DNA of 64,000 nucleotides from Armatimonadota bacterium (GTDB lineage: Bacteria > Armatimonadota > Fimbriimonadia > Fimbriimonadales > Fimbriimonadaceae), in the NCBI GenBank assembly GCA_022563855.1, contig JADFMN010000004.1, forward strand, positions 1 through 64,000, in the 5' to 3' direction. The notes under the pieces were generated by a model, which saw nothing but the letters and a program-made list of their open reading frames with translations, did no database searches and was not told the origin of the DNA. A program made the position numbers and the translations under genes. Position 1 is the first letter of the stretch. The number at the start of each line of letters is the position of its first letter. Positions 1-64,000 of this stretch are shown one piece after another.

Positions 1-35
1 CTTAGTCTGCGGCTGGCGCGTGCCCCCAATCGCGC

Positions 36-135
36 TCCTTCGATCCGCTCAGGATGACGATTGGGGGTACTGATCCTATTCGCAATATCCTTTCCTTCGA
101 CTCCGCTCAGGATGACGATTATGGGTACTGACTCC
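36..135. repeat. Two direct copies of a dispersed-type repeat
   Basis: Two imperfect copies of about 42 bp lie at 36-76 and 93-135. Both contain TCCTTCGA(C)TCC, then GCTCAGGATGACGATT and a GGGTACTGA(C)TCC tail. The period is about 57 bp. I see no reading frame in the first 200 bases. The sequence resembles intergenic repeats seen in several environmental bacterial genomes; that is recollection, not a search result. Confidence 0.6.
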
Positions 136-195
136 GAATTGCACTGCTGTTCGGCACAGGCATCCGAACAATAGTGGCGCAAGGTTTCGTAGTGC

Positions 196-201
196 CATAC
201 T
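196..201 (+). promoter_or_regulatory. Putative -10 element, near-leaderless start of the HIT gene
   Basis: CATACT lies six bases before the ATG at 208, with no Shine-Dalgarno sequence between. If this is the -10 box, transcription would start at or next to the start codon. No convincing -35 is visible. The same layout recurs at 2368, 42625, 43575, 47507 and 56334. Confidence 0.35.
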
Positions 202-207
202 CCAAGC

Positions 208-705
208 ATGGCCGAGAGGCTATGGGCACCGTGGCGGTTTGACTACATCGCGCAGGCTGGCAAGTCGGGCGCCAGCGGCAACATCTTCGTAGACCTCCCC
301 GCCGAGGACAGCGATCGCGAGAACTTGATTCTGTTTCGTGGTCGGACCGCGTTCGTGATCATGAACCGGTTCCCCTATACCAACGGCCACCTGATGGTCG
401 CGCCGTACCAGCAAACGCCTGAGATCGGTGGCCTGGACGACGAAGAGCTGCTCGAGATCAACCGGCTGATCGCCCGGTGCATCGAGTGGCTGAGAACCGC
501 GTACGAGCCGGAGGGGTTCAACGTCGGCGTAAACTTGGGCGCCGCCGCAGGTGCGGGAATCGCGAGCCACCTGCACTGGCACGTCGTGCCCAGGTGGTCG
601 GGCGACACAAACTTCATGACGACCGTCGCCGACACGCGGGTGATCCCCCAAGATCTGCGCGACTCGTACGACCTCTTGAAGAAGATCATCGAGGGTAGCG
701 AATGA
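208..705 (+). CDS. HIT family nucleotide-binding protein
   Basis: A 165-residue histidine-triad protein, the usual size for bacterial HIT hydrolases/adenylyltransferases that act on nucleoside phosphoramidates or dinucleoside polyphosphates in the cytosol. The triad is visible as His121-x-His123-x-His125 in SHLHWHVVPRW, and the upstream NRFPYTNGHLMVAPY block is also typical. The start ATG lacks a ribosome-binding site and may be leaderless. The stop overlaps the next gene by 4 bases (ATGA), so it is likely cotranscribed with the uracil-DNA glycosylase. The exact substrate cannot be told from sequence. Confidence 0.9.
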   Translation: MAERLWAPWRFDYIAQAGKSGASGNIFVDLPAEDSDRENLILFRGRTAFVIMNRFPYTNGHLMVAPYQQTPEIGGLDDEELLEINRLIARCIEWLRTAYEPEGFNVGVNLGAAAGAGIASHLHWHVVPRWSGDTNFMTTVADTRVIPQDLRDSYDLLKKIIEGSE

Positions 706-1307
706 ACCTGGACGAACTCCGAGACTCGGCCTCGACCTGCACAGCCTGCGGACTGTCAGAACGAAGAACCAACGTTGTGTTTGGCGAAGGCAACCCCCGA
801 GCGCCGCTGGTCATCGTCGGAGAAGGCCCCGGAGAAGAGGAGGACAAGACCGGTCGTCCGTTCGTCGGACGAGCCGGCAAGATGCTGGACAAGGCGCTCG
901 CCGACAACGACCTTTCGCGAGACGACGTGTACATATGCAACACGCTGAAGTGCCGTGCGTGCGAGTGGATCGGCGACCGCCCGCGCAACCGCCCTCCGAC
1001 GCCAGAAGAGGTCGCGACCTGCCGGCAGTGGCTTGTTCCGCAACTGGCCGCGATCGCGCCTCGCGTGATTCTCTGCGTCGGCGCGCCGAGTGCGAAGAAC
1101 CTGATCCGATCGGACTTCAAGATAACGCGCGAGCGCGGCAAGTACTTCGAGTGCGAATACGCGCGGGTCGCCATCGCGACCCTGCACCCGGCGTACGTCT
1201 TGCGCCTACAATCCGCGACGAACGACGGCGGGTACTCGCTTATCGTGTCGGACATCGGTCGTGCGTGGGCGTGCGCCCAGAAGCTGCTTGAGACCGCGAG
1301 CGTATGA
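702..1307 (+). CDS. Type 4 uracil-DNA glycosylase (Fe-S)
   Basis: A 201-residue family 4 (UdgA-type) uracil-DNA glycosylase that removes uracil from DNA at the start of base-excision repair. Visible family marks are the N-terminal CTAC cysteine pair, GEGPGEEED (motif 1), NTLKC and TCRQW supplying the other iron-sulfur ligands, and HPAYVLR near the C terminus (motif 2). It starts by ATGA overlap with the HIT gene and its stop overlaps the following flavoenzyme by 4 bases. The three genes are probably one transcript. Confidence 0.92.
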   Translation: MNLDELRDSASTCTACGLSERRTNVVFGEGNPRAPLVIVGEGPGEEEDKTGRPFVGRAGKMLDKALADNDLSRDDVYICNTLKCRACEWIGDRPRNRPPTPEEVATCRQWLVPQLAAIAPRVILCVGAPSAKNLIRSDFKITRERGKYFECEYARVAIATLHPAYVLRLQSATNDGGYSLIVSDIGRAWACAQKLLETASV

Positions 1308-2314
1308 ACGTAGCGATCATCGGCAGCGGGCTCATGGGATCGTGCGCCGCGCGGGAGTTGGCGAAGCGCGGGCACGAGGTCACGGCGTTCGACCAGTTCG
1401 AGCTCGGGCACACTTTGGGCTCGTCGCACGGCACTTCGCGGATTGTCCGCAAAGCGTACGCGGACCGCATGTACACCGAGATCCTGCTGGACGCGTATCC
1501 GATGTGGCGCGAGCTGGAGGAGGAGGCGGGCGAGCGACTGCTGTACGAAGTCGGGCTACTGTACTTCGGAAGCGAGACTGCGCCTGAGATCGTCGACCAG
1601 ATCGAGGCGCTGACCGACCTGGAGGTTCCGTTCGAACTGAAACGAGGCAACGAAGCAGGAATTGCGCTGGAGCCGGACGAAGTCGGAGTTTTCACGCCCG
1701 AAGCCGGCTGGGTTCATCCGCCGACAGTGCTGGGCGCCGCACGTCGGATCGCGTCGTATCGCGGCGCGCGGTTCGTCCAGCGAAAGATCGAGCGGCTCGA
1801 CGATCTCGCCAGTTTCGACAGAACCGTCGTCACGGCTGGCGCCTGGGTGCGGAGGTTCGTCGACGTACCGGTCAGCGTGCGCCAAGCGACGTTCGCGTAC
1901 GTGCGGGGCGTCCACACGGGGCCAGTGTTCATCGAGGCGAGACGCGGCCAGGTGTACGGGTTTCCGAGCGAGCCCGGGAACGAATCGATCAAGGTCGGCT
2001 GCCACGATCTGCTGAGGGAGATAGATCCGGATGAACCGCGAGGCGGGCCGGACGACGACGCCCTTGAGATCATTCGAGACTTCTGCGTCCGAAGATTCGG
2101 CATGGATGAACCCGAAATCGTGGACGCCCAGACCTGCCTGTACACGCGAACGCCGGACGAGCACTTCAGAATCGGCTCTATCGACGACCGAACCGTCGTG
2201 GCCAGCGCGTGCAGCGGACACGGCTTCAAGTTCGGCCCGTGGATCGGTAAACTTCTCGCCGACATGTGCGAAGGCAAGGCGGACGTCGGCAGGTGGCCGT
2301 GTTTTTCCCTCTGA
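1304..2314 (+). CDS. FAD-dependent oxidoreductase, sarcosine / N-methyltryptophan oxidase-like
   Basis: A 336-residue DAO-fold flavoenzyme. The N terminus has the dinucleotide-binding GSGLMGSCAARELAKRG, followed by SSHGTSRIVRKAY as in monomeric sarcosine oxidase and SolA. Near the C terminus CLYTRTPDEHF and GHGFKFGPWIGKLL match the segment that carries the covalently attached FAD cysteine in that family (established knowledge), so a covalent flavin is plausible. It probably oxidises an N-methylated amino acid; the substrate is unknown. It overlaps the glycosylase gene by 4 bases. Confidence 0.82.
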   Translation: MNVAIIGSGLMGSCAARELAKRGHEVTAFDQFELGHTLGSSHGTSRIVRKAYADRMYTEILLDAYPMWRELEEEAGERLLYEVGLLYFGSETAPEIVDQIEALTDLEVPFELKRGNEAGIALEPDEVGVFTPEAGWVHPPTVLGAARRIASYRGARFVQRKIERLDDLASFDRTVVTAGAWVRRFVDVPVSVRQATFAYVRGVHTGPVFIEARRGQVYGFPSEPGNESIKVGCHDLLREIDPDEPRGGPDDDALEIIRDFCVRRFGMDEPEIVDAQTCLYTRTPDEHFRIGSIDDRTVVASACSGHGFKFGPWIGKLLADMCEGKADVGRWPCFSL

Positions 2315-2367
2315 CATCCGCTCCGTCTCCCAAAGAAGCAAACGCCCCGATCGCGCGAGCGGGTCGG

Positions 2368-2373
2368 ACATAA
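2368..2373 (+). promoter_or_regulatory. Putative -10 element for plsC (leaderless GTG)
   Basis: CATAAT lies seven bases before the GTG start at 2381, with no Shine-Dalgarno sequence. It fits the leaderless-type promoters seen elsewhere in the window. Confidence 0.35.
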
Positions 2374-2380
2374 TCGCGTC

Positions 2381-3109
2381 GTGGATCGCGGAGGCAACCG
2401 TTGGTACTGGTTCGTCATCTTCGTCGCGCGACAGATCATCCTGCGCGCGCTGAGCGGCGGTATGAAGGTCGTCGGGCTTGAGAACGTTCCAGAGTCCGGC
2501 GGGGTCATCTTTGCGCCGAACCACGTTTCGATGTTCGATCCGCCGATCGTCTCCTGCGCCTCCCCGAGAGCCGTGATGTTCATGGCGAAAGAGGAGCTGT
2601 TTCGGCCCCCGATTTTTGGTTCGCTCATCAGAAGCGTCGGTGCTTTCCCGGTGAGGAGAGGGCCGGGAGACGTGTCGGCGATCAAGCTCGCCATTTCGAA
2701 GCTCAAGCAAGGCAACGTGCTCATTATGTTTCCTGAGGGCACACGAGGCGACGGGAAGACGCTTGGAGAAATCCAATCAGGTGTGGCGATGCTTGCAAAG
2801 CGATCCGGTGCGCTTGTCGTTCCGGTCGGAGTGTACGGCTCGCACAAGATCTTGCCGAAGGGTGCGAAACTTCCGCGCTTCTCTCGACTGAAAGTCGCGT
2901 TCGGCGAGCCGATCAAGTACACGGACACAGCTACAGCGCAGACGGAGAAGGAGAACCGCAAGCTGTTCGCCGACGAGCTATCGATAAGGATTCTCGAACA
3001 GTGTCGGATCGCCGGGCTCGAACTCAGAACCGGGCGTCAATCTGCAGACCGAGGATCACCTGATCCTGGCGAAAGAGAAAACGGAAGGTCGCCCCCTCGA
3101 CAGGACTGA
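2381..3109 (+). CDS. plsC: 1-acyl-sn-glycerol-3-phosphate acyltransferase
   Basis: A 242-residue membrane-associated acyltransferase converting lysophosphatidate to phosphatidate in phospholipid synthesis. The catalytic HX4D box is His48 to Asp53 in NHVSMFDP, and the glycerophosphate-binding FPEGTR box lies near residue 118. The start is GTG. The last 30 or so residues after EQCRIAGLEL are polar and unlike the family; they are read from DNA that also encodes the C terminus of the opposite-strand gene (86-bp tail-to-tail overlap). They may be a run-on caused by loss of an earlier stop. Confidence 0.9.
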   Translation: MDRGGNRWYWFVIFVARQIILRALSGGMKVVGLENVPESGGVIFAPNHVSMFDPPIVSCASPRAVMFMAKEELFRPPIFGSLIRSVGAFPVRRGPGDVSAIKLAISKLKQGNVLIMFPEGTRGDGKTLGEIQSGVAMLAKRSGALVVPVGVYGSHKILPKGAKLPRFSRLKVAFGEPIKYTDTATAQTEKENRKLFADELSIRILEQCRIAGLELRTGRQSADRGSPDPGERENGRSPPRQD

Positions 3110-3635
3110 TCTCAAACCCGGCCGTTAGTCTCATCGTGTCGTGCTCGGCGACAAGGATGAGATGCTTGCTGAACGGAAGCCTCGCGCCACCGAACGCCAC
3201 GCCCCTTTCCTTGTTCCAAAGGCCGATGGTCAGCTCGGTCGGCACATCTTGATTGTGCACCCCGTAGTTCCCGTACCGAAACGTGACGGCGACGTAAATC
3301 CCGCGACCGTCCTCGGTCACGTTCAAAGCGTCCTGTACGCCGAAGCTGATGCCGGGCGCAAAGTCGGTCAGCGGAACCATGTAGTTGTAGGCGAAGTTCA
3401 CGCTGGTCAACATTCGGCTTGAATCGAGGCTCTCTGCGCTGAACTCAAGTTCGAACAGCTCCCCGAGGCCGATGCCGATCCAGCCCTGCGTCCGGTCGCG
3501 GCTTGGCACTGCCAGGAAGTCGAGCCGCACGGTGCTAGACAGCAGTTTGCGCCCCGTAGGGATTAGAATCAGCCGATCTGCAGCAGCCGGCAGTCCGGCA
3601 CAGACGAGACAGAGAGCGCACAGCGCGCGCCTCAT
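3024..3635 (-). CDS. Exported protein, probable outer-membrane beta-barrel
   Basis: A 203-residue protein with a clear signal peptide (MRRALCALCLVCAGLPAAA). Many alternating hydrophobic strands follow, and it ends in a terminal aromatic residue (DARF), typical of outer-membrane barrels. I recognise no named family. It resembles small barrels of unknown function in diderm bacteria, perhaps of the YjbH-like type. A perfect TATAAT lies upstream at 3719-3724 on the same strand. Its 3' end overlaps plsC by 86 bp in the opposite orientation. Confidence 0.6.
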   Translation of the reverse strand: MRRALCALCLVCAGLPAAADRLILIPTGRKLLSSTVRLDFLAVPSRDRTQGWIGIGLGELFELEFSAESLDSSRMLTSVNFAYNYMVPLTDFAPGISFGVQDALNVTEDGRGIYVAVTFRYGNYGVHNQDVPTELTIGLWNKERGVAFGGARLPFSKHLILVAEHDTMRLTAGFEISPVEGATFRFLFRQDQVILGLQIDARF

Positions 3636-3718
3636 CGGGCGCCCCTGCCAACCAATCGGTTTGACGACGATTCCATGATGCGGGTCTTGGGGGCTGCAGG
3701 TGTGGGCACTAGCGCCTC

Positions 3719-3724
3719 ATTATA
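3719..3724 (-). promoter_or_regulatory. Perfect -10 box (TATAAT) for the exported barrel protein
   Basis: TATAAT on the minus strand, 84 bases ahead of the ATG at 3635. No good -35 hexamer is visible at 16-18 bases upstream. The interval 3636-3759 otherwise holds no gene. Confidence 0.4.
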
Positions 3725-3759
3725 GACGCGCTGCGCAGGTTGCTTGGTGCTGTTCGAGA

Positions 3760-4593
3760 TCACTCCGCCCACCCCGGTACAAACTTGCCGTCCGGGTTGA
3801 ACAGCTCTTTGGCTCTAGCTTCCATGTACGAAGGCTGAGGAGTGCGCCTACGATATCCGCGCGGCCCGATCACCCAACCCTCCGCTGTTTTCGATGGCTC
3901 ATCATCGCACCAGATAGTACACGACGCACGGTCGATCGCCTGAATCCGCTCCGCCGTTTGAACCGCATCGTCGAACTCGCTTCGCAAAGTTCGCTGGATG
4001 TAGCACGGTTCGTGAGAGTCGTCTAAGAGATCGACGGAATCGAGTGGCAGAGCGCCGATGGGCAAGGCGCGCAGAGTTGCCGATACGATGACGCCCAGCT
4101 CGCCGCGCGAACCAACGAACAGCTTGTGCACGTCGTAGCCCGCGACGCTCTTCACGACCTTGCTGCCGCACTTTGCCACCGTACCCGCTGAGCGCACGAC
4201 TTGCAGTCCGAGCGTCCACTCTCGCGGACCTCCGGCCTGCGCCTGCAATCCGTGCGGCAGGTTCATTGCCAGCAGCCCGCCGACCGTGCCTGGGAAGCCA
4301 GCAACGGACGCCGGAAACTCGTTTGGCGACAACAGCGGCAGGCACAGGTCGTGCTCCTTCAGAGCCTCTTGCAGCTCGGCGATAGGCGTCCCCGCGAGCA
4401 CGACGACGACTTGATCGGCAGGCTCGAACTCGACAATTCCCGTCAACTCAGCTAGCGAGAGTTCTTCGCCGCCCGAGTCGGGCAGAAACGAGGTCTTTGT
4501 TCGAAGCCCGACAGGGCGGAAGCGCTTGGTCGCCCGAACCGCTTCTTGCACATCTTCTATCGTGCGTATGCTCAAGTCGCAGCTCCGCGCCAC
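3760..4593 (-). CDS. glcE: Glycolate oxidase FAD-binding subunit GlcE-like
   Basis: A 277-residue PCMH-type FAD-binding protein, shorter than typical GlcE (about 350 residues). Visible marks are FPGTVGGLLAMNLPHG and GSKVVKSVAGYDVHKLFVGSRGELGVI, the two flavin-binding stretches of the family. It follows glcD with a 22-bp overlap, as in glycolate oxidase operons where GlcDEF oxidise glycolate to glyoxylate at the membrane. The iron-sulfur subunit glcF does not follow; the next gene downstream is the unrelated barrel protein. Confidence 0.82.
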   Translation of the reverse strand: MARSCDLSIRTIEDVQEAVRATKRFRPVGLRTKTSFLPDSGGEELSLAELTGIVEFEPADQVVVVLAGTPIAELQEALKEHDLCLPLLSPNEFPASVAGFPGTVGGLLAMNLPHGLQAQAGGPREWTLGLQVVRSAGTVAKCGSKVVKSVAGYDVHKLFVGSRGELGVIVSATLRALPIGALPLDSVDLLDDSHEPCYIQRTLRSEFDDAVQTAERIQAIDRASCTIWCDDEPSKTAEGWVIGPRGYRRRTPQPSYMEARAKELFNPDGKFVPGWAE

Positions 4594-6005
4594 CTTCGCA
4601 TATGCTCAACGCAACCTTTTTGATCTGGGATGATCTTGCACGGGTTGCAAAGTTCGCCAGGGTTGAATATCGCGCGAGCGTCGCGCTGCAAGCCCATGTC
4701 GTCGTCGTTGAACATGAGGCGCAGCAACTCCGCCTTCTCAACGCCGATGCCGTGCTCGCCGGACGCGCTCCCTCCCAGCTCGATGCACTTGCGAATCACT
4801 TGCTCTCCGGCTGCAACGACCGCATCGACAGTGCCCGGTATGCGATCGTCGAAGTAGAAGATCGGATGCAGGTTGCCGTCTCCGGCGTGGAACATGTTGC
4901 CGACGCCTAGCCCGTGCTGGGCTGCAACGTCGTAGATGAACTCAAGCATCTCCGGCAGCTTCGAGCGCGGGATCACACCATCGTGCGTGATGATGGTCGG
5001 TGCGAGCCGCCCCATCGCGCCGATCCCCTTCTTTCTCGCCGTCCACAGGCGCTGGCGATCCGCTTCGGTTGCAGCGATCTGCACCTCGATCGCTCCGAAC
5101 TCCAAGCACAGCTCCCGAACTGCGGATATCTCCTTCGTCGTGACGTCGCTCTCGCCGTCGCACTCGATCAAAAGCAGCGCCTCTGTGTCTTTCGGCACGT
5201 CTAGATGAAACGCTGCCTGGACGGCCACCAAGCAGTTCCTATCGATCATCTCTAGCGCGGCCGGAATGATCCCCCGGCTGATGATCGCGGCGACGGACTC
5301 CGTGGCCGCACGGACGCTCGGGAACGAGGCGAGCGCCGTCTCGATGCTCGCTGGAACCGGGACCAGCCTCACCCAGGCTTCTGTGACGACTCCCAGCGTC
5401 CCCTCTGAGCCCACGACCAGCGCCAGCAAATCGAGTCCCGGCGTGTCTCGGACGCGACTGCCGATGCTGACGACCTCTCCCTCGGCATCCACCAGCGTGA
5501 CTTCCAGGATGTGCTGAGAGGTCACGCCGTGCTTCAGGGTGTGCGGCCCGCCGGAGTTCTCGGCGATGTTCCCTCCGATCGTGCACACGGTCTGACTCGA
5601 TGGATCGGGCGCAAAATGCAGCCCGTACTCCGCGACTGCGCGCGAGAGGTGCAAATTGACGGCGCCAGCCTGTGCCTTCAAACATCGATTCTCCACGTCG
5701 ATCTCCAGAATCTTGTTCATCCGCTTGGTCGAGATGAGAATCCCGCCCATGGCTGGCAGCGCGCCTCCGCTCAAACCTGTTCCTGCACCGCGCGGGGTGT
5801 ACGGCACACGGTTGGCAGTACACCACTGAACAACTCGCTGGACTTCCTGTGTGTCTACTGGAAGCACAACGCATGCGGGTGGAGACCGGTCGATCGTGTA
5901 CGCGTCGCAGTCGTACGCACGCTGCACGGCTGAGCCGGCGAGCACGCGCTCGTCGTCGAGCAGCTCAGACATCGACTGCACCAGATCGCGTTCATCCTGC
6001 GCCAT
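4572..6005 (-). CDS. glcD: Glycolate oxidase subunit GlcD (FAD-linked oxidase)
   Basis: A 477-residue flavoprotein of the GlcD / D-lactate dehydrogenase family. Residues around 70-85 (PRGAGTGLSGGALP) and GGNIAENSGGPHTLKHG bind FAD. The C-terminal half carries NMFHAGDGNLHP and SGEHGIGVEK, the conserved substrate/FAD-cap histidines of the family. It oxidises glycolate (or D-lactate) and passes electrons on with GlcE and normally GlcF. It is transcribed ahead of glcE with overlapping ends, which implies coupled translation. Confidence 0.9.
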   Translation of the reverse strand: MAQDERDLVQSMSELLDDERVLAGSAVQRAYDCDAYTIDRSPPACVVLPVDTQEVQRVVQWCTANRVPYTPRGAGTGLSGGALPAMGGILISTKRMNKILEIDVENRCLKAQAGAVNLHLSRAVAEYGLHFAPDPSSQTVCTIGGNIAENSGGPHTLKHGVTSQHILEVTLVDAEGEVVSIGSRVRDTPGLDLLALVVGSEGTLGVVTEAWVRLVPVPASIETALASFPSVRAATESVAAIISRGIIPAALEMIDRNCLVAVQAAFHLDVPKDTEALLLIECDGESDVTTKEISAVRELCLEFGAIEVQIAATEADRQRLWTARKKGIGAMGRLAPTIITHDGVIPRSKLPEMLEFIYDVAAQHGLGVGNMFHAGDGNLHPIFYFDDRIPGTVDAVVAAGEQVIRKCIELGGSASGEHGIGVEKAELLRLMFNDDDMGLQRDARAIFNPGELCNPCKIIPDQKGCVEHMRRWRGAAT

Positions 6006-6048
6006 ACGGCGATTCTATCCGCTCAGTCCGTGAGTAAGCTTAGAGAGC

Positions 6049-6654
6049 ATGTTCGTGACGTTCGAAGGCCCGGAGGGGTCCGGCAAGAGCACGGTGCTGA
6101 AGGAGATCGCCGTTCGCTTGAAGGCTGAGGGGATCGCTGTCGTCACGACCCGTGAGCCAGGCGGCAGCCCGGTCGGCGAGCAGGTCCGGAAAATCTTGCT
6201 GCACGGCCAAGAGCTGGAACCGATCGCCGAGCTGTTTCTCTTCCTGGCCGATCGGGCGCAGCACGGTGCGACCGTCATCAGGCCGGCGCTTGCCAACGGC
6301 AGTTACGTCCTGTGCGATCGATACGCGGATTCGACCGTCGTCTATCAGGGGCACGCGAGGGGCCTTGACAAGGAGCGAATCCGAAGCCTCAACGATTTGG
6401 CGACCGGCGGGCTGCGTCCGGACCTGACGATCCTATTGGATATTGAACCTGAGATCGGCTTGAGCCGCGTCAGCGACCGTGACCGGCTAGACGACGAACC
6501 GATCGAGTTCCATCGGCGCGTGAGAGACGGATTCCTGCGCGAAGCCGAGCTTCAGCCAGAGCGGTGGCGCGTCATCGACGCTTCCCAGCCGCTGGCCGAC
6601 GTGGTCGAGCGGTGCTGGGATGCGTTTACCGACGTCAGTTCGAAGCGCGGCTAG
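6049..6654 (+). CDS. tmk: Thymidylate kinase
   Basis: A 201-residue dTMP kinase (dTMP + ATP to dTDP), essential for dTTP supply. The P-loop GPEGSGKST is at residues 7-15, the DRY motif (CDRYADSTVVYQG) is in the middle, and the lid region is GLSRVSDRDRLDDEPIEFHRRVRDGFL. The gene is free-standing. It is divergent from glcD and its 3' end overlaps the stop of cheW by 4 bases tail to tail. Confidence 0.95.
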   Translation: MFVTFEGPEGSGKSTVLKEIAVRLKAEGIAVVTTREPGGSPVGEQVRKILLHGQELEPIAELFLFLADRAQHGATVIRPALANGSYVLCDRYADSTVVYQGHARGLDKERIRSLNDLATGGLRPDLTILLDIEPEIGLSRVSDRDRLDDEPIEFHRRVRDGFLREAELQPERWRVIDASQPLADVVERCWDAFTDVSSKRG

Positions 6655-7124
6655 GCAGCGAAGTCGGACGATTCCTTGCCCTGACTCAGAATCCGTTCTC
6701 GGACATCTGCCGGGAGGATGTGGTTCGGTTCTAGGAGAACGACCAAGCGCTCATCATCTTTGCCCACTCCAGACAAGAAGTCATCGTTGCGATCCTTGAG
6801 CATCTCGGCAGCTTCGTCGATGTCGTCGCTGTCGAACATCACGATTCCGGCTACAGCGTCGACCTTGATGGCACACTTTCCCGTCTCCGTCCGTATGACG
6901 ATGTAGTTGGATCCCTCACCGTCCCACTCGGGGAAGGAGAACCGGACTCGCAGATCAATCGCCGGAATGGTCTCGCCCCTGAGGTCGAAGACTCCGAGAA
7001 ACATTTCGGGAGACTTAGGGATCGGCGTTGGCTTCTGTTCCGGCAGAATTCGCTCCACGGCATCGATCGGGATACCGTAGCGCTCATTGGCCAACAGAAA
7101 TACGATGAATTTTTGCTCTGACAT
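6651..7124 (-). CDS. cheW: CheW-like chemotaxis coupling protein
   Basis: A 157-residue single CheW domain. The opening KFIVFLLANERYGIPIDAVERIL and the middle GVFDLRGETIPAIDLRVRF are diagnostic. CheW bridges chemoreceptors and the kinase CheA, which fits an organism with a flagellar operon at 33.5-42 kb. No CheA, receptor or CheY lies nearby. The start has a good AGGAG seven bases upstream. Confidence 0.92.
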   Translation of the reverse strand: MSEQKFIVFLLANERYGIPIDAVERILPEQKPTPIPKSPEMFLGVFDLRGETIPAIDLRVRFSFPEWDGEGSNYIVIRTETGKCAIKVDAVAGIVMFDSDDIDEAAEMLKDRNDDFLSGVGKDDERLVVLLEPNHILPADVRERILSQGKESSDFAA

Positions 7125-7229
7125 GACAATACTCCTAGCGCATGGACTACAAATCCCTTATGCCACGCCGATATCTATGGCTACCCGGTAAAATCACCGG
7201 AGCTCCACTACATCAGGCGAAGTTAGACC

Positions 7230-8318
7230 ATGCTAGGAATCTTGCTCGTAGCAATAACAGTCGTACCCGAACGGCAATCCGACGCTGCAGACCGGTTTGA
7301 GCGGTATATGTCCAGGGCGAACAGCTTGACCGTAGACATCGAGGTTCGCGAGAAATCCAGCCCGCTCGTCGGCAGGGGAATTTTGGAGTGGCGACGACCG
7401 AACAGCCAGCGGTTCACAATCGACTGGGGGAGAGAGCGATTCGAGTTCGTCCAGTCGCCCAAGGGAGTGATTTCGATCCGTCATGACTGGATGCAGTACC
7501 ACGAAAACTTCGCGCGGAACACAATTGCGCCGCCGGCCGAAGAGCTCGCCGACAATGCGCAGTTGGCATACCCGGACATACTCCTGGCTACTACTCTTTC
7601 CGGCGATGATAGCTGGAAGCCGAATGGCACTGAAATCATCGCCGGTGTCCTCTGCGATGCATTGCGCTCACCGTTGAGGACGGCGTTCGGCGAAGGCCAC
7701 ACAACCGTTTGGATAGATCCAGCGGGACGCGTTCTCCGTTGGCACCGGCTGATGAACGGGCGAACCCAAGTGATCGACATTACCGTTGACTTGCTGAACT
7801 ACAAGTCAACATCTCGTTCGTCGTCAAACTTCTACAGCGTCGAACCTCCGCTCGGATACTCTCCAGCGTCGATCCCGTTGCCGATGTCACCTACCATCAC
7901 CGTCATGCAGCCGGCACCGCTTGGAAAGTGGTACGACGCGAGGGCAAAGAGAAACGTCGACGTCGCAGCGAAGGCGAAGGATCGTTTTATCGCGATCGTC
8001 TTCACCGATCCCGAGTCGAACATCTGCAAAGCTGCGGAACCTGCGTTCAACTCTCTGAGACAGCTTCTAGCCGAGCACGATTGCGAGCTGATCGAGCTGT
8101 CGCTTGGAGACAAGCAGCCGGACTTGGATAACAAGGACCCAGAGCGACCAGTGTTTTGGGATAGGAACGGTGAAATAGAGCGGTCTTACGGGATCGTCGG
8201 TACGCCGTATATAGTAGTCGTCGATCCGAGCGGCAACATCACCCGAGCTTGGCAAGGGTACCGAAAGGAGCTGAGAGACGAGATGTTCGAGACCCTGCTC
8301 AAGGCCTTCGACGACTAG
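7230..8318 (+). CDS. LolA-like domain fused to a thioredoxin-like domain
   Basis: A 362-residue exported protein with two parts. Residues 1 to about 200 resemble LolA/LolB-type lipid- or lipoprotein-binding beta folds (FERYMSRANSLTVDIEV near the start, and a DPAGRVLRWHRL strand). Residues about 235-362 are a thioredoxin-like fold ending in the cis-proline segment GTPYIVVVDPSG. The redox motif is degenerate: SNIC stands where CxxC is expected, so disulfide chemistry is doubtful. A short hydrophobic N terminus suggests export. It may bind and deliver something at the envelope; function is unknown. Confidence 0.65.
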   Translation: MLGILLVAITVVPERQSDAADRFERYMSRANSLTVDIEVREKSSPLVGRGILEWRRPNSQRFTIDWGRERFEFVQSPKGVISIRHDWMQYHENFARNTIAPPAEELADNAQLAYPDILLATTLSGDDSWKPNGTEIIAGVLCDALRSPLRTAFGEGHTTVWIDPAGRVLRWHRLMNGRTQVIDITVDLLNYKSTSRSSSNFYSVEPPLGYSPASIPLPMSPTITVMQPAPLGKWYDARAKRNVDVAAKAKDRFIAIVFTDPESNICKAAEPAFNSLRQLLAEHDCELIELSLGDKQPDLDNKDPERPVFWDRNGEIERSYGIVGTPYIVVVDPSGNITRAWQGYRKELRDEMFETLLKAFDD

Positions 8319-8737
8319 CCGACTAAAACGCGCTCGGCAAGTATCAGCGCCACAAAATCATCTACTGGCGCGGGCGGAACCTGCATCGAGGCAGGAAGGA
8401 GCTTGCGCCATCCGCTGCGAGGATTGTGCAGCCAGTACCGCTCGCGAGCCTGCAAAGTCGTGTCTCGCTCATCAACGACGAGGATCCCGACCTGCGGCAT
8501 GCGCTCGCGCAACTCCTCGATGAGGTTCTTGGAGCGCGTTCCATTGCCAACGATGACCATCGAGAACGGCCGCACGGCGCTCGCTTCATCGACCGCCTGG
8601 AGAAACTCCTTGGCCGGGGAGATTCGCCGCCACAGCAGCGACAGCTCGCCTTCACCGGTTCTCACGACCAACACCATCCCACACTTGGAGCTTCCAGGGT
8701 CGACAGCGAGAACAACCTTCTCGGTTGACGGCGTCAC
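8315..8737 (-). CDS. RuvC/YqgF-like RNase H-fold protein
   Basis: A 140-residue protein with the RNase H-like fold of the YqgF/RuvC resolvase group. The first strand carries the catalytic Asp (VLAVDPGSSKCGMVLV), followed by VIVGNGT, then a Glu-containing strand (LVVDERDTTLQARERYW) and a C-terminal acidic pair DDFVALILAERVL. These acidic positions match a metal-dependent nuclease core. It is the last gene of the rlmN-lpt operon and overlaps the DUF3084 gene by 4 bases. Whether it matures 16S rRNA or resolves junctions cannot be told. Confidence 0.75.
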   Translation of the reverse strand: MTPSTEKVVLAVDPGSSKCGMVLVVRTGEGELSLLWRRISPAKEFLQAVDEASAVRPFSMVIVGNGTRSKNLIEELRERMPQVGILVVDERDTTLQARERYWLHNPRSGWRKLLPASMQVPPAPVDDFVALILAERVLVG

Positions 8738-10233
8738 GAGATCTGAAACTCCACCTGCAACGGATCGCCCGCGCGGGTCTGCCGCGCCGCAACGACGCTG
8801 ACCGTCACGTTGCGACCGGCCCGAGTGATGTCGCCAATCAAGTTCTGCAGATCCTCTTGCGGCACCTCTCCGAGTGGTTGCGGCTGTCCAATCGCCGGGA
8901 TCATGCCATCCTGCAGCGCAGCCTGGCTCAGCTTTGTCTGAAGGAACTCGACTAGCTGCTCCGTCGCGCTCTGTATCCCCTTGCTCCCGTCGATCGTAGT
9001 CTGAGCGATCACGTCGCCAGCTTCATAGACGATCGGGTTCGGCCAGATGCTGACGATCAGCGGGACCCATTCGCCCCTGAACGCGTTGAACGGTGCGTGG
9101 GCGACGACGATTTGCTCAAAGTTCTTGCCCATCAGCCGCTCGACGGCCTGATCGAACAGGGTTTCCTTTGTTTGCCCTTCAGCCAACCAAAAGTCCGCCT
9201 CGCTGCCGGTCAGTCGGTTCTTTATAGCACCGCGCTGCCGGGCCACGCGAGTTGCATTGCCCAGCAGCGCCAGGATGAAATTTCTCGCCTCGGCTCGTGT
9301 CAGGAGCGACCGAACAGGTATGCGGCAAATTTCGTCCTTCCGATTGTAAATGAGCGGGCTGACTCTGGCCTGATTGCTCTGCGCAAGCAAGGCGTTGGCG
9401 AGGTTCTGTAGGTCGACAAGCTCCCTCTCAGCGTCGCGCAACTCCTTTTCGGCGTCCCCCAGCTTCTGGAGAGCTGCCTGACGATCCGACTCGATTCTGG
9501 CCAGTTCCCCCTCGAAACGATCGCTGGCGACCTGTTGGGCCTCTTCTAGCTGAGCGGTCTCTCGCTCCAGGCCTGAGATCTCCTTTCCGAGATTGTCAAC
9601 CTGCATTTCTAGGCTGGCGTTGACATCCCGAAGCCTGATATTCTCGTCGTTCAGCTCGGCCTGTTGATCCTGAAATTCCTTGATGTTCCCCTTGAGGATT
9701 TCGGATTCACTGGTCAAGTCATTAAACTCGACTTTCAGCGTCAATAGAGCTTTCTGCGACGAAGCCAAAAGGACTCCAAGCTCCTGAACGTCTAGTCGCA
9801 ACCGCTCCACCTCTGCATGCAGCCTCTCGGCCTCCGCCTTAGCCAGCGCAACGTTGCGCTGCTCTTGCCGCAGCTTCTCCGTCTCCTCGGCAAGTTCGGA
9901 TCGCACGCTATCGATCTCAGATTCTGCGGACGCCACTTCCTTCTTGGCGTCCGCGAGCTCCTCCTTCGACTGCGCCAGTTCCCTCTGCACGCGAATCCCG
10001 TCACGCAGCCAAGTTTCGACCTGATCGCTGAGCGAGGCGATAATGAGGATAGTCGCCAATGTTCCGACCATTCCGGCCAAGAACGTGAACAGCACCGCCG
10101 TGTGCTTCGGACGCAATCGACCGATGCGCAGGCGCTTCTTTCCCACCCGGCGACCGATGTAGTCACCGAGGGCCGCGAGTGCGCCGCTCACCAGCACGAG
10201 CAGCGCTACGAATGCGATTGTAATAGGATCCAC
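8734..10233 (-). CDS. DUF3084 membrane protein with long coiled coil
   Basis: A 499-residue protein starting at GTG. One transmembrane helix at the N terminus is followed by DYIGRRVGKKRLRIGRLRPKH, the hallmark of DUF3084, then a second hydrophobic helix near residue 55. Residues about 75-280 are heptad-rich coiled coil (many Glu, Gln, Leu, Ala), and a globular C-terminal domain lies at about 290-499. The family is known mainly from cyanobacteria and a few other phyla and has no assigned function. Its place directly after lptF suggests an envelope role; that is inference. Confidence 0.85.
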   Translation of the reverse strand: MDPITIAFVALLVLVSGALAALGDYIGRRVGKKRLRIGRLRPKHTAVLFTFLAGMVGTLATILIIASLSDQVETWLRDGIRVQRELAQSKEELADAKKEVASAESEIDSVRSELAEETEKLRQEQRNVALAKAEAERLHAEVERLRLDVQELGVLLASSQKALLTLKVEFNDLTSESEILKGNIKEFQDQQAELNDENIRLRDVNASLEMQVDNLGKEISGLERETAQLEEAQQVASDRFEGELARIESDRQAALQKLGDAEKELRDAERELVDLQNLANALLAQSNQARVSPLIYNRKDEICRIPVRSLLTRAEARNFILALLGNATRVARQRGAIKNRLTGSEADFWLAEGQTKETLFDQAVERLMGKNFEQIVVAHAPFNAFRGEWVPLIVSIWPNPIVYEAGDVIAQTTIDGSKGIQSATEQLVEFLQTKLSQAALQDGMIPAIGQPQPLGEVPQEDLQNLIGDITRAGRNVTVSVVAARQTRAGDPLQVEFQIS

Positions 10234-10235
10234 TG

Positions 10236-11345
10236 CTATCTATTCCGACGTTGTACGAGCACGATTGCAGTCACAAGACCGATGAGAACCGGAAGAAAAC
10301 TCGCTACGTAGGACGGTACCTGACCGCCCTGCGCGGCTATCGCCATTACGTTCGTGAGCAAGAAATACAGGAAGATGATCGCAATCGCCAGGCCGAAGCC
10401 GGTCGCCTTCCCGGCACGGTGGTTTCTGATTCCGAGCGGCGCTCCGAGCAGTCCGAATACGAGCGCCGCAAGCGGCAGCGCAATCTTGTTCCAGTATCCG
10501 AACTGAAGGTTGGCGACAACGCCGCGCCGAGCGAGAGGGTTGTTCTTTTCGCGCTCGATCTGCTCTCGCATCTGACCCATGCTAAGGGCTTCTAGCTCCT
10601 TGAGCGCCTGCGTAAACAGGTCGTCGGGGGTGATGTCTGGCTCAGGAACGTTGGCGGGGAACATTCCGTCTGGATGGATGCTCCGCGCGCCCGACGCAAC
10701 GTCCAACAAGCGTGCTTCGCCGATAATCTTCCAGTTGGTCTCATCCACGAACTCCATCTTGTCGGCCATGAGGAACATGGACGGCTTCTCGTCTTCGCCA
10801 TAAACGGTGAGAACGACGCCGCGCAGCACCTTCTCGGAGATGCTGAAGTCTCGTGCCGTCAGGTACATCTGCAGCCTGCCGTCCTTGAAGATCGCCCGAG
10901 CGGTCGCCTGCTCCTTGCGATCGAATATCTGAGACTCGATGTCCAACCTGATCTGCACGGCACGGTAGGTTGCCCGCGGCACGACCATCTCGCCGAAGCC
11001 GAACGCCAAGAGCGAGACGGCGACTCCGAACGCGGCGACCGAAGCCATGATTCGGGCGAGGCTGATGCCCGCAGCCCGCAAGGCTATGATCTCGCTGTCT
11101 CCGCTTAAACGACCGAACGCCAGCAGCGCGCCGAGCAAGACCGCCATTGAAAACGTCTTGGCGATGATTCCTGGCAGCAGCAGGATCATGAACTGTACGG
11201 TAAGCCCGAAGTCTGCGCCTTTCGCGAGGTAGCCGGTCACTTGGAACAGGAACTGCCCGGCGGCGATCATGACCGTGAACATGCTCACCCCCAGCAGCCA
11301 CGGACCGACGAGCTCCGAAATGATCAACCGATCTACGGTCTTCAC
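10236..11345 (-). CDS. lptF: LptF/LptG family lipopolysaccharide export permease
   Basis: A 369-residue integral membrane protein with helices near residues 10-35, 50-75 and 95-120. A periplasmic beta-jellyroll domain follows (about 135-265), then three C-terminal helices (about 285-365). LptF and LptG are the transmembrane parts of the LptBFG ABC transporter that extracts LPS from the inner membrane. Only one permease is present here, so it may form a homodimer or the partner lies elsewhere. It overlaps lptB by 4 bases. Confidence 0.88.
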   Translation of the reverse strand: MKTVDRLIISELVGPWLLGVSMFTVMIAAGQFLFQVTGYLAKGADFGLTVQFMILLLPGIIAKTFSMAVLLGALLAFGRLSGDSEIIALRAAGISLARIMASVAAFGVAVSLLAFGFGEMVVPRATYRAVQIRLDIESQIFDRKEQATARAIFKDGRLQMYLTARDFSISEKVLRGVVLTVYGEDEKPSMFLMADKMEFVDETNWKIIGEARLLDVASGARSIHPDGMFPANVPEPDITPDDLFTQALKELEALSMGQMREQIEREKNNPLARRGVVANLQFGYWNKIALPLAALVFGLLGAPLGIRNHRAGKATGFGLAIAIIFLYFLLTNVMAIAAQGGQVPSYVASFLPVLIGLVTAIVLVQRRNR

Positions 11346-12103
11346 GAATCGGCTTCTCCGGACTTGACTTCGTCGGGCTGTCCATTCCCATCGAGGCCTT
11401 GGCCGAGATAGAACTTGCGGACCTGGGCGTTTGCTCTGATCTCAGCTTCGTCACCCTCGGCACGGATCACGCCATCGATGAGAATGTAGTTGCGATCTGT
11501 GATAGAAAGCGTTGCGCTGACATTGTGGTCCGTGATGAGAATCCCGATCCCATCGTCTCGCAGGCGCAGGATTATCTTCTGAAGCTCTTCGATCGTCACG
11601 GGATCGATGCCTGTGAACGGCTCGTCGAGCAGGATGAAGCGCGGCTTGGTGGCCAGCGCGCGAGCGATCTCAACGCGCCGCATTTCCCCGCCTGAGAGGA
11701 TGCCGCCGCGACTGTCCAAAATCTGCGTGATGTGCAAAGCCTCGGCCAGCTCTTCGACCCGCTCATCGATCTCCGGCTTGGACAGCGACGAAAACTCGAG
11801 GACCAGGCGGATGTTGTCGCGAACGGAGAGTCGGCGGAACACAGAAGTCTCCTGCGGCAAATACCCGATGCCGGCTCGTGCCCGCTTGTACATCGGCCAC
11901 TTCGTTACGTCTTCGTCGTCAAATATGACCGTTCCGGAGTTCGGTTGGATGACGCCCGTGATTATGTAAAACGTCGTCGTCTTCCCCGCGCCGTTGGGGC
12001 CGAGAAGCCCGACGACCTCCCCCTGATCGAAGCTGAAACTCACCTTGTCAACGACGCGGCGACCTTTGTACGCCTTCACCAGCTGCTGAGCGGCGATCTT
12101 CAC
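11342..12103 (-). CDS. lptB: LPS export ABC transporter ATPase LptB
   Basis: A 253-residue ABC ATPase. Walker A GPNGAGKTTT, the Q-loop YLPQETSVFRRLSVRDN, signature LSGGEMRRVEIARAL, Walker B FILLDEPFTGIDP and the H-loop ITDHN are all intact. The sequence around the Q-loop and switch is typical of LptB rather than other ABC families. It is flanked by lptA and lptF with 4-base overlaps on both sides, which indicates one coupled operon. Confidence 0.95.
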   Translation of the reverse strand: MKIAAQQLVKAYKGRRVVDKVSFSFDQGEVVGLLGPNGAGKTTTFYIITGVIQPNSGTVIFDDEDVTKWPMYKRARAGIGYLPQETSVFRRLSVRDNIRLVLEFSSLSKPEIDERVEELAEALHITQILDSRGGILSGGEMRRVEIARALATKPRFILLDEPFTGIDPVTIEELQKIILRLRDDGIGILITDHNVSATLSITDRNYILIDGVIRAEGDEAEIRANAQVRKFYLGQGLDGNGQPDEVKSGEADS

Positions 12104-12939
12104 TCCCCGCCTCCGATCTTGGCCTCTCCGGCACCGGAGGACCAGTTGGCGATTTCGCCGTTTTCGTCAAATGTGATCGCGACGAAGTCGTTTCTGAAGG
12201 TAATTGGATCGCCCTCGCTATCTGCAGTCGTTGTCACAATCGTAGTCACGACGTCGCCTTTGAAGGTGAGCGTCCGAGTCTTGGAGTCGTACGTCATGCT
12301 CTGGGCCGTCATGTTGTAGATCTGTACTTCTTCTGGCTTATCGTCTTCACGCCGTGTAGTCGTGATACGGACGGTCACGGGCCCCGGCACCTGCGCTGAC
12401 CTCAGGGGAATTGCATCGGTAGACTCCGCTGTCAGCGACGGAAGCACGAACGTCCCGCTCGGCCCGCGAAGATCGATTTCCCGATGGCCGAACTCGATCT
12501 CCGAGACCATTTTGTACTTAAAAGGTTCTTTGAACGTAACGACTGCAGTTTCGCCGTCGTCGCTCAGCGTCATCCACTCGCTGAGCATCGTCGACTTTGA
12601 TTTGCGCCCATCTCTGTCCACGGACTCAATATCAAAGCGAACGTTTTCGCGTGCGTCGACATCCTGGAGGCGCATTTCTCCATCAGAACCTCTGACGATC
12701 ACGCCATCTAGATGGCCCGCGCTGAAGGTCAGTCCTTGATCCTTGAACCAGCCCCGCGCAGGAATTGCCGTGAACGTTATTCTTTCCGTTGGCAAACCTT
12801 CTGCCAGCCACTCGGTGGCGAACAGCGCGAACCTGCCGTCCTTGTCCTCGAGCTTGGCTTGCTCGGTCTGTGCCTGGCCGACCTGGCCGGCGGCGTAGCA
12901 AACTAGGAATAACGCTGCGAAAATCACACGACTGCTCAT
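12100..12939 (-). CDS. lptA: LptA/OstA-like periplasmic LPS transport protein
   Basis: A 279-residue exported protein. The N-terminal signal peptide ends near AAGQVGQAQ. The rest is repeated beta strands in the OstA pattern, for example DGRFALFATEWLAEG and the later MTAQSMTYDSKTRTLTFKGDVVTT, typical of LptA/LptC jellyroll bridges. LptA connects the inner-membrane LptBFG complex to the outer membrane. It lies between lptC-like and lptB with 4-base overlaps. It is longer than E. coli LptA (185 residues), so it may hold two jellyroll units. Confidence 0.75.
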   Translation of the reverse strand: MSSRVIFAALFLVCYAAGQVGQAQTEQAKLEDKDGRFALFATEWLAEGLPTERITFTAIPARGWFKDQGLTFSAGHLDGVIVRGSDGEMRLQDVDARENVRFDIESVDRDGRKSKSTMLSEWMTLSDDGETAVVTFKEPFKYKMVSEIEFGHREIDLRGPSGTFVLPSLTAESTDAIPLRSAQVPGPVTVRITTTRREDDKPEEVQIYNMTAQSMTYDSKTRTLTFKGDVVTTIVTTTADSEGDPITFRNDFVAITFDENGEIANWSSGAGEAKIGGGE

Positions 12940-13481
12940 GACTCAAAAATCTCCGGCGTACCGACTCGCTCCAGGCCCGGCGTCGCTAAGAGCGTGTTAA
13001 ACGGCCCCAGGCGTATGCTGGCGGACTCGATCCTCACATTGCCCTCCGCTGTGACATACCCAGCCTGCTCGTTGAACACCACCCGATCGGCTTTCAGGAA
13101 GACGTTCTCGCCAACAGAAGTCAACGTCACACGTCCGGTCAGTTCGAGGTGGCCTGTGCTCCGGTCCGCAACGCCGAAGTCTGCGACGAACCTGCTGGCG
13201 ATACCGCCACCGTCTTGGTCCAGCAGATCGCCAGAGACCTGCGTCAAGTTGATCACCGCGGAACCGCTGTCTGCCACTGTCGCGCTGGAATCTTCGGCTT
13301 GCAACTCCCAGTAGTCCAAGAAGATTTCGACCGGGCCGCCCTCGAAGACGCGCTTGTCTTCGGCAACAAGTTCCGCGCCGTCAGAGCCGACAGTGGGCGC
13401 GGACGCGGGATCGGCGCCACAACTGCTGAGTGCTGAGCACAAAGCGATGACCGCTACCGTTGCGCTTGCTGCAGATCTAAT
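12936..13481 (-). CDS. lptC: LptC/OstA-like lipoprotein, probable ATT start
   Basis: The conserved part has OstA-type strands (HLELTGRVTLTS, FLKADRVVFNEQAGYVTAEGNVRIES). No ATG or GTG gives a sensible N terminus, and a TTG at 13442 would leave only seven residues before the lipobox. Starting instead at ATT (13479-13481) gives MRSAASATVAVIALCSALSS then Cys-Gly, a textbook lipoprotein signal with an LSSC lipobox. That ATT is preceded by AAGGAG with a six-base spacer. The start lies 28 bp inside rlmN. The role would be handing LPS from LptBF to LptA. Confidence 0.7.
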   Translation of the reverse strand: MRSAASATVAVIALCSALSSCGADPASAPTVGSDGAELVAEDKRVFEGGPVEIFLDYWELQAEDSSATVADSGSAVINLTQVSGDLLDQDGGGIASRFVADFGVADRSTGHLELTGRVTLTSVGENVFLKADRVVFNEQAGYVTAEGNVRIESASIRLGPFNTLLATPGLERVGTPEIFES

Positions 13482-14533
13482 ACCTGGCTCCTTCGTGCGA
13501 GTCTTCCTTGGCTCTTGCCAGCTAGCTGCCCGCAGGCGGCCGCGATGTCGTGGCCTCGCTCTACTCGCTGAGTTACGGTTGCTCCCAACGACTCTAGTTT
13601 CGCTCGAAATCGTCGAATCCGTTCAGATTTAGGACGCTTGAACCGGTTCGGTGTATCCACATAATTGAACGGAATCAGGTTGATGATGCACTTGATCCCT
13701 CTCGTCAGCCGTGCGAGAGCGACCGCCTGGTCCAGCAGGTCGTTGACCCCGTCGATCAGCAGGTACTCGAACGTCACCTTCCGCCCTGTGGCCCTTTGGT
13801 AGTCGCGCAGCGCACCCACGACCTCTTCGACCGGCCACTTTCTGTTCACCGGCATCAGTTCGTCCCGCACAGCGTCGAACGGCGAGTGCAGCGACAGCGC
13901 GAGGTGAATCGGCAACTTCAATTCGGCTAGCTTCCGTATTTGCGGCACCATACCGACCGTCGAGACCGTGATGTGCCGGTAGCTCAGGCCAACCTCCTCG
14001 TGCAGCAACGCCATCGCCTTCACCAGATGGTCGAGGTTCAGCAGCGGCTCGCCCATGCCCATGAAAACGACGTGACCGATGCGGCGCTCGGATAGCCGTT
14101 GAAGCAGAAGATACTGTCCAACGATCTCTCCTGGCGTCAGGTTCCGGGCGAAACCACCAAGGCCGGTCGCGCAGAACGTGCAGCCCATCGGGCAGCCGAT
14201 CTGCGAAGACAGGCAGCAGCTGACCCGATCGCGATACGGCATCAGCACGGCCTCGCACACCTCGCCATCGCCCATCTTCACGAGCAGTTTCTCAGTACCA
14301 TCGCTGGATACTTGATGGTCAGCGATCGTGACCGGGTTCACAACGTGGTCAGCAACGAGCCCTTGCCTGAGGCTCGACGGCAGGTTCCCCATACGGTCGA
14401 ATTCCGGCTCTGCTCGTCCGTAGATCCACGAAGCGAGCTGCTTGGCGCGATACGGTGATTCGCCCAAGCCGGTGACGACTTCAAGGATTTCAGGTGTTGA
14501 CTGGCCAACAAGGGAGCGGCGGGCGTCGCTCAC
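13454..14533 (-). CDS. rlmN: Dual-specificity RNA methyltransferase RlmN
   Basis: A 359-residue radical-SAM enzyme that methylates C2 of A2503 in 23S rRNA and A37 in some tRNAs. The [4Fe-4S]-binding motif is Cys114-x3-Cys118-x2-Cys121 (CPMGCTFC). The FMGMGEPLLN motif, HITVSTVG and the C-terminal GHDIAAACGQL, holding the conserved methyl-carrying cysteine, are also present. The start is GTG. It is the first gene of the lpt operon and is divergent from htrA, with about 25 bp between. Confidence 0.95.
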   Translation of the reverse strand: MSDARRSLVGQSTPEILEVVTGLGESPYRAKQLASWIYGRAEPEFDRMGNLPSSLRQGLVADHVVNPVTIADHQVSSDGTEKLLVKMGDGEVCEAVLMPYRDRVSCCLSSQIGCPMGCTFCATGLGGFARNLTPGEIVGQYLLLQRLSERRIGHVVFMGMGEPLLNLDHLVKAMALLHEEVGLSYRHITVSTVGMVPQIRKLAELKLPIHLALSLHSPFDAVRDELMPVNRKWPVEEVVGALRDYQRATGRKVTFEYLLIDGVNDLLDQAVALARLTRGIKCIINLIPFNYVDTPNRFKRPKSERIRRFRAKLESLGATVTQRVERGHDIAAACGQLAGKSQGRLARRSQVLDLQQAQR

Positions 14534-14558
14534 AGGTTCGAGTGTACCTGTCGTTAAG

Positions 14559-15767
14559 ATGAAACTAGCGCCACCCTACCGAGCGTATGAACATGCAATG
14601 GACTCGATTCTGTCGATCAAGAACGCGGTGCTGATCTTCGCCGTCGTATTCGGGTCAGTGCTCTCAGCACTGCTGGTCAACAACGTGATGGTGTCAAAGA
14701 CGGGAGCCGTCACTGATTCGCGGGGCTACAGCGGGCTCGAATCCGCCAGCTACGACGGACTCGAGGCACCGTTTGACTTCCGCGCCGCCGCACGCCGTGT
14801 GATGCCGAGCGTCGTCACCATTGACTCCGCGATTGAGCTAGACAGTTTCATGTCGGGCAACCCGATTGTGCAGCCTACGGGGTCAGGATCGGGCGTCGTC
14901 ATGTCAGCGAACGGTTACATCGTGACCAACGCTCACGTGATCCGCAATCCGAACCGGAAGGGCTCGGCGGTGGCGGCCGATCAAGTGCGCGTGCGCACCA
15001 GCGACGGGCGAGGTTTTGACGCTGAAGTCATCGGCATCGACCCGATTAGCGACCTCGCGGTCATCAAGGTCGACGCTCAAAACCTGATCCCATCGGTTTT
15101 CGGCGACAGTGACGAAGTGGAGATCGGCGAGTGGGTGTTTGCTATCGGCAACCCGCTCGGATTCGAAAACACGCTCAGCGTCGGCGTCGTGAGTTCAAAG
15201 GGGCGATGGCTTGAGACGAAAGAAGGGTCGATCATCCTGAACTCGATCCAAACCGATGCGGCGATCAACAAGGGCAACAGCGGCGGCCCGCTTTGCAACA
15301 CGAAAGGGGAGGTCATCGGGATCAATTCAGTTCTCGCAGAGAGCAACGGTGCGCCTGTGGGCATCGGTTTCGCCATCCCATCAAATCACGTGCAGCGCGT
15401 GTTCGCCGATATCCAAACCTACGGACACGTGCGATACGGGGTGCCTGGGTTTTACTTCGGCCAATATCAACCGTCGCTCGCAGCGCCTTCGAACAGGCTC
15501 CGCATCCTCCGGCTTACAAACGCCAGCAGCGAACCTCCTAACTACGGGCTCGTCATCAGACAGGTCGATCCGGGCTCGCCAGCCGCGACGGCAGGGCTCG
15601 GTGGGCTGGACATCGTGATGGAAATAGATGGGAATCGAATTGAACGGTACCGTGACTACATTCGCCTAATGATCGAGAAGCGACCAGGCGACAAGGTTGA
15701 GTTCCTGATTTGGTCCGCCGGAGAAAAGAAGACGATAACTCTGGTCATGGCTGAGTACAACCCGTAG
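14559..15767 (+). CDS. HtrA/Deg-type trypsin-like serine protease with PDZ domain
   Basis: An envelope serine protease. Numbered from ATG 14559, the catalytic triad is His126 (VTNAHVI), Asp165 (ISDLAVI) and Ser241 (GNSGGPL). A single N-terminal membrane anchor (SILSIKNAVLIFAVVFGSVL) puts the protease domain outside the cytoplasm. One C-terminal PDZ domain (GLVIRQVDPGSPAATAGL) should bind unfolded substrates. An open frame extends upstream to 14442 inside rlmN, but that would put a polar extension before the anchor; ATG 14598 is another candidate start. It likely degrades misfolded envelope proteins. Confidence 0.88.
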   Translation: MKLAPPYRAYEHAMDSILSIKNAVLIFAVVFGSVLSALLVNNVMVSKTGAVTDSRGYSGLESASYDGLEAPFDFRAAARRVMPSVVTIDSAIELDSFMSGNPIVQPTGSGSGVVMSANGYIVTNAHVIRNPNRKGSAVAADQVRVRTSDGRGFDAEVIGIDPISDLAVIKVDAQNLIPSVFGDSDEVEIGEWVFAIGNPLGFENTLSVGVVSSKGRWLETKEGSIILNSIQTDAAINKGNSGGPLCNTKGEVIGINSVLAESNGAPVGIGFAIPSNHVQRVFADIQTYGHVRYGVPGFYFGQYQPSLAAPSNRLRILRLTNASSEPPNYGLVIRQVDPGSPAATAGLGGLDIVMEIDGNRIERYRDYIRLMIEKRPGDKVEFLIWSAGEKKTITLVMAEYNP

Positions 15768-15788
15768 CGCTCGGGCAACGGGCGCTAC
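15764..15788 (+). terminator. Hairpin at the htrA stop codon
   Basis: GTAGCGC (15764-15770) pairs with GCGCTAC (15782-15788) around an 11-nt loop. It spans the htrA stop codon. There is no T-run, so it is at best a weak or factor-assisted terminator. Confidence 0.35.
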
Positions 15789-15848
15789 GCAAGTTCCGGT
15801 AAAATCGACCCGTCCCCAAAATTGTATTGAGTTCGACGTATCGCACAT

Positions 15849-17432
15849 ATGCCTAACACCGTCAACGGCCTTTTGCAACTGCTTGAAGTGCTGCCGCCCG
15901 CTATTCGCGCGAAGCTCGTCGACAGCCCGGAGATCGAGAGTTTGATCGAGGTCGTGCTCGACTACGGTCGTGCAGCCGAAGCCAGGTTCAAGGGGCACGT
16001 CGAGCGATGGCCAGGATTGATCACTTCGGACGAGGACATCAAGTTCGTCACGGCGTCTTTGGGTGAGTTCGGCGCCGACAATCGAGCCGGGATCGAACGA
16101 ACTCTACACCGCATCTCCGCTATTCGGAACCGGCACGGCCGCATCATCGGCCTAACCCTTCGCGTTGGGCGCGCGCTGGAGGGCACGATCGATATCATCG
16201 ACGACATCGTGCGCAGCGGACAGTCGATCCTGCTGCTGGGGAAGCCGGGCATCGGCAAGACGACGAAGCTCCGCGAGATCGCTCGCGTGCTGGCCGACGA
16301 AGTCAACCGGCGGGTCGTCATCGTCGATACTTCCAACGAGATCGGCGGCGACGGCGATATCCCGCACCCGGCGATCGGAACGTCGCGCAGGATGCAAGTG
16401 CCGATCCCGTCCGAGCAGCACAACGTGATGATCGAGGCGGTCGAGAACCACATGCCCGAAGTCATCGTCATCGACGAGATCGGCAACGAGGCCGAGGCAG
16501 TAGCCGCACGAACCATCGCCGAGCGCGGAGTGCAGCTGATCGCAACCGCACACGGTCAAACTCTTGAGAACTTGATGCTGAACCCGTCGCTGTGCGACCT
16601 CATCGGCGGCATCCAGGCGGTGACGCTGAGCGACGACGAGGCGCGGCGGCGCGGAACGCAAAAGACCGTGCTCGAACGCAAAGCGCCACCGACGTTCGAC
16701 ATAGTCATTGAGCTCTTGGACTTCGAGAAGCTGGCCGTTCACCACCACGTTCAGAAGGTCGTAGACCTGATGCTTCGAGGCGTCCCACCCCGACCCGAAG
16801 TCAGAGTCCGCACGGACGAAGGACGCGTCGAGGTTCTGCAGCGCGAGGCGATTCCGGAACAGGACGCGACGCAAGACGATCCACCGGTTGAGCGACCGCA
16901 CACGCTTGAAGAAGCCCCGATATACGACGAGCCGACTCGCCCCCCGCGAAGGCGACAGAACAGCAAGAGCCGGCTCCGCATCTATCCGTACGGCATCGCC
17001 AGAACGCGTTTGGAGCGCGCGATCCGAGAGACTCAGGCCGACGCTCACATCACGAGCGACATCAATCAGGCTGACGCGGTGATAGCGATGCGCTCCACCT
17101 TTGAGAGCACGCCGAGGAAGCTGCGGGACCTTCGGCGGCCGATACCGACCGTCGTCATCAAGTCGAACACCTTCAGCCAAATATCGGGAGCCCTAAACCA
17201 ACTGGTTAGCGAGAGTTTAAGCGGAAGGAACAACAAAGACAGGGCAGTGCAAGAGGTCAAGAAAGCGATCACCACGGTCCGGCGCTCCGGAAAGCCGGTC
17301 GAACTCTCGCCACAGACGGCAAATCTGAGAAAGGTGCAGCACGAGATCGTCGAAGGCAGCGATCTAGCCGCAGAATCGTTCGGCCAGGACCCGGATCGCA
17401 AGCTCAGGGTTATGCCAAAACGGAACAAGTAG
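15849..17432 (+). CDS. SpoIIIAA-like AAA ATPase with C-terminal R3H domain
   Basis: A 527-residue P-loop ATPase of the SpoIIIAA/Ycf45 group. Walker [10 protein letters not shown] is at residues 131-139 and Walker [14 protein letters not shown] near 200-212. The sensor-type segment is [15 protein letters not shown] Pro/Arg-rich linker (about 330-375) leads to a second conserved block ([18 protein letters not shown]) and a C-terminal R3H motif, Arg494-x3-His498, known to bind single-stranded nucleic acid. The same architecture is found in cyanobacteria and other non-sporulating phyla. Function is unknown, probably RNA- or ssDNA-related. A TAAAAT -10-like element lies near 15800. Confidence 0.85.
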
Positions 17433-17465
17433 ACATTTATATACTATCCGTGCCATGATGGAGTC

Positions 17466-17528
17466 ATGAACATTCGATTGGACGCGATTGGGATCGTTGT
17501 CTCTAGCATCGATCGCTCCGCTCGATGA
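17466..17528 (+). pseudogene. N-terminal remnant of a VOC/glyoxalase-family gene
   Basis: A 20-codon frame reads MNIRLDAIGIVVSSIDRSAR and then TGA. This is the typical opening strand of VOC (glyoxalase/bleomycin-resistance) proteins, in which the next residues are usually FY plus a helix. Nothing homologous continues in any frame before the flotillin gene. I read it as the stub left after deletion of the rest of the gene. The surrounding gap 17433-17587 has no other gene. Confidence 0.5.
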
Positions 17529-17587
17529 AGCCAAGTAACGGTCAGCGCCCGCAACACGATTGATTTCGCGCTGCGGGCACCTCCTCT

Positions 17588-18946
17588 CTAGTCGTCGCCT
17601 GCGATCGGCGGCGGCTCGTTGTAGACTGCGGGAGCGTCGGACGAGCGCGACCTACGCTTCGTCACCTTCCGTTCCGGCGCGGGCGAGCTTTGCGGCGCGG
17701 GCTCCGGCGCGATCGCCATTGCGGCGGGTTCTCCCGGTGTCTTGGTCATATCCTGGAGCTTGCTGACGACGTCGATCCCGAACACCTCTTTCACCTGCTC
17801 TGCCAGCATCAGCATCTTTCGCGAGTCCATGCCGCTTGAGCCGCCGACGTCGATGACCGTCATCTTTTCGATCCTCGCGCCGCTGATCGTGTCGGTCAGC
17901 TTGTCGATGATCGGCTCCATCTTGCGCAGCAGGAATATCTCCCGAGCCTGGTCGCCCGCGTTGTTCCAGCTCCTCGCCAGGTTTCGCAGGGCCTCGGATC
18001 GAGCACGACCGTCCTCGATGATCGGCGCGACTTTGGCTTTCGCGTCCTGCTCTTGTGCCTCGCAGTGCGCCTTGGCCGGCTGGATTACGTCTGCGTCGAG
18101 CCGCCTCTTCACCTGTTCGTACCGCGCCTTCTGCACTTCGACGTCGGCCGACGCCCTCGCGACCAGGGCCGCGACGGCGGCCTTCTCTTCAGCGACGACC
18201 GCAGCTCTGCGAGTCATGATGTCCGCGAGCTGCTTCTCGGCGTCAGCGTTCGCCACCTGGATCGCAGCGGTGACCTCGGCGGTCACCTCTTGCTCCAAGT
18301 TCTCGGCGTTCCGAACTTTCGAGTCCGCTCTAGCGATGGCCTCCGCGATGCGCGACCGGCTCAGCAGCTCGGAGTTCCGGATCCTTCCGATCGAATCGAG
18401 GTATTCGACGTCGTCGGTGATGTTCTGGATTTTCAGCGTGTCCACTACCAGACCGAGCGCCGTCATGTCCTGATCGACCTCCTGCACGACCTCTTCCGCG
18501 AACACGTTCCGGTCTTCGTTCAGCTGCTCTGGAGTCAGAGTTGCGAGAACGCCGCGCAGCGAGCCCTCTAGCGTCGCCTTGGCTACGCCCATGATCTCAG
18601 CCTGATCTTTGCCCAAGAACCGCTCGATGGCGTTGTTCAGTGTTGGTTCGTGCCCCGCGATCTTCACGTTTGCAACGCCCTGAACATTCACGGGAACGCC
18701 GCCCTTCGCGTAGGCGTTGGTCACCGTCAGATCGATGATCATGTTGCTGAGGTCGAGCGCATCAACGCGCTCGAGCAGCGGTACGCGCCAGCCGACTCCA
18801 CCTTTGAGCAATCTTGGCCCCTTCTTGTTCCCAGAGAAGATCATCACCTTGTTCGGCGGGCACCGATAGATCAGGCCCTTCAGGCTCAGCACCAATAGGA
18901 CGAGAAGTACGCCGACGACGATTAATACGACTTGCAGGATATCCAT
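17588..18946 (-). CDS. Flotillin-like SPFH protein (second of pair)
   Basis: A 452-residue flotillin/YuaG-type membrane scaffold. An N-terminal hydrophobic hairpin (residues about 5-28) precedes the SPFH domain (PPNKVMIFSGNKKGPRL through TLKIQNITDD). An Ala/Glu-rich coiled coil follows (about 190-330), then a conserved oligomerisation segment (DVGGSSGMDSRKM) and a disordered Pro/Ala/Arg tail. Its start overlaps the previous flotillin stop by one base (TAATG), so the two are translationally coupled and probably form a hetero-oligomer in membrane microdomains. Confidence 0.85.
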   Translation of the reverse strand: MDILQVVLIVVGVLLVLLVLSLKGLIYRCPPNKVMIFSGNKKGPRLLKGGVGWRVPLLERVDALDLSNMIIDLTVTNAYAKGGVPVNVQGVANVKIAGHEPTLNNAIERFLGKDQAEIMGVAKATLEGSLRGVLATLTPEQLNEDRNVFAEEVVQEVDQDMTALGLVVDTLKIQNITDDVEYLDSIGRIRNSELLSRSRIAEAIARADSKVRNAENLEQEVTAEVTAAIQVANADAEKQLADIMTRRAAVVAEEKAAVAALVARASADVEVQKARYEQVKRRLDADVIQPAKAHCEAQEQDAKAKVAPIIEDGRARSEALRNLARSWNNAGDQAREIFLLRKMEPIIDKLTDTISGARIEKMTVIDVGGSSGMDSRKMLMLAEQVKEVFGIDVVSKLQDMTKTPGEPAAMAIAPEPAPQSSPAPERKVTKRRSRSSDAPAVYNEPPPIAGDD

Positions 18947-20265
18947 TATTTGGCCACCTCCGACTCTTTTCTCCCGCTGAGCGTGCCCGGGATGTCGATA
19001 CCGATCGTGTTGTTAACGGCGTCGAACACAGACCCAAGCATTGCGGGATACGCGGCTATGTAGTTCGAGAGCGTCTGACCATCGCCGCTGTCGATGACCG
19101 TGAGCCCCTCCACTTTGATCTTCTTGACGCCGCGCACCGCGCTCTCCAAGATCGTCTCCAGATCCTCGATGAGCGCGATCTGCATGGCGCTGTCGCCGGC
19201 CTCTGCCCACGCCTTGTACATAAGCTCAAGCGCCTCGGCGACCGCCGCACCGCGCTCTCTGATGAACGCGGCCTCTCCTCGGGCTTCGAACTCCTTGCTC
19301 TGCCGGTTCGCGTCAGCCGGGAGCACCTCGTCGACCTGCAGCCGCATCTCTTCGAGCCCCGACCTGATCTGCTGAAGCTCCTGTTCGGCTTTGGCGCGCG
19401 CTTCGCGGGCCGCAGCCTGCGTCCGCTCCTCCTCAGACTGAACCTTCGCCTCCAAATCCGCTCGGATTCTTCGCAGGTCGTTTCTGAGCCTGGCCACAGC
19501 AGCTTCCGCCTGCGCAGTCCGCACGTCCGCACGGCCGGCGTTCTCGGACTCTTGCTGCTCTGCGGCTCGACGCGCGTCGGATTCTGCGATCTCGGCCGAA
19601 CGCAAGACATTGGCTATCGACTTGCGGCCGGTCGTGTCCAAGTATCCGACCTCGTCGCTGACGTGGAGAATCTTGAGCGTGTCCAGATGCAAGCCCAGCT
19701 TGTTCAGATCCTGCTCAGACTCGGTTCTCAGCGCGACTGCGAACTTCAGGCGGTCTTCGTTGACCTGCTCAGGCGTCAGCTCCGCGATAACGCCGCGCAA
19801 GTGCCCCTCCAGCGTCTCCTTCGAAACCCTGCGCAGCTCGTGAACGTCGCTGTCCAGGAACCGCTCGATCGCGTTGTTCATGATCTTCGGGTCGCTCGAT
19901 ATCTTCACGTTCGCCATCGCCTCGACGTTCATGGCGATGCCGCCCTTCGAATATCCGTTTCGCACGGTGATTGGCACCTCCATTAGGTTCAACGAGATCC
20001 GGTCGATCTTGCGAATGATGGGTATGGCCAGAGCTCGCCCGGACGTCTGCGGCGTGAACCCGAGCTCCCGTCCGCCAGCGAGCTTCTGCCTCTTGCCCGT
20101 GACCACCAGCGCCTCGTTCGGACGACAGATGCGCAGCATCGACTTGTAGATGCCGAGCACGATGAGAATCACGCCCAGGATCACGACCGCAGTCACGATC
20201 ACCTTTGGGTCGAACTGCTCCATCAGCCCCTGATCGACCTGTCCAAAAATACTCGATGAAACCAT
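18946..20265 (-). CDS. Flotillin-like SPFH protein (first of pair)
   Basis: A 439-residue paralogue of the downstream flotillin with the same order: one N-terminal membrane segment (about 20-40), the SPFH domain (CRPNEALVVTGKRQKLAGG to LKILHVSDEVGYLDT), a long charged coiled coil (about 205-335), and a C-terminal conserved segment (GLTVIDSGDGQTLSNYIAAYP). It sits six bases after nfeD. Flotillins organise lipid domains and are commonly partnered by NfeD proteins, as here. Confidence 0.85.
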   Translation of the reverse strand: MVSSSIFGQVDQGLMEQFDPKVIVTAVVILGVILIVLGIYKSMLRICRPNEALVVTGKRQKLAGGRELGFTPQTSGRALAIPIIRKIDRISLNLMEVPITVRNGYSKGGIAMNVEAMANVKISSDPKIMNNAIERFLDSDVHELRRVSKETLEGHLRGVIAELTPEQVNEDRLKFAVALRTESEQDLNKLGLHLDTLKILHVSDEVGYLDTTGRKSIANVLRSAEIAESDARRAAEQQESENAGRADVRTAQAEAAVARLRNDLRRIRADLEAKVQSEEERTQAAAREARAKAEQELQQIRSGLEEMRLQVDEVLPADANRQSKEFEARGEAAFIRERGAAVAEALELMYKAWAEAGDSAMQIALIEDLETILESAVRGVKKIKVEGLTVIDSGDGQTLSNYIAAYPAMLGSVFDAVNNTIGIDIPGTLSGRKESEVAK

Positions 20266-20270
20266 AGTTT

Positions 20271-20924
20271 TTAACCCAAAACGTCCGTCTTGCGAGCAAT
20301 GCAGACGCGTTCCCCCTCCAGTCCAATAACGACAACCACTTCCCCTCGCTCGATGTCGGCTCCCTTTTCGCTCAACGCCAACATATCGATGATGTCATCC
20401 TTGATACGCAGTCTGACCTTGCCGGGTTGCGCCCCGCGCGTACCGACGATCATCTTGCCCTGCGTACCGAGGAAGTCCTGACTCGTCACGCCGCTGTGAA
20501 TCTGCGACTTCCTCAAGAACCTGATCGCCATCGAGACGCCGTACCCCATCAAGAACCCTGTGATGAGGCTCGTCGCCAAGATGGTCGGAGCGGACGCGAC
20601 TTTCAGCCAAGTCATCACGACGCCAAGAATGCCGAACGTGCCGATGAAGTAAGTCCAAAACCGTAGGCTCAGGAACGCGAGCCACACGTCGGAGAGGTGG
20701 AAATCGGACGCTATGTAATCGCTCGAGACCTCGAATCCGGGGTCGAATTCGTGGTCTGCGCCAACGGTCGCGGAGAGGTCGTGATCGAAGTCGATATCGT
20801 GCGAGGCGTCGAAGTCGATATCGTGCCCGACGTCGACGTCCCCGCCCCCCATAGCGCCAAGCGCGGAGATGAGAATCAACCCTCCGCCCACAACGCCTGC
20901 AATGATATAAAAAGCCAGCATCAC
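20271..20924 (-). CDS. NfeD-like membrane protein
   Basis: A 217-residue membrane protein. An N-terminal helix (FYIIAGVVGGGLILISAL) is followed by a His/Asp-rich stretch (residues about 28-60, DVDVGHDIDFD and similar) that could bind metal. Two central helices come next, then a C-terminal OB-like domain (GKMIVGTRGAQPGKVRLRI). This is the short NfeD type without protease domain that is found beside flotillin genes. It is first in the nfeD-flotillin-flotillin operon and divergent from imuB. Confidence 0.75.
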   Translation of the reverse strand: MMLAFYIIAGVVGGGLILISALGAMGGGDVDVGHDIDFDASHDIDFDHDLSATVGADHEFDPGFEVSSDYIASDFHLSDVWLAFLSLRFWTYFIGTFGILGVVMTWLKVASAPTILATSLITGFLMGYGVSMAIRFLRKSQIHSGVTSQDFLGTQGKMIVGTRGAQPGKVRLRIKDDIIDMLALSEKGADIERGEVVVVIGLEGERVCIARKTDVLG

Positions 20925-21010
20925 CCTGCTCCCGTCCGTTCCTATCCGCGTTTGATGAGCGGGGTTGCAGGGTACCCCTAGCTGACTGTGGCCGCTTATG
21001 GAAAATCGTG

Positions 21011-21048
21011 GATATCTATAGTGTATAGTAGATATCTTTCTACTATAC
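21011..21048 (+). promoter_or_regulatory. Overlapping palindromes, candidate SOS operator of imuB-dnaE2
   Basis: A perfect inverted repeat has 10-bp arms GTATAGTAGA (21023-21032) and TCTACTATAC (21039-21048) with a six-base spacer. A second palindrome with arms GATATCTA (21011-21018) and TAGATATC (21029-21036) overlaps it. The site ends 12 bases before the imuB start. imuB-dnaE2 cassettes are usually LexA-controlled, so this is a candidate repressor site, though it does not match the B. subtilis or E. coli LexA boxes. Confidence 0.6.
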
Positions 21049-21060
21049 TAGAAGACTGGA

Positions 21061-22248
21061 ATGCGTTATTTTTTGTATTTGAGCTTGGATCAGTTCTATG
21101 TCAGGCAGCACGAGGCTGGGCTGGCGACGGTCGTCCACCGCGAGGGCGCCGTTCTGGACTGCTGCGAACTCGCGCGTGCTCGAGGGGTTCGACCCGGTAC
21201 GCCGACGAGCGAGGCCAAGGCGATCTTGCGCGAAGACGCCCGCAATATCGAGTACCGGCTGGAGCAGTACACGCAGGCCCGCGACCGCTGGCTCGACATC
21301 TGCACGCTGTACAGCAGCTCGATCGAGCACGAATCCCCCGCCACCGCGTGGGTCGACCTCAGCGCGCACCCAGAGCCTGTGGACATCTCCGGGCGGCTCA
21401 TCAGCGAGGTATGGATGCACACCAGCTGCCCGATCTCGGCCGGGATGGCCTCCTCGAAGTGGGTCTCTGTGCTCGCCGCGCGCCCGTGCGACCCCAGCGC
21501 CATGAGCCTCGGAATCGCAGATATTGAACCTGTCGAGTCCCCTGAGTCGTTCCTCGCCCCTCTCCCCACCATGCGGTTGGCGCCAATCCCCATTCAGCAC
21601 CGAGAGCGGCTTGTGCTGCTGGGGTATCGAAGGGTCGGCGACGTCCGCCGCGCGCCGCTGAGAGCGCTGACAGAGCAGTTCGGCCAAGACGGGCTGCTCA
21701 TACACGAGGCCGTCTGCGGGCGCCTGCGCGACCACCTCCAGCCCAACTACCCCGGCGACTCGCTCGCCCGGCGCCAGCGGTTCGAGGGCGGGGTCAGCAA
21801 CCAGATCGCACTAGAAGACGGCGTGTGCCAAATCGCCAGCCGACTTGCCGAGGACCTACAGGCCAGAGACCAGCATGCGGTTGAAATCCACCTGATTTTC
21901 GAGCTTGAGAGTGGGAAAACCGCCGATATCCGCCGCAAGCTGCCGAAGCCGATCCAGGACGAGCGCGCCCTGCGCTCGTGCCTGCAGTACCTGCTTGGGC
22001 AGATCAAGCTCGACGAACCCGTGATCGCGGTACGGGCAAACGCGCCCCACCTGCGCAAGACGCCCGCCATACAGCGCAATTTGGAGCCGCGTTTGAACCC
22101 GCGCGAGCGAACCAAGGCGATCACCCTGGCCCAGAGGAAAATCCACAGCGTATTCGGCGCGGAGTCGATCCTGAGAGCCAGCGATGTGAAACCGCCCCGC
22201 AGAAAACGTCTTTTGAGGGCTTGGCAACATGCGACCGGATGGCGCTAA
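21061..22248 (+). CDS. imuB: ImuB-like inactive Y-family DNA polymerase
   Basis: A 395-residue protein of the DinB/UmuC superfamily. The opening LYLSLDQFYV keeps the first palm aspartate (Asp10). The second catalytic motif, normally S-x-DE before A-Y-L-D, reads SPATAWVDLS (residues 92-101), so the Asp-Glu pair is replaced by Ala-Thr. Loss of the catalytic acids is the hallmark of ImuB, which acts as an adaptor joining DnaE2 to the beta clamp during damage-induced mutagenesis. It overlaps dnaE2 by 20 bp. No imuA or lexA lies nearby. Confidence 0.82.
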   Translation: MRYFLYLSLDQFYVRQHEAGLATVVHREGAVLDCCELARARGVRPGTPTSEAKAILREDARNIEYRLEQYTQARDRWLDICTLYSSSIEHESPATAWVDLSAHPEPVDISGRLISEVWMHTSCPISAGMASSKWVSVLAARPCDPSAMSLGIADIEPVESPESFLAPLPTMRLAPIPIQHRERLVLLGYRRVGDVRRAPLRALTEQFGQDGLLIHEAVCGRLRDHLQPNYPGDSLARRQRFEGGVSNQIALEDGVCQIASRLAEDLQARDQHAVEIHLIFELESGKTADIRRKLPKPIQDERALRSCLQYLLGQIKLDEPVIAVRANAPHLRKTPAIQRNLEPRLNPRERTKAITLAQRKIHSVFGAESILRASDVKPPRRKRLLRAWQHATGWR

Positions 22249-25200
22249 GCTCGTAGCGAAGTGGCGCGAGACAGGCGCCTGGTGGGCCGGGGAAACGCCG
22301 GTCGAGGTCGCCGAGTGGAGGGATCGATCGGGCGTGAAGCGGCGAGCCGAGCGGAACCTGCCACCGCTGATCCAGTCGAACGACCAGCGCGAGCACCACG
22401 AGAACAGTACCGAGGACATCTCGCTGCGCCCGTTCAAGACCCGCGACGAGAAGGTCAGCAAAGCGTGCGGGCACGTCCCGCCGGACTACACCCCCGCCAG
22501 ATGCCCCGCGCAGGGCGCCTACGCCCCATTGCACGTGCTCAGCGGGTACTCGTTCGGCCACAGCGTTCTGCTCGCCCGAGAGCTGGCCAGACGCGCGGCG
22601 AACCTGGGGATACCCGCCCTGTGCATCACCGACAGGCTCGCGCTCACCGGCGCGATGGAGTTTGCGCGCGAAGCTAACTCAGTCGGGATCAAACCGCTGA
22701 TCGGCGCGACTCTCGAACTGGATACAGGAGGCGAGATCGTGCTGATCGCCCGCGACAAGCAAGGGTACGAGTCCCTGTCGCTGCTCATCACCGCCTGTCA
22801 CCTGCGCGAGCCGCGCCTGTATCCGCTATGCACCTGGGAGCGGCTGGAGCACCACACCCGCGGGCTGCTCTGCCTGACCGGCGGCGACAACGGCCCGATC
22901 AACCGGCTCCTGCTCCATCGGCAGTACGAAGACGCACGCCTCCTAACCACGCGGTTGGTCGATCTGTACGGCCAGGCGAACGTGTTCGTCGAAATCGACC
23001 GGAGCTACCTGCCGTGGGACATCGCCGCCAACGGAAGGCTGCTCGAACTGGCGGATCAACTGGACCTCACGCCCGTAGCCGGGGGAAGGGTCACCCACGC
23101 CGCGCCAGAGCAGTTCCCGGCTCAGGACGTGCTGCTGTGCTCCGAAACGCTCTGCACGGTCGAGGAGATCATCGGGCGCAAACCTCTGCGCGACGCGTCC
23201 CAGCCACAGGTTCAAGATCGCCCCTCTCGAGCCCTCAACGCAGAGAGGTACCTGCGCTCCGTCAAGGAGATGAGGCAGCTGTACAGCGACCGCCCTGACC
23301 TGCTCGAGAACACCCTCCGTGTCGTCGACCGCTGCGACGACGACGTGCTGCCGGCCCGCACCCGCCTGCCGCAGATATTCGCGCACCCGGAGCAAGCGTT
23401 GAGGGAGATCACTTACGCGGGGGCTCAGGTGAGGCACAAGAGCGTCACGCCGAAGCTTCACCGTCGGCTCGACTTGGAGCTTGAGCGCATCACCCGCCTT
23501 GGGTTTGCCGATCACTTCCTTGCCGCGTGGGATATGTGCAAATGGGCGGAGGAACAGGGCATCCAGCACAGCGGGCGCGGTTCCGTGGTCGACTCAGCGG
23601 TCGCGTACTGCCTCGGCCTCAGCAGGATCGACGCGATGCGGCACAATCTGCACTTTGACAGGTTCCTCCCAGACGACGGCAACAAAAGGCCGGACATCGA
23701 CATCGACTTCGAGGCCAAGAGGCGCGACGACGTGCGCAACTACATGATCACGAAGTACGGCGCTGAGCACGTCGCGACCGTCAGCGCGATCGGCGCCTAC
23801 TGCACGCGCGGCATCGTGCGCGAGGTCGGCAAGGCGCTGGGGCTCTCGCCCAAAGCGATCGGCTTCCTTGCCAAGCGCATCCACGGCGGAGTGCCGCCAA
23901 GAGAGCTTGAGAGCGCGCTCAGCAAAAGGCCGGAGCTGCGCGACAGCGGCATCGACAAGCAGCGGCTGCACTGGATTTTCAAACTCGGCCATATGCTGCT
24001 CGACGTGCCGCGCAACATGCGGGCGCACTCCTCCGGCATCGTCATCTCCGACAGGCCGCTCGCCGAAATAGTGCCCGTGCAGTGGTCCGGCGGCTTGCAG
24101 AACGACGGCGAGAACGAAGAGCACCTACGGATCATCCAGTGGGACAAGCGCAGCGCCAAGCACTGCTTCGACAAGTTCGACATTCTCTGTTTGCGCGGGC
24201 AGGACGTGCTCTCGGGAACACAGGAGCGCGTCCGCGTCCAGACCCCGGATTTCGACGTCAGCCAGATTCCGAGCGACGACGAAGAGACGTACCGCGCGAT
24301 GCGCTCGGGGGAGCTGATCGGCATCCCGCAATCCGCCAGCCCCGCGATGCGGCAGGCGCACATGCGGCTGCAAACTTCCGACCTGCACGACGCCAGCCTG
24401 GTGCAGGCGGGCATCCGCCCCGGCGTCGGCGGCGCGGTCAAGATCAACGAACTGATCGCGCGCCGCAGGGGGACGAAGACGTTCTCGTTCGAACACCCCG
24501 ACTTCGAGAAAATCCTCGGGATCACGTACGGCATCATCGTGTTCCAGGAGCAGGTCGATCAGATCCTGCAGACGTTCGGTGGGTACACCAGCGGGGAAGC
24601 AGAGGACATCCGAGAGGAGATCCACAAGCGCAGACGCGAAGACTTCGGCCAGGTGATCCACGACGAGGTGATCCGGAGAACAGTAGCGCGCGGCTACACG
24701 CAGAAGGTCGCCGAACTAGCGTTCGAATACGTCGCTGGGTTCAAGGGGTACGGGTTTGCGCAAGGTCACGCACTGGCGTTCGCAGAGATTTCGATCCGCT
24801 CGATCTGGTGCCAGCAGAACCACCCGGCGGAGTACTTCGCGTCATTGCTAGACGCGCAGCCAGCCGGCTACTACGGGCCGTGCACTCTGGTCAACGAAGC
24901 GCGCTCGCGCGGCGTCGCGATCCTCCCGCTCGATGTGAACAGGAGCGGCAACAAGTTCCTCGTCGAAGACGTGCAGTCCACCGAAGACCCGAAGCTCGTG
25001 TTCCCCAACGGCGGGATCCGCGTGTCGCTCCGGTCGGTACACGGGTTGTCCACGAACACGATCGAGCGCATCGTGTCTCAGCGCGGAAGTGGTTACTACT
25101 CGCTGTGCGCCTTCGTCAGCCGTGTACAGCCAAACCGCGACGAGCTGGACCAGCTCATCCTGTGCGGCGCATTCGACTCGATCGAGCCAAACCGGCGTGC

Positions 25201-25849
25201 GCTCCTTTGGGGAGCGTCTCCCGCTTTGCTGTGGGCCGCTTCGCCGTCGCCTAGTGGTCGCCTAATTGTTGCTGAATCATCGTCCATTGGTGACTACTTG
25301 GCGACAACTTGGCGACAACTAGGCGACGTTCCCCCTCTCGGCGACGTTCCCCTGCTTCGCCTACCAGAGCCGACGATCAACTCGGACGTCCACGACTTCA
25401 CCGAAGCGGAAAAGGCGATCCGCGAGCGCAAGGTCTTGGGGCTGGACGTCGCGCGCCACCTCATGGCGTACGAGCGCGAAAGGATCGCAAGCAAGGGCGG
25501 CATCACGACGGCGGAGGGCAAGCGGCTCAAGGACGGTGAACAAGCGATGCTCGTCGGCAACCCGATCCGGCTGCGGTTCCCGCCGACCGCTAGCGGCAAG
25601 CGCGTGGTCTTCTTCGACCTCGAAGACGAGACCGGCCTGCTCAACATCACCTGCTTCGACCAGACGTACCGCCGGTACGGCCACGCGTTCGTGTGCTCGC
25701 CGTATGTGACTCTGATCGGGCACGGGCAGTGGCGCGACGGCTGCACCGCGTTCCTCATCGAGCGCGCCTACTCTTACGAGCCGACGATCACCGAACTCGC
25801 GAACCAGGCCGAAGCACCGATCAAGACCCGCGATTTCTTGGTGGGGTAG
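22229..25849 (+). CDS. dnaE2: Error-prone DNA polymerase DnaE2 (ImuC)
   Basis: A 1206-residue C-family polymerase, longer than the usual 1050 or so. Residues 1-45 (WRETGAWWAGETP) resemble the small DUF6504-type segment often found after ImuB. The PHP domain follows from about residue 95 and is degenerate (ITDRLALTGAMEF, His replaced). The catalytic palm has intact RPDIDIDFE (Asp489, 491, 493) and GRGSVVDSAVAYCLG. The C terminus has an OB fold (VVFFDLEDETGLLNIT). Near residues 1000-1045 there is a low-complexity insert built on tandem GGCGAC repeats. Role: translesion synthesis with ImuB. Confidence 0.92.
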   Translation: MRPDGAKLVAKWRETGAWWAGETPVEVAEWRDRSGVKRRAERNLPPLIQSNDQREHHENSTEDISLRPFKTRDEKVSKACGHVPPDYTPARCPAQGAYAPLHVLSGYSFGHSVLLARELARRAANLGIPALCITDRLALTGAMEFAREANSVGIKPLIGATLELDTGGEIVLIARDKQGYESLSLLITACHLREPRLYPLCTWERLEHHTRGLLCLTGGDNGPINRLLLHRQYEDARLLTTRLVDLYGQANVFVEIDRSYLPWDIAANGRLLELADQLDLTPVAGGRVTHAAPEQFPAQDVLLCSETLCTVEEIIGRKPLRDASQPQVQDRPSRALNAERYLRSVKEMRQLYSDRPDLLENTLRVVDRCDDDVLPARTRLPQIFAHPEQALREITYAGAQVRHKSVTPKLHRRLDLELERITRLGFADHFLAAWDMCKWAEEQGIQHSGRGSVVDSAVAYCLGLSRIDAMRHNLHFDRFLPDDGNKRPDIDIDFEAKRRDDVRNYMITKYGAEHVATVSAIGAYCTRGIVREVGKALGLSPKAIGFLAKRIHGGVPPRELESALSKRPELRDSGIDKQRLHWIFKLGHMLLDVPRNMRAHSSGIVISDRPLAEIVPVQWSGGLQNDGENEEHLRIIQWDKRSAKHCFDKFDILCLRGQDVLSGTQERVRVQTPDFDVSQIPSDDEETYRAMRSGELIGIPQSASPAMRQAHMRLQTSDLHDASLVQAGIRPGVGGAVKINELIARRRGTKTFSFEHPDFEKILGITYGIIVFQEQVDQILQTFGGYTSGEAEDIREEIHKRRREDFGQVIHDEVIRRTVARGYTQKVAELAFEYVAGFKGYGFAQGHALAFAEISIRSIWCQQNHPAEYFASLLDAQPAGYYGPCTLVNEARSRGVAILPLDVNRSGNKFLVEDVQSTEDPKLVFPNGGIRVSLRSVHGLSTNTIERIVSQRGSGYYSLCAFVSRVQPNRDELDQLILCGAFDSIEPNRRALLWGASPALLWAASPSPSGRLIVAESSSIGDYLATTWRQLGDVPPLGDVPLLRLPEPTINSDVHDFTEAEKAIRERKVLGLDVARHLMAYERERIASKGGITTAEGKRLKDGEQAMLVGNPIRLRFPPTASGKRVVFFDLEDETGLLNITCFDQTYRRYGHAFVCSPYVTLIGHGQWRDGCTAFLIERAYSYEPTITELANQAEAPIKTRDFLVG

Positions 25850-25925
25850 TGGCACCCCCGGCCCGATTCGAACGGGCGGCCAACAGCTTAGAAGGCTGCT
25901 GCTCTATCCACTGAGCTACGGGGGC
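25850..25925 (-). tRNA. tRNA-Arg (anticodon TCT)
   Basis: A full cloverleaf of 76 nt on the minus strand. The acceptor is GCCCCCG with CGGGGGT (G1-U72 wobble), the D stem GCTC/GAGC, and the anticodon stem GCAGC/GCTGT with loop CTTCTAA (anticodon TCT, reading AGA/AGG). The T arm is GCCCG-TTCGAAT-CGGGC, discriminator G, and CCA is encoded. Its 3' end abuts the dnaE2 stop codon with no gap. Confidence 0.95.
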
Positions 25926-25955
25926 ACAGGGGCGAGGCTAGTTTACCGCTGGCGG

Positions 25956-27326
25956 CTAGCTGCCTTGCGACTCTCTCTGGTTCAACAGACGCCGCAATTC
26001 GCTGAGCGTCACGCCCAGCGCCCCGCGATGCTGCTGGACCATCGACTTGCACCGCTGACCGATGTCTTCGCGGCTCTCCGGCGAGTTCAGGACTCCGAGC
26101 CAGTGGACCGCGAGCTGAGAGACCTGGCCGACGCGAGTGCCGACCCCTGCCCGCTCGCAAGCCTCTTGGATGGCGGCAAAGTTCCCGCGGTTCATGCCGT
26201 AGCTCACGGGTATGCCCCATTCCAGCGGCTCGATCACGTTGTGGCCCATACCGTTCAGCGAACCGCCCACGTACGCCGCAGTGGCGAACCTGTAAGCATA
26301 CGAAAGCTCACCGAGCGTGTCTAGCAGGTAAACATCTGCATCCCCCTGCATCTTCGAACGGCGCGACACCGTGAGCCCCATATCCCTAGCGAGTTTTTCG
26401 AGATCTGCCGCGCGCTCCGGTCTGCGCGGCGCGATCATGAGCTTTGCCGCGTGCGTTTTTCGGACGCTCGCGAACGAGTCCAAAACGAACTGGTCCTCGA
26501 CCTTGTCGACCGTGCTGCCAGCGGCAAGGATCGGCGTGTCTCCAGCATTGGCCAGCCACTTCTCCACGCGAACTGCCCTTTCCGGCTCGATCGGAATATG
26601 GCTTAGATCGAACTTGATGTCGCCGGTGCTGGCCGACGTCGTGCGCCGCCCGAGAAACTCCGCAGCGTTCGCCATGTCCTCTTCGTTCTGAAACAGGGCA
26701 GACCCGAAGGCGCCGAACAGCCAGCGGTAGTACGGCTTAGCGAACCTGAAGAAGAACTTGCGTCGTTTGCAGCGACCGTTGACCAGCATGAGGTCGGCAC
26801 CGTACCGCCGCGAACCGATGACCAGATTAGCAAACCTCCACCGCTCGACGAAAACGATTACGTCTGGTTTCGTTTGACGCAGCCATCGGACAACGGGGGT
26901 GATCCAGTCGTACGGCCAGAGTACGACCGATTGGTCGGGGTGCATCTTTATGACGTGGTCGGCAGTCTGAGAATCCCTGATCGCCCACGTGATCTTAGCT
27001 CCCGGCCGCTCGCTCCGCAGCGCCTTCGTCAGCTTGTCGACGAGCCGGAACTCACCAAAGCTCGCTCCGACGATGACAATGTGCGCACCGGGTCTATCGA
27101 GCAATTCCTCCGTTATCTTCGGAGTCAGCGACATAGCAGACCATCGTCCAACAATGAACGGCTCTCCCTTTGATCGCAACACAGTCCGCCTAAGCCGGTG
27201 GATGAGGCTGAGAGGCAGGAACAGCAGCTGGGCTGCATTCCACAGCGCCAGTCGGAGATCCCACCAGCAGCGTCCTGCTTTGCTGGCGCGCGATCTCTCC
27301 GTGTAATTTGCTCGCGTGATACTCAT
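25956..27326 (-). CDS. waaA: 3-deoxy-D-manno-octulosonic acid transferase-like (WaaA/KdtA)
   Basis: A 456-residue GT30-type glycosyltransferase. A basic N terminus with a hydrophobic anchor (LRLALWNAAQLLFLPLSL) is followed by GASFGEFRLVDKL, the ASxGE-type motif with the catalytic glutamate. The C-terminal nucleotide-sugar domain has the diagnostic LLDTLGELSYAYRFATAAYVGGSL and GHNVIEPLEWGIPVSYG. WaaA adds Kdo to lipid A, which agrees with the lpt operon at 8.3-13.5 kb and points to an LPS-bearing outer membrane. Divergence is considerable, so the sugar could differ. Confidence 0.85.
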   Translation of the reverse strand: MSITRANYTERSRASKAGRCWWDLRLALWNAAQLLFLPLSLIHRLRRTVLRSKGEPFIVGRWSAMSLTPKITEELLDRPGAHIVIVGASFGEFRLVDKLTKALRSERPGAKITWAIRDSQTADHVIKMHPDQSVVLWPYDWITPVVRWLRQTKPDVIVFVERWRFANLVIGSRRYGADLMLVNGRCKRRKFFFRFAKPYYRWLFGAFGSALFQNEEDMANAAEFLGRRTTSASTGDIKFDLSHIPIEPERAVRVEKWLANAGDTPILAAGSTVDKVEDQFVLDSFASVRKTHAAKLMIAPRRPERAADLEKLARDMGLTVSRRSKMQGDADVYLLDTLGELSYAYRFATAAYVGGSLNGMGHNVIEPLEWGIPVSYGMNRGNFAAIQEACERAGVGTRVGQVSQLAVHWLGVLNSPESREDIGQRCKSMVQQHRGALGVTLSELRRLLNQRESQGS

Positions 27327-27437
27327 TCAGCCTTTCTCAGTGGCGCGGACAACCTCCGGCCACGGTCACTCCGTTGACGGCTTTTTCGACACAACTTTAC
27401 CTGATTGCGAGGTTCTGATCGAGGCTCGGCCCAGCCT

Positions 27438-28250
27438 TCATGCCTGCCCGTGTAGCGTAAGCAAAGTGACCTCCGGTGGACAGAAAAGGCGTGCCGGCGG
27501 GCCGGTAGTTCCCAGTCCCCGAGAAACGTAGAGCGGAATCGGCGCATCAGGATAGTATCCCCGAATGAACTCTCGGCCGTTCTCCGCTGTAGCTGGAGCC
27601 CAGCCCCAGGGCGTAACGAACTGCCCGCCGTGGCTGTGTCCGCTCAGCATCAGCGCTGGTCCACGGGGCGCAAACCTCACGGCGTCCGGCTCGTGCCACA
27701 GCAGTATCGTCGGGAGCGACGGGTCGGACTGCTTCACAGCCTTGAAGACGTCGGCCCGGTCGGCGTTCACCGAATCGACGCATATCCAGCACACCGAGCC
27801 TTGAATCGCACACTCGTTGCTGAGCAGCCGCACGCCGAACTCGTCGAGAACAGGTACCAAATCGGACGCCTCGCCTCCAAAGTAGTCGTGGTTGCCAGGC
27901 ACGGCCAGCGCAGTGCCGTCATACTCTTGAAGGGGAGCCAGAGCCCTACGGATCATTGACTCGACGCCAGGCTTCCAGTACGCGATCAAGTCACCAGCAA
28001 AGACTACGATGTCGGGAGACTCGGCCAGAGCCCAACTCAGTGCGCGCTGGGTGAGCGAGATCGTCTCTTCGTCACGAATGTGATGATCGGCCAGCAGCGC
28101 GATCTTATAGCCGTCTAAACGGGTTGGCCATCCCGCCAAATCCAGACGAACGCGCTCTTCGCGCAGCTTTGCGGTTTCGAACAGGGCGCCGTACAGCAGC
28201 GTTCCTGCGCCGAGGAGTGTTGTTCCGAATAGGAGCCGTTTCCAGTTCAC
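27438..28250 (-). CDS. YkuE-like metallophosphoesterase
   Basis: A 270-residue calcineurin-like phosphoesterase with an N-terminal membrane anchor (residues about 5-22). The metal-binding motifs are in order: LLADHHI, VFAGDLIAY, GNHDY and SGHSHGGQ. YkuE-type enzymes act at the outer face of the membrane, with lipid-linked or cell-wall phosphate substrates suggested. The first 48 codons overlap the 3' end of the preceding protease gene by 146 bp in another frame. The anchor is typical of the family, so the long overlap looks real. Confidence 0.88.
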   Translation of the reverse strand: MNWKRLLFGTTLLGAGTLLYGALFETAKLREERVRLDLAGWPTRLDGYKIALLADHHIRDEETISLTQRALSWALAESPDIVVFAGDLIAYWKPGVESMIRRALAPLQEYDGTALAVPGNHDYFGGEASDLVPVLDEFGVRLLSNECAIQGSVCWICVDSVNADRADVFKAVKQSDPSLPTILLWHEPDAVRFAPRGPALMLSGHSHGGQFVTPWGWAPATAENGREFIRGYYPDAPIPLYVSRGLGTTGPPARLFCPPEVTLLTLHGQA

Positions 28251-29094
28251 GATGTGCCGCCGACCAACTTACCTCTTGCTTCTTCTCTGCGTTGCGCGCG
28301 ATGGTGGCCTCAAGGCTGGCATCGGCCTTCGCCAGCACTTGGCGCACTTGATCTCGGAACGCGAGAAGACCCTCGATCTCCCGGTCCGAAGCGCGCATGA
28401 CCGGTCGATTGAACAGGAGCGGCCCCATGATATCGCCTTGTCGCCCACTGTCTTCCAAACCGAGAATGTGGCCGAACTCGTGGGCCGCAGTGTGACGCAT
28501 CTGCGAGTAGTTCATCATCCCGCCGTTCGGCTTGTGTGTCCGCAGCGTGATATAAGCTGTGACTCTGGTGGTGTAGCGGTCGTTTGACCAGGCCTGCACC
28601 TGCCGACTCCAGCGAGCGTTGCCAGCGGCCTCCCTGCCGCCGAACTTCATGACTCCCGTGTAGGCGACGATCACGTCGGCCTCCTCACGCGTCGTAAACC
28701 GAAAGTTAACCTCGCGGTTGAGAGCCGACTCCCAGAGCTCAGCTGCGCCCATCAGCGCCCTCAGCGCGTCGGATCGCATGTCTCTAGGCAGGTTGCTTCG
28801 ATCGACGAAGACCTTGATGTCCTCCCTCATCAGCATCAGTTCAGCGTACGCCTGGGCCTCGTTTACCCGGCCCTTCTCGACGAGATCCTGGGCGTAGTCG
28901 AGGTGTTGATACATCCGTGACTGCACCATCTCGCTCCGGCCTTTGCCGTTCGAGAATCCGAGCAGGCAGGTGGCGACAGCCATGCAGAATCCCACCTTCG
29001 CGCACCCTTGTAAAATACTCAGCCTATTCATTGTTCGGTCGCCCCCAGCCTTGCGCCCGACGGGCGCTTGTCCCTTACGTCGTTTGTTCCACAT
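28105..29094 (-). CDS. Matrixin-like zinc metalloprotease
   Basis: A 329-residue exported protease. The zinc motif HTAAHEFGHILGLED (near residue 200) has the HExxHxxGxxD/H form of metzincins, and a Met-turn candidate follows in GDIMGPLL. A later ATG at 29031 gives a better signal peptide (MNRLSILQGCAKVGFCMAV) and may be the true start. The last 60 residues are very Arg-rich and are read from DNA that also encodes the start of the metallophosphoesterase. They may be non-functional run-on. Confidence 0.78.
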   Translation of the reverse strand: MWNKRRKGQAPVGRKAGGDRTMNRLSILQGCAKVGFCMAVATCLLGFSNGKGRSEMVQSRMYQHLDYAQDLVEKGRVNEAQAYAELMLMREDIKVFVDRSNLPRDMRSDALRALMGAAELWESALNREVNFRFTTREEADVIVAYTGVMKFGGREAAGNARWSRQVQAWSNDRYTTRVTAYITLRTHKPNGGMMNYSQMRHTAAHEFGHILGLEDSGRQGDIMGPLLFNRPVMRASDREIEGLLAFRDQVRQVLAKADASLEATIARNAEKKQEVSWSAAHRELETAPIRNNTPRRRNAAVRRPVRNRKAARRARSSGFGGMANPFRRL

Positions 29095-29143
29095 GGATTT
29101 GCCTGTACCACCAGGTATTGTTTTCGGAGTCTAGGAGCGCGAA

Positions 29144-29167
29144 ATTAACGGTACCGGGCCGGTTAAT
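29144..29167 (+). promoter_or_regulatory. Inverted repeat at the oxidoreductase start, possible operator
   Basis: ATTAAC (29144-29149) and GTTAAT (29162-29167) form an inverted repeat; with one bulge it extends to ATTAACGG/CCGGTTAAT. It ends directly at the ATG of the Gfo/Idh/MocA gene, where a bound repressor would block initiation. No regulator gene is adjacent. Confidence 0.35.
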
Positions 29168-30145
29168 ATGAATAAAGTTCGAGTTGGCCTCGTCGGATGC
29201 GGCGGCTTTATGCGCCACCGTCTGCCGCAAATGCTCGGCCTTGACGAGATCGAGATCGTCGGCATGGCCGATCCGGTGAACGAGCAGCTGGACGAAACGG
29301 TCGCCGCACACCCGGCGCTCCAAGAGTCGCCGCAGTTCGCGAGCCTGGAAGCCCTGCTCGCTGGCTCAGACTTGGACGCCGTGCTGATTGCGACTCCCCA
29401 CCAGTACCACTGCGGGCAAGTTGTGCGCAGCTTCGACGCCGGCCTTCACGTCTTGATCGAAAAGCCACTGGCCTGTTCGGTTGAAGATGCCCAGGCGTGC
29501 ATCGACGCGCGTGATCGGAGCGGCAGGGTCGGCGCAGTGAGCTACCAGCGGCACGGGCTGCCGGAGTTCCAATGGCTTCGGGAAAAGGTGACCGGCGGCG
29601 CGTACGGCCCAGTTCTCATCGTGAACTCCATGCTCGGCCAGGACTGGAAGAACTTCACTGCCGGAACGTGGCGGCAAGACCCCGAGATTTCGCAAGGAGG
29701 AATGCTGAACGACTCTGGCAGCCACATTTTCGACATTCTGCTCTGGACCACTGGGCTGACCCCGGCCTCGGTCTGCTGCTTTGCCGACAACTGCGGCACA
29801 CCGGTCGACATCGACACGGCGACGACGATCCAGTTCAAAGGTGGAGCGCTTGCGACGGTGTCAGTCATGGGGCACGCAGCGACGTGGCACGAGCGGCACG
29901 TCATCACTCTGGAGAACGCGATCATCACATGGACCGACGGAAAGACGATGCTCCAGGAGCGCGGATCGGACGAGCAGGAAGTAGACGACTGGCCTGAGGC
30001 GACGACTCCAGACGCGAACTTCATCGACGCCGTGCTAGGCCGGGGCGAAGTGCTCGCTCCGTTCGAGTGCGGGATGGACGTCGTGAGACTTACGCGAGCG
30101 TGCTACGAGTCGGCTGAGGCCGGTGGATCGGCTGTAGATCTGTAG
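29168..30145 (+). CDS. Gfo/Idh/MocA family oxidoreductase
   Basis: A 325-residue NAD(P)-dependent dehydrogenase. The N-terminal Rossmann fold begins VGLVGCGGFMRHRLPQML. The family signature EKPLACSVEDA is present, and the catalytic-domain segment GGMLNDSGSHIFDILLWTTG supplies the usual Asp/His positions. Such enzymes oxidise sugars, inositols or related polyols. The gene stands alone, so the substrate is not predictable. Confidence 0.88.
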   Translation: MNKVRVGLVGCGGFMRHRLPQMLGLDEIEIVGMADPVNEQLDETVAAHPALQESPQFASLEALLAGSDLDAVLIATPHQYHCGQVVRSFDAGLHVLIEKPLACSVEDAQACIDARDRSGRVGAVSYQRHGLPEFQWLREKVTGGAYGPVLIVNSMLGQDWKNFTAGTWRQDPEISQGGMLNDSGSHIFDILLWTTGLTPASVCCFADNCGTPVDIDTATTIQFKGGALATVSVMGHAATWHERHVITLENAIITWTDGKTMLQERGSDEQEVDDWPEATTPDANFIDAVLGRGEVLAPFECGMDVVRLTRACYESAEAGGSAVDL

Positions 30146-30155
30146 AAATTGGAGC

Positions 30156-30200
30156 GCGGACTCTCAGTCCGCATCCCGGCCCGTGGACTTTTAGTCCACG
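30156..30200. repeat. Two tandem palindromic hairpin repeats
   Basis: GCGGACT-ctc-AGTCCGC (30156-30172) and CGTGGACT-ttt-AGTCCACG (30182-30200) are two perfect hairpins with three-base loops, joined by ATCCCGGCC. They resemble dispersed palindromic units and could also act as a terminator for the preceding oxidoreductase gene. Confidence 0.6.
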
Positions 30201-30259
30201 ACTTCGGCCTCACACGTTGAAGAAGAACGGTGTCGCGGGAAGCCACCCTCTGTATGTGC

Positions 30260-30286
30260 GGCTCGCGGGGACGCTCGCCCTCCCGG
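30260..30286. repeat. Short dispersed-type repeat between oxidoreductase and prfA
   Basis: The segment GGCTCGCGGGGACGCTCGCC followed by CTCCCGG looks like an intergenic repeat unit of a third family. With the hairpins at 30156-30200 it fills most of the 162-bp gap 30146-30307. Recognition as a repeat is from memory of similar genomes; only one copy is visible here. Confidence 0.35.
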
Positions 30287-30307
30287 ACGACTCAGCTTGC
30301 GAAATCG

Positions 30308-31381
30308 TCACTGCGATTCGGCGATCTTGCGAGCTTCCTCCTCTTGGTTGAGGGCGTCGATCATCTTCTGGATGTCGCCGTCGAGGTACTGCGGGATGCC
30401 GTGGGCTGTGAACCCGATCCTGTGGTCGGTGATGCGGTCCTGCGGGAAGTTGTAGGTGCGAATCTTCTCTGAGCGGTCGCCGGAGCCGATCTTGCTGCGC
30501 CTCAACTCACCTCGCTCTTTGGCCAACCGGTCCTGCTCGGCGTCGTAGAGCCGCGTGCGCAAGACGGTCATCGCCTTGAGCTTGTTCTGCGCCTGGCTCC
30601 GCTCGTCCTGGCACGTCACTACGGTGCCCGACGGCTTGTGCACGATCCGGATCGCTGTGTCGTTCTTCTGCATGTGCTGGCCGCCTGCCGAACTCGAACG
30701 GAAAGACGATATATCGAGGTCGTCTGCTTTGATCTCGATATCGACCTCTTCGGCCTCGGGCATCACGGCGACCGTGACGGTCGAGGTGTGGATGCGACCG
30801 CTCGACTCGGTCTTCGGGACGCGCTGCACTCGGTGTACGCCGCTCTCGTGCTTCAGTTGGCTGTAGGCGCCGTTCGCGTCTATCGAGAACACGACCTGCG
30901 ACATCCCGCCGATTCCCGACTCCTCTGCTGAGATCACGTCGTACTTCCACTTCCGACGCTCTGCGTAGCGCGAGTACATGCGAAACAGCTCTGCGGCGAA
31001 CAGCGCGGCCTCGTCTCCGCCGGCTGCGGAGCGGATCTCGACGATGACCGACTTTTCGTCGTTGGGATCTTTGGGGAGTAGCATCACCCTCAGCTTCTCC
31101 TCCAGCTCCGGTATCTCCACCTTCGCTTGGTCGCGGTCCTCCTTGGCCAATTCCGCCATCTCGGGATCGCCGAGCAGCTCCTCCGCCTCCTTCAGCTTCT
31201 TCAGAGAGGCTTTGTACGCCCGGATGACGACGACAAGCGGCTCCAGTTCGGCGCGCTGCTTGCCGTACTTCTGGATCTTCTGCGGATTGACCGCGATCGC
31301 AGGATCTTGGAGCATCTGCTCGATGTCCTCAAACCGCTTCTCGATCTCGTCGAGCTTGTCGAGCACGATCTTTTCGAGCAT
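30308..31381 (-). CDS. prfA: Peptide chain release factor 1
   Basis: A 357-residue RF1, reading UAA and UAG. The peptidyl-hydrolysis GGQ lies in [11 protein letters not shown]. The stop-codon-recognition tripeptide, usually PAT or PVT in RF1, reads PKT ([14 protein letters not shown]). The residues after GGQ (HMQKND) differ from the usual HVNxTD. It is RF1 rather than RF2 by the P-x-T motif and lack of the programmed frameshift. No prmC follows. RF1 does not read UGA, so it would not compete at the Sec codon of the 55.7-kb gene. Confidence 0.93.
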
Positions 31382-31458
31382 CGGGGGCCGAGTGTACCTT
31401 CGGGCAATCCCGGGCCAGAGGGCCGCTGACCAGGCCGCCCTGGGCGCATGCTTGGCTA

Positions 31459-31719
31459 ATGGATCGGGTCAAATTGAGGAAGGCAGAACGCGAGGACGCC
31501 TCAGCAATCCTGGCGTTCATCGAACGCCTCGCTGAGTACGAAAAGCTCTCGCACGAGCGTGTCGCGATCGAGGAGGAGCTTGTGCGCGTGGAATGGTGGG
31601 TGCTCGACTGGTACGAGCCCTCCATCAAGTTCTACGAGAGCATCGGCGCGAAGCCGATGTCGGACTGGACCGTGTACCGGATGGACGGCGAGGCGATTCA
31701 GTCGTTCGTCGGCGACTGA
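31459..31719 (+). pseudogene. GNAT acetyltransferase with internal in-frame deletion
   Basis: An 86-codon frame whose first 41 residues ([21 protein letters not shown], then AEYEKLSHE) are the start of a diamine/aminoglycoside-type GNAT. The rest (VEWWVLDWYEPSIKFYESIGA) is the end of the same fold. The middle of about 75 residues, including the acetyl-CoA-binding R/Q-x-x-G-x-G/A loop, is missing and the frame is kept. It cannot bind acetyl-CoA normally. Either a decayed gene or, less likely, a mini-protein. Its end overlaps the slipin gene by 22 bp tail to tail. Confidence 0.65.
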
Positions 31720-32651
31720 GCATCACGCTTCACCGTAACAGCGTTCGCAAACTGTGGAATGCTCCTCATAGCCTCGAACACTTCGATCGGCAGAGCCAGG
31801 ACGACCGTGTTCGAGCTGGACGGCCCTAGCCCGTCCAAAGTCTGGAGCGTTCGAAGCTGCAGCGCGCCGGGCGAGGCGGCCATCGTATGCGCGGCGGCGG
31901 CGAGGTTGTCGGCAGCCTCGCGATCTCCCTCTGCTTTCGTGATGGTAGCCCTCTTCTCGCGCTCGGCAGACGCTTGCCGGGCCATGACGCGCTTCAGATC
32001 CTCGGGGAGTTCGATGTCCTGAATCCTGATGCCTTGCACGTGCAGGCCCCATCCGTCGATCTCGGTCGACACCATCTCCTCGACACGACGACCGAGCGCC
32101 TCGCGCTCGGTCAACAGGTCGTCCAGCGTCATCGAGCCGACGATATCGCGGAGCGCCGTCTGCGCGTACTCTTGAACAGCCTGTTCGTAGTTCTGGACGC
32201 GAACGATCGCGTTTTCCGGCGTCTCGACTCTCATGAAGATCACACCGTCTATCCGAACTGGGACGTTGTCTTTCGTGATCGCCTGCTTGTGAGGTATCGG
32301 GAGGGTTTGAATCCTAGTGTCGATCAGCTTCACCGTATCGAAGAACGGCACGACGAAGAACATTCCCGGGCCGCGCTGAACCATGAACCGACCAAGCCGG
32401 AATACCAGTCCCTTCTCCCACTCTGCAGCGATTTTCACCGTCATCGACCCAAAGATGCCGATCATCCCGAGCGCTCCAGCGGCAATCATGCCGGACATGG
32501 ACCAGGCCGTGGATAAGCCGATCCCAACGCCGATCCCCGCGAAGAACAGGAAGATGATCGCTTGGATCGGGTTCGCCATCGCGAGGGTCTGCGGGGCGCG
32601 GTAGCGAACGACCGGCCCACCGAAAGGATCCTGGTAATTGCCGTTTGACAT
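31698..32651 (-). CDS. Slipin (stomatin-like SPFH protein)
   Basis: A 317-residue SPFH protein. Two hydrophobic stretches (about 25-70) precede the band-7 domain (EWEKGLVFRLGRFMVQRGPGMFFVVPFFDTV), which continues through RVQNYEQAVQEYAQTALRDIVG to the short coiled-coil RVMARQASAEREKRATITKAEGDREAA. This is the classical bacterial slipin architecture, usually next to an NfeD gene, but no NfeD is adjacent here. A membrane-bound scaffold is likely. It is distinct from the flotillin pair at 17.6-20.3 kb. Confidence 0.9.
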   Translation of the reverse strand: MSNGNYQDPFGGPVVRYRAPQTLAMANPIQAIIFLFFAGIGVGIGLSTAWSMSGMIAAGALGMIGIFGSMTVKIAAEWEKGLVFRLGRFMVQRGPGMFFVVPFFDTVKLIDTRIQTLPIPHKQAITKDNVPVRIDGVIFMRVETPENAIVRVQNYEQAVQEYAQTALRDIVGSMTLDDLLTEREALGRRVEEMVSTEIDGWGLHVQGIRIQDIELPEDLKRVMARQASAEREKRATITKAEGDREAADNLAAAAHTMAASPGALQLRTLQTLDGLGPSSSNTVVLALPIEVFEAMRSIPQFANAVTVKRDAQSPTND

Positions 32652-32683
32652 CTCTAGATCCTATGATACAGGCAAAACCCTCG

Positions 32684-33364
32684 CTATTTGGGCTTTGTCG
32701 ACCAAGCGTGCCGAACCGCCCAGAATACGATCGCCGCAGACATCAGCAGCCACACGATCGAACTCGCTAGGGCCGGTATCCCTGTCTCGTCCTGCAAGAG
32801 CACGGCGTCGTTGTGCTGGTTGGTGAACGCCGTCAGTTGGAGAAGGACGAGGAAGGCGTGCGCCGACGTGATGCACTGCTGAATCCCGAGGAACTGCGCC
32901 GCAAAGACGACCTTGCCCTGCTTGAGCCACTGGCCGCACGCGAACAGCACTGCGATCCAAGAAATCGCGCTGACAACGCCTATCGTCTCGCCTCGCACGA
33001 AGAACAGCAGGCTGAACAGCAGAAAACCAGCCGCTATCCAGAGTGTTCTTCGAGCGCCTTTTTCGGTTCGAGAGCCGGCGATCAGCATCCCGCCGACGAT
33101 CGCGCTGCCTACGTATCCGCTCGACGCCAAGAGCCAAGGTGACCCACCCAAGACGCTCGTCACCCCGCTACCGTTTGCGAAAACTAGGATTCTCAACACC
33201 TCCCCGCCGGTTGCAACGGCGGCCAGCGCGTGGCAAAGCTCGTGGATATGTGTGTTGTAGTAGACAAGCGGGAGCAGAAACGGGCGGAAAAAAGGGAACA
33301 GCCACAGGACAAGGGACGCTAACCCCGCCAGCAAGAGAATCGATTGGTCCTTCCGCAATGCCAT
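32684..33364 (-). CDS. M50B-like membrane zinc peptidase
   Basis: A 226-residue polytopic membrane protein with about six predicted helices. His41-Glu42-x-x-His45 (HELCH) sits at the end of the first helical region, followed by ALAAVATGGEVLRILVFANGSG, the pattern of the M50B-like family (PF13398). A possible third metal ligand is not obvious. Family members are predicted intramembrane metalloproteases of unknown substrate. It lies 32 bp upstream of the slipin gene on the same strand, and stomatin-protease partnerships are known. Confidence 0.78.
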   Translation of the reverse strand: MALRKDQSILLLAGLASLVLWLFPFFRPFLLPLVYYNTHIHELCHALAAVATGGEVLRILVFANGSGVTSVLGGSPWLLASSGYVGSAIVGGMLIAGSRTEKGARRTLWIAAGFLLFSLLFFVRGETIGVVSAISWIAVLFACGQWLKQGKVVFAAQFLGIQQCITSAHAFLVLLQLTAFTNQHNDAVLLQDETGIPALASSIVWLLMSAAIVFWAVRHAWSTKPK

Positions 33365-33470
33365 TCGTCAACGGTTCATACGGCATTCGAGCGCTTTGGA
33401 GGCACTTTTATTCCATGTTTTTGGTCACGACTCATGCTTGAACCCGCCAAACCTGAAGTCGATTGCGAAG

Positions 33471-33498
33471 TTTGCGCCCTCACGGCCCCGGCATAAAT
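33471..33498 (+). promoter_or_regulatory. Putative sigma-70-type promoter of the flagellar operon
   Basis: TTTGCG (33471-33476), a 16-base spacer and ATAAAT (33493-33498) lie 18 bases ahead of the flgF ATG. A nearby CCGATA recalls the sigma-28 -10, but no matching -35 is found 15 bases upstream. Confidence 0.35.
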
Positions 33499-33516
33499 AC
33501 CGATAGTCAACCTAGG

Positions 33517-34236
33517 ATGCTTAGAGGTCTTTATTCGACCGCTTCCGGTATGGTCGGCGCCCAGCAGTTGTTGGATGTCGTCGCCCACAACCTAGCCAAC
33601 GTATCGACCAACGGCTACAAGCGAGAGGGCGTCGTCTTCAGCGACGGCTTTACCCGATTGCTGAACGCCGCAGACGGTCGTGAAATCGGCTCGTTGGGCA
33701 GCGGCACAACGATGAAAGGGCAGTACACCGTCCACGAAGTCGGATCGCTGACAACGACGGGCAACCCCTTGGACGTTGCTATCCAAGCCAAGCGCGGAAT
33801 GTTCGCCGTCCAGACCGATAACGGCACGCGATACACGCGCAACGGCGCGTTCACTTTGAACTCGGACCGCGAACTGGTTGCGAAAAGCGGCCTGCCGGTG
33901 CTCGATGACCGGGAGAGCTCTATCATCTTGCCGACCGGAAAGATCGAGATCAGCATCTCCGGCGCAGTAAGCGTCGATGGCGAGCTGGTCGCAAACATTG
34001 GGATCTTCGATGGAGCCGTCCAAAAAGTCGGCAACGGCCTCTATTTCGGCCAGGGGATGCAGCTCGTTGACGAGCCGAATCTCCAATCCGGAATGATCGA
34101 AGGCTCGAACGTGAACGCGATTGAAGAGATGATCCACATGATCCAGTTGAACCGGATCTACGAGATGGCCCAGAAAGCAGCGCAAGGCCACGACGACATG
34201 ACACAACGGTTGATCCAGAGCCTCGAAGGCCGATAG
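33517..34236 (+). CDS. flgF: Flagellar rod protein FlgF-like
   Basis: A 239-residue rod protein from ATG 33517 (an upstream GTG-type extension is unlikely because MLRGLYSTASGM is the conserved N terminus). The N-terminal helix has DVVAHNLANVSTNGYKRE. The central domain has FAVQTDNGTRYTRNGAFTLN and the C-terminal helix SNVNAIEEMIHMIQLNRIYEMAQKA, both ends being the coiled-coil seals of axial proteins. It is the proximal rod partner of FlgG and first gene of the flagellar operon. Confidence 0.88.
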   Translation: MLRGLYSTASGMVGAQQLLDVVAHNLANVSTNGYKREGVVFSDGFTRLLNAADGREIGSLGSGTTMKGQYTVHEVGSLTTTGNPLDVAIQAKRGMFAVQTDNGTRYTRNGAFTLNSDRELVAKSGLPVLDDRESSIILPTGKIEISISGAVSVDGELVANIGIFDGAVQKVGNGLYFGQGMQLVDEPNLQSGMIEGSNVNAIEEMIHMIQLNRIYEMAQKAAQGHDDMTQRLIQSLEGR

Positions 34237-34352
34237 CGATGCTGGACCGGTCCAGGGATGGATCGGAGGCACGGAGCGCACGCAGAATGCGGGCGCAGGT
34301 CTAGGAAGGCGATGCTCAACCCCAATTGAAAATTGAGGATATTGCCAAGAAA

Positions 34353-35141
34353 ATGATACGAGCACTCAACACTGCCGCGACCGGCATGGTCGCACAGCAG
34401 CGTAACTTAGACACAATTGCCAACAACTTGGCCAACGTCAACACAACGGCGTTCAAACAGCAGAGGGCGGAGTTCCAGGACCTCGTTTACCAGACGTTCC
34501 GGGCGTCAGGCGCCAGCACTAGCGCCAGCACGGCCGTTCCTCAGGCGGCACAGATCGGCCTCGGCGCGCGCTTTTCGGCGTCCGCGACCAGCTTTGCGAT
34601 CGGTTCGATCGAGTCTTCGGCCAACCCGCTGCACTTTGCAATCACGGGCAGCGGATTCTTTCAGGTCACACTGCCGGACGGAACGACCGCCTACACGCGA
34701 GACGGCTCTTTCAACATGGACGCCAACGGCCAGATTGTTACGTCTGACGGTTATCTCGTAGAACCCAACATCGTAATCCCGTCCGGCGCGCAGGCTCTGA
34801 CGGTTTCGCCGTCTGGAATCTTCACCGCAGTCCTCCCCGATCAGAACGACCCGACGGAGTTGGGCGCCCTTCAGATCGCCATATTCCCGAACCCAGGCGG
34901 TCTCACTCGACTCGGCCAAAACCTGTACCGGGGGGGCGGAGCGAGCGGAGACCCGACGCTGGTGACTCCAGGTGAGCAAGGCTCAGGCGCGGTCGGTCAG
35001 TACCTCCTCGAGGGATCGAACGTGCAGGTCGTCGAGGAGATGGTCCGGATGATCATCGCGCAGCGCGCCTATGAGATCAACTCGAAGGCGATTCAGACCG
35101 CAGACGACATGTTGAGCACCCTCAACAACCTCAAGAGGTAA
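34353..35141 (+). CDS. flgG: Flagellar distal rod protein FlgG
   Basis: A 262-residue protein counted from ATG 34353, which gives the canonical MIRALNTAATGMVAQQ start; an open frame reaches upstream to TTG 34326. Family blocks are DTIANNLANVNTTAFKQQ, GSGFFQVTLPDGTTAYTRDGSF, and the C-terminal SNVQVVEEMVRMIIAQRAYEIN. FlgG builds the distal rod through the peptidoglycan and outer membrane. It is followed after six bases by flgA. Confidence 0.95.
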   Translation: MIRALNTAATGMVAQQRNLDTIANNLANVNTTAFKQQRAEFQDLVYQTFRASGASTSASTAVPQAAQIGLGARFSASATSFAIGSIESSANPLHFAITGSGFFQVTLPDGTTAYTRDGSFNMDANGQIVTSDGYLVEPNIVIPSGAQALTVSPSGIFTAVLPDQNDPTELGALQIAIFPNPGGLTRLGQNLYRGGGASGDPTLVTPGEQGSGAVGQYLLEGSNVQVVEEMVRMIIAQRAYEINSKAIQTADDMLSTLNNLKR

Positions 35142-35147
35142 GAACTG

Positions 35148-36308
35148 ATGTTTGTCGCAGCTGTTTCCATTGCAATCCTGAGCACAGGCACAATCGACTT
35201 CTACGTCGACGGACCGGGGTTTGTCCGGTTCGTGCGAGAAGGTCGCTCGGTGTACTCGCGCGACGTCCAACTTACGTACGCGGACTCGCAGATTCGGCAC
35301 GAAGGCGGCTTGGCGCTCAACCCGAGCATACACCTCGGATCTGCGCCCGACGATCTGCGCGTCGATCTCGATGGTCGACTGTTCGGAACGCTCGGTGAAA
35401 GCGAGGTCGAGCTGGGGCGGATCGTCTTAGCGCTCTTTCCAGACGACGTCCGGCCCGTTGTGAGCGGCGGCTTCGTCGTCTCGCCGATCCGGCCAAAGAT
35501 CAAGGCTCCGGGTACTGACGGTGCAGGCGTGATCCGAATGGGCAAACGGCCGCGGCGCGGCGTGACGGCGCGTCGGACTCCGAATGACGCAGATCAGAAG
35601 CCCAGGAACGACCAGTGGGCTGGCGCTCCGAAGATCGAACTGCTCGCGGAAGCGGTGATCGACGGCAATCGCATCGTCCTCGGACAGATCGCGACAATAA
35701 GCGCGAGTGAAACCCTGAAGCAGAAGATCGGGCAGGTTTCCATCGGTCTCACGCCCGCCTTTGGCGTCTCAACGCGGCTCTCGCGCGACCTCGTGCTCCT
35801 CAGGCTTCGCTCCGCGTTCAAAGATGCCGACGCATACGAACTCATCGGAGCGACGTCGGTGACGGTCAAGAGAAAGTCGCAGTTGATCCCCCACGACCGA
35901 TTCGTCGAAGCGGCGATCGCGGCGGCAACACAACAGATCAGCGAGGACGCGACCTACGCCAGCACCAAGCCGGCGCCGTCTATGGCCGCGCCGTTTGGAG
36001 AGGTTGAACTCATCGCCGAGTCTGTTCGATCAAGCGGCTCGACGGTGACGGCTGTCGTAGCGCTGTTCGTCGATGGAAAACGAATCAACAGCCGAACGAT
36101 CAAACTCGACTCCAGCGACCCGTTCGGCAAGATACGAATTGGTCAGACGGTGAAGGTCATCGTGCGCTCGAATGCGGCGTCGGTCGTGACGACCGGCACC
36201 GTCAAGGGGAAGAACGCGGCAGCCCGAACCGTGACGGTTCGCACAGCGACGGGCGCAATGCTCGAAGGGGTTGTGACCGCGGTAGGGGTCGTAGAGGTAG
36301 CAGCATGA
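35148..36308 (+). CDS. flgA: FlgA-like P-ring assembly protein with N-terminal FlgG-like domain
   Basis: A 386-residue exported protein, much longer than usual FlgA (about 220). After a short hydrophobic leader, residues about 15-118 align along their whole length with the central domain of the neighbouring FlgG: IDFYVDGPGFVRFV with LHFAITGSGFFQVT, VYSRDVQLTYADSQI with AYTRDGSFNMDANGQI, and ELGRIVLALFPDDVRP with ELGALQIAIFPNPGGL. A basic linker (about 120-165) joins the FlgA part (166-386), ending in beta strands AARTVTVRTATGAMLEGVVT. Position before flgH-flgI supports the FlgA role. Confidence 0.75.
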   Translation: MFVAAVSIAILSTGTIDFYVDGPGFVRFVREGRSVYSRDVQLTYADSQIRHEGGLALNPSIHLGSAPDDLRVDLDGRLFGTLGESEVELGRIVLALFPDDVRPVVSGGFVVSPIRPKIKAPGTDGAGVIRMGKRPRRGVTARRTPNDADQKPRNDQWAGAPKIELLAEAVIDGNRIVLGQIATISASETLKQKIGQVSIGLTPAFGVSTRLSRDLVLLRLRSAFKDADAYELIGATSVTVKRKSQLIPHDRFVEAAIAAATQQISEDATYASTKPAPSMAAPFGEVELIAESVRSSGSTVTAVVALFVDGKRINSRTIKLDSSDPFGKIRIGQTVKVIVRSNAASVVTTGTVKGKNAAARTVTVRTATGAMLEGVVTAVGVVEVAA

Positions 36309-36907
36309 AAAAGCTCTTTATATCAATCTTGATCGCGGCAGCGGCCGCAGCCTGCTTCGCGCAGACGAGCGACCAGAAAGGGAACCCGGGATCACTGTTG
36401 GACACGACGTACGTGAATCCGTTCGTCGACAGCGTCGCGCGTCGGGTCGGCGATCTTCTGACCGTCATCATCGACGAAGAGTCGACGGCGAATTTTGCGG
36501 CATCGACCGAGGCGACCAAGAACGACAGAAGCTCCATCAGCACGCAGTTCTTCAGCGATCTTCTGGACCGTCTGTTCAGACCGATCTCGACGGGAGGCAA
36601 CAGCTCTGTGAGCGGAGACGGCAAGACGAGCCAGTCCAGCAGCATGGCCGCAACGCTCACGGTTATCGTAAAGCAGATCCTGCCGAACGGCAACCTCGTG
36701 ATCGAAGGGCATCGCACGCTGATCACGAACAAGCAGACACAGACGTTCACGCTGAGCGGCGTACTTCGTCAGGCCGACATCAAGCCGAACAACACGATCG
36801 CCAGCTCGCAGATCGCGGAGATGGACGTGAAGATGGACGGTTCTGGACTGATCGCCGACAGGCAGCGCAGGGGAATCTTGACGAGGATAATCGACTGGCT
36901 GTTTTAG
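36305..36907 (+). CDS. flgH: Flagellar L-ring protein FlgH
   Basis: A 200-residue outer-membrane ring protein. Signal peptide MKKLFISILIAAAAAACFA has a cysteine after AAA, a poor but possible lipobox (FlgH is normally a lipoprotein). Conserved blocks are ARRVGDLLTVIIDEESTANF, LTVIVKQILPNGNLVIEGHR and the C-terminal DRQRRGILTRIIDWLF. The presence of an L-ring shows the flagellum crosses an outer membrane. It overlaps flgA by 4 bases. Confidence 0.95.
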   Translation: MKKLFISILIAAAAAACFAQTSDQKGNPGSLLDTTYVNPFVDSVARRVGDLLTVIIDEESTANFAASTEATKNDRSSISTQFFSDLLDRLFRPISTGGNSSVSGDGKTSQSSSMAATLTVIVKQILPNGNLVIEGHRTLITNKQTQTFTLSGVLRQADIKPNNTIASSQIAEMDVKMDGSGLIADRQRRGILTRIIDWLF

Positions 36908-36919
36908 CGAGGAACTAAC

Positions 36920-38095
36920 ATGAAAAGCACTTTACTGATCGTTGGAATCGCGGCCCTCGCGCCGTGCGCTTGGGCTCAGCCCGACCCGGACACCCAGCAG
37001 CGAACTGCCAGCTCTCAGCTCAACGACGCCATTTTGCGCGCCGAACGAGAGGGAATCGAGGTCCGCATCAAAGACATCGCCCGCTTCCGCGGCGTTCGCC
37101 CCAACCAGCTGGTGGGGTACGGAATCGTTGTTGGCCTGGACGGATCGGGCGATAGCCAGCAGACTCCGTTCACGCGCACGCTGTTGCAGAACGCACTCAA
37201 GCTTTGGGGCACCACGTTCGACGAGACGAAGTTCCGTCCAAAGAACTTGGCCGCTGTTTCGATCACGGCAGTGTTGCCGCCGTTTGCCGCGCCGGGCAAC
37301 CAGATCGACGTCACGGTCAGCTCGCTTGGAGACGCCAAGAGCTTGCAGGGAGGGACGCTTCTGATGTCTCCGCTCTTCGGTCCGACCGACCGGTCGACCA
37401 TCATCGCCATGTCGCAAGGGTCGGTCAGCATCGGAGGTTTCGGCGCCTCCGCTGGCGGCAGCACGACGCGTAAGAACCATCCGACCGTCGGGCGAATTCC
37501 GCGCGGCGCCATCGTCGAGCGCAGCGTGCCGACTCAGATCGTGTTTGGCGATCACGAACTGTACCTGGAGTTAGACCAGGCCGATCTCACGACTGCGCAA
37601 CGAATCGCTACGGCGCTGACCGAGGCGTTTCCTGCTTTCTTCGTGACACCGCAAGATGGCGGGACGATCAGGATCAAACTCCCAGAGGAGTACCCCACGA
37701 TGCTAGCGATCATGGAAATCGAGGCGACGAAAGTCTGGGCCGACGTTCCCGCGATCATCGTCGTCAATGAGCGGACAGGCACGATCGTGATAGGTGGCAA
37801 CGTCCGCATCGGCCCCGCCGTGATTGTGCACGGGTCGTTGCAGGTGCGAATCGACAACCAGCCGATCATCAGCCAGCCTGCGCCGTTTTCGCAGGGCGAG
37901 ACGGTCGTTACCGAGCAGAACTTCATCGACGTCGAGGAGACGCCCACACAGATCGGCGTGATCCCGCCCAACGCGACGATCAACGACCTGGCGAAGATCC
38001 TGCAAACGCTGAAGCTTTCGGCCATAGACATCATCGCGATCCTTCATGCGCTCGCGGACCAGGGCGCGCTCAAGGCCCGGATCAGGCAGCAGTAA
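36920..38095 (+). CDS. flgI: Flagellar P-ring protein FlgI
   Basis: A 391-residue periplasmic ring protein with a signal peptide ending at AWAQ. Family blocks are RIKDIARFRGVRPNQLVGYG, VGLDGSGDSQQTPFTRTLLQN, the SLGDAKSLQGGTLLMSPL segment and the C-terminal LAKILQTLKLSAIDIIAILHAL. It forms the bushing in the peptidoglycan layer, assembled with FlgA. Its stop overlaps the flgJ start by one base. Confidence 0.96.
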   Translation: MKSTLLIVGIAALAPCAWAQPDPDTQQRTASSQLNDAILRAEREGIEVRIKDIARFRGVRPNQLVGYGIVVGLDGSGDSQQTPFTRTLLQNALKLWGTTFDETKFRPKNLAAVSITAVLPPFAAPGNQIDVTVSSLGDAKSLQGGTLLMSPLFGPTDRSTIIAMSQGSVSIGGFGASAGGSTTRKNHPTVGRIPRGAIVERSVPTQIVFGDHELYLELDQADLTTAQRIATALTEAFPAFFVTPQDGGTIRIKLPEEYPTMLAIMEIEATKVWADVPAIIVVNERTGTIVIGGNVRIGPAVIVHGSLQVRIDNQPIISQPAPFSQGETVVTEQNFIDVEETPTQIGVIPPNATINDLAKILQTLKLSAIDIIAILHALADQGALKARIRQQ

Positions 38096-38637
38096 TGACA
38101 CAGATCAATTCCAGTTCCGCCGCAATCGTCCGGGCAAGTCTGCAGACGCAGGCCGCTCGGACGGGCCTGGACGACTCGCTCTCGCTCAATCCGGAGTTTC
38201 AACGAGCCCTCACGGCGAAGCTCGAGTCTTGGCTCGGTAAGCCGGGATCTGCGAACCGCGCTCGCATCGAGAGGGCGGTCGAGCACCTGTTGGCAGAGCC
38301 GGACGCGGCCGGCATTCGCCACATCGATCTCGACAGCTTGCCGCTTGACATGCGCGCGAAGCTCAAGAAGCTGGAGAAGGCCGCTCAGGACTTCGAGGCG
38401 ATCTTCGTCAAGCAGCTGTTGTCGCAAATGCGGCAGTCCAGCTTCTCGGAGGAGATCGGGCCGATGGGCGACATGGCGAAGGACATGATGGACCAAGCCC
38501 TCGCCGAAAGCGCCAGCCGAGGCAGGAACTCGATCGGCATAGCGAAGACAGTTTTTCTCAGCATGGCCCAGAACGTCGCGCGATCGGTCGATCCTGCGGC
38601 AACGGGCACGAATACTCGAACGGAGATAAAAGCGTAA
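38095..38637 (+). CDS. flgJ: FlgJ-like rod-binding protein without muramidase domain
   Basis: A 180-residue protein. Residues about 90-165 match the N-terminal rod-capping domain of FlgJ (AAQDFEAIFVKQLLSQMRQSS, then MGDMAKDMMDQALAESASR and GIAKTVF). The C-terminal peptidoglycan hydrolase of proteobacterial FlgJ is absent, as in many other phyla, so a separate enzyme must open the wall. It starts by TAATG overlap with flgI. Confidence 0.88.
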   Translation: MTQINSSSAAIVRASLQTQAARTGLDDSLSLNPEFQRALTAKLESWLGKPGSANRARIERAVEHLLAEPDAAGIRHIDLDSLPLDMRAKLKKLEKAAQDFEAIFVKQLLSQMRQSSFSEEIGPMGDMAKDMMDQALAESASRGRNSIGIAKTVFLSMAQNVARSVDPAATGTNTRTEIKA

Positions 38638-39117
38638 ATGGCAAAACAGACGAAGAAATTACAAGCGCTCTGGTGGGACTGGCTCAGCACGGCCGAACGG
38701 TTGTTGCTGTCCCTGCACGAACAGACCGCATCGCTGACCCTCAGGCGGATCGAACGGCTGGAAGAGATCCAGCCGGAGGTCGACAGCATGATGGGAAAGC
38801 TTCGAGAGATTGACGACAACGCTGTGGCGTCGGCGAGACGGCTGGCTGAGGAGTTTGGTTGCGAGCCAAGTCTTCAGGGCCTAGTCGGCGTCCTTGAAAA
38901 GGCGGAAGCACAGGAAGTCCAGGCAATTGCGAACCGCGTCATTGTGGCAGGTCGTAGCGTTCAAGACGTGATCGACAAGAACCGCGCGCTGATCGAGAAT
39001 GAACTGGAGTACGTCAACGGCACGGTTGCACTCGTAAGCCGCGTTGCACACGAACAGCAAGGTCCGTATGCGAACAAGGCGAAGGACAGCAACTTCGTGA
39101 TGAACCAGGTGGCCTAG
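38638..39117 (+). CDS. flgN: FlgN-like flagellar chaperone
   Basis: A 159-residue, largely helical protein that starts directly after the flgJ stop codon. It has FlgN-type features: repeated amphipathic helices, WWDWLSTAERLLLSLHEQTASLTLRRIERLEEIQP near the N terminus (given here in part), and a C-terminal helix with LIENELEYVNGTVALVSR. FlgN chaperones FlgK and FlgL, encoded just downstream. The family is weakly conserved, so the call leans on position. Confidence 0.72.
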   Translation: MAKQTKKLQALWWDWLSTAERLLLSLHEQTASLTLRRIERLEEIQPEVDSMMGKLREIDDNAVASARRLAEEFGCEPSLQGLVGVLEKAEAQEVQAIANRVIVAGRSVQDVIDKNRALIENELEYVNGTVALVSRVAHEQQGPYANKAKDSNFVMNQVA

Positions 39118-39135
39118 ACCCGAAGGAGACGAACA

Positions 39136-40509
39136 ATGCCAGGAATCCTTTCAAGCATCAACATGGCGTCCAACGCTCTGAGAATGTTCTCCAGGGCGAT
39201 GGAAACCTCCGGACACAACATCGCCAATGTCAATACGCCAGGCTACTCGCGTCAGACCGTTGAGTTCAAAACGAACCCGGCTCTGACGATCTACAGCGCC
39301 GGATGGAAAGCGCTCGGCACCGGCGTCGGAATGAGCGGAATCGAGCGCATCCGAAACGAGTATCTGGAGCGAAGCTCTCACGGCAGCTCCGGATCGCTGG
39401 GCAAGTTTCAGACGATTGCTACGATGCTCAAGAGCGTGGAAGGAGTCTACGGCGAGCCAGGCGACAACGGCGTCGCCGCAGCGCTCGATCAGTTCTTCGA
39501 CTCATGGTCCGCTCTGGGCTCCAACCCGACTGAGCCAGCGGCACGACTGCAGGTCCGCCATGCGGGCACGGTTCTCACGGAGCGCATTCGCGGCGCTCAC
39601 AATCAGATAGTCGGGCTCGAGGCGCGGGTCAACGCCGAGGCGAAGGCGACGATCCAACGCATCAACAAGCTCGCGGATAGCATCTCCGAGCTGAACGGAA
39701 GCATTCGAGCGTTCTCCGTAACGTCCGGAACGCCGAACGATCTGCTCGACCAGCGGGATTCGGCTATCCGCGAACTGAGCGGTCTAGTCAACGTAACGGT
39801 GAGTGATTGGCCGGACGGAACACGCGCCGTCTACATCGGAGGCTTCAACCTAGTCGATAACGTCGGCGCTCACGCGCTCCCCTCGGACTACGACTACATC
39901 GCCAGCACCGTTACCGACGGCACGAACGATTATCCGATCAGGTCAGGCACCCTCGCCGGACTGTTCCAGACGCTGGGCATGATCGACGATCAAAAGGCGG
40001 AGATCGGTGCCCTCGCGGACGAGTTGAGAACGCAGTTCAACACAATACACGCCACCGGAATCAACGCGAACGGCGACACAGGCATCAATTTCTTCAAGCC
40101 GACCGGCATTGCCGGGGCTGCCGACTTCTCCTTGAGCGATGAGGTTTTAGCCTCGCTCAACGCAATCGCGGCGGGCACGACCGGCAAGCCTGGAGACGGA
40201 GGTCTTGCGCTCTCGCTGGCCGGTCTTCGAGACACGGCGATGACCGCGCTCGGCGATCAGACGTTCCACGCGTACTACAGCGGCAACATCGGACGCCTGG
40301 GGACCAACGTCAGCTTCTATGAGTCCGCCAGGAGCACAGAGGCAGCTGTGGCCGCGCAGATATCGAGTCAAATGGCCTCGGTCAGCGGCGTGTCGCTCGA
40401 CGACGAGATGGCGGACATGATTCGGTTCCAGCGAAGCTACCAAGCTGCGGCCCGTGCTCTAATGGTGTTCGATCAAGTGGCCGAAGATTTAATAGGGATG
40501 ATCCGATAA
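39136..40509 (+). CDS. flgK: Flagellar hook-associated protein 1 FlgK
   Basis: A 457-residue junction protein between hook and filament. The N-terminal coiled-coil region has SNALRMFSRAMETSGHNIANVNTPGYSRQTVEF. The C-terminal helix has VSGVSLDDEMADMIRFQRSYQAAARALMVFDQ. The variable middle carries the usual FLDQRDSAIRELSGLV-type segment. The Shine-Dalgarno GAAGGAG lies just upstream. FlgK is exported after FlgN chaperoning. Confidence 0.95.
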   Translation: MPGILSSINMASNALRMFSRAMETSGHNIANVNTPGYSRQTVEFKTNPALTIYSAGWKALGTGVGMSGIERIRNEYLERSSHGSSGSLGKFQTIATMLKSVEGVYGEPGDNGVAAALDQFFDSWSALGSNPTEPAARLQVRHAGTVLTERIRGAHNQIVGLEARVNAEAKATIQRINKLADSISELNGSIRAFSVTSGTPNDLLDQRDSAIRELSGLVNVTVSDWPDGTRAVYIGGFNLVDNVGAHALPSDYDYIASTVTDGTNDYPIRSGTLAGLFQTLGMIDDQKAEIGALADELRTQFNTIHATGINANGDTGINFFKPTGIAGAADFSLSDEVLASLNAIAAGTTGKPGDGGLALSLAGLRDTAMTALGDQTFHAYYSGNIGRLGTNVSFYESARSTEAAVAAQISSQMASVSGVSLDDEMADMIRFQRSYQAAARALMVFDQVAEDLIGMIR

Positions 40510-40539
40510 CAGGCAAAAATACCGGGGATCGCAGGCACG

Positions 40540-41424
40540 ATGAGAATCAGCACCGCTTACAAGTTCGAAGCCTATAGCAGCAGAATTCAAGAGGCTGCTT
40601 CACGGTACTTCGAGGCACAGGAGAGGGTGATGACCGGCAAGCGGTATACCCGCGTCAGCGAGGACCCCGTGTCGGCCATAGTGGCTATGAGCGCGCGCAG
40701 CCTCCAGACTCGCCTTGAACAGCTCACGGACAACCTCGCCAATGCAAGGGAGTACGCAGGCACGACCGAACAGGTTCTCGACGAGACGGGGCGGCTGACC
40801 CGCAAAGCGTATACCCTGGCAATACAGGGCGCGTCGGACGCCACGACGCAAGAGTCGCGGGACGCGATGGCCAGAGAGATAGCGACGATTCAGAACGCGA
40901 TCCTGGAAGCAGCGAACACGAAAGGCCTGAACGGAAAATATATTTTTGCGGGACAGAAGACCGACACCAAGCCGTTCACGGCATCAGGCGGCACTCTGAC
41001 GTTCAACGGCGACACGCTTCCGGTCAGCGTCGAGGTGCGGCCAGGAGAGATGATGCGCGCCAACCTGGAGAACGCAGATGTGTTCTTCATCGACCTCTAC
41101 GACACGCTGGAGACGCTGCGACTTGATTTGGTCGGCGGCGACATCGGCAAGATCAGCGATCAAGACATCGACGCCCTGCTTCGATCGATAGACACGATTA
41201 GCGTTGCCAGAGGCTCGAACGGCGTGCGGCTCAACGACATCACGCGAATCGAAGCGGAGAACACGCGCCGCACCGACAACTTGACGAAGACGATCTCCGA
41301 CAACGAGGACATCGACCTCGCCGACGCCATTACGCAGATGCAGATGGCAGAGACCGCATACGCGGCAGCGCTACAGACGGCTGGACAAGGTTTCCGGCTT
41401 AGCTTGATGGACTTCTTGAGATGA
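40540..41424 (+). CDS. flgL: Flagellar hook-associated protein 3 FlgL
   Basis: A 294-residue flagellin-like junction protein. The N terminus (QERVMTGKRYTRVSEDPVSA) and C terminus (DLADAITQMQMAETAYAAALQT) form the D0/D1 coiled coil shared with flagellin, and GLNGKYIFAGQKTDTKPF is a family mark of FlgL. It follows flgK by 30 bp and overlaps fliW by 4 bases. Confidence 0.94.
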   Translation: MRISTAYKFEAYSSRIQEAASRYFEAQERVMTGKRYTRVSEDPVSAIVAMSARSLQTRLEQLTDNLANAREYAGTTEQVLDETGRLTRKAYTLAIQGASDATTQESRDAMAREIATIQNAILEAANTKGLNGKYIFAGQKTDTKPFTASGGTLTFNGDTLPVSVEVRPGEMMRANLENADVFFIDLYDTLETLRLDLVGGDIGKISDQDIDALLRSIDTISVARGSNGVRLNDITRIEAENTRRTDNLTKTISDNEDIDLADAITQMQMAETAYAAALQTAGQGFRLSLMDFLR

Positions 41425-41879
41425 CGCAGCAAGCTCTGAAATCCACGCGGTTTGGAACGATCGAGTTCTCGAAGGACGATATCGTCGAGTTCGTCTCAGG
41501 GCTCGTTGGCTTCGAAGAACTGCGCTCGTTCATCTTCATTGAACACGGTGAGAACAGCCCGTTTCGGTGGATGCAGTCTCTGGATGACCCGAACGTGGCG
41601 TTCTTGGTTATCGATCCCATCCACTACGTGCCTGAATACGCTCCCGAGATGCCGCAGGCTACGGCAGATCGGCTCGATCTCGGACCGGGAACGGGCCGCC
41701 TAGTCTATACTATCGTTACGATTCCTCCGGGCAGGCCTGAGGAGATGACGATCAACCTAGCCGGTCCGATCATCATCAACGCCGAACGGCGCATTGCTCA
41801 GCAGATCGTTGTCGAAGACGAAACGTATAGCGTCAAGCACCGAGTTTTCGAGCAGCAGATTGAAGAGGAAGTTGCCTAA
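41421..41879 (+). CDS. fliW: Flagellar assembly factor FliW
   Basis: A 152-residue FliW. Diagnostic blocks are FVSGLVGFEELRSFIF, SPFRWMQSLDDPNVAFLVIDP and LAGPIIINAERRIAQQIV. FliW binds CsrA (and flagellin) and relieves CsrA repression of flagellin translation when filament subunits are scarce (established in B. subtilis). Encoding fliW directly before csrA supports that switch here. Confidence 0.95.
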   Translation: MTQQALKSTRFGTIEFSKDDIVEFVSGLVGFEELRSFIFIEHGENSPFRWMQSLDDPNVAFLVIDPIHYVPEYAPEMPQATADRLDLGPGTGRLVYTIVTIPPGRPEEMTINLAGPIIINAERRIAQQIVVEDETYSVKHRVFEQQIEEEVA

Positions 41880-41927
41880 CGCCGATCAACGGTCGGCCGC
41901 TGGATTGAGCCATGGAGGGCAGATCAA

Positions 41928-42137
41928 GTGTTAGTACTGACAAGAAAGGTCAACCAAAGCATCATCATCAACGACAACATTGAAGTGATCGTCTTGGAGG
42001 TGCGCGGCGAACAGATTCGGCTAGGTATCAAGGCGCCCCGCGAGGTCGCCGTTCACCGCAAGGAAATCTACGATCAGATTCAAGAAGAGAACCGAGCCGC
42101 AGCCAGCGTTAAGACTGACGACGTGCCGGATTCGTGA
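41928..42137 (+). CDS. csrA: Carbon storage regulator CsrA
   Basis: A 69-residue RNA-binding regulator starting at GTG with GGAGG upstream. The sequence MLVLTRKVNQSIIINDN and the GEQIRLGIKAPREVAVHRKEIY block carry the GGA-binding strands and the conserved Arg of the C-terminal part. The leader has two GGA triplets, one in the Shine-Dalgarno itself, so autoregulation is possible. It is the last flagellar-linked gene of the operon; its stop overlaps the next start (GTGA). Confidence 0.96.
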   Translation: MLVLTRKVNQSIIINDNIEVIVLEVRGEQIRLGIKAPREVAVHRKEIYDQIQEENRAAASVKTDDVPDS

Positions 42138-42616
42138 GCGCTGTGGCTAATCGGCGCCTACCAATCGCGCAGTGGGGCCAAGAAGTACAGAGGACGTTGC
42201 CGTACGCTTTTTTGGTCGCCATGATCCTATTCGCGGTCGCAGCGTTCAGCGCAGCGTTTGTCGCGTGGCAAAACGGAGCCCAGTCCACCTTGGGGTACGT
42301 GCTCGGGGTCGTGGATCCTTTGCTCGTCGCAACCCTGATGATCCTGTCGTGCCTGGTCGCTCCGGGAGCTTATCTAGGCAGCGCGTTTCGAGGAGTACAC
42401 GTCGTCACGCTGCCTACGCTGTTCGTCAGCGGAGTCGCGGCCATGAAGATCGTCGGCAGCCAAACGCCATGGATCTTGCAGCGCTTCGAGAACGTTCAAC
42501 GATTCGACCTGATCTGGACGAACTGGAAGTTCCTCTTCATCGTTTGGGGCATCATGTGCCTGACTATTGCTCTGCTCGGCGCATTGCGCGTCGGCCAAGT
42601 ACCTGAGGGCAAGTAA
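42134..42616 (+). CDS. Membrane protein of unknown function, four predicted helices
   Basis: A 160-residue protein starting at GTG overlapping the csrA stop. Hydrophobic segments lie near residues 24-46, 58-78, 85-102 and 132-152. A short charged loop (SQTPWILQRFENVQRFDLIWTN in part) precedes the last helix. I recognise no family. Coupling to csrA suggests expression with the flagellar operon, but the sequence gives no flagellar motif. Confidence 0.6.
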   Translation: MSAVANRRLPIAQWGQEVQRTLPYAFLVAMILFAVAAFSAAFVAWQNGAQSTLGYVLGVVDPLLVATLMILSCLVAPGAYLGSAFRGVHVVTLPTLFVSGVAAMKIVGSQTPWILQRFENVQRFDLIWTNWKFLFIVWGIMCLTIALLGALRVGQVPEGK

Positions 42617-42624
42617 TCGCGCTG

Positions 42625-42630
42625 TACAAT
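42625..42630 (+). promoter_or_regulatory. Putative -10 element of ribF (near-leaderless)
   Basis: TACAAT lies nine bases before the ribF ATG at 42640 and no Shine-Dalgarno intervenes. The same arrangement (TACAATGAACRSSG) recurs at 43575, ahead of the following gene. Confidence 0.45.
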
Positions 42631-42639
42631 GAACACGCC

Positions 42640-43551
42640 ATGCTCGTTCAGTTTGGCCTAGCACCGTTGGCTCCCGAGTGGGACAGCTGCGTCGTGTGCA
42701 TCGGCACGTTCGACGGCGTTCATCTCGGCCACCAGGCAGTCATTTCAACGGCGGTTTCTCAAGCGTTGGAGCTGCAGCAGCCGTCAGTCCTCATCACGTT
42801 CGACCGCCATCCGGCCGCCGTGTTGGCGCCTGACAAGAACCCCGCCGCAATCGCCACGCTGGGACAGAAGCTCCGCCGCTTTGAGGCGCTCGGGGTGACG
42901 GTCTGCCTAGTGCTGCCGTTCGACGAACGCACGTCTCAGATCGAGGCACAGGCGTTCCTCGACGACGTGCTCGTAGCGAAGCTGCGCACGAACTCGATCG
43001 TCGTGGGTCACGACTTTGCGTTCGGCAAGGGCAGGGTTGGAACTCCTGAGTGGCTTGCCGAGCGCTTGTCGACAGTCGTTGTGCCGCCCTGCGAACTTGA
43101 GGGACAGCGGGTCAGTTCTACCAAGATTCGCTCTCTGATCCGCTCGGGAGACGTGGAAGCCGCCAAGAGAATGCTCGGAGCGCCGTTCAGCCTGGGCGGT
43201 GTCGTGGTGAAGGGCCAGCAACTTGGTCGACAGCTTGGATTTCCAACCGTAAACGTTGCGCGCCTTTGCGACCAGATTCTCCCCGCCGACGGTGTATATG
43301 CTGGGCGCTGCGACACCGTCCACGGCGAATTTCGAGCTGCAATCAGCGTCGGCCATCGGCGAACGGGTACAGGGCCGTGTCCCGTAGAGGCGTTCCTCAT
43401 CGATTATCACGACGACTCGCTGTACGGCACGCTGGTGGAACTGCAATTCGCCTCGATGATCCGCGAGCAGCGCGATTTCGACGACTTCGACGCGCTGGCA
43501 GAACAGATTCGCAAAGACGTCGCCGTAATTGAAAACGGCCTAGGGATTTAG
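42640..43551 (+). CDS. ribF: Bifunctional riboflavin kinase / FAD synthetase
   Basis: A 303-residue RibF making FMN and FAD from riboflavin. The N-terminal nucleotidyltransferase has GTFDGVHLGHQAV and STKIRSLIRSGDVEAAKRMLG. The C-terminal kinase has KGQQLGRQLGFPTVNV, the PTxN motif. It supplies cofactor for the several flavoenzymes of this window. It probably has its own promoter. Confidence 0.95.
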   Translation: MLVQFGLAPLAPEWDSCVVCIGTFDGVHLGHQAVISTAVSQALELQQPSVLITFDRHPAAVLAPDKNPAAIATLGQKLRRFEALGVTVCLVLPFDERTSQIEAQAFLDDVLVAKLRTNSIVVGHDFAFGKGRVGTPEWLAERLSTVVVPPCELEGQRVSSTKIRSLIRSGDVEAAKRMLGAPFSLGGVVVKGQQLGRQLGFPTVNVARLCDQILPADGVYAGRCDTVHGEFRAAISVGHRRTGTGPCPVEAFLIDYHDDSLYGTLVELQFASMIREQRDFDDFDALAEQIRKDVAVIENGLGI

Positions 43552-43574
43552 GTCTGGCTGCCGTCAATCGCCTA

Positions 43575-43580
43575 TACAAT
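43575..43580 (+). promoter_or_regulatory. Putative -10 element, leaderless start
   Basis: TACAAT ends eight bases before the ATG at 43589 (five before the GTG at 43586). The context TATACAATGAAC repeats that ahead of ribF. No Shine-Dalgarno sequence is present. Confidence 0.45.
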
Positions 43581-43588
43581 GAACGGTG

Positions 43589-44068
43589 ATGGTTCGCAAA
43601 GTCTTGCTCGTCTCGTGTTTGGTTTTTGTCGCCGCGCTCGTCGGGATATTCTACGCGACTGCGCCAAGCGACGAAGAGTTGATCGAGCGGGCTCTAGAGG
43701 AGGCGATCGTTGCGAGCAAGGAAGGCAAGCCGGGAGGCGTGCTCGAGCATCTCAGCCGCTCGTTCGTCTACGACGGCCAGCCGGTCTTCGATTGGAGCAA
43801 GGTCTCGCAGTACATCAAGGTCGCCAAGCCGGTCTTAGAAGTCGATGCGAACCGACCGCAAATAGACGGAGATCAGGCCATCATCGTTGCCCATATTGAA
43901 TTCAAGATGGGGTTCCAGGCATTATCCTTCGATGAAAGCATCGACAACGTCGAAATCAGGTTCGGCAAGGAGTCTGGCACCAGATGGCTCATTTTCCCTT
44001 CGCCGCAGTGGAAAATTACCGAAGTCAGCACACCCGAATCAGGTGAACTCCCGTCTTTCGCACAGTAG
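43589..44068 (+). CDS. Membrane-anchored protein, possible NTF2-like fold
   Basis: A protein of 159 residues with an N-terminal signal anchor (VRKVLLVSCLVFVAALVGIFYA) and a soluble domain outside the cytoplasm. The pattern DEELIERALEEAIVASKEGKPGGVLEHLS with later strands (DQAIIVAHIEFKM, WLIFPSPQWKITEVS) looks like the SnoaL/NTF2-like cone fold, which serves as a binding domain in many proteins. The assignment is by pattern only. GTG 43586 is an alternative start. Confidence 0.55.
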   Translation: MVRKVLLVSCLVFVAALVGIFYATAPSDEELIERALEEAIVASKEGKPGGVLEHLSRSFVYDGQPVFDWSKVSQYIKVAKPVLEVDANRPQIDGDQAIIVAHIEFKMGFQALSFDESIDNVEIRFGKESGTRWLIFPSPQWKITEVSTPESGELPSFAQ

Positions 44069-44153
44069 GCAGCGTGGCATTTTTGCGGCAACGCGGTCAT
44101 AATGCCTTGAGCGACGGGGTTTCTCCCGAAGCAAGTCTAGCGGTGGATACGAC

Positions 44154-44375
44154 ATGAAAAAGATAATCAGCTTAATTGCATTGTGTGCTCTATTGGGAGC
44201 CAGCCTCGCCGGTTGCACGGGCAACGACGACACAGAGGGCACGGACAACGACACGACGACGACTGATGGCGGTGGCGACGACGACGCGGGTGGCGATGAC
44301 GACGCGGGTGGCGATGACGACGCGGGTGGCGACGACGACGATGGCGACGACGACGATGGCGACGACGACGACTAA
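44154..44375 (+). CDS. Small aspartate-rich lipoprotein
   Basis: A 73-residue precursor. The signal peptide ends in the lipobox LAGC (Cys21). The mature chain of 53 residues contains 26 Asp and is otherwise Gly, Ala and Thr. It consists of GGDDDA units and then GDDDD units. At DNA level a GGTGGCGAYGACGACGCG unit of 18 bp is repeated in tandem from 44271, followed by 15-bp units. The highly acidic tail may bind calcium or other cations at the cell surface. Repeat number probably varies between strains. Function is unknown. Confidence 0.65.
   Translation: MKKIISLIALCALLGASLAGCTGNDDTEGTDNDTTTTDGGGDDDAGGDDDAGGDDDAGGDDDDGDDDDGDDDD
44271..44372. repeat. Tandem 18-bp and 15-bp repeats in the Asp-rich gene
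   Basis: Three near-identical 18-bp units start at 44271, 44289 and 44307, a variant fourth at 44325, then two 15-bp units at 44343 and 44358. All are in frame and code for Gly/Asp/Ala. Length changes by slippage would keep the frame. Confidence 0.85.
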
Positions 44376-44402
44376 GAACTAGGGTTTAACGTACCGAGAT
44401 GT

Positions 44403-44440
44403 ACTCAGGCTCGCCGGAATCGGTGGGCCTGAGTCTGTTT
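44403..44440 (+). terminator. Rho-independent-type terminator after the Asp-rich gene
   Basis: ACTCAGGC (44403-44410) pairs perfectly with GCCTGAGT (44427-44434) and is followed by CTGTTTG. The loop can fold further (CGCC/GGTG). It lies between convergent genes and could serve both. Confidence 0.6.
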
Positions 44441-44462
44441 GTCGCGGCGCTGGGGCGATTCA

Positions 44463-44903
44463 CTAACTCTCTGCTCGGGCCTTGATCGCGGCCAAAACTC
44501 CGTCCATATTCTTGACGACGATGTTGTGAATCACCTTTTTAATCAACGGCCCGATGCCGGGAACGACGTATTCGTACTCGACGTCGCTGTCGAACCGCGT
44601 CCCGCAGTTCTCCTCCGTAAAGCGCCACGTACCCTCAAGTTTGTCGTAGTCGCCGCTGATCTGAGAAAACGTGCACTGGTGCGTGCTGTCGTTCCAAATA
44701 TCTTCCTGCCGCCATCGTATTTTGAGGCCGAATGTGGAGATGACGCCGACCCAATCGCTGACGACCCGGTCGCCATCTCTCTCGACAACGACCAGCGAAC
44801 TCACGTCGTCCATGTACTCCGGGAAGCTCTCATTGTCCTTGGCGATCGCGTAAACCGCCCCGATTAGCGCGTCGATCCACGTACTTGTTTCAACTGTGGG
44901 CAT
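44463..44903 (-). CDS. SRPBCC / START-like domain protein
   Basis: A 146-residue single-domain protein of the polyketide-cyclase/COQ10 type. It opens with helix-strand VYAIAKDNESFPEYMDDVSSLVVVERDG, a central strand pair (IDWVGVISTFGLKIRWRQEDIW in part), and a long C-terminal helix (IKKVIHNIVVKNMDGVLAAIK) that closes the hydrophobic cavity. Such proteins bind lipids or other hydrophobic ligands. The ligand is unknown. The gene stands alone, divergent from the M48 protease across a 153-bp gap holding no gene. Confidence 0.72.
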   Translation of the reverse strand: MPTVETSTWIDALIGAVYAIAKDNESFPEYMDDVSSLVVVERDGDRVVSDWVGVISTFGLKIRWRQEDIWNDSTHQCTFSQISGDYDKLEGTWRFTEENCGTRFDSDVEYEYVVPGIGPLIKKVIHNIVVKNMDGVLAAIKARAES

Positions 44904-45056
44904 TGCGGGAGCCTGATCGAAGGTTGCCTCCGAACGCCGAAAGTCTACCTGCCGACCGTGGACTGGCCCCGATTCGTCAGATCGCTTGACGGCAGGGGCC
45001 TTCTGGGCCCAAAATTGAACTCATTCAACAACTTCGACCGTTGAATATGTTGAGAG

Positions 45057-46289
45057 ATGTCTGGACTTAGATTCCATCTAGCATTGCTACTGCTGTCGCT
45101 GGCGACTTTGATCGCCGGCGGTTTTCAAGGTGCCAAATCTGAGCAGCAGGCCGAGCAGCAGGGTGAAGAGGCCCAAGAGCTTCCCCCGATCAAGGTCGAT
45201 GACCCGAGGCATCAGCGCGACATAGATTTCGACGTCGAAAGGGGGGCAGAGATCGCCGCTTGGATCAAGGAGAACTACGAGTTCACCGAGAACGAGGCGT
45301 ACATAGAGCGCGTAAGTCGCATCGGAGGCGAGCTAGGCAAGATAGCGCGTGAGAACCGGGTCGAGGCGACTTACGGCGACACTAGGCTGAATCCGTTCAA
45401 CTACCAGTTCTTCGTATTGAAGGGCGAGGAGGTCAACGCCTTCTCCGTGCCCGGCGGATACATCTACATCTACGAAGGTCTGATCGATTTCTCCGAGACC
45501 GATTCGGAGCTTGCCGGCGTCATTGCGCATGAGATCGCGCACGCATCGTTCCGGCATCTCAACGAGCTTCGCAAGGCTCAAAACAACTTGAGCCTTGCGA
45601 CGATCCCGGCGATAATCGCCGCGCTCTTCAGCAAGAGCCCCGACGCGGGAGCGATTATCATCGGCACTCAACTGTATACGCAAGGGATGATGAGCACGTG
45701 GAGCGTCCAGGCAGAGAAGTCTGCCGATTACGGCGGCATTCAGTACCTCGTTTTGAGCCGCTACAGTCCTCTGGGGGCGCTCACGTTCATGGAGCGGCTC
45801 GACTACCGCAGGAGATTCAAGCCCCAGATCAAATGGGGAATCTACGAAACGCACCCACCTTCCGATGAGCGTGCGAGAACCGTCCTGCAAAACCTCGCCT
45901 ATTACAACGTTCCTCTCAGAAGAAGCCTCGTTACGACATCGCTCCGCGCCGTTTCAAAGAAGTTAGATGATCGAACGGAATTATGGTTCGGAAGCCAACT
46001 GATTCACACGATGGGCGGACCGGATGCCGAGGAGCGCGCCGACAGAGCCGTCGCTAAGCTGAACACGTTTTACGACGCCGTGCCTGCACTGTTCGAACTT
46101 TCGCTTCGCAACGGTTCCGATATTTACGGCATGAATCGAAAACTGTTCTCGGTCACCGAGGCAGACGCATGGGCAGTCGATCTCAGCACTGAGGAGGTGG
46201 TTGGCATTGCTCGCAGCGCCATGAAGAAGTCCGTGTTCAACCTCGCTTACCGAATGTGGCCGGCGCGGCGACGCGCGTTAGCGCGGTAA
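45057..46289 (+). CDS. M48 family metalloprotease
   Basis: A 410-residue exported zinc protease of the BepA/LoiP-like group. A signal peptide comes first (residues about 1-22), then a Gln/Glu-rich spacer. The zinc motif is His158-Glu159-x-x-His162 in GVIAHEIAHASFRH, and the third ligand lies probably in EKSADYGG. The family motif VNAFSVPGGYIYIYEGL precedes it. It likely acts in envelope protein quality control. The 3' end overlaps the ceramidase-like gene by 53 bp tail to tail. Confidence 0.88.
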   Translation: MSGLRFHLALLLLSLATLIAGGFQGAKSEQQAEQQGEEAQELPPIKVDDPRHQRDIDFDVERGAEIAAWIKENYEFTENEAYIERVSRIGGELGKIARENRVEATYGDTRLNPFNYQFFVLKGEEVNAFSVPGGYIYIYEGLIDFSETDSELAGVIAHEIAHASFRHLNELRKAQNNLSLATIPAIIAALFSKSPDAGAIIIGTQLYTQGMMSTWSVQAEKSADYGGIQYLVLSRYSPLGALTFMERLDYRRRFKPQIKWGIYETHPPSDERARTVLQNLAYYNVPLRRSLVTTSLRAVSKKLDDRTELWFGSQLIHTMGGPDAEERADRAVAKLNTFYDAVPALFELSLRNGSDIYGMNRKLFSVTEADAWAVDLSTEEVVGIARSAMKKSVFNLAYRMWPARRRALAR

Positions 46290-47475
46290 CGCAGGCCTTC
46301 GCGGACTCAAGTACTCGCAGTCCAGTCTCGCGACCGTGAAAAGACATCGTCGCCTCGTATCCGCCGCGGTCATAGTCCTCCGGCTCTAGAACGTAGCCGA
46401 TCCATCCATTCACATGGCTGACGACAACGCAATGTGGAAAACCTAAGGATTGCGCGAAAACTTGCACTTTGCGCCCCAAAGAGCTCGTCGGCTCGCCCGG
46501 AATTCCAACCAGCAGCAGCCCCCCGATCGACACGGCCACAACCTCAGCCTCCTCCGGCGCAAATCGGCTCACTAGAACCTGATCAAGGGGGCTGGGCGCC
46601 CCGAACTCCTCTGCGAAATCAGGGTGTGGGGTAGACGAATCCAGCTCGATCGGCACTCTCGATACGGCCAACTTCGATGTACCGCTCATTACGTGAACCA
46701 CTTGAGCCTTGATCCGTGCCTCTTGAAAGTTTCCCACAAGGCGCTCCAGGTTTTCCACACCGCTCTCGGCGAGCTGTGCAGGGGACACGTCGCCTATCGC
46801 CCCAGGCAAGACCAGGCCGCCCGAGGCCTCCGACAGCGCACCCGGCCAGTCGCCGGACAGTTTCAAAAAGGACTCGTCCAGAACAGTCGCATGTGCGGAG
46901 AACACCGTTAGCAAAGGCCGCCCGTCAGCCATCAGCCAGGTCGCGGCCTTGTCCGGAACTGCGCCCTCCCTCCTTGCGCGATTTGCATCGACGTCCGCCA
47001 CCAACACGGAGATCGGATCAGACCGATACGGCCCGTCTAGCACACCGTTGACCCCCTCGGCGATGCGAGATGCATACCACTTTAGCCACTTCTCCTTATA
47101 CGAAGCGATGCCTGGTACTCGAAACGTCATTCGGCTGTTCAGCATCTGGCTGTCGGGCGCACTGTGCGTGTGAGTCGCGACGAGCATCAGCTCGACGTCT
47201 TTCGGCAACTGCTGCTGCACGGCGAGATAGAGGCTCTCGGGGATCGTGAGCATCTCGGCAGAGACGATTGCGATAACGGTCGTGCCCTGTCGCAAAACGA
47301 GAATTCGAGCAAACAGGCGCTGATCGCTCGGCTCGAAAACGGCGTCGTTGCGTGCGGTGTAGCCCCCCAGCGCCAACGGCGTGTCCGGCGTGATGTCAAC
47401 CTGGCCAGCGCTGTACTGGATTGCTCCGGAGAGAGCTAGTCCGCAGATCAAGGCAGCAAACATGCAACAGGTCAA
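46237..47475 (-). CDS. Neutral/alkaline ceramidase-like protein
   Basis: A 412-residue exported protein. A signal peptide (CCMFAALICGLALSGAIQYSA) is followed by the start typical of the neutral ceramidase N-terminal domain (VDITPDTPLALGGY). The metal-site segment is ATHTHSAPDSQML, and there are later matches (LPGAIGDVSPAQL, VVSHVNGWIGYVLEPEDYDRGGYE). Full-length ceramidases have an extra C-terminal domain that is absent here. Related short proteins are common in Planctomycetes and neighbours, and the true substrate is uncertain. Confidence 0.78.
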   Translation of the reverse strand: MTCCMFAALICGLALSGAIQYSAGQVDITPDTPLALGGYTARNDAVFEPSDQRLFARILVLRQGTTVIAIVSAEMLTIPESLYLAVQQQLPKDVELMLVATHTHSAPDSQMLNSRMTFRVPGIASYKEKWLKWYASRIAEGVNGVLDGPYRSDPISVLVADVDANRARREGAVPDKAATWLMADGRPLLTVFSAHATVLDESFLKLSGDWPGALSEASGGLVLPGAIGDVSPAQLAESGVENLERLVGNFQEARIKAQVVHVMSGTSKLAVSRVPIELDSSTPHPDFAEEFGAPSPLDQVLVSRFAPEEAEVVAVSIGGLLLVGIPGEPTSSLGRKVQVFAQSLGFPHCVVVSHVNGWIGYVLEPEDYDRGGYEATMSFHGRETGLRVLESAKACVTALTRVAAPATFGKRG

Positions 47476-47506
47476 CGGTACCCCTATATGAATCCAGACC
47501 GTCTGC

Positions 47507-47512
47507 TAAAAT
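47507..47512 (+). promoter_or_regulatory. Extended -10 element, probable leaderless start
   Basis: TAAAAT preceded by TGC (extended -10, TCTGCTAAAATGGA) ends seven bases before the ATG at 47520. Almost the same string (TCTGCTAGAATGGA) stands at 50605-50618 ahead of the Gly-rich protein gene. Confidence 0.5.
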
Positions 47513-49058
47513 GGACGCGATGCGATTCGCGGTCAAGCTGACCTCAGACACGTTCGAAGCGGAACCGGGAGTCGCCTGTCCTGCCAGTTTCGAGGTCACG
47601 AACACCGGCCCTACTGCGCTGAGTTTCATTGTCACGGTTCGCGGCATCGACCCGCAGTGGGTGACGTCGAGCGAATTGACGTTCGAGCTGGCACCGGGCG
47701 AATCTAGCGTTGAAAGGGTGTTTTTGAAGCCAGCCAGAGAGCCCGAGAGCCTTGCAGCCGCGTACCCCTTCGAGATCGTGATCGCGACGAAGGACTCCGC
47801 TGAGAGCGATCGACTCCAGTGCTGTCTCAACGTCAAGCCGTTTCACAACATCAGCGTCGATATCCAGCCTAGGCGAGCCGTTGTCACGCCATTCAAAAGA
47901 ACGGCCGGCGTCTCGGCGACGGTCGTCAATTTGGGCAACGTCGAGCAAACCATCCAATTCCACGCAAGCGACAACGACGACCTGTTCGCGTTCGACATTG
48001 CGGATCAGCAGGTGACGATCGCGCCTGGCCAGCAGAAGGCGGTCGCGATCGAGGTCACGGCAAAGCGAAGGGCGCTGCTGGCTAATCCACGCCTGCAACC
48101 GTTTACCGTGACGTGCAGAAGCGCCACTAATCGCGCAGTGTCGGCAAGTTCGCAGGCAATGGTCGAACAGCGAGCCCTGATCACCCCTGGCTATCTCGCC
48201 CTTGGCGCGCTGATCTTCATTCTGCTGGCTGCGTGGGCCGCGTTCATGCCTAAGGCGCCTGTCGTGGATAACGTCACGGTCGCCCCTACGCGACCGATGC
48301 TGCTCGACACTGTGACGATCCGCTGGTCCGTGTCAAACGCGAAGTCGGTCAAGCTCGTCATTGGCGACGATGTCATCAACGACCTTGCGCCGCAAGGAGA
48401 GCGAAATTTCATCGCTGAAAACAGCGGTCCGCTCGACATCGCCGTAACTGCATTCCGCGGTAAGCGCGCTAGCACGGCTGTCACGCGGAGGATTTTTGTA
48501 GTTGAGCCTGTGCTCCCTCCCGACCCAGTTATCGAAGTATTCCGAATTGAGCCAGCGGAACTCGTTGTCGGCGATATGTTCCAGATCACATACAAGTTTA
48601 ACGACGCCGTCACTGAGGCAAAGCTCTCGCCAGGCGGCATCGTCCTGGATCCTGAGCTCGAAGGCATCAGATTAACGGCAGATCTTGCAGGCGTCTTCGA
48701 ATACAAGATCGTCGCGCGGAACTCAGCTGGGCAGACCGTCGAGCGACGGCAAATGGTGATCGTCATTGCAGGTAGCAGGGCTAAAATCGTCACGTTCCGA
48801 GCAGAGCCGGCGGTCGTCGATCGCTTGGGCGGCCGGGTCACGATCACTTGGCAATTGACCAATGCAGAACGAGCGGAGTTAAGGTTCGAGGACCAGATGA
48901 TTCTGCTCGCGATGGAAGGTCAGTTGGACTTCCCGGTCAATCGGGAGACGACGTTCAAGCTGATCGGCTACGATAACGAGGGACTAACGATTGAGCGCGA
49001 GATCGTCGTTTCGATCAAGCCGGAAGATCCGCCGACGTTGCCTCCTTGGCCGAACTAA
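47511..49058 (+). CDS. Membrane protein with Ig-like domains on both sides of one helix
   Basis: About 515 residues. There is no signal peptide. Residues 5-220 form two Ig/NEW3-like beta domains (ASFEVTNTGPTALSFIVTV; VNLGNVEQTIQFHASDND). A single helix at about 227-246 (YLALGALIFILLAAWAAFM) is followed by three further Ig-like repeats, each opening as VDNVTVAPTRPMLLDTVTIRWSV, IEVFRIEPAELVVGDMFQI or IVTFRAEPAVVDRLGG. ATG 47511 or ATG 47520 is the start; the latter fits a leaderless message. Function is unknown, perhaps adhesion or protein scaffolding. It sits five bases before purH. Confidence 0.65.
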   Translation: MDAMRFAVKLTSDTFEAEPGVACPASFEVTNTGPTALSFIVTVRGIDPQWVTSSELTFELAPGESSVERVFLKPAREPESLAAAYPFEIVIATKDSAESDRLQCCLNVKPFHNISVDIQPRRAVVTPFKRTAGVSATVVNLGNVEQTIQFHASDNDDLFAFDIADQQVTIAPGQQKAVAIEVTAKRRALLANPRLQPFTVTCRSATNRAVSASSQAMVEQRALITPGYLALGALIFILLAAWAAFMPKAPVVDNVTVAPTRPMLLDTVTIRWSVSNAKSVKLVIGDDVINDLAPQGERNFIAENSGPLDIAVTAFRGKRASTAVTRRIFVVEPVLPPDPVIEVFRIEPAELVVGDMFQITYKFNDAVTEAKLSPGGIVLDPELEGIRLTADLAGVFEYKIVARNSAGQTVERRQMVIVIAGSRAKIVTFRAEPAVVDRLGGRVTITWQLTNAERAELRFEDQMILLAMEGQLDFPVNRETTFKLIGYDNEGLTIEREIVVSIKPEDPPTLPPWPN

Positions 49059-49063
49059 ACACA

Positions 49064-50596
49064 ATGTCGCGTGCGCTCATTTCAGTCACTGACAAAACAG
49101 GAATTGCCGAATTCGCCCGAGCCCTCGCAGACATAGGATTCGAAATTGTCAGCACGGGCGGCACAGCCGAGGCCATCCGCAATGCGGGCATGCAGGTCAC
49201 CGACGTTTCACAAGTGACAGGGTTCGCCGAAATGCTCGGCGGCCGGGTCAAGACGCTGCATCCCATGATTCACGCAGGGCTCCTCGGAGATCGCGCCAAA
49301 GAGGATCACGTCAGGCAAATGGCCGACGCGGGCATCGCAGGGTTTGATCTCTTGTGCGTGAACCTCTATGAATTTGAGCGCACCGTAACTGGCCCGCACA
49401 AATTCGAAGACGCGTTGGAGTCGATCGATATCGGCGGACCTGCGATGATACGTTCGGCGGCCAAGAACTGTTCCAACGTCACCGTCGTCGTCGATCCGGC
49501 TGACTACGACTCGGTCGTTTCGCACCTAGCGTCCAACACAATTGCGGACTTGAGGCAGTCGCTCGCCGCAAAAGCGTTTCGTCAAACGGCGTACTACGAT
49601 GCGATGATCGCGCGGTATATGACCGAAGCGGCAGGCGACGGTCCGTTCACCGAGACAGTAACGATCGGCTTGGCAAAGCGCCAGACGATGCGGTACGGCG
49701 AGAACCCGCACCAGACTGCCGCGCTCTACGCCGACCCGCTCCTGCCAGGAGGAATCACGGCTGCGAAACAACTGTGGGGCAAGGAGCTGAGCTACAACAA
49801 CGTCCTCGATTCCGACGCGGCCTGGGAACTCGTCTGCGATCTTGCTCCGGGCTCCTGCGCGATCATCAAGCACGGGAACCCGTGCGGAGCGGCGTCGGCA
49901 TCCAGCCCTGCTGCCAGCTTTGTGCTAGCAAAGAAGTCCGACCCGGTCTCGGCATTCGGCGGAGTGGCCGCGTTTCACGGCACGATCGAGGGCGAAGCGG
50001 CGGCTGCCATGACCGAGAAGGGCAACTTCCTCGAGGTCGTCATCGCCGAAGCGTTCACCGCAGAGGCTCTTGAGCTGTTCAAGAACCGTTCGGGATGGGG
50101 GCAGCGCGTCAGGCTGCTCGAAGCCTCGATCGCTCCCGACTCCACCTACCTGGAGACGAGGTCGATCCGCGGGGGCGCGCTGCGCCAAACGTCTGATGAG
50201 GACCCCGGAGACGAGTGGCGGTTCGTGACGGAATCTGGGCCATCTGAGGCCCTCACGGCTGCGCTGCGCTTCGCTTGGCGGATCATTCCGCACGTCAAGT
50301 CCAACGCCATCGTCGTGTGCAATGAGAATCGACTCTTGGGCATCGGCGCTGGCCAAATGAATCGGGTTCAATCGGTGCGCCTAGCGCTCGAACAGGCAGG
50401 TACTGGGGCCGCAGGCGCGGTGCTGGCCAGCGACGCCTTCTTCCCGTTTCCAGACAGCGTCGAAACGGCCGCCGAAGCTGGAATTGCCGCGATCGTGCAG
50501 CCTGGAGGCAGCAAGAACGACGATAAAGTCATTGCGGCGGCGACAAAGTTTTGTATCCCTATGGCCTTTACCGGCGTCAGACACTTCAGACACTAG
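49064..50596 (+). CDS. purH: Bifunctional AICAR formyltransferase / IMP cyclohydrolase
   Basis: The last two steps of purine synthesis in one protein of about 510 residues. The N-terminal MGS-like cyclohydrolase domain has ALISVTDKTGIAEFARAL, STGGTAEAIR and GGRVKTLHPMIHAGLL. The C-terminal transformylase has LRYGENPHQ-type MRYGENPHQTAAL, and KHGNPCGAA with the catalytic Lys-His. ATG 49064 is chosen because MSRALISVTDKTG is the conserved start; an upstream TTG at 49046 lies inside the previous gene. Confidence 0.96.
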   Translation: MSRALISVTDKTGIAEFARALADIGFEIVSTGGTAEAIRNAGMQVTDVSQVTGFAEMLGGRVKTLHPMIHAGLLGDRAKEDHVRQMADAGIAGFDLLCVNLYEFERTVTGPHKFEDALESIDIGGPAMIRSAAKNCSNVTVVVDPADYDSVVSHLASNTIADLRQSLAAKAFRQTAYYDAMIARYMTEAAGDGPFTETVTIGLAKRQTMRYGENPHQTAALYADPLLPGGITAAKQLWGKELSYNNVLDSDAAWELVCDLAPGSCAIIKHGNPCGAASASSPAASFVLAKKSDPVSAFGGVAAFHGTIEGEAAAAMTEKGNFLEVVIAEAFTAEALELFKNRSGWGQRVRLLEASIAPDSTYLETRSIRGGALRQTSDEDPGDEWRFVTESGPSEALTAALRFAWRIIPHVKSNAIVVCNENRLLGIGAGQMNRVQSVRLALEQAGTGAAGAVLASDAFFPFPDSVETAAEAGIAAIVQPGGSKNDDKVIAAATKFCIPMAFTGVRHFRH

Positions 50597-50608
50597 GGTC
50601 AAATCTGC

Positions 50609-50614
50609 TAGAAT
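50609..50614 (+). promoter_or_regulatory. Extended -10 element of the Gly-rich protein gene
   Basis: TAGAAT preceded by TGC, in the context TCTGCTAGAATGGA. A Shine-Dalgarno AGGAGA follows at 50627-50632, six bases before the TTG start. Confidence 0.4.
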
Positions 50615-50638
50615 GGAGCCCCTGGTAGGAGATTAATC

Positions 50639-50977
50639 TTGAAGAATCAGAATGATTTTATTTGGGCTGGCGCATTTCTATTCGTCGCCATTATCGTGGG
50701 CCTAATCTTCTTGTTGAAGACCCGTAAGCCGGACCTCCCGCCAGCAGTGCCGACGATAGTAACCGAGGATGCTCAGATTCAGGAAGCCAGCGTCGTCTAC
50801 GGCAACAGTCTGCCAGGCGGCGGCGGTGACTCCAGCGGCGGTGCCGGTAGCTCGGTCGGATTGGCGGCAGGCGGCGGCTCATTGGATCCGTCAGGCGGCT
50901 TTGCCGCTCCGTCCGGAAATGTCGGCGGAAGCAGCGGGGAAAGAGTCGGGCGGCCGAGTATGGGTGTCAGCCGGTAA
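50639..50977 (+). CDS. Small membrane-anchored Gly/Ser-rich protein
   Basis: A 112-residue protein starting at TTG, chosen because AGGAGA precedes it with a six-base spacer. One N-terminal helix (FIWAGAFLFVAIIVGLIFLL) and a Lys/Arg stop-transfer are followed by a low-complexity Gly/Ser/Ala tail with no visible fold. I recognise no family. It lies between purH and mreB and appears to have its own promoter. Confidence 0.6.
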   Translation: MKNQNDFIWAGAFLFVAIIVGLIFLLKTRKPDLPPAVPTIVTEDAQIQEASVVYGNSLPGGGGDSSGGAGSSVGLAAGGGSLDPSGGFAAPSGNVGGSSGERVGRPSMGVSR

Positions 50978-51040
50978 CCCTGCGGCGCCATTTAGCGGTT
51001 ACAGCCCGCCACCGGCTTCTGCGGTGCGCCCCTACAGGTC

Positions 51041-51059
51041 CCAGCTGCCCCGCAGCTGG
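51041..51059 (+). terminator. Strong hairpin in the purH-mreB gap
   Basis: CCAGCTGC (51041-51048) and GCAGCTGG (51052-51059) form a perfect 8-bp stem with a three-base loop, followed by CTTCTAATC. The gap 50978-51241 (264 bp) otherwise holds no gene; a TTGACC near 51179 may be part of the mreB promoter. Confidence 0.45.
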
Positions 51060-51241
51060 CTTCTAATCGCCCGTCGTAACGCGTCTGATTCCTTGTCGAC
51101 GGTTCAGATCGTTTGCTCGTCTGCGAATGTTGGAAGCAGTTTCGGTAACTGATCTCCGACCGCGACTGGTAACCTTGTTGACCTTCCGATCGATAAGCGG
51201 ATTACAACGGCTCGATTCGGTAGTGCGGAAAACTGATTTGG

Positions 51242-52315
51242 ATGGCGAACAATCGTCAGAAGCCCCTCATAGCCAGGATTATTGACAAGTTCACCCTCGA
51301 CGTAGGCATCGACTTGGGTACGGCCAACACGGTCGTCTTCATAGGCGGTCGGGGGATACAGATTCGTCAGCCGAGCGTAGTCGCCGTCAACAGAGACACC
51401 GGCAAGGTGTTGAAGGTGGGCGAAGAGGCGAAGAGAATGCTCGGGCGAACTCCAGCGAGCATCGTCGCGATTCGACCGCTCAAAGACGGCGTCATCGCGG
51501 ACTACGATCAAACCTTGGCGATGATCAAGGAGTTTCTGCACATGGCGCGCGTAATTCGCGGCGGGATCATTCTGCGCCAGACAGTTGTGGTCGGCATTCC
51601 GAGCGGAGTGACGGAGGTCGAGCGCGACGCCGTGCTCGATGCCTGCCACAAGGCTGGCGCGCACAAAGCGTATTGCATAGAAGAACCGATGGCCGCGGCG
51701 ATCGGAGCAGGACTGCCGGTCGGTGAGCCGGTGGGCTCCATGATCATCGATGTCGGCGGGGGCACGACCGAGGTCGCGGTCATCTCCCTCGGGGGGATCG
51801 TCCATTCGAGGTCGATTCGGATCGCAGGCGATGAAATCGATGAAGCGATCAGCGCATATGTGCGCCGCGCCTACAACCTTTTCATTGGCGAGCGCACGGC
51901 AGAGGCGATCAAGATAACAATAGGCAGCGCGTTTCCGATCGATGAGGAGCTGACTATGAACGTCAGAGGTCGCGATCTCGTCACAGGTCTGCCGCGCGAG
52001 GCGGAGTTGACGAGCGAGACGATCCGAGTGGCCATTCAAGAACCGCTCAGGGAGATCGTAGAGGCCGTCAAGCTGACTCTTGAAGCCACACCTCCCGAGC
52101 TTGCCGCCGACTGCATGAACAGCGGCATCTATCTCGCTGGCGGTGGAGCGCTGCTGCGCGGCCTGGATCATTTGATCGCAGCCGAGACCGGTGTCCAAGT
52201 CCACATCGCAAAAGACCCTTTGAGTTGCGTCGCCTTTGGAACCGGTCGAATGCTCGACCTTGTACACGAGGATCCGGCTATTCGCCGGATGTTGGAGCGA
52301 GCATCAAGAACCTAA
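51242..52315 (+). CDS. mreB: Rod-shape-determining protein MreB
   Basis: A 357-residue bacterial actin. Phosphate-binding loops are GIDLGTANTVVFI and IIDVGGGTTEVAVISLGG, with the adenosine motif GIYLAGGGALLRGLD. MreB filaments guide cell-wall synthesis in rod-shaped cells. First gene of mreBCD; its stop overlaps the probable mreC start. Confidence 0.97.
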   Translation: MANNRQKPLIARIIDKFTLDVGIDLGTANTVVFIGGRGIQIRQPSVVAVNRDTGKVLKVGEEAKRMLGRTPASIVAIRPLKDGVIADYDQTLAMIKEFLHMARVIRGGIILRQTVVVGIPSGVTEVERDAVLDACHKAGAHKAYCIEEPMAAAIGAGLPVGEPVGSMIIDVGGGTTEVAVISLGGIVHSRSIRIAGDEIDEAISAYVRRAYNLFIGERTAEAIKITIGSAFPIDEELTMNVRGRDLVTGLPREAELTSETIRVAIQEPLREIVEAVKLTLEATPPELAADCMNSGIYLAGGGALLRGLDHLIAAETGVQVHIAKDPLSCVAFGTGRMLDLVHEDPAIRRMLERASRT

Positions 52316-53115
52316 AAGAAACACGCAGTACGGATTGGGCGGCGGTCGTAGGCCTGTGCATACTCGGCGTCGTCCTCGGAAACGTTCAGAGCCGGGCAAG
52401 ATTCGACGGCCGGTTGGACCCTCTTACCAAAGCAGTGCAGAAAGTAGTCATGCCAGTCGCGAGAAGAGCGACTGCATCGATGCAGGCGACGCACGATTTT
52501 TGGCAGGGCTTTAGGAACGCTCGCTCGCTGCGAGAGAAGAACAGCCAGTTGGCGGAGGCCCTGAAGGCGGCAGAGCAGGACCTCTCTGAAAACGACGCGC
52601 TCAGGCGCGAGTTGGACGATCTCAAGCGTGCACTTGGATTAGAAGCGCCCGGCGACCGCGAGAAGATCTTCGCGCCGATCATCGGCTATGCACCTTACGA
52701 AAACAGGATTACGCTAGGCCGCGGGAGGAATCACGGAGTAGAGGCGCATCAGCCGATCATCACTGCAGACGGATTGGTCGGCGTAATTCAGACGGTCGAT
52801 GACGACACGTCGCAGGCGCTCTTGATCACATCTCCCGCCTTGGTCATCGGCGGGCTCGTGCTGGGCGACAGCAACGTCGCCGCGTTGGTGCGAGGAGCAA
52901 CGACGCACAGATTGGTCCTCACGATTCTAGATGACCTGGAAGTCCACACCGGAGAAATCGTCGTGACGAACGGGTACTCGAAATACACACCGCGCGGCAT
53001 CCCGATCGGGGTTATCGTCGAAGTGCGGCACAATCCGGAATTCGGCGAGCGGCGCGCGTACGTGCTGCCCCACGTCTCAATCTCGGATTACAGCGAGGTG
53101 ATCATCCTCAAGTGA
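52303..53115 (+). CDS. mreC: Rod-shape-determining protein MreC, probable ATC start
   Basis: A bitopic membrane protein: one helix (WAAVVGLCILGVVLGNV), a coiled coil (LREKNSQLAEALKAAEQDLSEN) and the double beta-barrel periplasmic domain (APIIGYAPYENRITLGRGRNHGV; ANTPRGIP-type YTPRGIPIGVIVEV). The only ATG/GTG/TTG upstream of the helix is a TTG at 52225, with no Shine-Dalgarno; it lies 91 bp inside mreB and would add an out-of-frame translation of the MreB tail. ATC at 52303 has GGAG five bases upstream and gives a normal short N terminus (MKNLKETRSTDW). Confidence 0.78.
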   Translation: MKNLKETRSTDWAAVVGLCILGVVLGNVQSRARFDGRLDPLTKAVQKVVMPVARRATASMQATHDFWQGFRNARSLREKNSQLAEALKAAEQDLSENDALRRELDDLKRALGLEAPGDREKIFAPIIGYAPYENRITLGRGRNHGVEAHQPIITADGLVGVIQTVDDDTSQALLITSPALVIGGLVLGDSNVAALVRGATTHRLVLTILDDLEVHTGEIVVTNGYSKYTPRGIPIGVIVEVRHNPEFGERRAYVLPHVSISDYSEVIILK

Positions 53116-53603
53116 AGGTCGTCGCGCCTTGGCTCGCGCTCGCGCTTCTGTTCTGGCTAGCGGCAGGGGTTCAGCACGGGGCGGCGACAAGGCTCGCGGT
53201 TTTCGGCGCCAATCCGGATTTTCTGCTGGTCGTGGCTTTTTGCAGCTCGATACTGACGAGGCCCGCCGCTTCTGCCGGACTCGGGTTCTTGGCCGGGGTG
53301 CTGCAAGGCGCCATGGCTGGTGCGCACCTCGCGCACCACGTCATTTCGCGGGCTCTCACATGCTTCTTCATCGGGTACGAAAGCAGACTCGAATTCGGCG
53401 TCAAAGTCGAGTTCGCTGCGCTGACCGTGGCGATCGGCACGGTCGTATCGCGCGTTCTTCTCGCGATCTTGGCCCCACCCCCTGAAATTTGGCCGTTTCT
53501 GCGAGCTACAATTGGCACGGCTATTTACAACGGGGTTCTAGCGGTGCCGACGTATCTGCTAGTCCGCCGGTTATTCAAGCATCAGGTGAAATCACGTATA
53601 TGA
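53112..53603 (+). CDS. mreD: Rod-shape-determining protein MreD
   Basis: A 163-residue polytopic membrane protein with about five hydrophobic segments. The start GTG overlaps the mreC stop by 4 bases. MreD is poorly conserved in sequence; position after mreBC, size and topology support the call. FGANPDFLLVVAFCSSIL and GFLAGVLQGAMAGAHL are the recognisable stretches. Its stop overlaps the dehydrogenase start (ATGA). Confidence 0.85.
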   Translation: MKVVAPWLALALLFWLAAGVQHGAATRLAVFGANPDFLLVVAFCSSILTRPAASAGLGFLAGVLQGAMAGAHLAHHVISRALTCFFIGYESRLEFGVKVEFAALTVAIGTVVSRVLLAILAPPPEIWPFLRATIGTAIYNGVLAVPTYLLVRRLFKHQVKSRI

Positions 53604-54853
53604 ATGAAGGCAAACGTGTGCTAGCAATGGCCGAAGAGCAGTTGGCCGTCGCCGCGAAGTACCTTGACCTCGACGAGGGGTTGCAAATGGTACTCACAAA
53701 ACCGAAACGGCAGGTCGCCGTCAACTTTCCGGTGGTGATGGACAACGGTGAAGTCCAAGTCTTTGAGGGATTCCGCGTTCAACACAACGCTAGTAGAGGC
53801 CCGACGAAGGGCGGTCTACGCTACCATCCCGACGTCAATATGCACGAAACGACCGCGCTCGCGATGTGGATGACCTGGAAGTGTGCTGTAGTCAACATCC
53901 CCTACGGCGGCGCGAAGGGCGGCGTCAGGGTTAACGTCAAGCGCCTGAGTCGCCGAGAGGTAGAGAAGCTCACGCGCCGATTCGTCACGGAGATCACGAG
54001 CGTAATCGGAGAGAGAAGTGATATCCCTGCTCCAGACATCGGAACCGACGCAACCGTCATGTCGTGGATCATGGACACGTTGTCCATGCACGCTGGATAC
54101 ACTGTTCCCGGTGTCGTGACCGGGAAACCGATCGAGCTCGGTGGTTCAGAGGGTCGTGTAGAGGCCACGGGACGCGGCGTAATCGTCACCGCTGAAGAGG
54201 CTTGCAAGCTGATGAACCTCGATATATCCAACGCACGTATCGCCGTGCAGGGCTTCGGAAACGTTGGCTCGGTCGCTGCACGACTGGCCCACGACCTGGG
54301 CGCAAAAATCGTCGCCATTTCTGATACGAAGGGCGGCATTTACGATCCCGACGGCCTGCCGATTCACAAGCTCTACCATAAGTACGGCGGCTTCGACGGC
54401 GGCATTCACAAATTCAAGGAGTGTGACAACATCACCAATGAGGAACTGTTGGAGTTGGACTGCGATATCTTGATACCTGCGGCTATCTCTCGACAGCTTC
54501 ACAGCGAAAATGCCGATAAGATCAAGGCCCGGCTGGTCGTAGAAGGCGCAAACGGCCCGACGACGCCAGAGGCGGACAGAATCCTGCGGGACAAAGGCGT
54601 GCTCGTGATCCCGGATATCTTGGCCAACGCTGGCGGCGTCGTCACCAGTTACTTCGAGTGGGTGCAAGACCTTCAGAACTTCTTCTGGGAAGAGTCCCAG
54701 GTCAACGACCGGCTGTCGAAGATCATGCAACAGGCGTTCGCTGCGGTGCACCAAACGATGCAGGCGCATAAGACCGATATGAGAACGGCCGCAATGATCA
54801 TCGGAGTCAAGCGCGTTGCAGACGCGACCGTGATGAGGGGCATATACCCCTAG
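53600..54853 (+). CDS. gdhA: Glu/Leu/Phe/Val family dehydrogenase (glutamate dehydrogenase-like)
   Basis: A 417-residue NAD(P)-dependent amino-acid dehydrogenase. The catalytic region has RGPTKGGLRYHPDVN, KCAVVNIPYGGAKGGV with the active-site lysine, and PAPDIGTD. The Rossmann fold has VQGFGNVGS. Length and motifs fit glutamate dehydrogenase (glutamate to 2-oxoglutarate and ammonia). ATG 53600 overlaps the mreD stop and gives the right N terminus; an open frame extends further upstream inside mreD. Coupling to mreBCD in place of mrdA/rodA is unusual. Confidence 0.92.
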   Translation: MNEGKRVLAMAEEQLAVAAKYLDLDEGLQMVLTKPKRQVAVNFPVVMDNGEVQVFEGFRVQHNASRGPTKGGLRYHPDVNMHETTALAMWMTWKCAVVNIPYGGAKGGVRVNVKRLSRREVEKLTRRFVTEITSVIGERSDIPAPDIGTDATVMSWIMDTLSMHAGYTVPGVVTGKPIELGGSEGRVEATGRGVIVTAEEACKLMNLDISNARIAVQGFGNVGSVAARLAHDLGAKIVAISDTKGGIYDPDGLPIHKLYHKYGGFDGGIHKFKECDNITNEELLELDCDILIPAAISRQLHSENADKIKARLVVEGANGPTTPEADRILRDKGVLVIPDILANAGGVVTSYFEWVQDLQNFFWEESQVNDRLSKIMQQAFAAVHQTMQAHKTDMRTAAMIIGVKRVADATVMRGIYP

Positions 54854-54874
54854 CTGCCGAGGTAATCTCGGCAA

Positions 54875-55459
54875 ATGGCGAACAGTCCGTGGGGCGAAAC
54901 GAAGCTTGAGCTGCGTCGCCAGATGTTCAAACTGATAGGCGCCAACTTTCGTATCTCGGATTCTGCCGGGAATCTGGTCTTGTTCTCGCATCAAAAGGGA
55001 TTCAAGCTGAAGGAGGACATCCGCATCTACTCGGATGAGAGCATGAGCCAAGAGCTGCTGATCATCAAGGCGCGCCAAATCCTCGACTTCTCAGCGGCGT
55101 ATGACGTTTGGGACCCCGTGGCCCGCGAAAAGGTAGGGGCTCTGAAGCGACAGGGTCTGAAGTCGATCGTGCGAGACGAGTGGATCATGATGGACGCGCA
55201 AGACCGTGAAATCGGAAAGATCATAGAAGACAGCATGCTTTTGGCTCTGCTTCGCCGATTTGCGACGAACCTCATCCCGCAAAACTACGACCTGGTGCTG
55301 CACGATGGAACCAGAATCGCAGAATTTCGGCAGCACTGGAACCCGTTCATCTACCGATTGGCGCTGGATCTCTCCATGGACGGTCGCGGAGCCGTCGATC
55401 CGAGGCTGAAGATAGGCGCCGCCGTGCTGCTAGCAGCGATAGAGGGCCGCCAGGGTTAG
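54875..55459 (+). CDS. Phospholipid scramblase / LURP-one-like protein
   Basis: A 194-residue protein with the single closed beta-barrel plus central helix pattern of the scramblase/LURP-one fold: ANFRISDSAGNLVLFSHQKGFKLKEDIRIYSD (in part), ILDFSAAYDVWDP and the C-terminal helix YRLALDLSMDGRGAVDPRLKIGAAVLLAAI. Bacterial members have no proven activity. It follows the dehydrogenase by 21 bp and may be cotranscribed. Confidence 0.75.
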   Translation: MANSPWGETKLELRRQMFKLIGANFRISDSAGNLVLFSHQKGFKLKEDIRIYSDESMSQELLIIKARQILDFSAAYDVWDPVAREKVGALKRQGLKSIVRDEWIMMDAQDREIGKIIEDSMLLALLRRFATNLIPQNYDLVLHDGTRIAEFRQHWNPFIYRLALDLSMDGRGAVDPRLKIGAAVLLAAIEGRQG

Positions 55460-55509
55460 CGGGACCGCCATCGAAAAACCCCGGAGCAAGGGTATCCTTC
55501 CGCCGGTTT

Positions 55510-55597
55510 GCGCGAGTGGCGGAATTGGTAGACGCGCTACCTTGAGGTGGTAGTGCCCTATCCGGGCGTGAAGGTTCGAGTCCTTTCTCGCGCACCA
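55510..55597 (+). tRNA. tRNA-Leu (anticodon GAG)
   Basis: An 88-nt class II tRNA. The acceptor is GCGCGAG with CTCGCGC, anticodon stem CTACC/GGTAG with loop TTGAGGT (anticodon GAG), a long variable arm (TGCCCTATCCGGGCGT), T arm AAGG-TTCGAGT-CCTT, discriminator A and encoded CCA. Confidence 0.95.
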
Positions 55598-55717
55598 AAC
55601 TGGCCCTGGCTGTCAGTTATCTCAAAGATTCTCGCTTTTCTGACGGAACCTCCGGTCGGCTTTCGCCGTTTAGGAGGTAGGTCGTCGGCGAGGCGACTGC
55701 TCACGAGGACAAAAAAT

Positions 55718-56263
55718 ATGCTGAGTGCAATAATCCTGGCTCAAGTGATCACGATGGCTAGTCCAATGGCTCCAAGCCTAGACCTGCCCGTCGCTCAAGA
55801 TCCCTACGCCGCCTACAAGAAAAACTTGATACCCATCGGGACGAAGGTGCCAAATTTCAAAGTCAAGGACGACAAAGGCAAGAACTTCGACCTGTACAAA
55901 ACGTTCAACGACAAGACAAAAGCCACGATCATCAACTTTTGGTTCGCCACGTGACCCCCTTGTCGTGCGGAGTTTCCGCACCTTCAAGACCTGTACGCTA
56001 AGTACAAGGACAAGGGCCTCAACGTCATTGCTGTGAACACACAAGACTCTAGCAGCGCCATTCGACAGTTCCGCAAGGATTTCAAGCTGACTATGCCGCT
56101 CCTGCTAGGCAGCGGCGATCCTAGGAGCGTGCCCAAGCAGTACGGGATCATCGTCACTCCGACGAACTACGTCTTGGACAAGAACGGCAAGGTTGTCGCC
56201 CAGATCATTGGATACGACGAAGAAGCCATGCTCGAGGCGCTGAAGAAGCTAGGCATCAAATAG
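55718..56263 (+). CDS. TlpA/ResA-like thioredoxin-fold selenoprotein (in-frame UGA, UPPC active site)
   Basis: Read through one TGA (55952-55954), the frame gives 181 residues. A hydrophobic leader is followed by VPNFKVKDDKGKNFDLYKTF, then INFWFAT-U79-PPC82-RAEFPHLQDLYAKYKDKGLN (in part), and the cis-proline segment IVTPTNYVLDKNG (Pro148). In TlpA/ResA proteins the motif is NFWATWCPPCRAE, so the TGA falls exactly on the first redox cysteine. A SECIS-like hairpin follows at 55959-55988. ATG 55718 has GAGGA nine bases upstream. It probably acts as an envelope thiol-disulfide oxidoreductase. Alternative: a nonsense mutation of a Cys codon. Confidence 0.8.
55952..55954 (+). other. Predicted selenocysteine codon (TGA), residue 79
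   Basis: In-frame TGA flanked by uninterrupted homology on both sides. The resolving cysteine (TGT, 55961-55963) is intact. Confidence 0.75.
55959..55988 (+). promoter_or_regulatory. Candidate bacterial SECIS element
   Basis: GTGCGGA (55965-55971) pairs perfectly with TCCGCAC (55975-55981) around the loop GTT. A lower stem CTTG (55959-55962) with CAAG (55985-55988) extends it past a small internal loop. The apical loop starts 17 nt after the TGA and its first base is G, matching the accepted bacterial SECIS rules (loop G, 16-37 nt from UGA). SelB would bind here. Confidence 0.75.
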
Positions 56264-56333
56264 CCTTCGCTCCGATTCGGCAAGGTTATTGGGAGGGCGC
56301 GGATTCGCGTCCTCCCTTCAATTGTCTTACGTG

Positions 56334-56339
56334 TAAACT
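56334..56339 (+). promoter_or_regulatory. Putative -10 element of metF, near-leaderless
   Basis: TAAACT ends six bases before the metF ATG at 56346, with no Shine-Dalgarno. It repeats the spacing seen at 196, 2368, 42625 and 43575. Confidence 0.4.
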
Positions 56340-56345
56340 GGGCCG

Positions 56346-57209
56346 ATGAGGATTCACTCGATGCTGGAGAGCGGTTCCCCGCTGTTCTCGTTCGAGTACT
56401 TTCCACCGAAAACAGCGAAAGGTGAGCGGAAACTTTTCGATACGATTCGGGCGATGAAGTCGCTCAAGCCCGCGTTCGTGTCGATCACGTGCGGCGCGGC
56501 AGGAACAACTCGAGCCCGCACCGTCGAATGGGCTGAGCGCATCAAGAACGACATCGGGCTGCAGGTTCTTGTACACCTTACTTGCCTGGGAATGACGCGT
56601 CATGAACTCGTAGATGCGATCCGCGCGGTTCGATCGGCCGGACTTTCGAACATCCTCGCCCTGCGCGGCGATCCGGCACAGGACGGAAGCGAGTTCGGCC
56701 ATCCCGAGGGTGGCTGCAAGTACGCGATCGACCTCATTCAGATCATACGAGACGTATATCCGGAGGCTTGCGTCGTTGGAGCCTGCTACCCCGAGGGACA
56801 CGTTGAGGAGGCCGATAAGCAGCTCGATCTCGACCGGCTCAAAGCGAAGTGCGACACGGGCCTCGACGTGCTCATAACGCAGTTGTTTTTCGAGAATCGG
56901 CACTACTTCGAGTTCGTGTCGCGTGCGCGAGACGCCGGAATCCAGCAGCAGATCATCCCAGGGATCATGCCTGTCACAAATCTGAAGCAGATCGAGAAAT
57001 TCACGCGGATGTGCGGCGCTACGATCCCTCCCGAGCTGCTAACTAAACTCGAAGCGTGCGGCGATGACTCAGAGGCTGTGCTGGCCGTCGGAGTCGAGCA
57101 CGCCACCGTGCAGTGCCGAGATCTGATCGACCGGGGTGCTCCGGGCCTGCACTTTTATACACTGAACAAGTCGCCTGCAACGCGCATGATCGTGGAGAAC
57201 CTCAAGTAA
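56346..57209 (+). CDS. metF: 5,10-methylenetetrahydrofolate reductase
   Basis: A 287-residue FAD enzyme (TIM barrel) making 5-methyl-THF for methionine synthesis. The start LFSFEYFPPKTAKGERKL has the catalytic Glu of the family, followed by HLTCLGMTRHEL and ILALRGDP, then the FAD-binding stretch GCKYAIDLI and ITQLFFENRHYFEFV, PGIMPVTNL. It is followed without a gap by the dioxygenase gene. Confidence 0.95.
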   Translation: MRIHSMLESGSPLFSFEYFPPKTAKGERKLFDTIRAMKSLKPAFVSITCGAAGTTRARTVEWAERIKNDIGLQVLVHLTCLGMTRHELVDAIRAVRSAGLSNILALRGDPAQDGSEFGHPEGGCKYAIDLIQIIRDVYPEACVVGACYPEGHVEEADKQLDLDRLKAKCDTGLDVLITQLFFENRHYFEFVSRARDAGIQQQIIPGIMPVTNLKQIEKFTRMCGATIPPELLTKLEACGDDSEAVLAVGVEHATVQCRDLIDRGAPGLHFYTLNKSPATRMIVENLK

Positions 57210-57890
57210 GTGCCGAATTCGAAAGAGCAGGTCGAAGAGAACGGTTGCGCGCTCATAAAACGCGTACTAAACCCGGAATCTCTCACCGACCTTCGATCTA
57301 TTCTGTCAGAATCGATCCCGCCAGGCAAACGTGCCGGAACGCGACGTCTGCTCACGATCCCAAAGATTAGAGAGCTCGCTGAAAGCGATGCAATCCTGAG
57401 TTTAGTGCGGGGAATCTTGGGCAGAGGCGCCAAGCCTGTTCGTGCAATTCTGTTCGACAAGCGGCCAGGGGCGAACTGGCATCTTGGCTACCACCAGGAC
57501 CGCGTGATCGCGGTCAAGGAGAAACTGGACGCCGAAGGCTTTAGCGGCTGGTCTGTGAAAGAAGGAGTGCCGCACGTTCTACCACCGGCATCAGTTCTGG
57601 AACAAATGCTGACGATCCGCCTGCACCTCGACGACTGCACGCCCGGGAACGCGCCGCTCCGCGTTTCGCCCGGTACGCACCGACTTGGCATACTCGACAA
57701 AGCCGATGTGCCGGCGCTCGTCAAAGAGCACGGCGAGATCGTCTGCGCCTGCCGCGCGGGCGACGCGCTGCTCATGCGCCCGTTGATTCTCCATGCGTCT
57801 TCCGCTGCGGAGTCGCCGCACCACAGGCGCGTGATTCATATCGAATACACAGGCACCGAATTGCCGCATGGTCTGGACTGGTATGAGTAG
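57210..57890 (+). CDS. Phytanoyl-CoA dioxygenase (PhyH) family protein
   Basis: A 226-residue Fe(II)/2-oxoglutarate-dependent oxygenase. The metal triad candidates are His and Asp in GYHQDRV and the distal His in RPLILHASSA; PLRVSPGTHRLG is also typical. The N terminus (ENGCALIKRVLNPESLTDLRSIL) matches PhyH proteins. It starts at GTG directly after the metF stop, so the two are coupled. The substrate is unknown. Confidence 0.85.
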   Translation: MPNSKEQVEENGCALIKRVLNPESLTDLRSILSESIPPGKRAGTRRLLTIPKIRELAESDAILSLVRGILGRGAKPVRAILFDKRPGANWHLGYHQDRVIAVKEKLDAEGFSGWSVKEGVPHVLPPASVLEQMLTIRLHLDDCTPGNAPLRVSPGTHRLGILDKADVPALVKEHGEIVCACRAGDALLMRPLILHASSAAESPHHRRVIHIEYTGTELPHGLDWYE

Positions 57891-57937
57891 CCGCTCGCAG
57901 TTTCGGGGCGACCCGCTAGGTTCGGATATCATCAGCC

Positions 57938-58867
57938 GTGCCCCAACCGTTCTCGCTACAGATGTTGCAGGCGTTCGCCGAGAAGCACGAGCTTTCGGGC
58001 GAGGTGCGCTACATCGGCTCTGGATACGTCAACTGGGTCTACGCGGTCGGCGACAACGTGATCGTACGCGCGACGAAGCAGGACATGGATCCCGAGGACT
58101 CTTACACGGAGGCCGTCGCGGTGCCTGCTGCGCGTGTGGCTGGACTGCGAACTCCAGAGCTCCTGGTCTTCGACGACGACCGCGATGCGATCGACTCGGT
58201 CGTCACTGTCTACGAAAGGGCGGACGGTGTTGCGCTCGGCTCGCTAAGGGTCGACCAGTCGGAGCTGCCATCACTCTATCGCGAGTTCGGTCGCGAAGTC
58301 GGTCGGTTGCACTCTCGCGTGAAAGAAGTCGACGACCCGAACGGCTGGCTCGACGAGCAGTACGACTATAAGCTCCAACAGGAGATCGACAAGGCGTTCG
58401 ATATGAACAAGCTGGAAACGGTCAGCTACGACTGGTTGTGCAAATGGGCACAGAAGCTAGAACCCGCTACTCAGTCTGGCTTTGATAAGAAGTTCATCCA
58501 CAACGATATGCACGCAGCGAACACCATGGTGCTGACAGATCCGCTTCGCTTGTCTGCGATCATCGACTGGCGCGACGCTTGTTGGGGCGACCCCGCGCAG
58601 GACATCGTCAAGACGCCCGTCTGGGCCGCGCCGTGGTCGATCGAGGGGTATCGGGAAGAAGGCGGGATCGTCGATGAGCTTTTCGTCGGTCGGGTGATTG
58701 TGCAGAACATCGGCATCGCAATGGATTCCCTAACCGGCGGTTGGGAAGATGTTGGGAACACGCCCTGGGAACCGATGTCCTCGAGCTTCTTCATCAACCT
58801 CGTACGCTTGATGGCGATGGATCTGCCTGACGAGTGGCGGCCGTGGATGCCGGACGCACCGATCTAA
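57938..58867 (+). CDS. Aminoglycoside phosphotransferase (APH)-family kinase
   Basis: A 309-residue kinase-like protein starting at GTG. A TATCAT five bases upstream may be a leaderless -10. The glycine-rich/nucleotide lobe is IGSGYVNWVYAVGDNVIVRA. The catalytic loop HNDMHAANTMV has the Brenner-type Asp, and the metal-binding IDWRDACWGDPAQD is the APH counterpart of DFG. Such kinases phosphorylate small molecules (sugars, amino alcohols, antibiotics). No resistance context is visible. Confidence 0.83.
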   Translation: MPQPFSLQMLQAFAEKHELSGEVRYIGSGYVNWVYAVGDNVIVRATKQDMDPEDSYTEAVAVPAARVAGLRTPELLVFDDDRDAIDSVVTVYERADGVALGSLRVDQSELPSLYREFGREVGRLHSRVKEVDDPNGWLDEQYDYKLQQEIDKAFDMNKLETVSYDWLCKWAQKLEPATQSGFDKKFIHNDMHAANTMVLTDPLRLSAIIDWRDACWGDPAQDIVKTPVWAAPWSIEGYREEGGIVDELFVGRVIVQNIGIAMDSLTGGWEDVGNTPWEPMSSSFFINLVRLMAMDLPDEWRPWMPDAPI

Positions 58868-58894
58868 TGTCGCCGCATCCTTTAGGTTGCGATA

Positions 58895-58912
58895 CGCAGG
58901 CTGAAGCCTGCG
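58895..58912. repeat. Palindromic repeat between convergent APH and alaS genes
   Basis: CGCAGGCT-GA-AGCCTGCG is a perfect 8-bp hairpin immediately before the alaS stop codon (58914-58916). It resembles dispersed palindromes of many environmental genomes and could terminate both genes. Confidence 0.6.
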
Positions 58913-58913
58913 G

Positions 58914-61900
58914 CTACATACCGACCTGCTCGGCCAAAACCTCGCGTCCTTTTGCGATAGCCTCGTCGATCTTGCTGGCGTCCTTGCCGCCAGCGGTGGC
59001 GAAGTCGGAGCGGCCACCGCCGCTGCCGCCAGCTACGTTGGCGACCTCGCGGATCAGGTTTCCTGCGTGGGCTCCGGCGTCTTTCGCCTGCTCGCCGACC
59101 TTGCAGACGAACGTAAGTTTTCCACCTGATACCAACACGACCAAAGCGACGCGATCCGGCTTCCCATCGATGAGCCGGTCGGCAACCAGTTGGGCGTCTT
59201 TCGGATCGGCTTCTTCTAACTTTTCAACCGCAAGCTGTACAGATCCAATCTGTTCGACCTGCTCTTTGGAGCCAGCACCCTGCTGGGCCAGGCGCTGCCT
59301 CTTGAGCTTCTCCTCTTTGAGGCTCTGTAACGTCTTTTCCACAGATGTGAGTAACTCCGCTGGCTGTGATTTGAGCAGTCTGGCGGCTTGTTCGACCGTT
59401 TCCCGCTGCTGGTTTGCCCATGCGAGCGCGCCGTGTCCGGTGACCGCCTCGATGCGGCGCACACCGCTTGCAGCGGACGCCTCACTAACGATTTTGAACA
59501 TCCCGATCTCGCCGGTGTTCTTCACGTGGATGCCGCCGCACAACTCACGGCTGAAACTCTTTTCGGCCGGCGGCATGTCTCCGATCTGCACGACACGCAC
59601 GCGGTCGGCGTACTTCTCGCCGAACAGCGCCATCGCGCCCATGTCTCTAGCTTCTTGCAGGGGAAGATCATCGTAGGTCTTAACGAGCTGGGCTTTCATC
59701 ACCTCTTCGTTGACGATCTGCTCGACCTCTGCGATCTCGTCGTCGGTTATCGCTTTACCGTGCGTGAAATCGAAGCGCAGGTGCTTCTCGTCGACGAGCG
59801 AACCGGCCTGTGTGACGTGGTCGCCAAGAACTTTCCGCAGAGCCGCGTGCACGAGGTGCGTCGCCGTGTGGTTGCGCGTGATCGCGTTGCGACGGTCATG
59901 GTTAACATACAATTCGGCAGTTGCGCCGACCAGCTTTTGAGGCGCTGAATGACTGGATGTCATGTGTACGATTACGTGGTCGTCTAGCCTAACATCGAAG
60001 ACGTCCAGGAACTCATCGTTCACATGTATTTGCCCCGTGTCTGAAACCTGGCCGCCAGCTTTTGCATAGAACGGCGTTACGTCGAACGCTATTGCCAAGC
60101 GATCATCCGAGATCTCCCGTACTGCGAGAACTGATCCTCCAGCGCCGCAAGTCCGGAAGCCGACGAATTCGGTAGCCTGATCAGTCAACGCTTCGCCGTT
60201 CTCGATACCTCCGTAGACCGTGTCCATCCCCGAGCCAGACCTCGACATTTCCCGATCCAAATCGATTGCCATGTAATAGGAGTCCATATCGACTGATATG
60301 CCGGCCTCTCTGCACAATTCGTCCGTGACCTCGACCGGAAACCCGTAGGTGCTATGGAGGTTGAAGGCCTCATGTCCAGAAAATGAGAGTTCGTCCAGCG
60401 AATGCAAGAACTTTCTTCCTGCTGGCGGGAGGAACTTGGTGCCCAGATCTTCTCGAACGGCATCTACAATTGCCTTGAAATCCGTCGGTTCCTTGACCTC
60501 ACCCCAGACTGCCTGCAACTCGCGATAGGCGTCAACTAACTGATAGTCTTCCGCCCGATCCGAGCCGAGCGCATTCATCATTTGAATAAGCCTTTTGTCC
60601 GATGGTTCGGGCATCTTGTCGTACTCGTCGATGAGACGACCCCAGCTTGAAATCACATCACAAACTCTAGTTCCAAGAGCGATTCGGAACCTCTCTCGAC
60701 CGTCACTCAGCGTCCGGCGGAACTGCTCCTCTTCGTTTTTCAGCGTTTCGACGACGACTGCCTTGCGCTCGTTCAGCTCTTGGTAGTGCTCGCCCAAAGC
60801 CGACACCACCCCCTCGTAACAGCGGTGCAAAAACAGCTCATCGAAGCCGAGAACGCGCACCCCTTTCAACACCGCCCGTCGGATCAGGCGGCGTAGGACG
60901 TAGCCGCGCCCGGTGTTCGAGGGGAGCACACCTTCGACGATACAAAAAGAAGCCGCTCGGAGGTGGTCAGCGATGATACGGATGGCGACGTCGTTTTGGG
61001 GATTCGTGCCGTACCGAACACCCCCTCCCCTACCCTCCCCCAAGGGAGAGGGGGTTATGGCCTCGATCGCGGCGATGATCGGCGTGAAAACGTCGGTCTC
61101 GTACACAGACGAGAACCCGCCTAGAACGCAAGCCGTCCTTTCAAGCCCCATTCCGGTGTCCACCGATTGAAAAGGCAGATCGGGCAGCCCGGTCTTCTCG
61201 TACCCCTTGTCGGGACGAGAGGGATCGCGCAACGAGCCCTGCCAGTTATAAGAGATGAAGACGTCGTTCCAGATCTCCAGCCAACTGCCGGCCTTTTCGT
61301 CATGCAGAAACTCTTGGAGACCGTACGACCCCGACGGCGGCGGCTCGTCGTTTGGCACCCAGTAGAACATCTCCGTGTTCGGCCCGCACGGCCCCGGAGG
61401 GCCAGAGGAGAACGCCCCGGCCGGCCAGTAGTTCTTCTCCTCGCCGAGCCGGAAAACACGCTTGGAAGGATCAAGGCCGGCAGACTTCAAGTGCCCCGCC
61501 CACAGGTCCCATGCCTCGTCGTCGGTCTCGAAAACCGTGAAACAGAGACGAGCAGGATCAAGCGCAAGCCACTCCGGAGAGGTCATGAACTCCCACGAGT
61601 AGGCGATCGCGTCCTTCTTGTAATAGTCGCCGAACGAGAAGTTGCCGAGCATCTCGAAGAACGTCAGGTGGTTGAGGTTGCCGACCTCGTCGATGTCGCC
61701 GGTCCGCATGCACTTCTGCACGTTCATCAGGCGCTTGCCCGGCGGCTCAGCGACGCCGAGGAAGTACGGCTTGAACTGCACCATGCCCGCGCCGGTGAAC
61801 AGCAGCGACTCGTCTAAGCGGCCGGTCACGTCGTACGGCACGAGGCTCCCCGAGGGGTGCTCGTCGTGGCCCTTCGACTTGAAGAACGCGAGGTACGTTT

Positions 61901-61922
61901 TGCGCAGTTCGCGGGCGTTCAT
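58914..61922 (-). CDS. alaS: Alanine--tRNA ligase, enlarged
   Basis: A 1002-residue AlaRS, over 100 residues longer than usual. It has the class II catalytic core (LFTGAGMVQFKPYFLG, SVDTGMGLERTACVLGG), the editing domain with zinc ligands HTATHLVHAAL and CGGIHV, and the C-Ala domain ending GGSGGGRSDFATAGG. Two additions are visible. Residues about 289-301 (TPSPLGEGRGGG) are translated from a palindromic repeat. Residues about 410-505 form an extra segment between the tRNA-recognition helices (FRRTLSDG) and the motif AFNLHSTYGFPVEVT. All catalytic motifs are intact, so it should be functional. Confidence 0.95.
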   Translation of the reverse strand: MNARELRKTYLAFFKSKGHDEHPSGSLVPYDVTGRLDESLLFTGAGMVQFKPYFLGVAEPPGKRLMNVQKCMRTGDIDEVGNLNHLTFFEMLGNFSFGDYYKKDAIAYSWEFMTSPEWLALDPARLCFTVFETDDEAWDLWAGHLKSAGLDPSKRVFRLGEEKNYWPAGAFSSGPPGPCGPNTEMFYWVPNDEPPPSGSYGLQEFLHDEKAGSWLEIWNDVFISYNWQGSLRDPSRPDKGYEKTGLPDLPFQSVDTGMGLERTACVLGGFSSVYETDVFTPIIAAIEAITPSPLGEGRGGGVRYGTNPQNDVAIRIIADHLRAASFCIVEGVLPSNTGRGYVLRRLIRRAVLKGVRVLGFDELFLHRCYEGVVSALGEHYQELNERKAVVVETLKNEEEQFRRTLSDGRERFRIALGTRVCDVISSWGRLIDEYDKMPEPSDKRLIQMMNALGSDRAEDYQLVDAYRELQAVWGEVKEPTDFKAIVDAVREDLGTKFLPPAGRKFLHSLDELSFSGHEAFNLHSTYGFPVEVTDELCREAGISVDMDSYYMAIDLDREMSRSGSGMDTVYGGIENGEALTDQATEFVGFRTCGAGGSVLAVREISDDRLAIAFDVTPFYAKAGGQVSDTGQIHVNDEFLDVFDVRLDDHVIVHMTSSHSAPQKLVGATAELYVNHDRRNAITRNHTATHLVHAALRKVLGDHVTQAGSLVDEKHLRFDFTHGKAITDDEIAEVEQIVNEEVMKAQLVKTYDDLPLQEARDMGAMALFGEKYADRVRVVQIGDMPPAEKSFSRELCGGIHVKNTGEIGMFKIVSEASAASGVRRIEAVTGHGALAWANQQRETVEQAARLLKSQPAELLTSVEKTLQSLKEEKLKRQRLAQQGAGSKEQVEQIGSVQLAVEKLEEADPKDAQLVADRLIDGKPDRVALVVLVSGGKLTFVCKVGEQAKDAGAHAGNLIREVANVAGGSGGGRSDFATAGGKDASKIDEAIAKGREVLAEQVGM
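61020..61055. repeat. Palindromic repeat inserted in frame in alaS
   Basis: Arms ACCCCCTCCCCT and GGGAGAGGGGGT enclose ACCCTCCCCCAA. On the alaS strand it encodes TPSPLGEGRGGG, a peptide known to me from repeat insertions in many proteins. It replaces a short, variable loop of AlaRS (normally about ten residues). Confidence 0.7.
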
Positions 61923-61947
61923 CTCTGGTCGCAGAGGGTACCCGCGC

Positions 61948-62916
61948 TTAGCGCTTGATCTTCGTGACGGCCTCGGCTACTTTCCTGACCTCGTCGCCCT
62001 CCAGCCACTGGGTCATCACGATCCGGTCGGCCGTGACAGTTACTTTCCGTAAGAGTTTCTGGAGGCTGCGCCCGTTCGACTTGTGGATGAACGTCTCGTT
62101 TGGCGTGACTATGACGGTCAGCCCTCCATCCGGCGAGGTTTCGAAGTCGATAGCTTCGGGGTACTTGCGGCGTACTTGCGACCACGTCGGTCGCCTGCCA
62201 GCGTGCGCTCCCAAGTCGGGAGACACCGCTTCGGGCACCTCATCGGGAATATCACCACCGGCGTCTCCAGGGCCGGGTCTATAATAACCGCCCAAGTACC
62301 ATCTGCCCTGATCTCTCGTCAAAGTCCAGTTTGTCGGTGGCATCTCACTATCCGGGTCTGTCGCCAAGCTACCGGTGTGTTCGTTCAGCATTTCATAAAA
62401 CTTCTTCATCGTCTGACCATCGAAGTATTCTCCCGCGTCGATCTCACGGTCCAATTCGTGCCAACCCACGTTGCGATAGATTGAACGGCGACGATAAATC
62501 CACTTCTCCAAGTCTTCCAAGTCTTTCGGATCAATCGACTTTGTCCCAAGTCCAAATTCTAAATGAAATCCCATGCCTAAAACCTTGGGTGCCACAAACG
62601 TCACCCAATAGTCGGTCTGAGGGTTGAGATCATCTGACTTGACGACCGTGACGGTTCCGCTCGCGTCCGTAACGACTACTCTGGCACGACCACCTGAAGC
62701 TCGAAGATCTTCGGAAACGATGTGCCAAAAACCGCCGTCCTTCCACAGCCAATACCCCTGTCCGGCGCGCTGGGTGATCGTCGCGACACCTTGCTGACTG
62801 ATCCAGAGCGTGCTGCCGGTTCCACCGGGGCTGCCGAGGCCGAGCAGAATACCGACGTCCTCAGCCGAAACGACTGCCGACAAAACGAACATCGAGGCGA
62901 TTAGGAACGATCTCAT
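61948..62916 (-). CDS. Exported protein of unknown function
   Basis: About 322 residues from ATG 62916, which puts a proper signal peptide (MRSFLIASMFVLSAVVSAE) at the N terminus; the frame also extends upstream to 62973. The body contains beta-rich segments (STLWISQQGVATITQRAGQGYWLWKD in part) and a charged helical region. The C-terminal half (VIVTPNETFIHKSNGRSLQKLLRKVTVTADRI in part) resembles an Ig or lipocalin-like strand pattern. I recognise no family. Divergent from the next small gene, 25 bp upstream of alaS on the same strand. Confidence 0.6.
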   Translation of the reverse strand: MRSFLIASMFVLSAVVSAEDVGILLGLGSPGGTGSTLWISQQGVATITQRAGQGYWLWKDGGFWHIVSEDLRASGGRARVVVTDASGTVTVVKSDDLNPQTDYWVTFVAPKVLGMGFHLEFGLGTKSIDPKDLEDLEKWIYRRRSIYRNVGWHELDREIDAGEYFDGQTMKKFYEMLNEHTGSLATDPDSEMPPTNWTLTRDQGRWYLGGYYRPGPGDAGGDIPDEVPEAVSPDLGAHAGRRPTWSQVRRKYPEAIDFETSPDGGLTVIVTPNETFIHKSNGRSLQKLLRKVTVTADRIVMTQWLEGDEVRKVAEAVTKIKR

Positions 62917-62971
62917 CCTTGGCCACCATCCACGGCTATTATACGACGGGTAGGCTCGAAATGCGGCGGAC

Positions 62972-63157
62972 ATGAACTATTACGACATTTGGGTGAACCT
63001 GAAACCGGGCACGGACGACATGGAGTTCGTCAAGTGCCTGCGCGCGGCGAAGAGGTCAGGGGCCCTGGAAGAGCTTCACAGCGCGGTCTACAGCAAAGTG
63101 ACCGACTTCAAGGCCGCGCTTTACCGCGACTTCCCTGACCCGGTGCGAGAAGAGTGA
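62972..63157 (+). CDS. Small protein, DUF6614-like with apparent internal deletion
   Basis: A 61-residue protein. The start (YDIWVNLKPGTDDMEFVKCL) and end (ALEELHSAVYSKVTDFKAAL, then YRDFPDPVREE) match my recollection of the two ends of a family of about 100 residues. The middle (a stretch with RRKLGFGP in other members) is missing without loss of frame. It may be a decayed gene or a shortened functional one. Its stop overlaps the flavoprotein start (GTGA), so it is cotranscribed with it. Confidence 0.5.
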   Translation: MNYYDIWVNLKPGTDDMEFVKCLRAAKRSGALEELHSAVYSKVTDFKAALYRDFPDPVREE

Positions 63158-64000
63158 AAGACCCCGATCTAGTCATCGTAGGCGGCGGGGTCGGCGGGTG
63201 CGCCGCGGCCCTGGCGGCCTGCCACTTCGAGCTTCGCACCGTCATGACCGAGCAGTACGACTGGATCGGAGGACAGCTCACGTCGCAGTGCGTGCCGCCT
63301 GACGAGAACCCTTGGATCGAAGAGCTTGGCTGCTCTCTGTCTTACAGCGAGTTCCGCCAGCGGGTTCGCGATCATTACGTCGCCCACGAAAAACTCACCG
63401 AAGAGGCCGAGAGCGAAGAGTTTCTGAACCCCGGCGGTGGCTGGGTCAGCCGCCTGTGCCACACGCCGGAGATCGCCCATAGGGTCCTATACGACCTATT
63501 GGACTTATATGTCATATCCGGTCAGCTGCAGATCTGCACCGGGCTTCGCCCTGTCGCTGCGAAGACCGACGGAGACAGGGTCGTCAGCGTCGATTTTATT
63601 GGCGCGTCCGGAAAAGTCGAAACGCTGAGAGCGTCTTTCTTCATCGACGCGACCGAGACGGGCGAGCTCTTACCGATCACCCGCACCGAGTACGTCGTCG
63701 GTGCGGAAAGCAAGAGCGATACGGACGAGCCGCACGCGATCGACGGCGATGTGGAGCCCGACAACGTTCAGGGCATCACTTGGTGCGCCGTGATCGGTTA
63801 TGACAAGGGCGGAAGCCACGTGATCGAGAAGCCCGAGCAGTACGAGTTCTGGAGAAACTATCAGCCGAAGGGCTGGCCGGACAAACTCCTCAGTTTCAAA
63901 GCCGTGCACGCCCAGCGGGGCGCTGCGATCGACTTCCCTCTCTTCGGAAACGGTGGATTCAATCTTTTTTCGTACAGACAGATCGTCGACGGTAAGAAGC
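63154..64000 (+). CDS. FAD-dependent oxidoreductase, partial at window end
   Basis: The frame opens at GTG 63154 and runs off the window (282 codons seen). The N terminus DLVIVGGGVGGCAAALAACH is a dinucleotide-binding fold. WIGGQLTSQCVPPDE and FFIDATETGELLPI are typical of the FAD_oxidored family (PF12831), whose members act in sugar or xenobiotic metabolism. The substrate cannot be inferred. The remainder lies beyond the window. Confidence 0.82.
   Translation, partial: MKDPDLVIVGGGVGGCAAALAACHFELRTVMTEQYDWIGGQLTSQCVPPDENPWIEELGCSLSYSEFRQRVRDHYVAHEKLTEEAESEEFLNPGGGWVSRLCHTPEIAHRVLYDLLDLYVISGQLQICTGLRPVAAKTDGDRVVSVDFIGASGKVETLRASFFIDATETGELLPITRTEYVVGAESKSDTDEPHAIDGDVEPDNVQGITWCAVIGYDKGGSHVIEKPEQYEFWRNYQPKGWPDKLLSFKAVHAQRGAAIDFPLFGNGGFNLFSYRQIVDGKK

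Follow-up and report, generated by a model that had tools for sequence, protein, structure and literature searches.

The perfect palindrome just upstream of imuB-dnaE2 in the window (the whole stretch of 64,000 nucleotides that was analysed, from a member of the Fimbriimonadaceae) is very probably an operator for the organism's own LexA, an SOS box of an Armatimonadota type with the form TAGTAGAC-N4-GTCTACTA and the variant half-site GTATAC, as judged from sequence comparison. The preliminary description had proposed a candidate SOS box at this position, and this reading is supported by the occurrence of the motif at orthologous imuB genes and at recA and of a half-site at lexA, from which we infer that LexA is the binder and that the genes are induced by damage. 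The features of the region are as follows.

17427-17446, no strand: second strong copy of the motif, AAGTAGACATTTATATACTA (27.5 bits, p 3e-10)
21011-21036, no strand: second palindrome, GATATCTA-N10-TAGATATC, with a low motif score
21023-21048, no strand: full palindrome, GTATAGTAGA-TATCTT-TCTACTATAC, read directly and unique in the genome
21026-21045, no strand: operator O1, TAGTAGAT-ATCT-TTCTACTA, predicted LexA site and core of the full palindrome (26.75 bits, p 5.6e-10)
21044-21049, plus strand: predicted -10 box TATACT of imuB-dnaE2, from gapless alignment to the TATAAT of relatives
21049-21068, no strand: operator O2, TAGAAGACTGGAATGCGTTA, a degenerate copy placed by gapless alignment (7.0 bits)
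21061-22248, plus strand: imuB, Y-family polymerase-like, 395 aa (Pfam IMS, 9e-14)
22229-25849, plus strand: dnaE2, error-prone C-family polymerase, 1206 aa (NCBIfam error-prone DNA polymerase, 1e-174)

Both Pfam and NCBIfam assign the two genes to these types, with the NCBIfam match of dnaE2 falling under the curated cut-off of that family. The imuB gene starts at the ATG at 21061 and dnaE2 starts 20 bases before imuB ends, so that ImuB-like and DnaE2-like genes of the IMS and DnaE families overlap in one operon, as in a mutasome cassette; no imuA was detected directly upstream of imuB.

Direct reading of the sequence bears out the perfect arms around six bases previously described ahead of imuB, namely 10-bp arms separated by TATCTT and ending 12 bases 5' of the imuB ATG. 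The possibility that this is a chance palindrome or the scar of a mobile element draws on the fact that palindromes with 10-bp arms alone are not rare, four separate ones occurring in the 64 kb of the window, but it is very improbable: shuffling this 100-nt promoter 20,000 times produced arms of at least 10 with a gap of at most 8 in only 12 cases, the palindrome is unique in the genome, a matrix trained independently of it gives p 6e-10, and a chance origin is contradicted by conservation. A mobile-element repeat was rejected, since the 3.18-Mb genome holds no second copy of the palindrome at up to three mismatches. For this palindrome it is position and conservation that count, not palindromy alone. 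The overlapping second palindrome of the preliminary description is also present, and its 8-bp arms GATATCTA/TAGATATC belong to a common class (32 places in 64 kb with arms of 8 and a gap of at most 12); it scores low with the motif matrix (6.8 bits at 21006) and may be incidental.

Investigation of related genomes revealed imuB orthologs in 40 of 61, and the motif conserved at their starts, TATAATAGTAGACATATATGCACTA, agrees with the window palindrome in half-sites and register rather than being a different motif. The common core of these imuB operators is TAGTAGAC-N4-GTCTACTA, to which O1 corresponds in the same register with one to two mismatches from the consensus, and some relatives carry a clear palindrome at the imuB start, for example TAGTAGAC-GCCA-GTCTACTA (L027) and TAGTAGAC-AGAG-TTCTACTA (L009). 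A half-site lies within about 120 nt of the imuB start in 26 of 28 related loci by pattern, or 27 of 28 with one (L015) recognised by eye, L012 being the sole exception without a half-site near the start; nine further loci, fetched separately, have it as well. A symmetric matrix was trained on the imuB sites of 27 relatives, these sites having been picked by similarity to a consensus and the window site being excluded. With exact p values per position at 60% GC, only two positions in the 64 kb exceed 13 bits, 21026 (26.75 bits, p 5.6e-10) and 17427 (27.48 bits, p 3.0e-10). The copy at 17427-17446 overlaps the stop codon of a gene for a SpoIIIAA/R3H-type ATPase and lies 5' of a 20-codon open reading frame at 17466, MNIRLDAIGIVVSSIDRSAR, which, judged by eye, resembles the beginning of a VOC-family gene that has been truncated.

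Regarding the promoter, TATACTAGAAGACTGGAATGCGTTATTTT of the window and TATAATAGTAGACATATATGCACTATTTT of relatives can be aligned without gaps; in the relatives, TATAAT stands at the same distance from the ATG as TATACT does here, and the operator covers the imuB start codon, immediately 3' of the -10 box. This alignment indicates that the ancestral spacing of -10 box and start codon has been retained and that the start-codon operator has decayed to O2, which occupies the position of TAGTAGACATATATGCACTA in relatives, start codon included, and is the sixth best score in the 64 kb; the stronger palindrome lies 23 bp upstream. Paired sites are also found in other relatives (L101, L103, L105 and L018). 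The right arm of the palindrome overlaps the predicted -10 box, that is, a dyad-symmetric site with 10-bp arms lies over the promoter of an SOS-type operon. A LexA dimer at 21026-21045 would cover this box and block transcription of imuB-dnaE2, and repression may be assisted by the degenerate site that covers the start codon, 23 bp further downstream. Upon DNA damage, RecA filaments would form and trigger self-cleavage of LexA, whereupon the mutagenic ImuB-DnaE2 polymerase would be produced; repression over the -10 box and start codon and its relief through RecA are proposed from this anatomy together with the known behaviour of the LexA family.

Alternatively, the palindrome could function at the RNA level, as a hairpin in the imuB mRNA leader, through attenuation or masking of the start site, and the strand can indeed form a 10-bp hairpin; there is, in our estimation, hardly any chance that this is its role. 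Its folding is ordinary (z = -1.3, with 19 of 200 shuffles equally good), the hairpin, unlike the half-site and its register, is not conserved in relatives, and the transcript start indicated by the aligned -10 box lies downstream of the palindrome, which would put the hairpin outside the mRNA. The hairpin was therefore rejected.

Copies at recA and lexA were also sought. The organism's own recA promoter has TTGACAAA-TAGTGCATATATGTCTATAC-T (18.8 bits, p 1.8e-7 per position), in which TAGTGCATATATGTCTATAC sits between the -35 and -10 boxes and overlaps the latter; this site shares 20 identical bases with the imuB operator of a relative (L107) read on the other strand, compared with maxima of 13 to 16 in control regions. 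The matrix trained on imuB thus also detects the motif 5' of recA, including in the organism's own genome, and within the family the regions upstream of recA and of lexA score higher than control regions taken from these loci (p 7e-15 by Mann-Whitney for recA, p 9e-14 for lexA). GTAGAC is present in 27 of 28 family lexA promoters and in six of six more (33/34 in total), mostly followed by A, upstream of the -10 box and in many cases adjoining a TTGACA -35 box; in many of them the site is asymmetric, its right half often being degenerate. The organism's own lexA has only a half-site, TTGACAG-GTAGACA, with a weak score for the full site (-0.3 bits).

The motif is also found at lexA promoters in other orders of Armatimonadota, well outside the Fimbriimonadaceae. 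In a comparison of named genomes, which was based on LexA since a scan with ImuB gave no matches and the ImuB sequences had diverged too far for their alignment to serve as a query, GTAGAC/GTCTAC was detected in 33 of 35 Armatimonadota lexA promoters versus 2 of 42 lexA loci from other phyla, while GAACN4GTTC was detected in 26 of the 42 and in none of the 35. One of these promoters (L165) has a perfect GTAGAC-CTAT-GTCTAC. Similar sites were seen in two lexA promoters of Omnitrophota, L166 (GCAGAC-ACCT-GTCTGC) and L168, with the helix SLRGVTVHL shared.

A single lexA gene was found in the genome, and its product is a canonical LexA by the NCBIfam equivalog TIGR00498 (205.6 bits against a cut-off of 110.95), cleavable by sequence, with the cleavage site AAG, the catalytic Ser in GDSM and the Lys in TVKR. 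It is by its named LexA relatives that the genome is assigned to the Fimbriimonadaceae. Its recognition helix SLRGVTVHL, which differs strongly from the aligned SPNAAEEHL of Escherichia coli, is present in 35 of 35 Armatimonadota LexA proteins, partly through selection, the peptide having been among the search patterns.

Genome-wide sites were counted by pattern search. At up to one mismatch, the consensus has 26 sites in the 61 genomes versus 3 for the reversed control, while at three mismatches in the organism's own genome it does no better than that control (8 versus 15, with a similar outcome in a second search), and only sites with at most two mismatches were used. The genes behind sites with at most one mismatch include imuB, nrdJ (B12-type ribonucleotide reductase), a gene for a radical-SAM protein and obg, the reductase and obg being named by eye; further genes are phage-head-protease-like genes and one for a sigma-region-4-like protein of about 140 aa. 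In the organism's own genome, sites with at most two mismatches lie ahead of a gene with a SocA/Panacea domain and of a TcmP gene (L034, L036). In two relatives (L111, L129) the palindrome lies 5' of a gene of phage head-maturation-protease type, which suggests an SOS-linked prophage or gene-transfer element.

The strongest copies of the motif in the family belong to the conserved sigma-region-4-like gene, which was found in 26 of 41 family genomes and carries a site in 24 of these 26, the organism's own copy, TAGTATACATATATACACTA, reaching 28 bits. The gene lies at 6991-7470 on the minus strand of L253 (contig 9 of the organism's genome, G000), where it is divergent from gcvT, and in relatives at L211-L236, and its product shows resemblance both to sigma-70 region 4 and to a family of phage sigma factors. 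This protein could be either a major target of the circuit or a rival regulator, possibly an autoregulated competitor, and the motif might accordingly be the operator of this helix-turn-helix protein, which would repress or activate its own gene and also control imuB, recA and lexA. We consider this unlikely: no such gene was detected in 15 of the 41 genomes, 12 of which have LexA, a recA site scoring at least about 5 bits is retained in 11 of those 12, most genomes in which the gene was not detected keep the imuB site, and the motif extends to lexA promoters of other Armatimonadota orders. A good recA site is lacking in G020 and G029, two genomes without a proper LexA hit; G020, of which the assembly may be incomplete, retains its imuB site, and a moderate recA site is present in G064, which likewise gave no LexA hit and may be incomplete (its close relative G015 has LexA). 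In G029 (L237), a relative of 1.5 Mb, neither LexA nor ImuB was found and recA has no motif, in agreement with what a loss of the SOS circuit would predict. Thus, LexA is preferred over the sigma-like protein because the motif is mostly retained where the gene for the latter was not found, marks lexA beyond the family and is poor at recA in G020 and G029.

Regarding novelty, the open-access papers searched yielded no report of an Armatimonadota LexA, and a search for GTAGAC with LexA gave only unrelated matches there. GTAGAC-N4-GTCTAC matches no LexA motif quoted in PMC8565304 or otherwise known to us and looks new. It may, tentatively, be the ancestral LexA operator of all Armatimonadota, and perhaps of some Omnitrophota too, set by the helix SLRGVTVHL, with a second tier in which an SOS-controlled sigma-region-4-like protein relays the signal of damage to additional genes, some of them phage-like. 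The motif makes the SOS regulon of Armatimonadota open to prediction, connects a single recognition-helix sequence with a single half-site and suggests that a main target is a sigma-like protein not characterised so far. A small testable case of operator turnover is offered by the imuB operator, which sits on the start codon of an almost leaderless message and has shifted upstream in this lineage.

LexA motifs must be found afresh for each phylum, and the site was previously described as resembling neither GAACN4GTTC nor CTGTN8ACAG, which its half-site sequence confirms. The LexA box of E. coli is a 20-bp palindrome at the promoters of recA, lexA and error-prone polymerases, and this box, CTGT-N8-ACAG (TACTGTATATATATACAGTA), has the same overall length and dyad register as the site described here, while the half-site is CTGT there and GTAGAC here and the helices are SPNAAEEHL and SLRGVTVHL, respectively. 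The Gram-positive and actinobacterial GAAC-N4-GTTC, which also controls imuB-dnaE2 in actinobacteria, has the same four-base spacer but another half-site. The Xanthomonas LexA box, TTAG-N6-TACTA, shows an apparent likeness in its TAGTA/TACTA ends but has a shorter spacing and no GAC-N4-GTC core. In Bacteroidetes, LexA-like boxes CTAA-N5-TTAG and GGA-N5-TCC are bound by a non-canonical repressor (PMC8565304); the same paper counts 17 distinct reported LexA motifs in all. The Bacteroidetes network is likewise one whose SOS operator has changed between phyla, with different sequences and a non-canonical repressor, whereas the Armatimonadota motif is associated with a canonical LexA.
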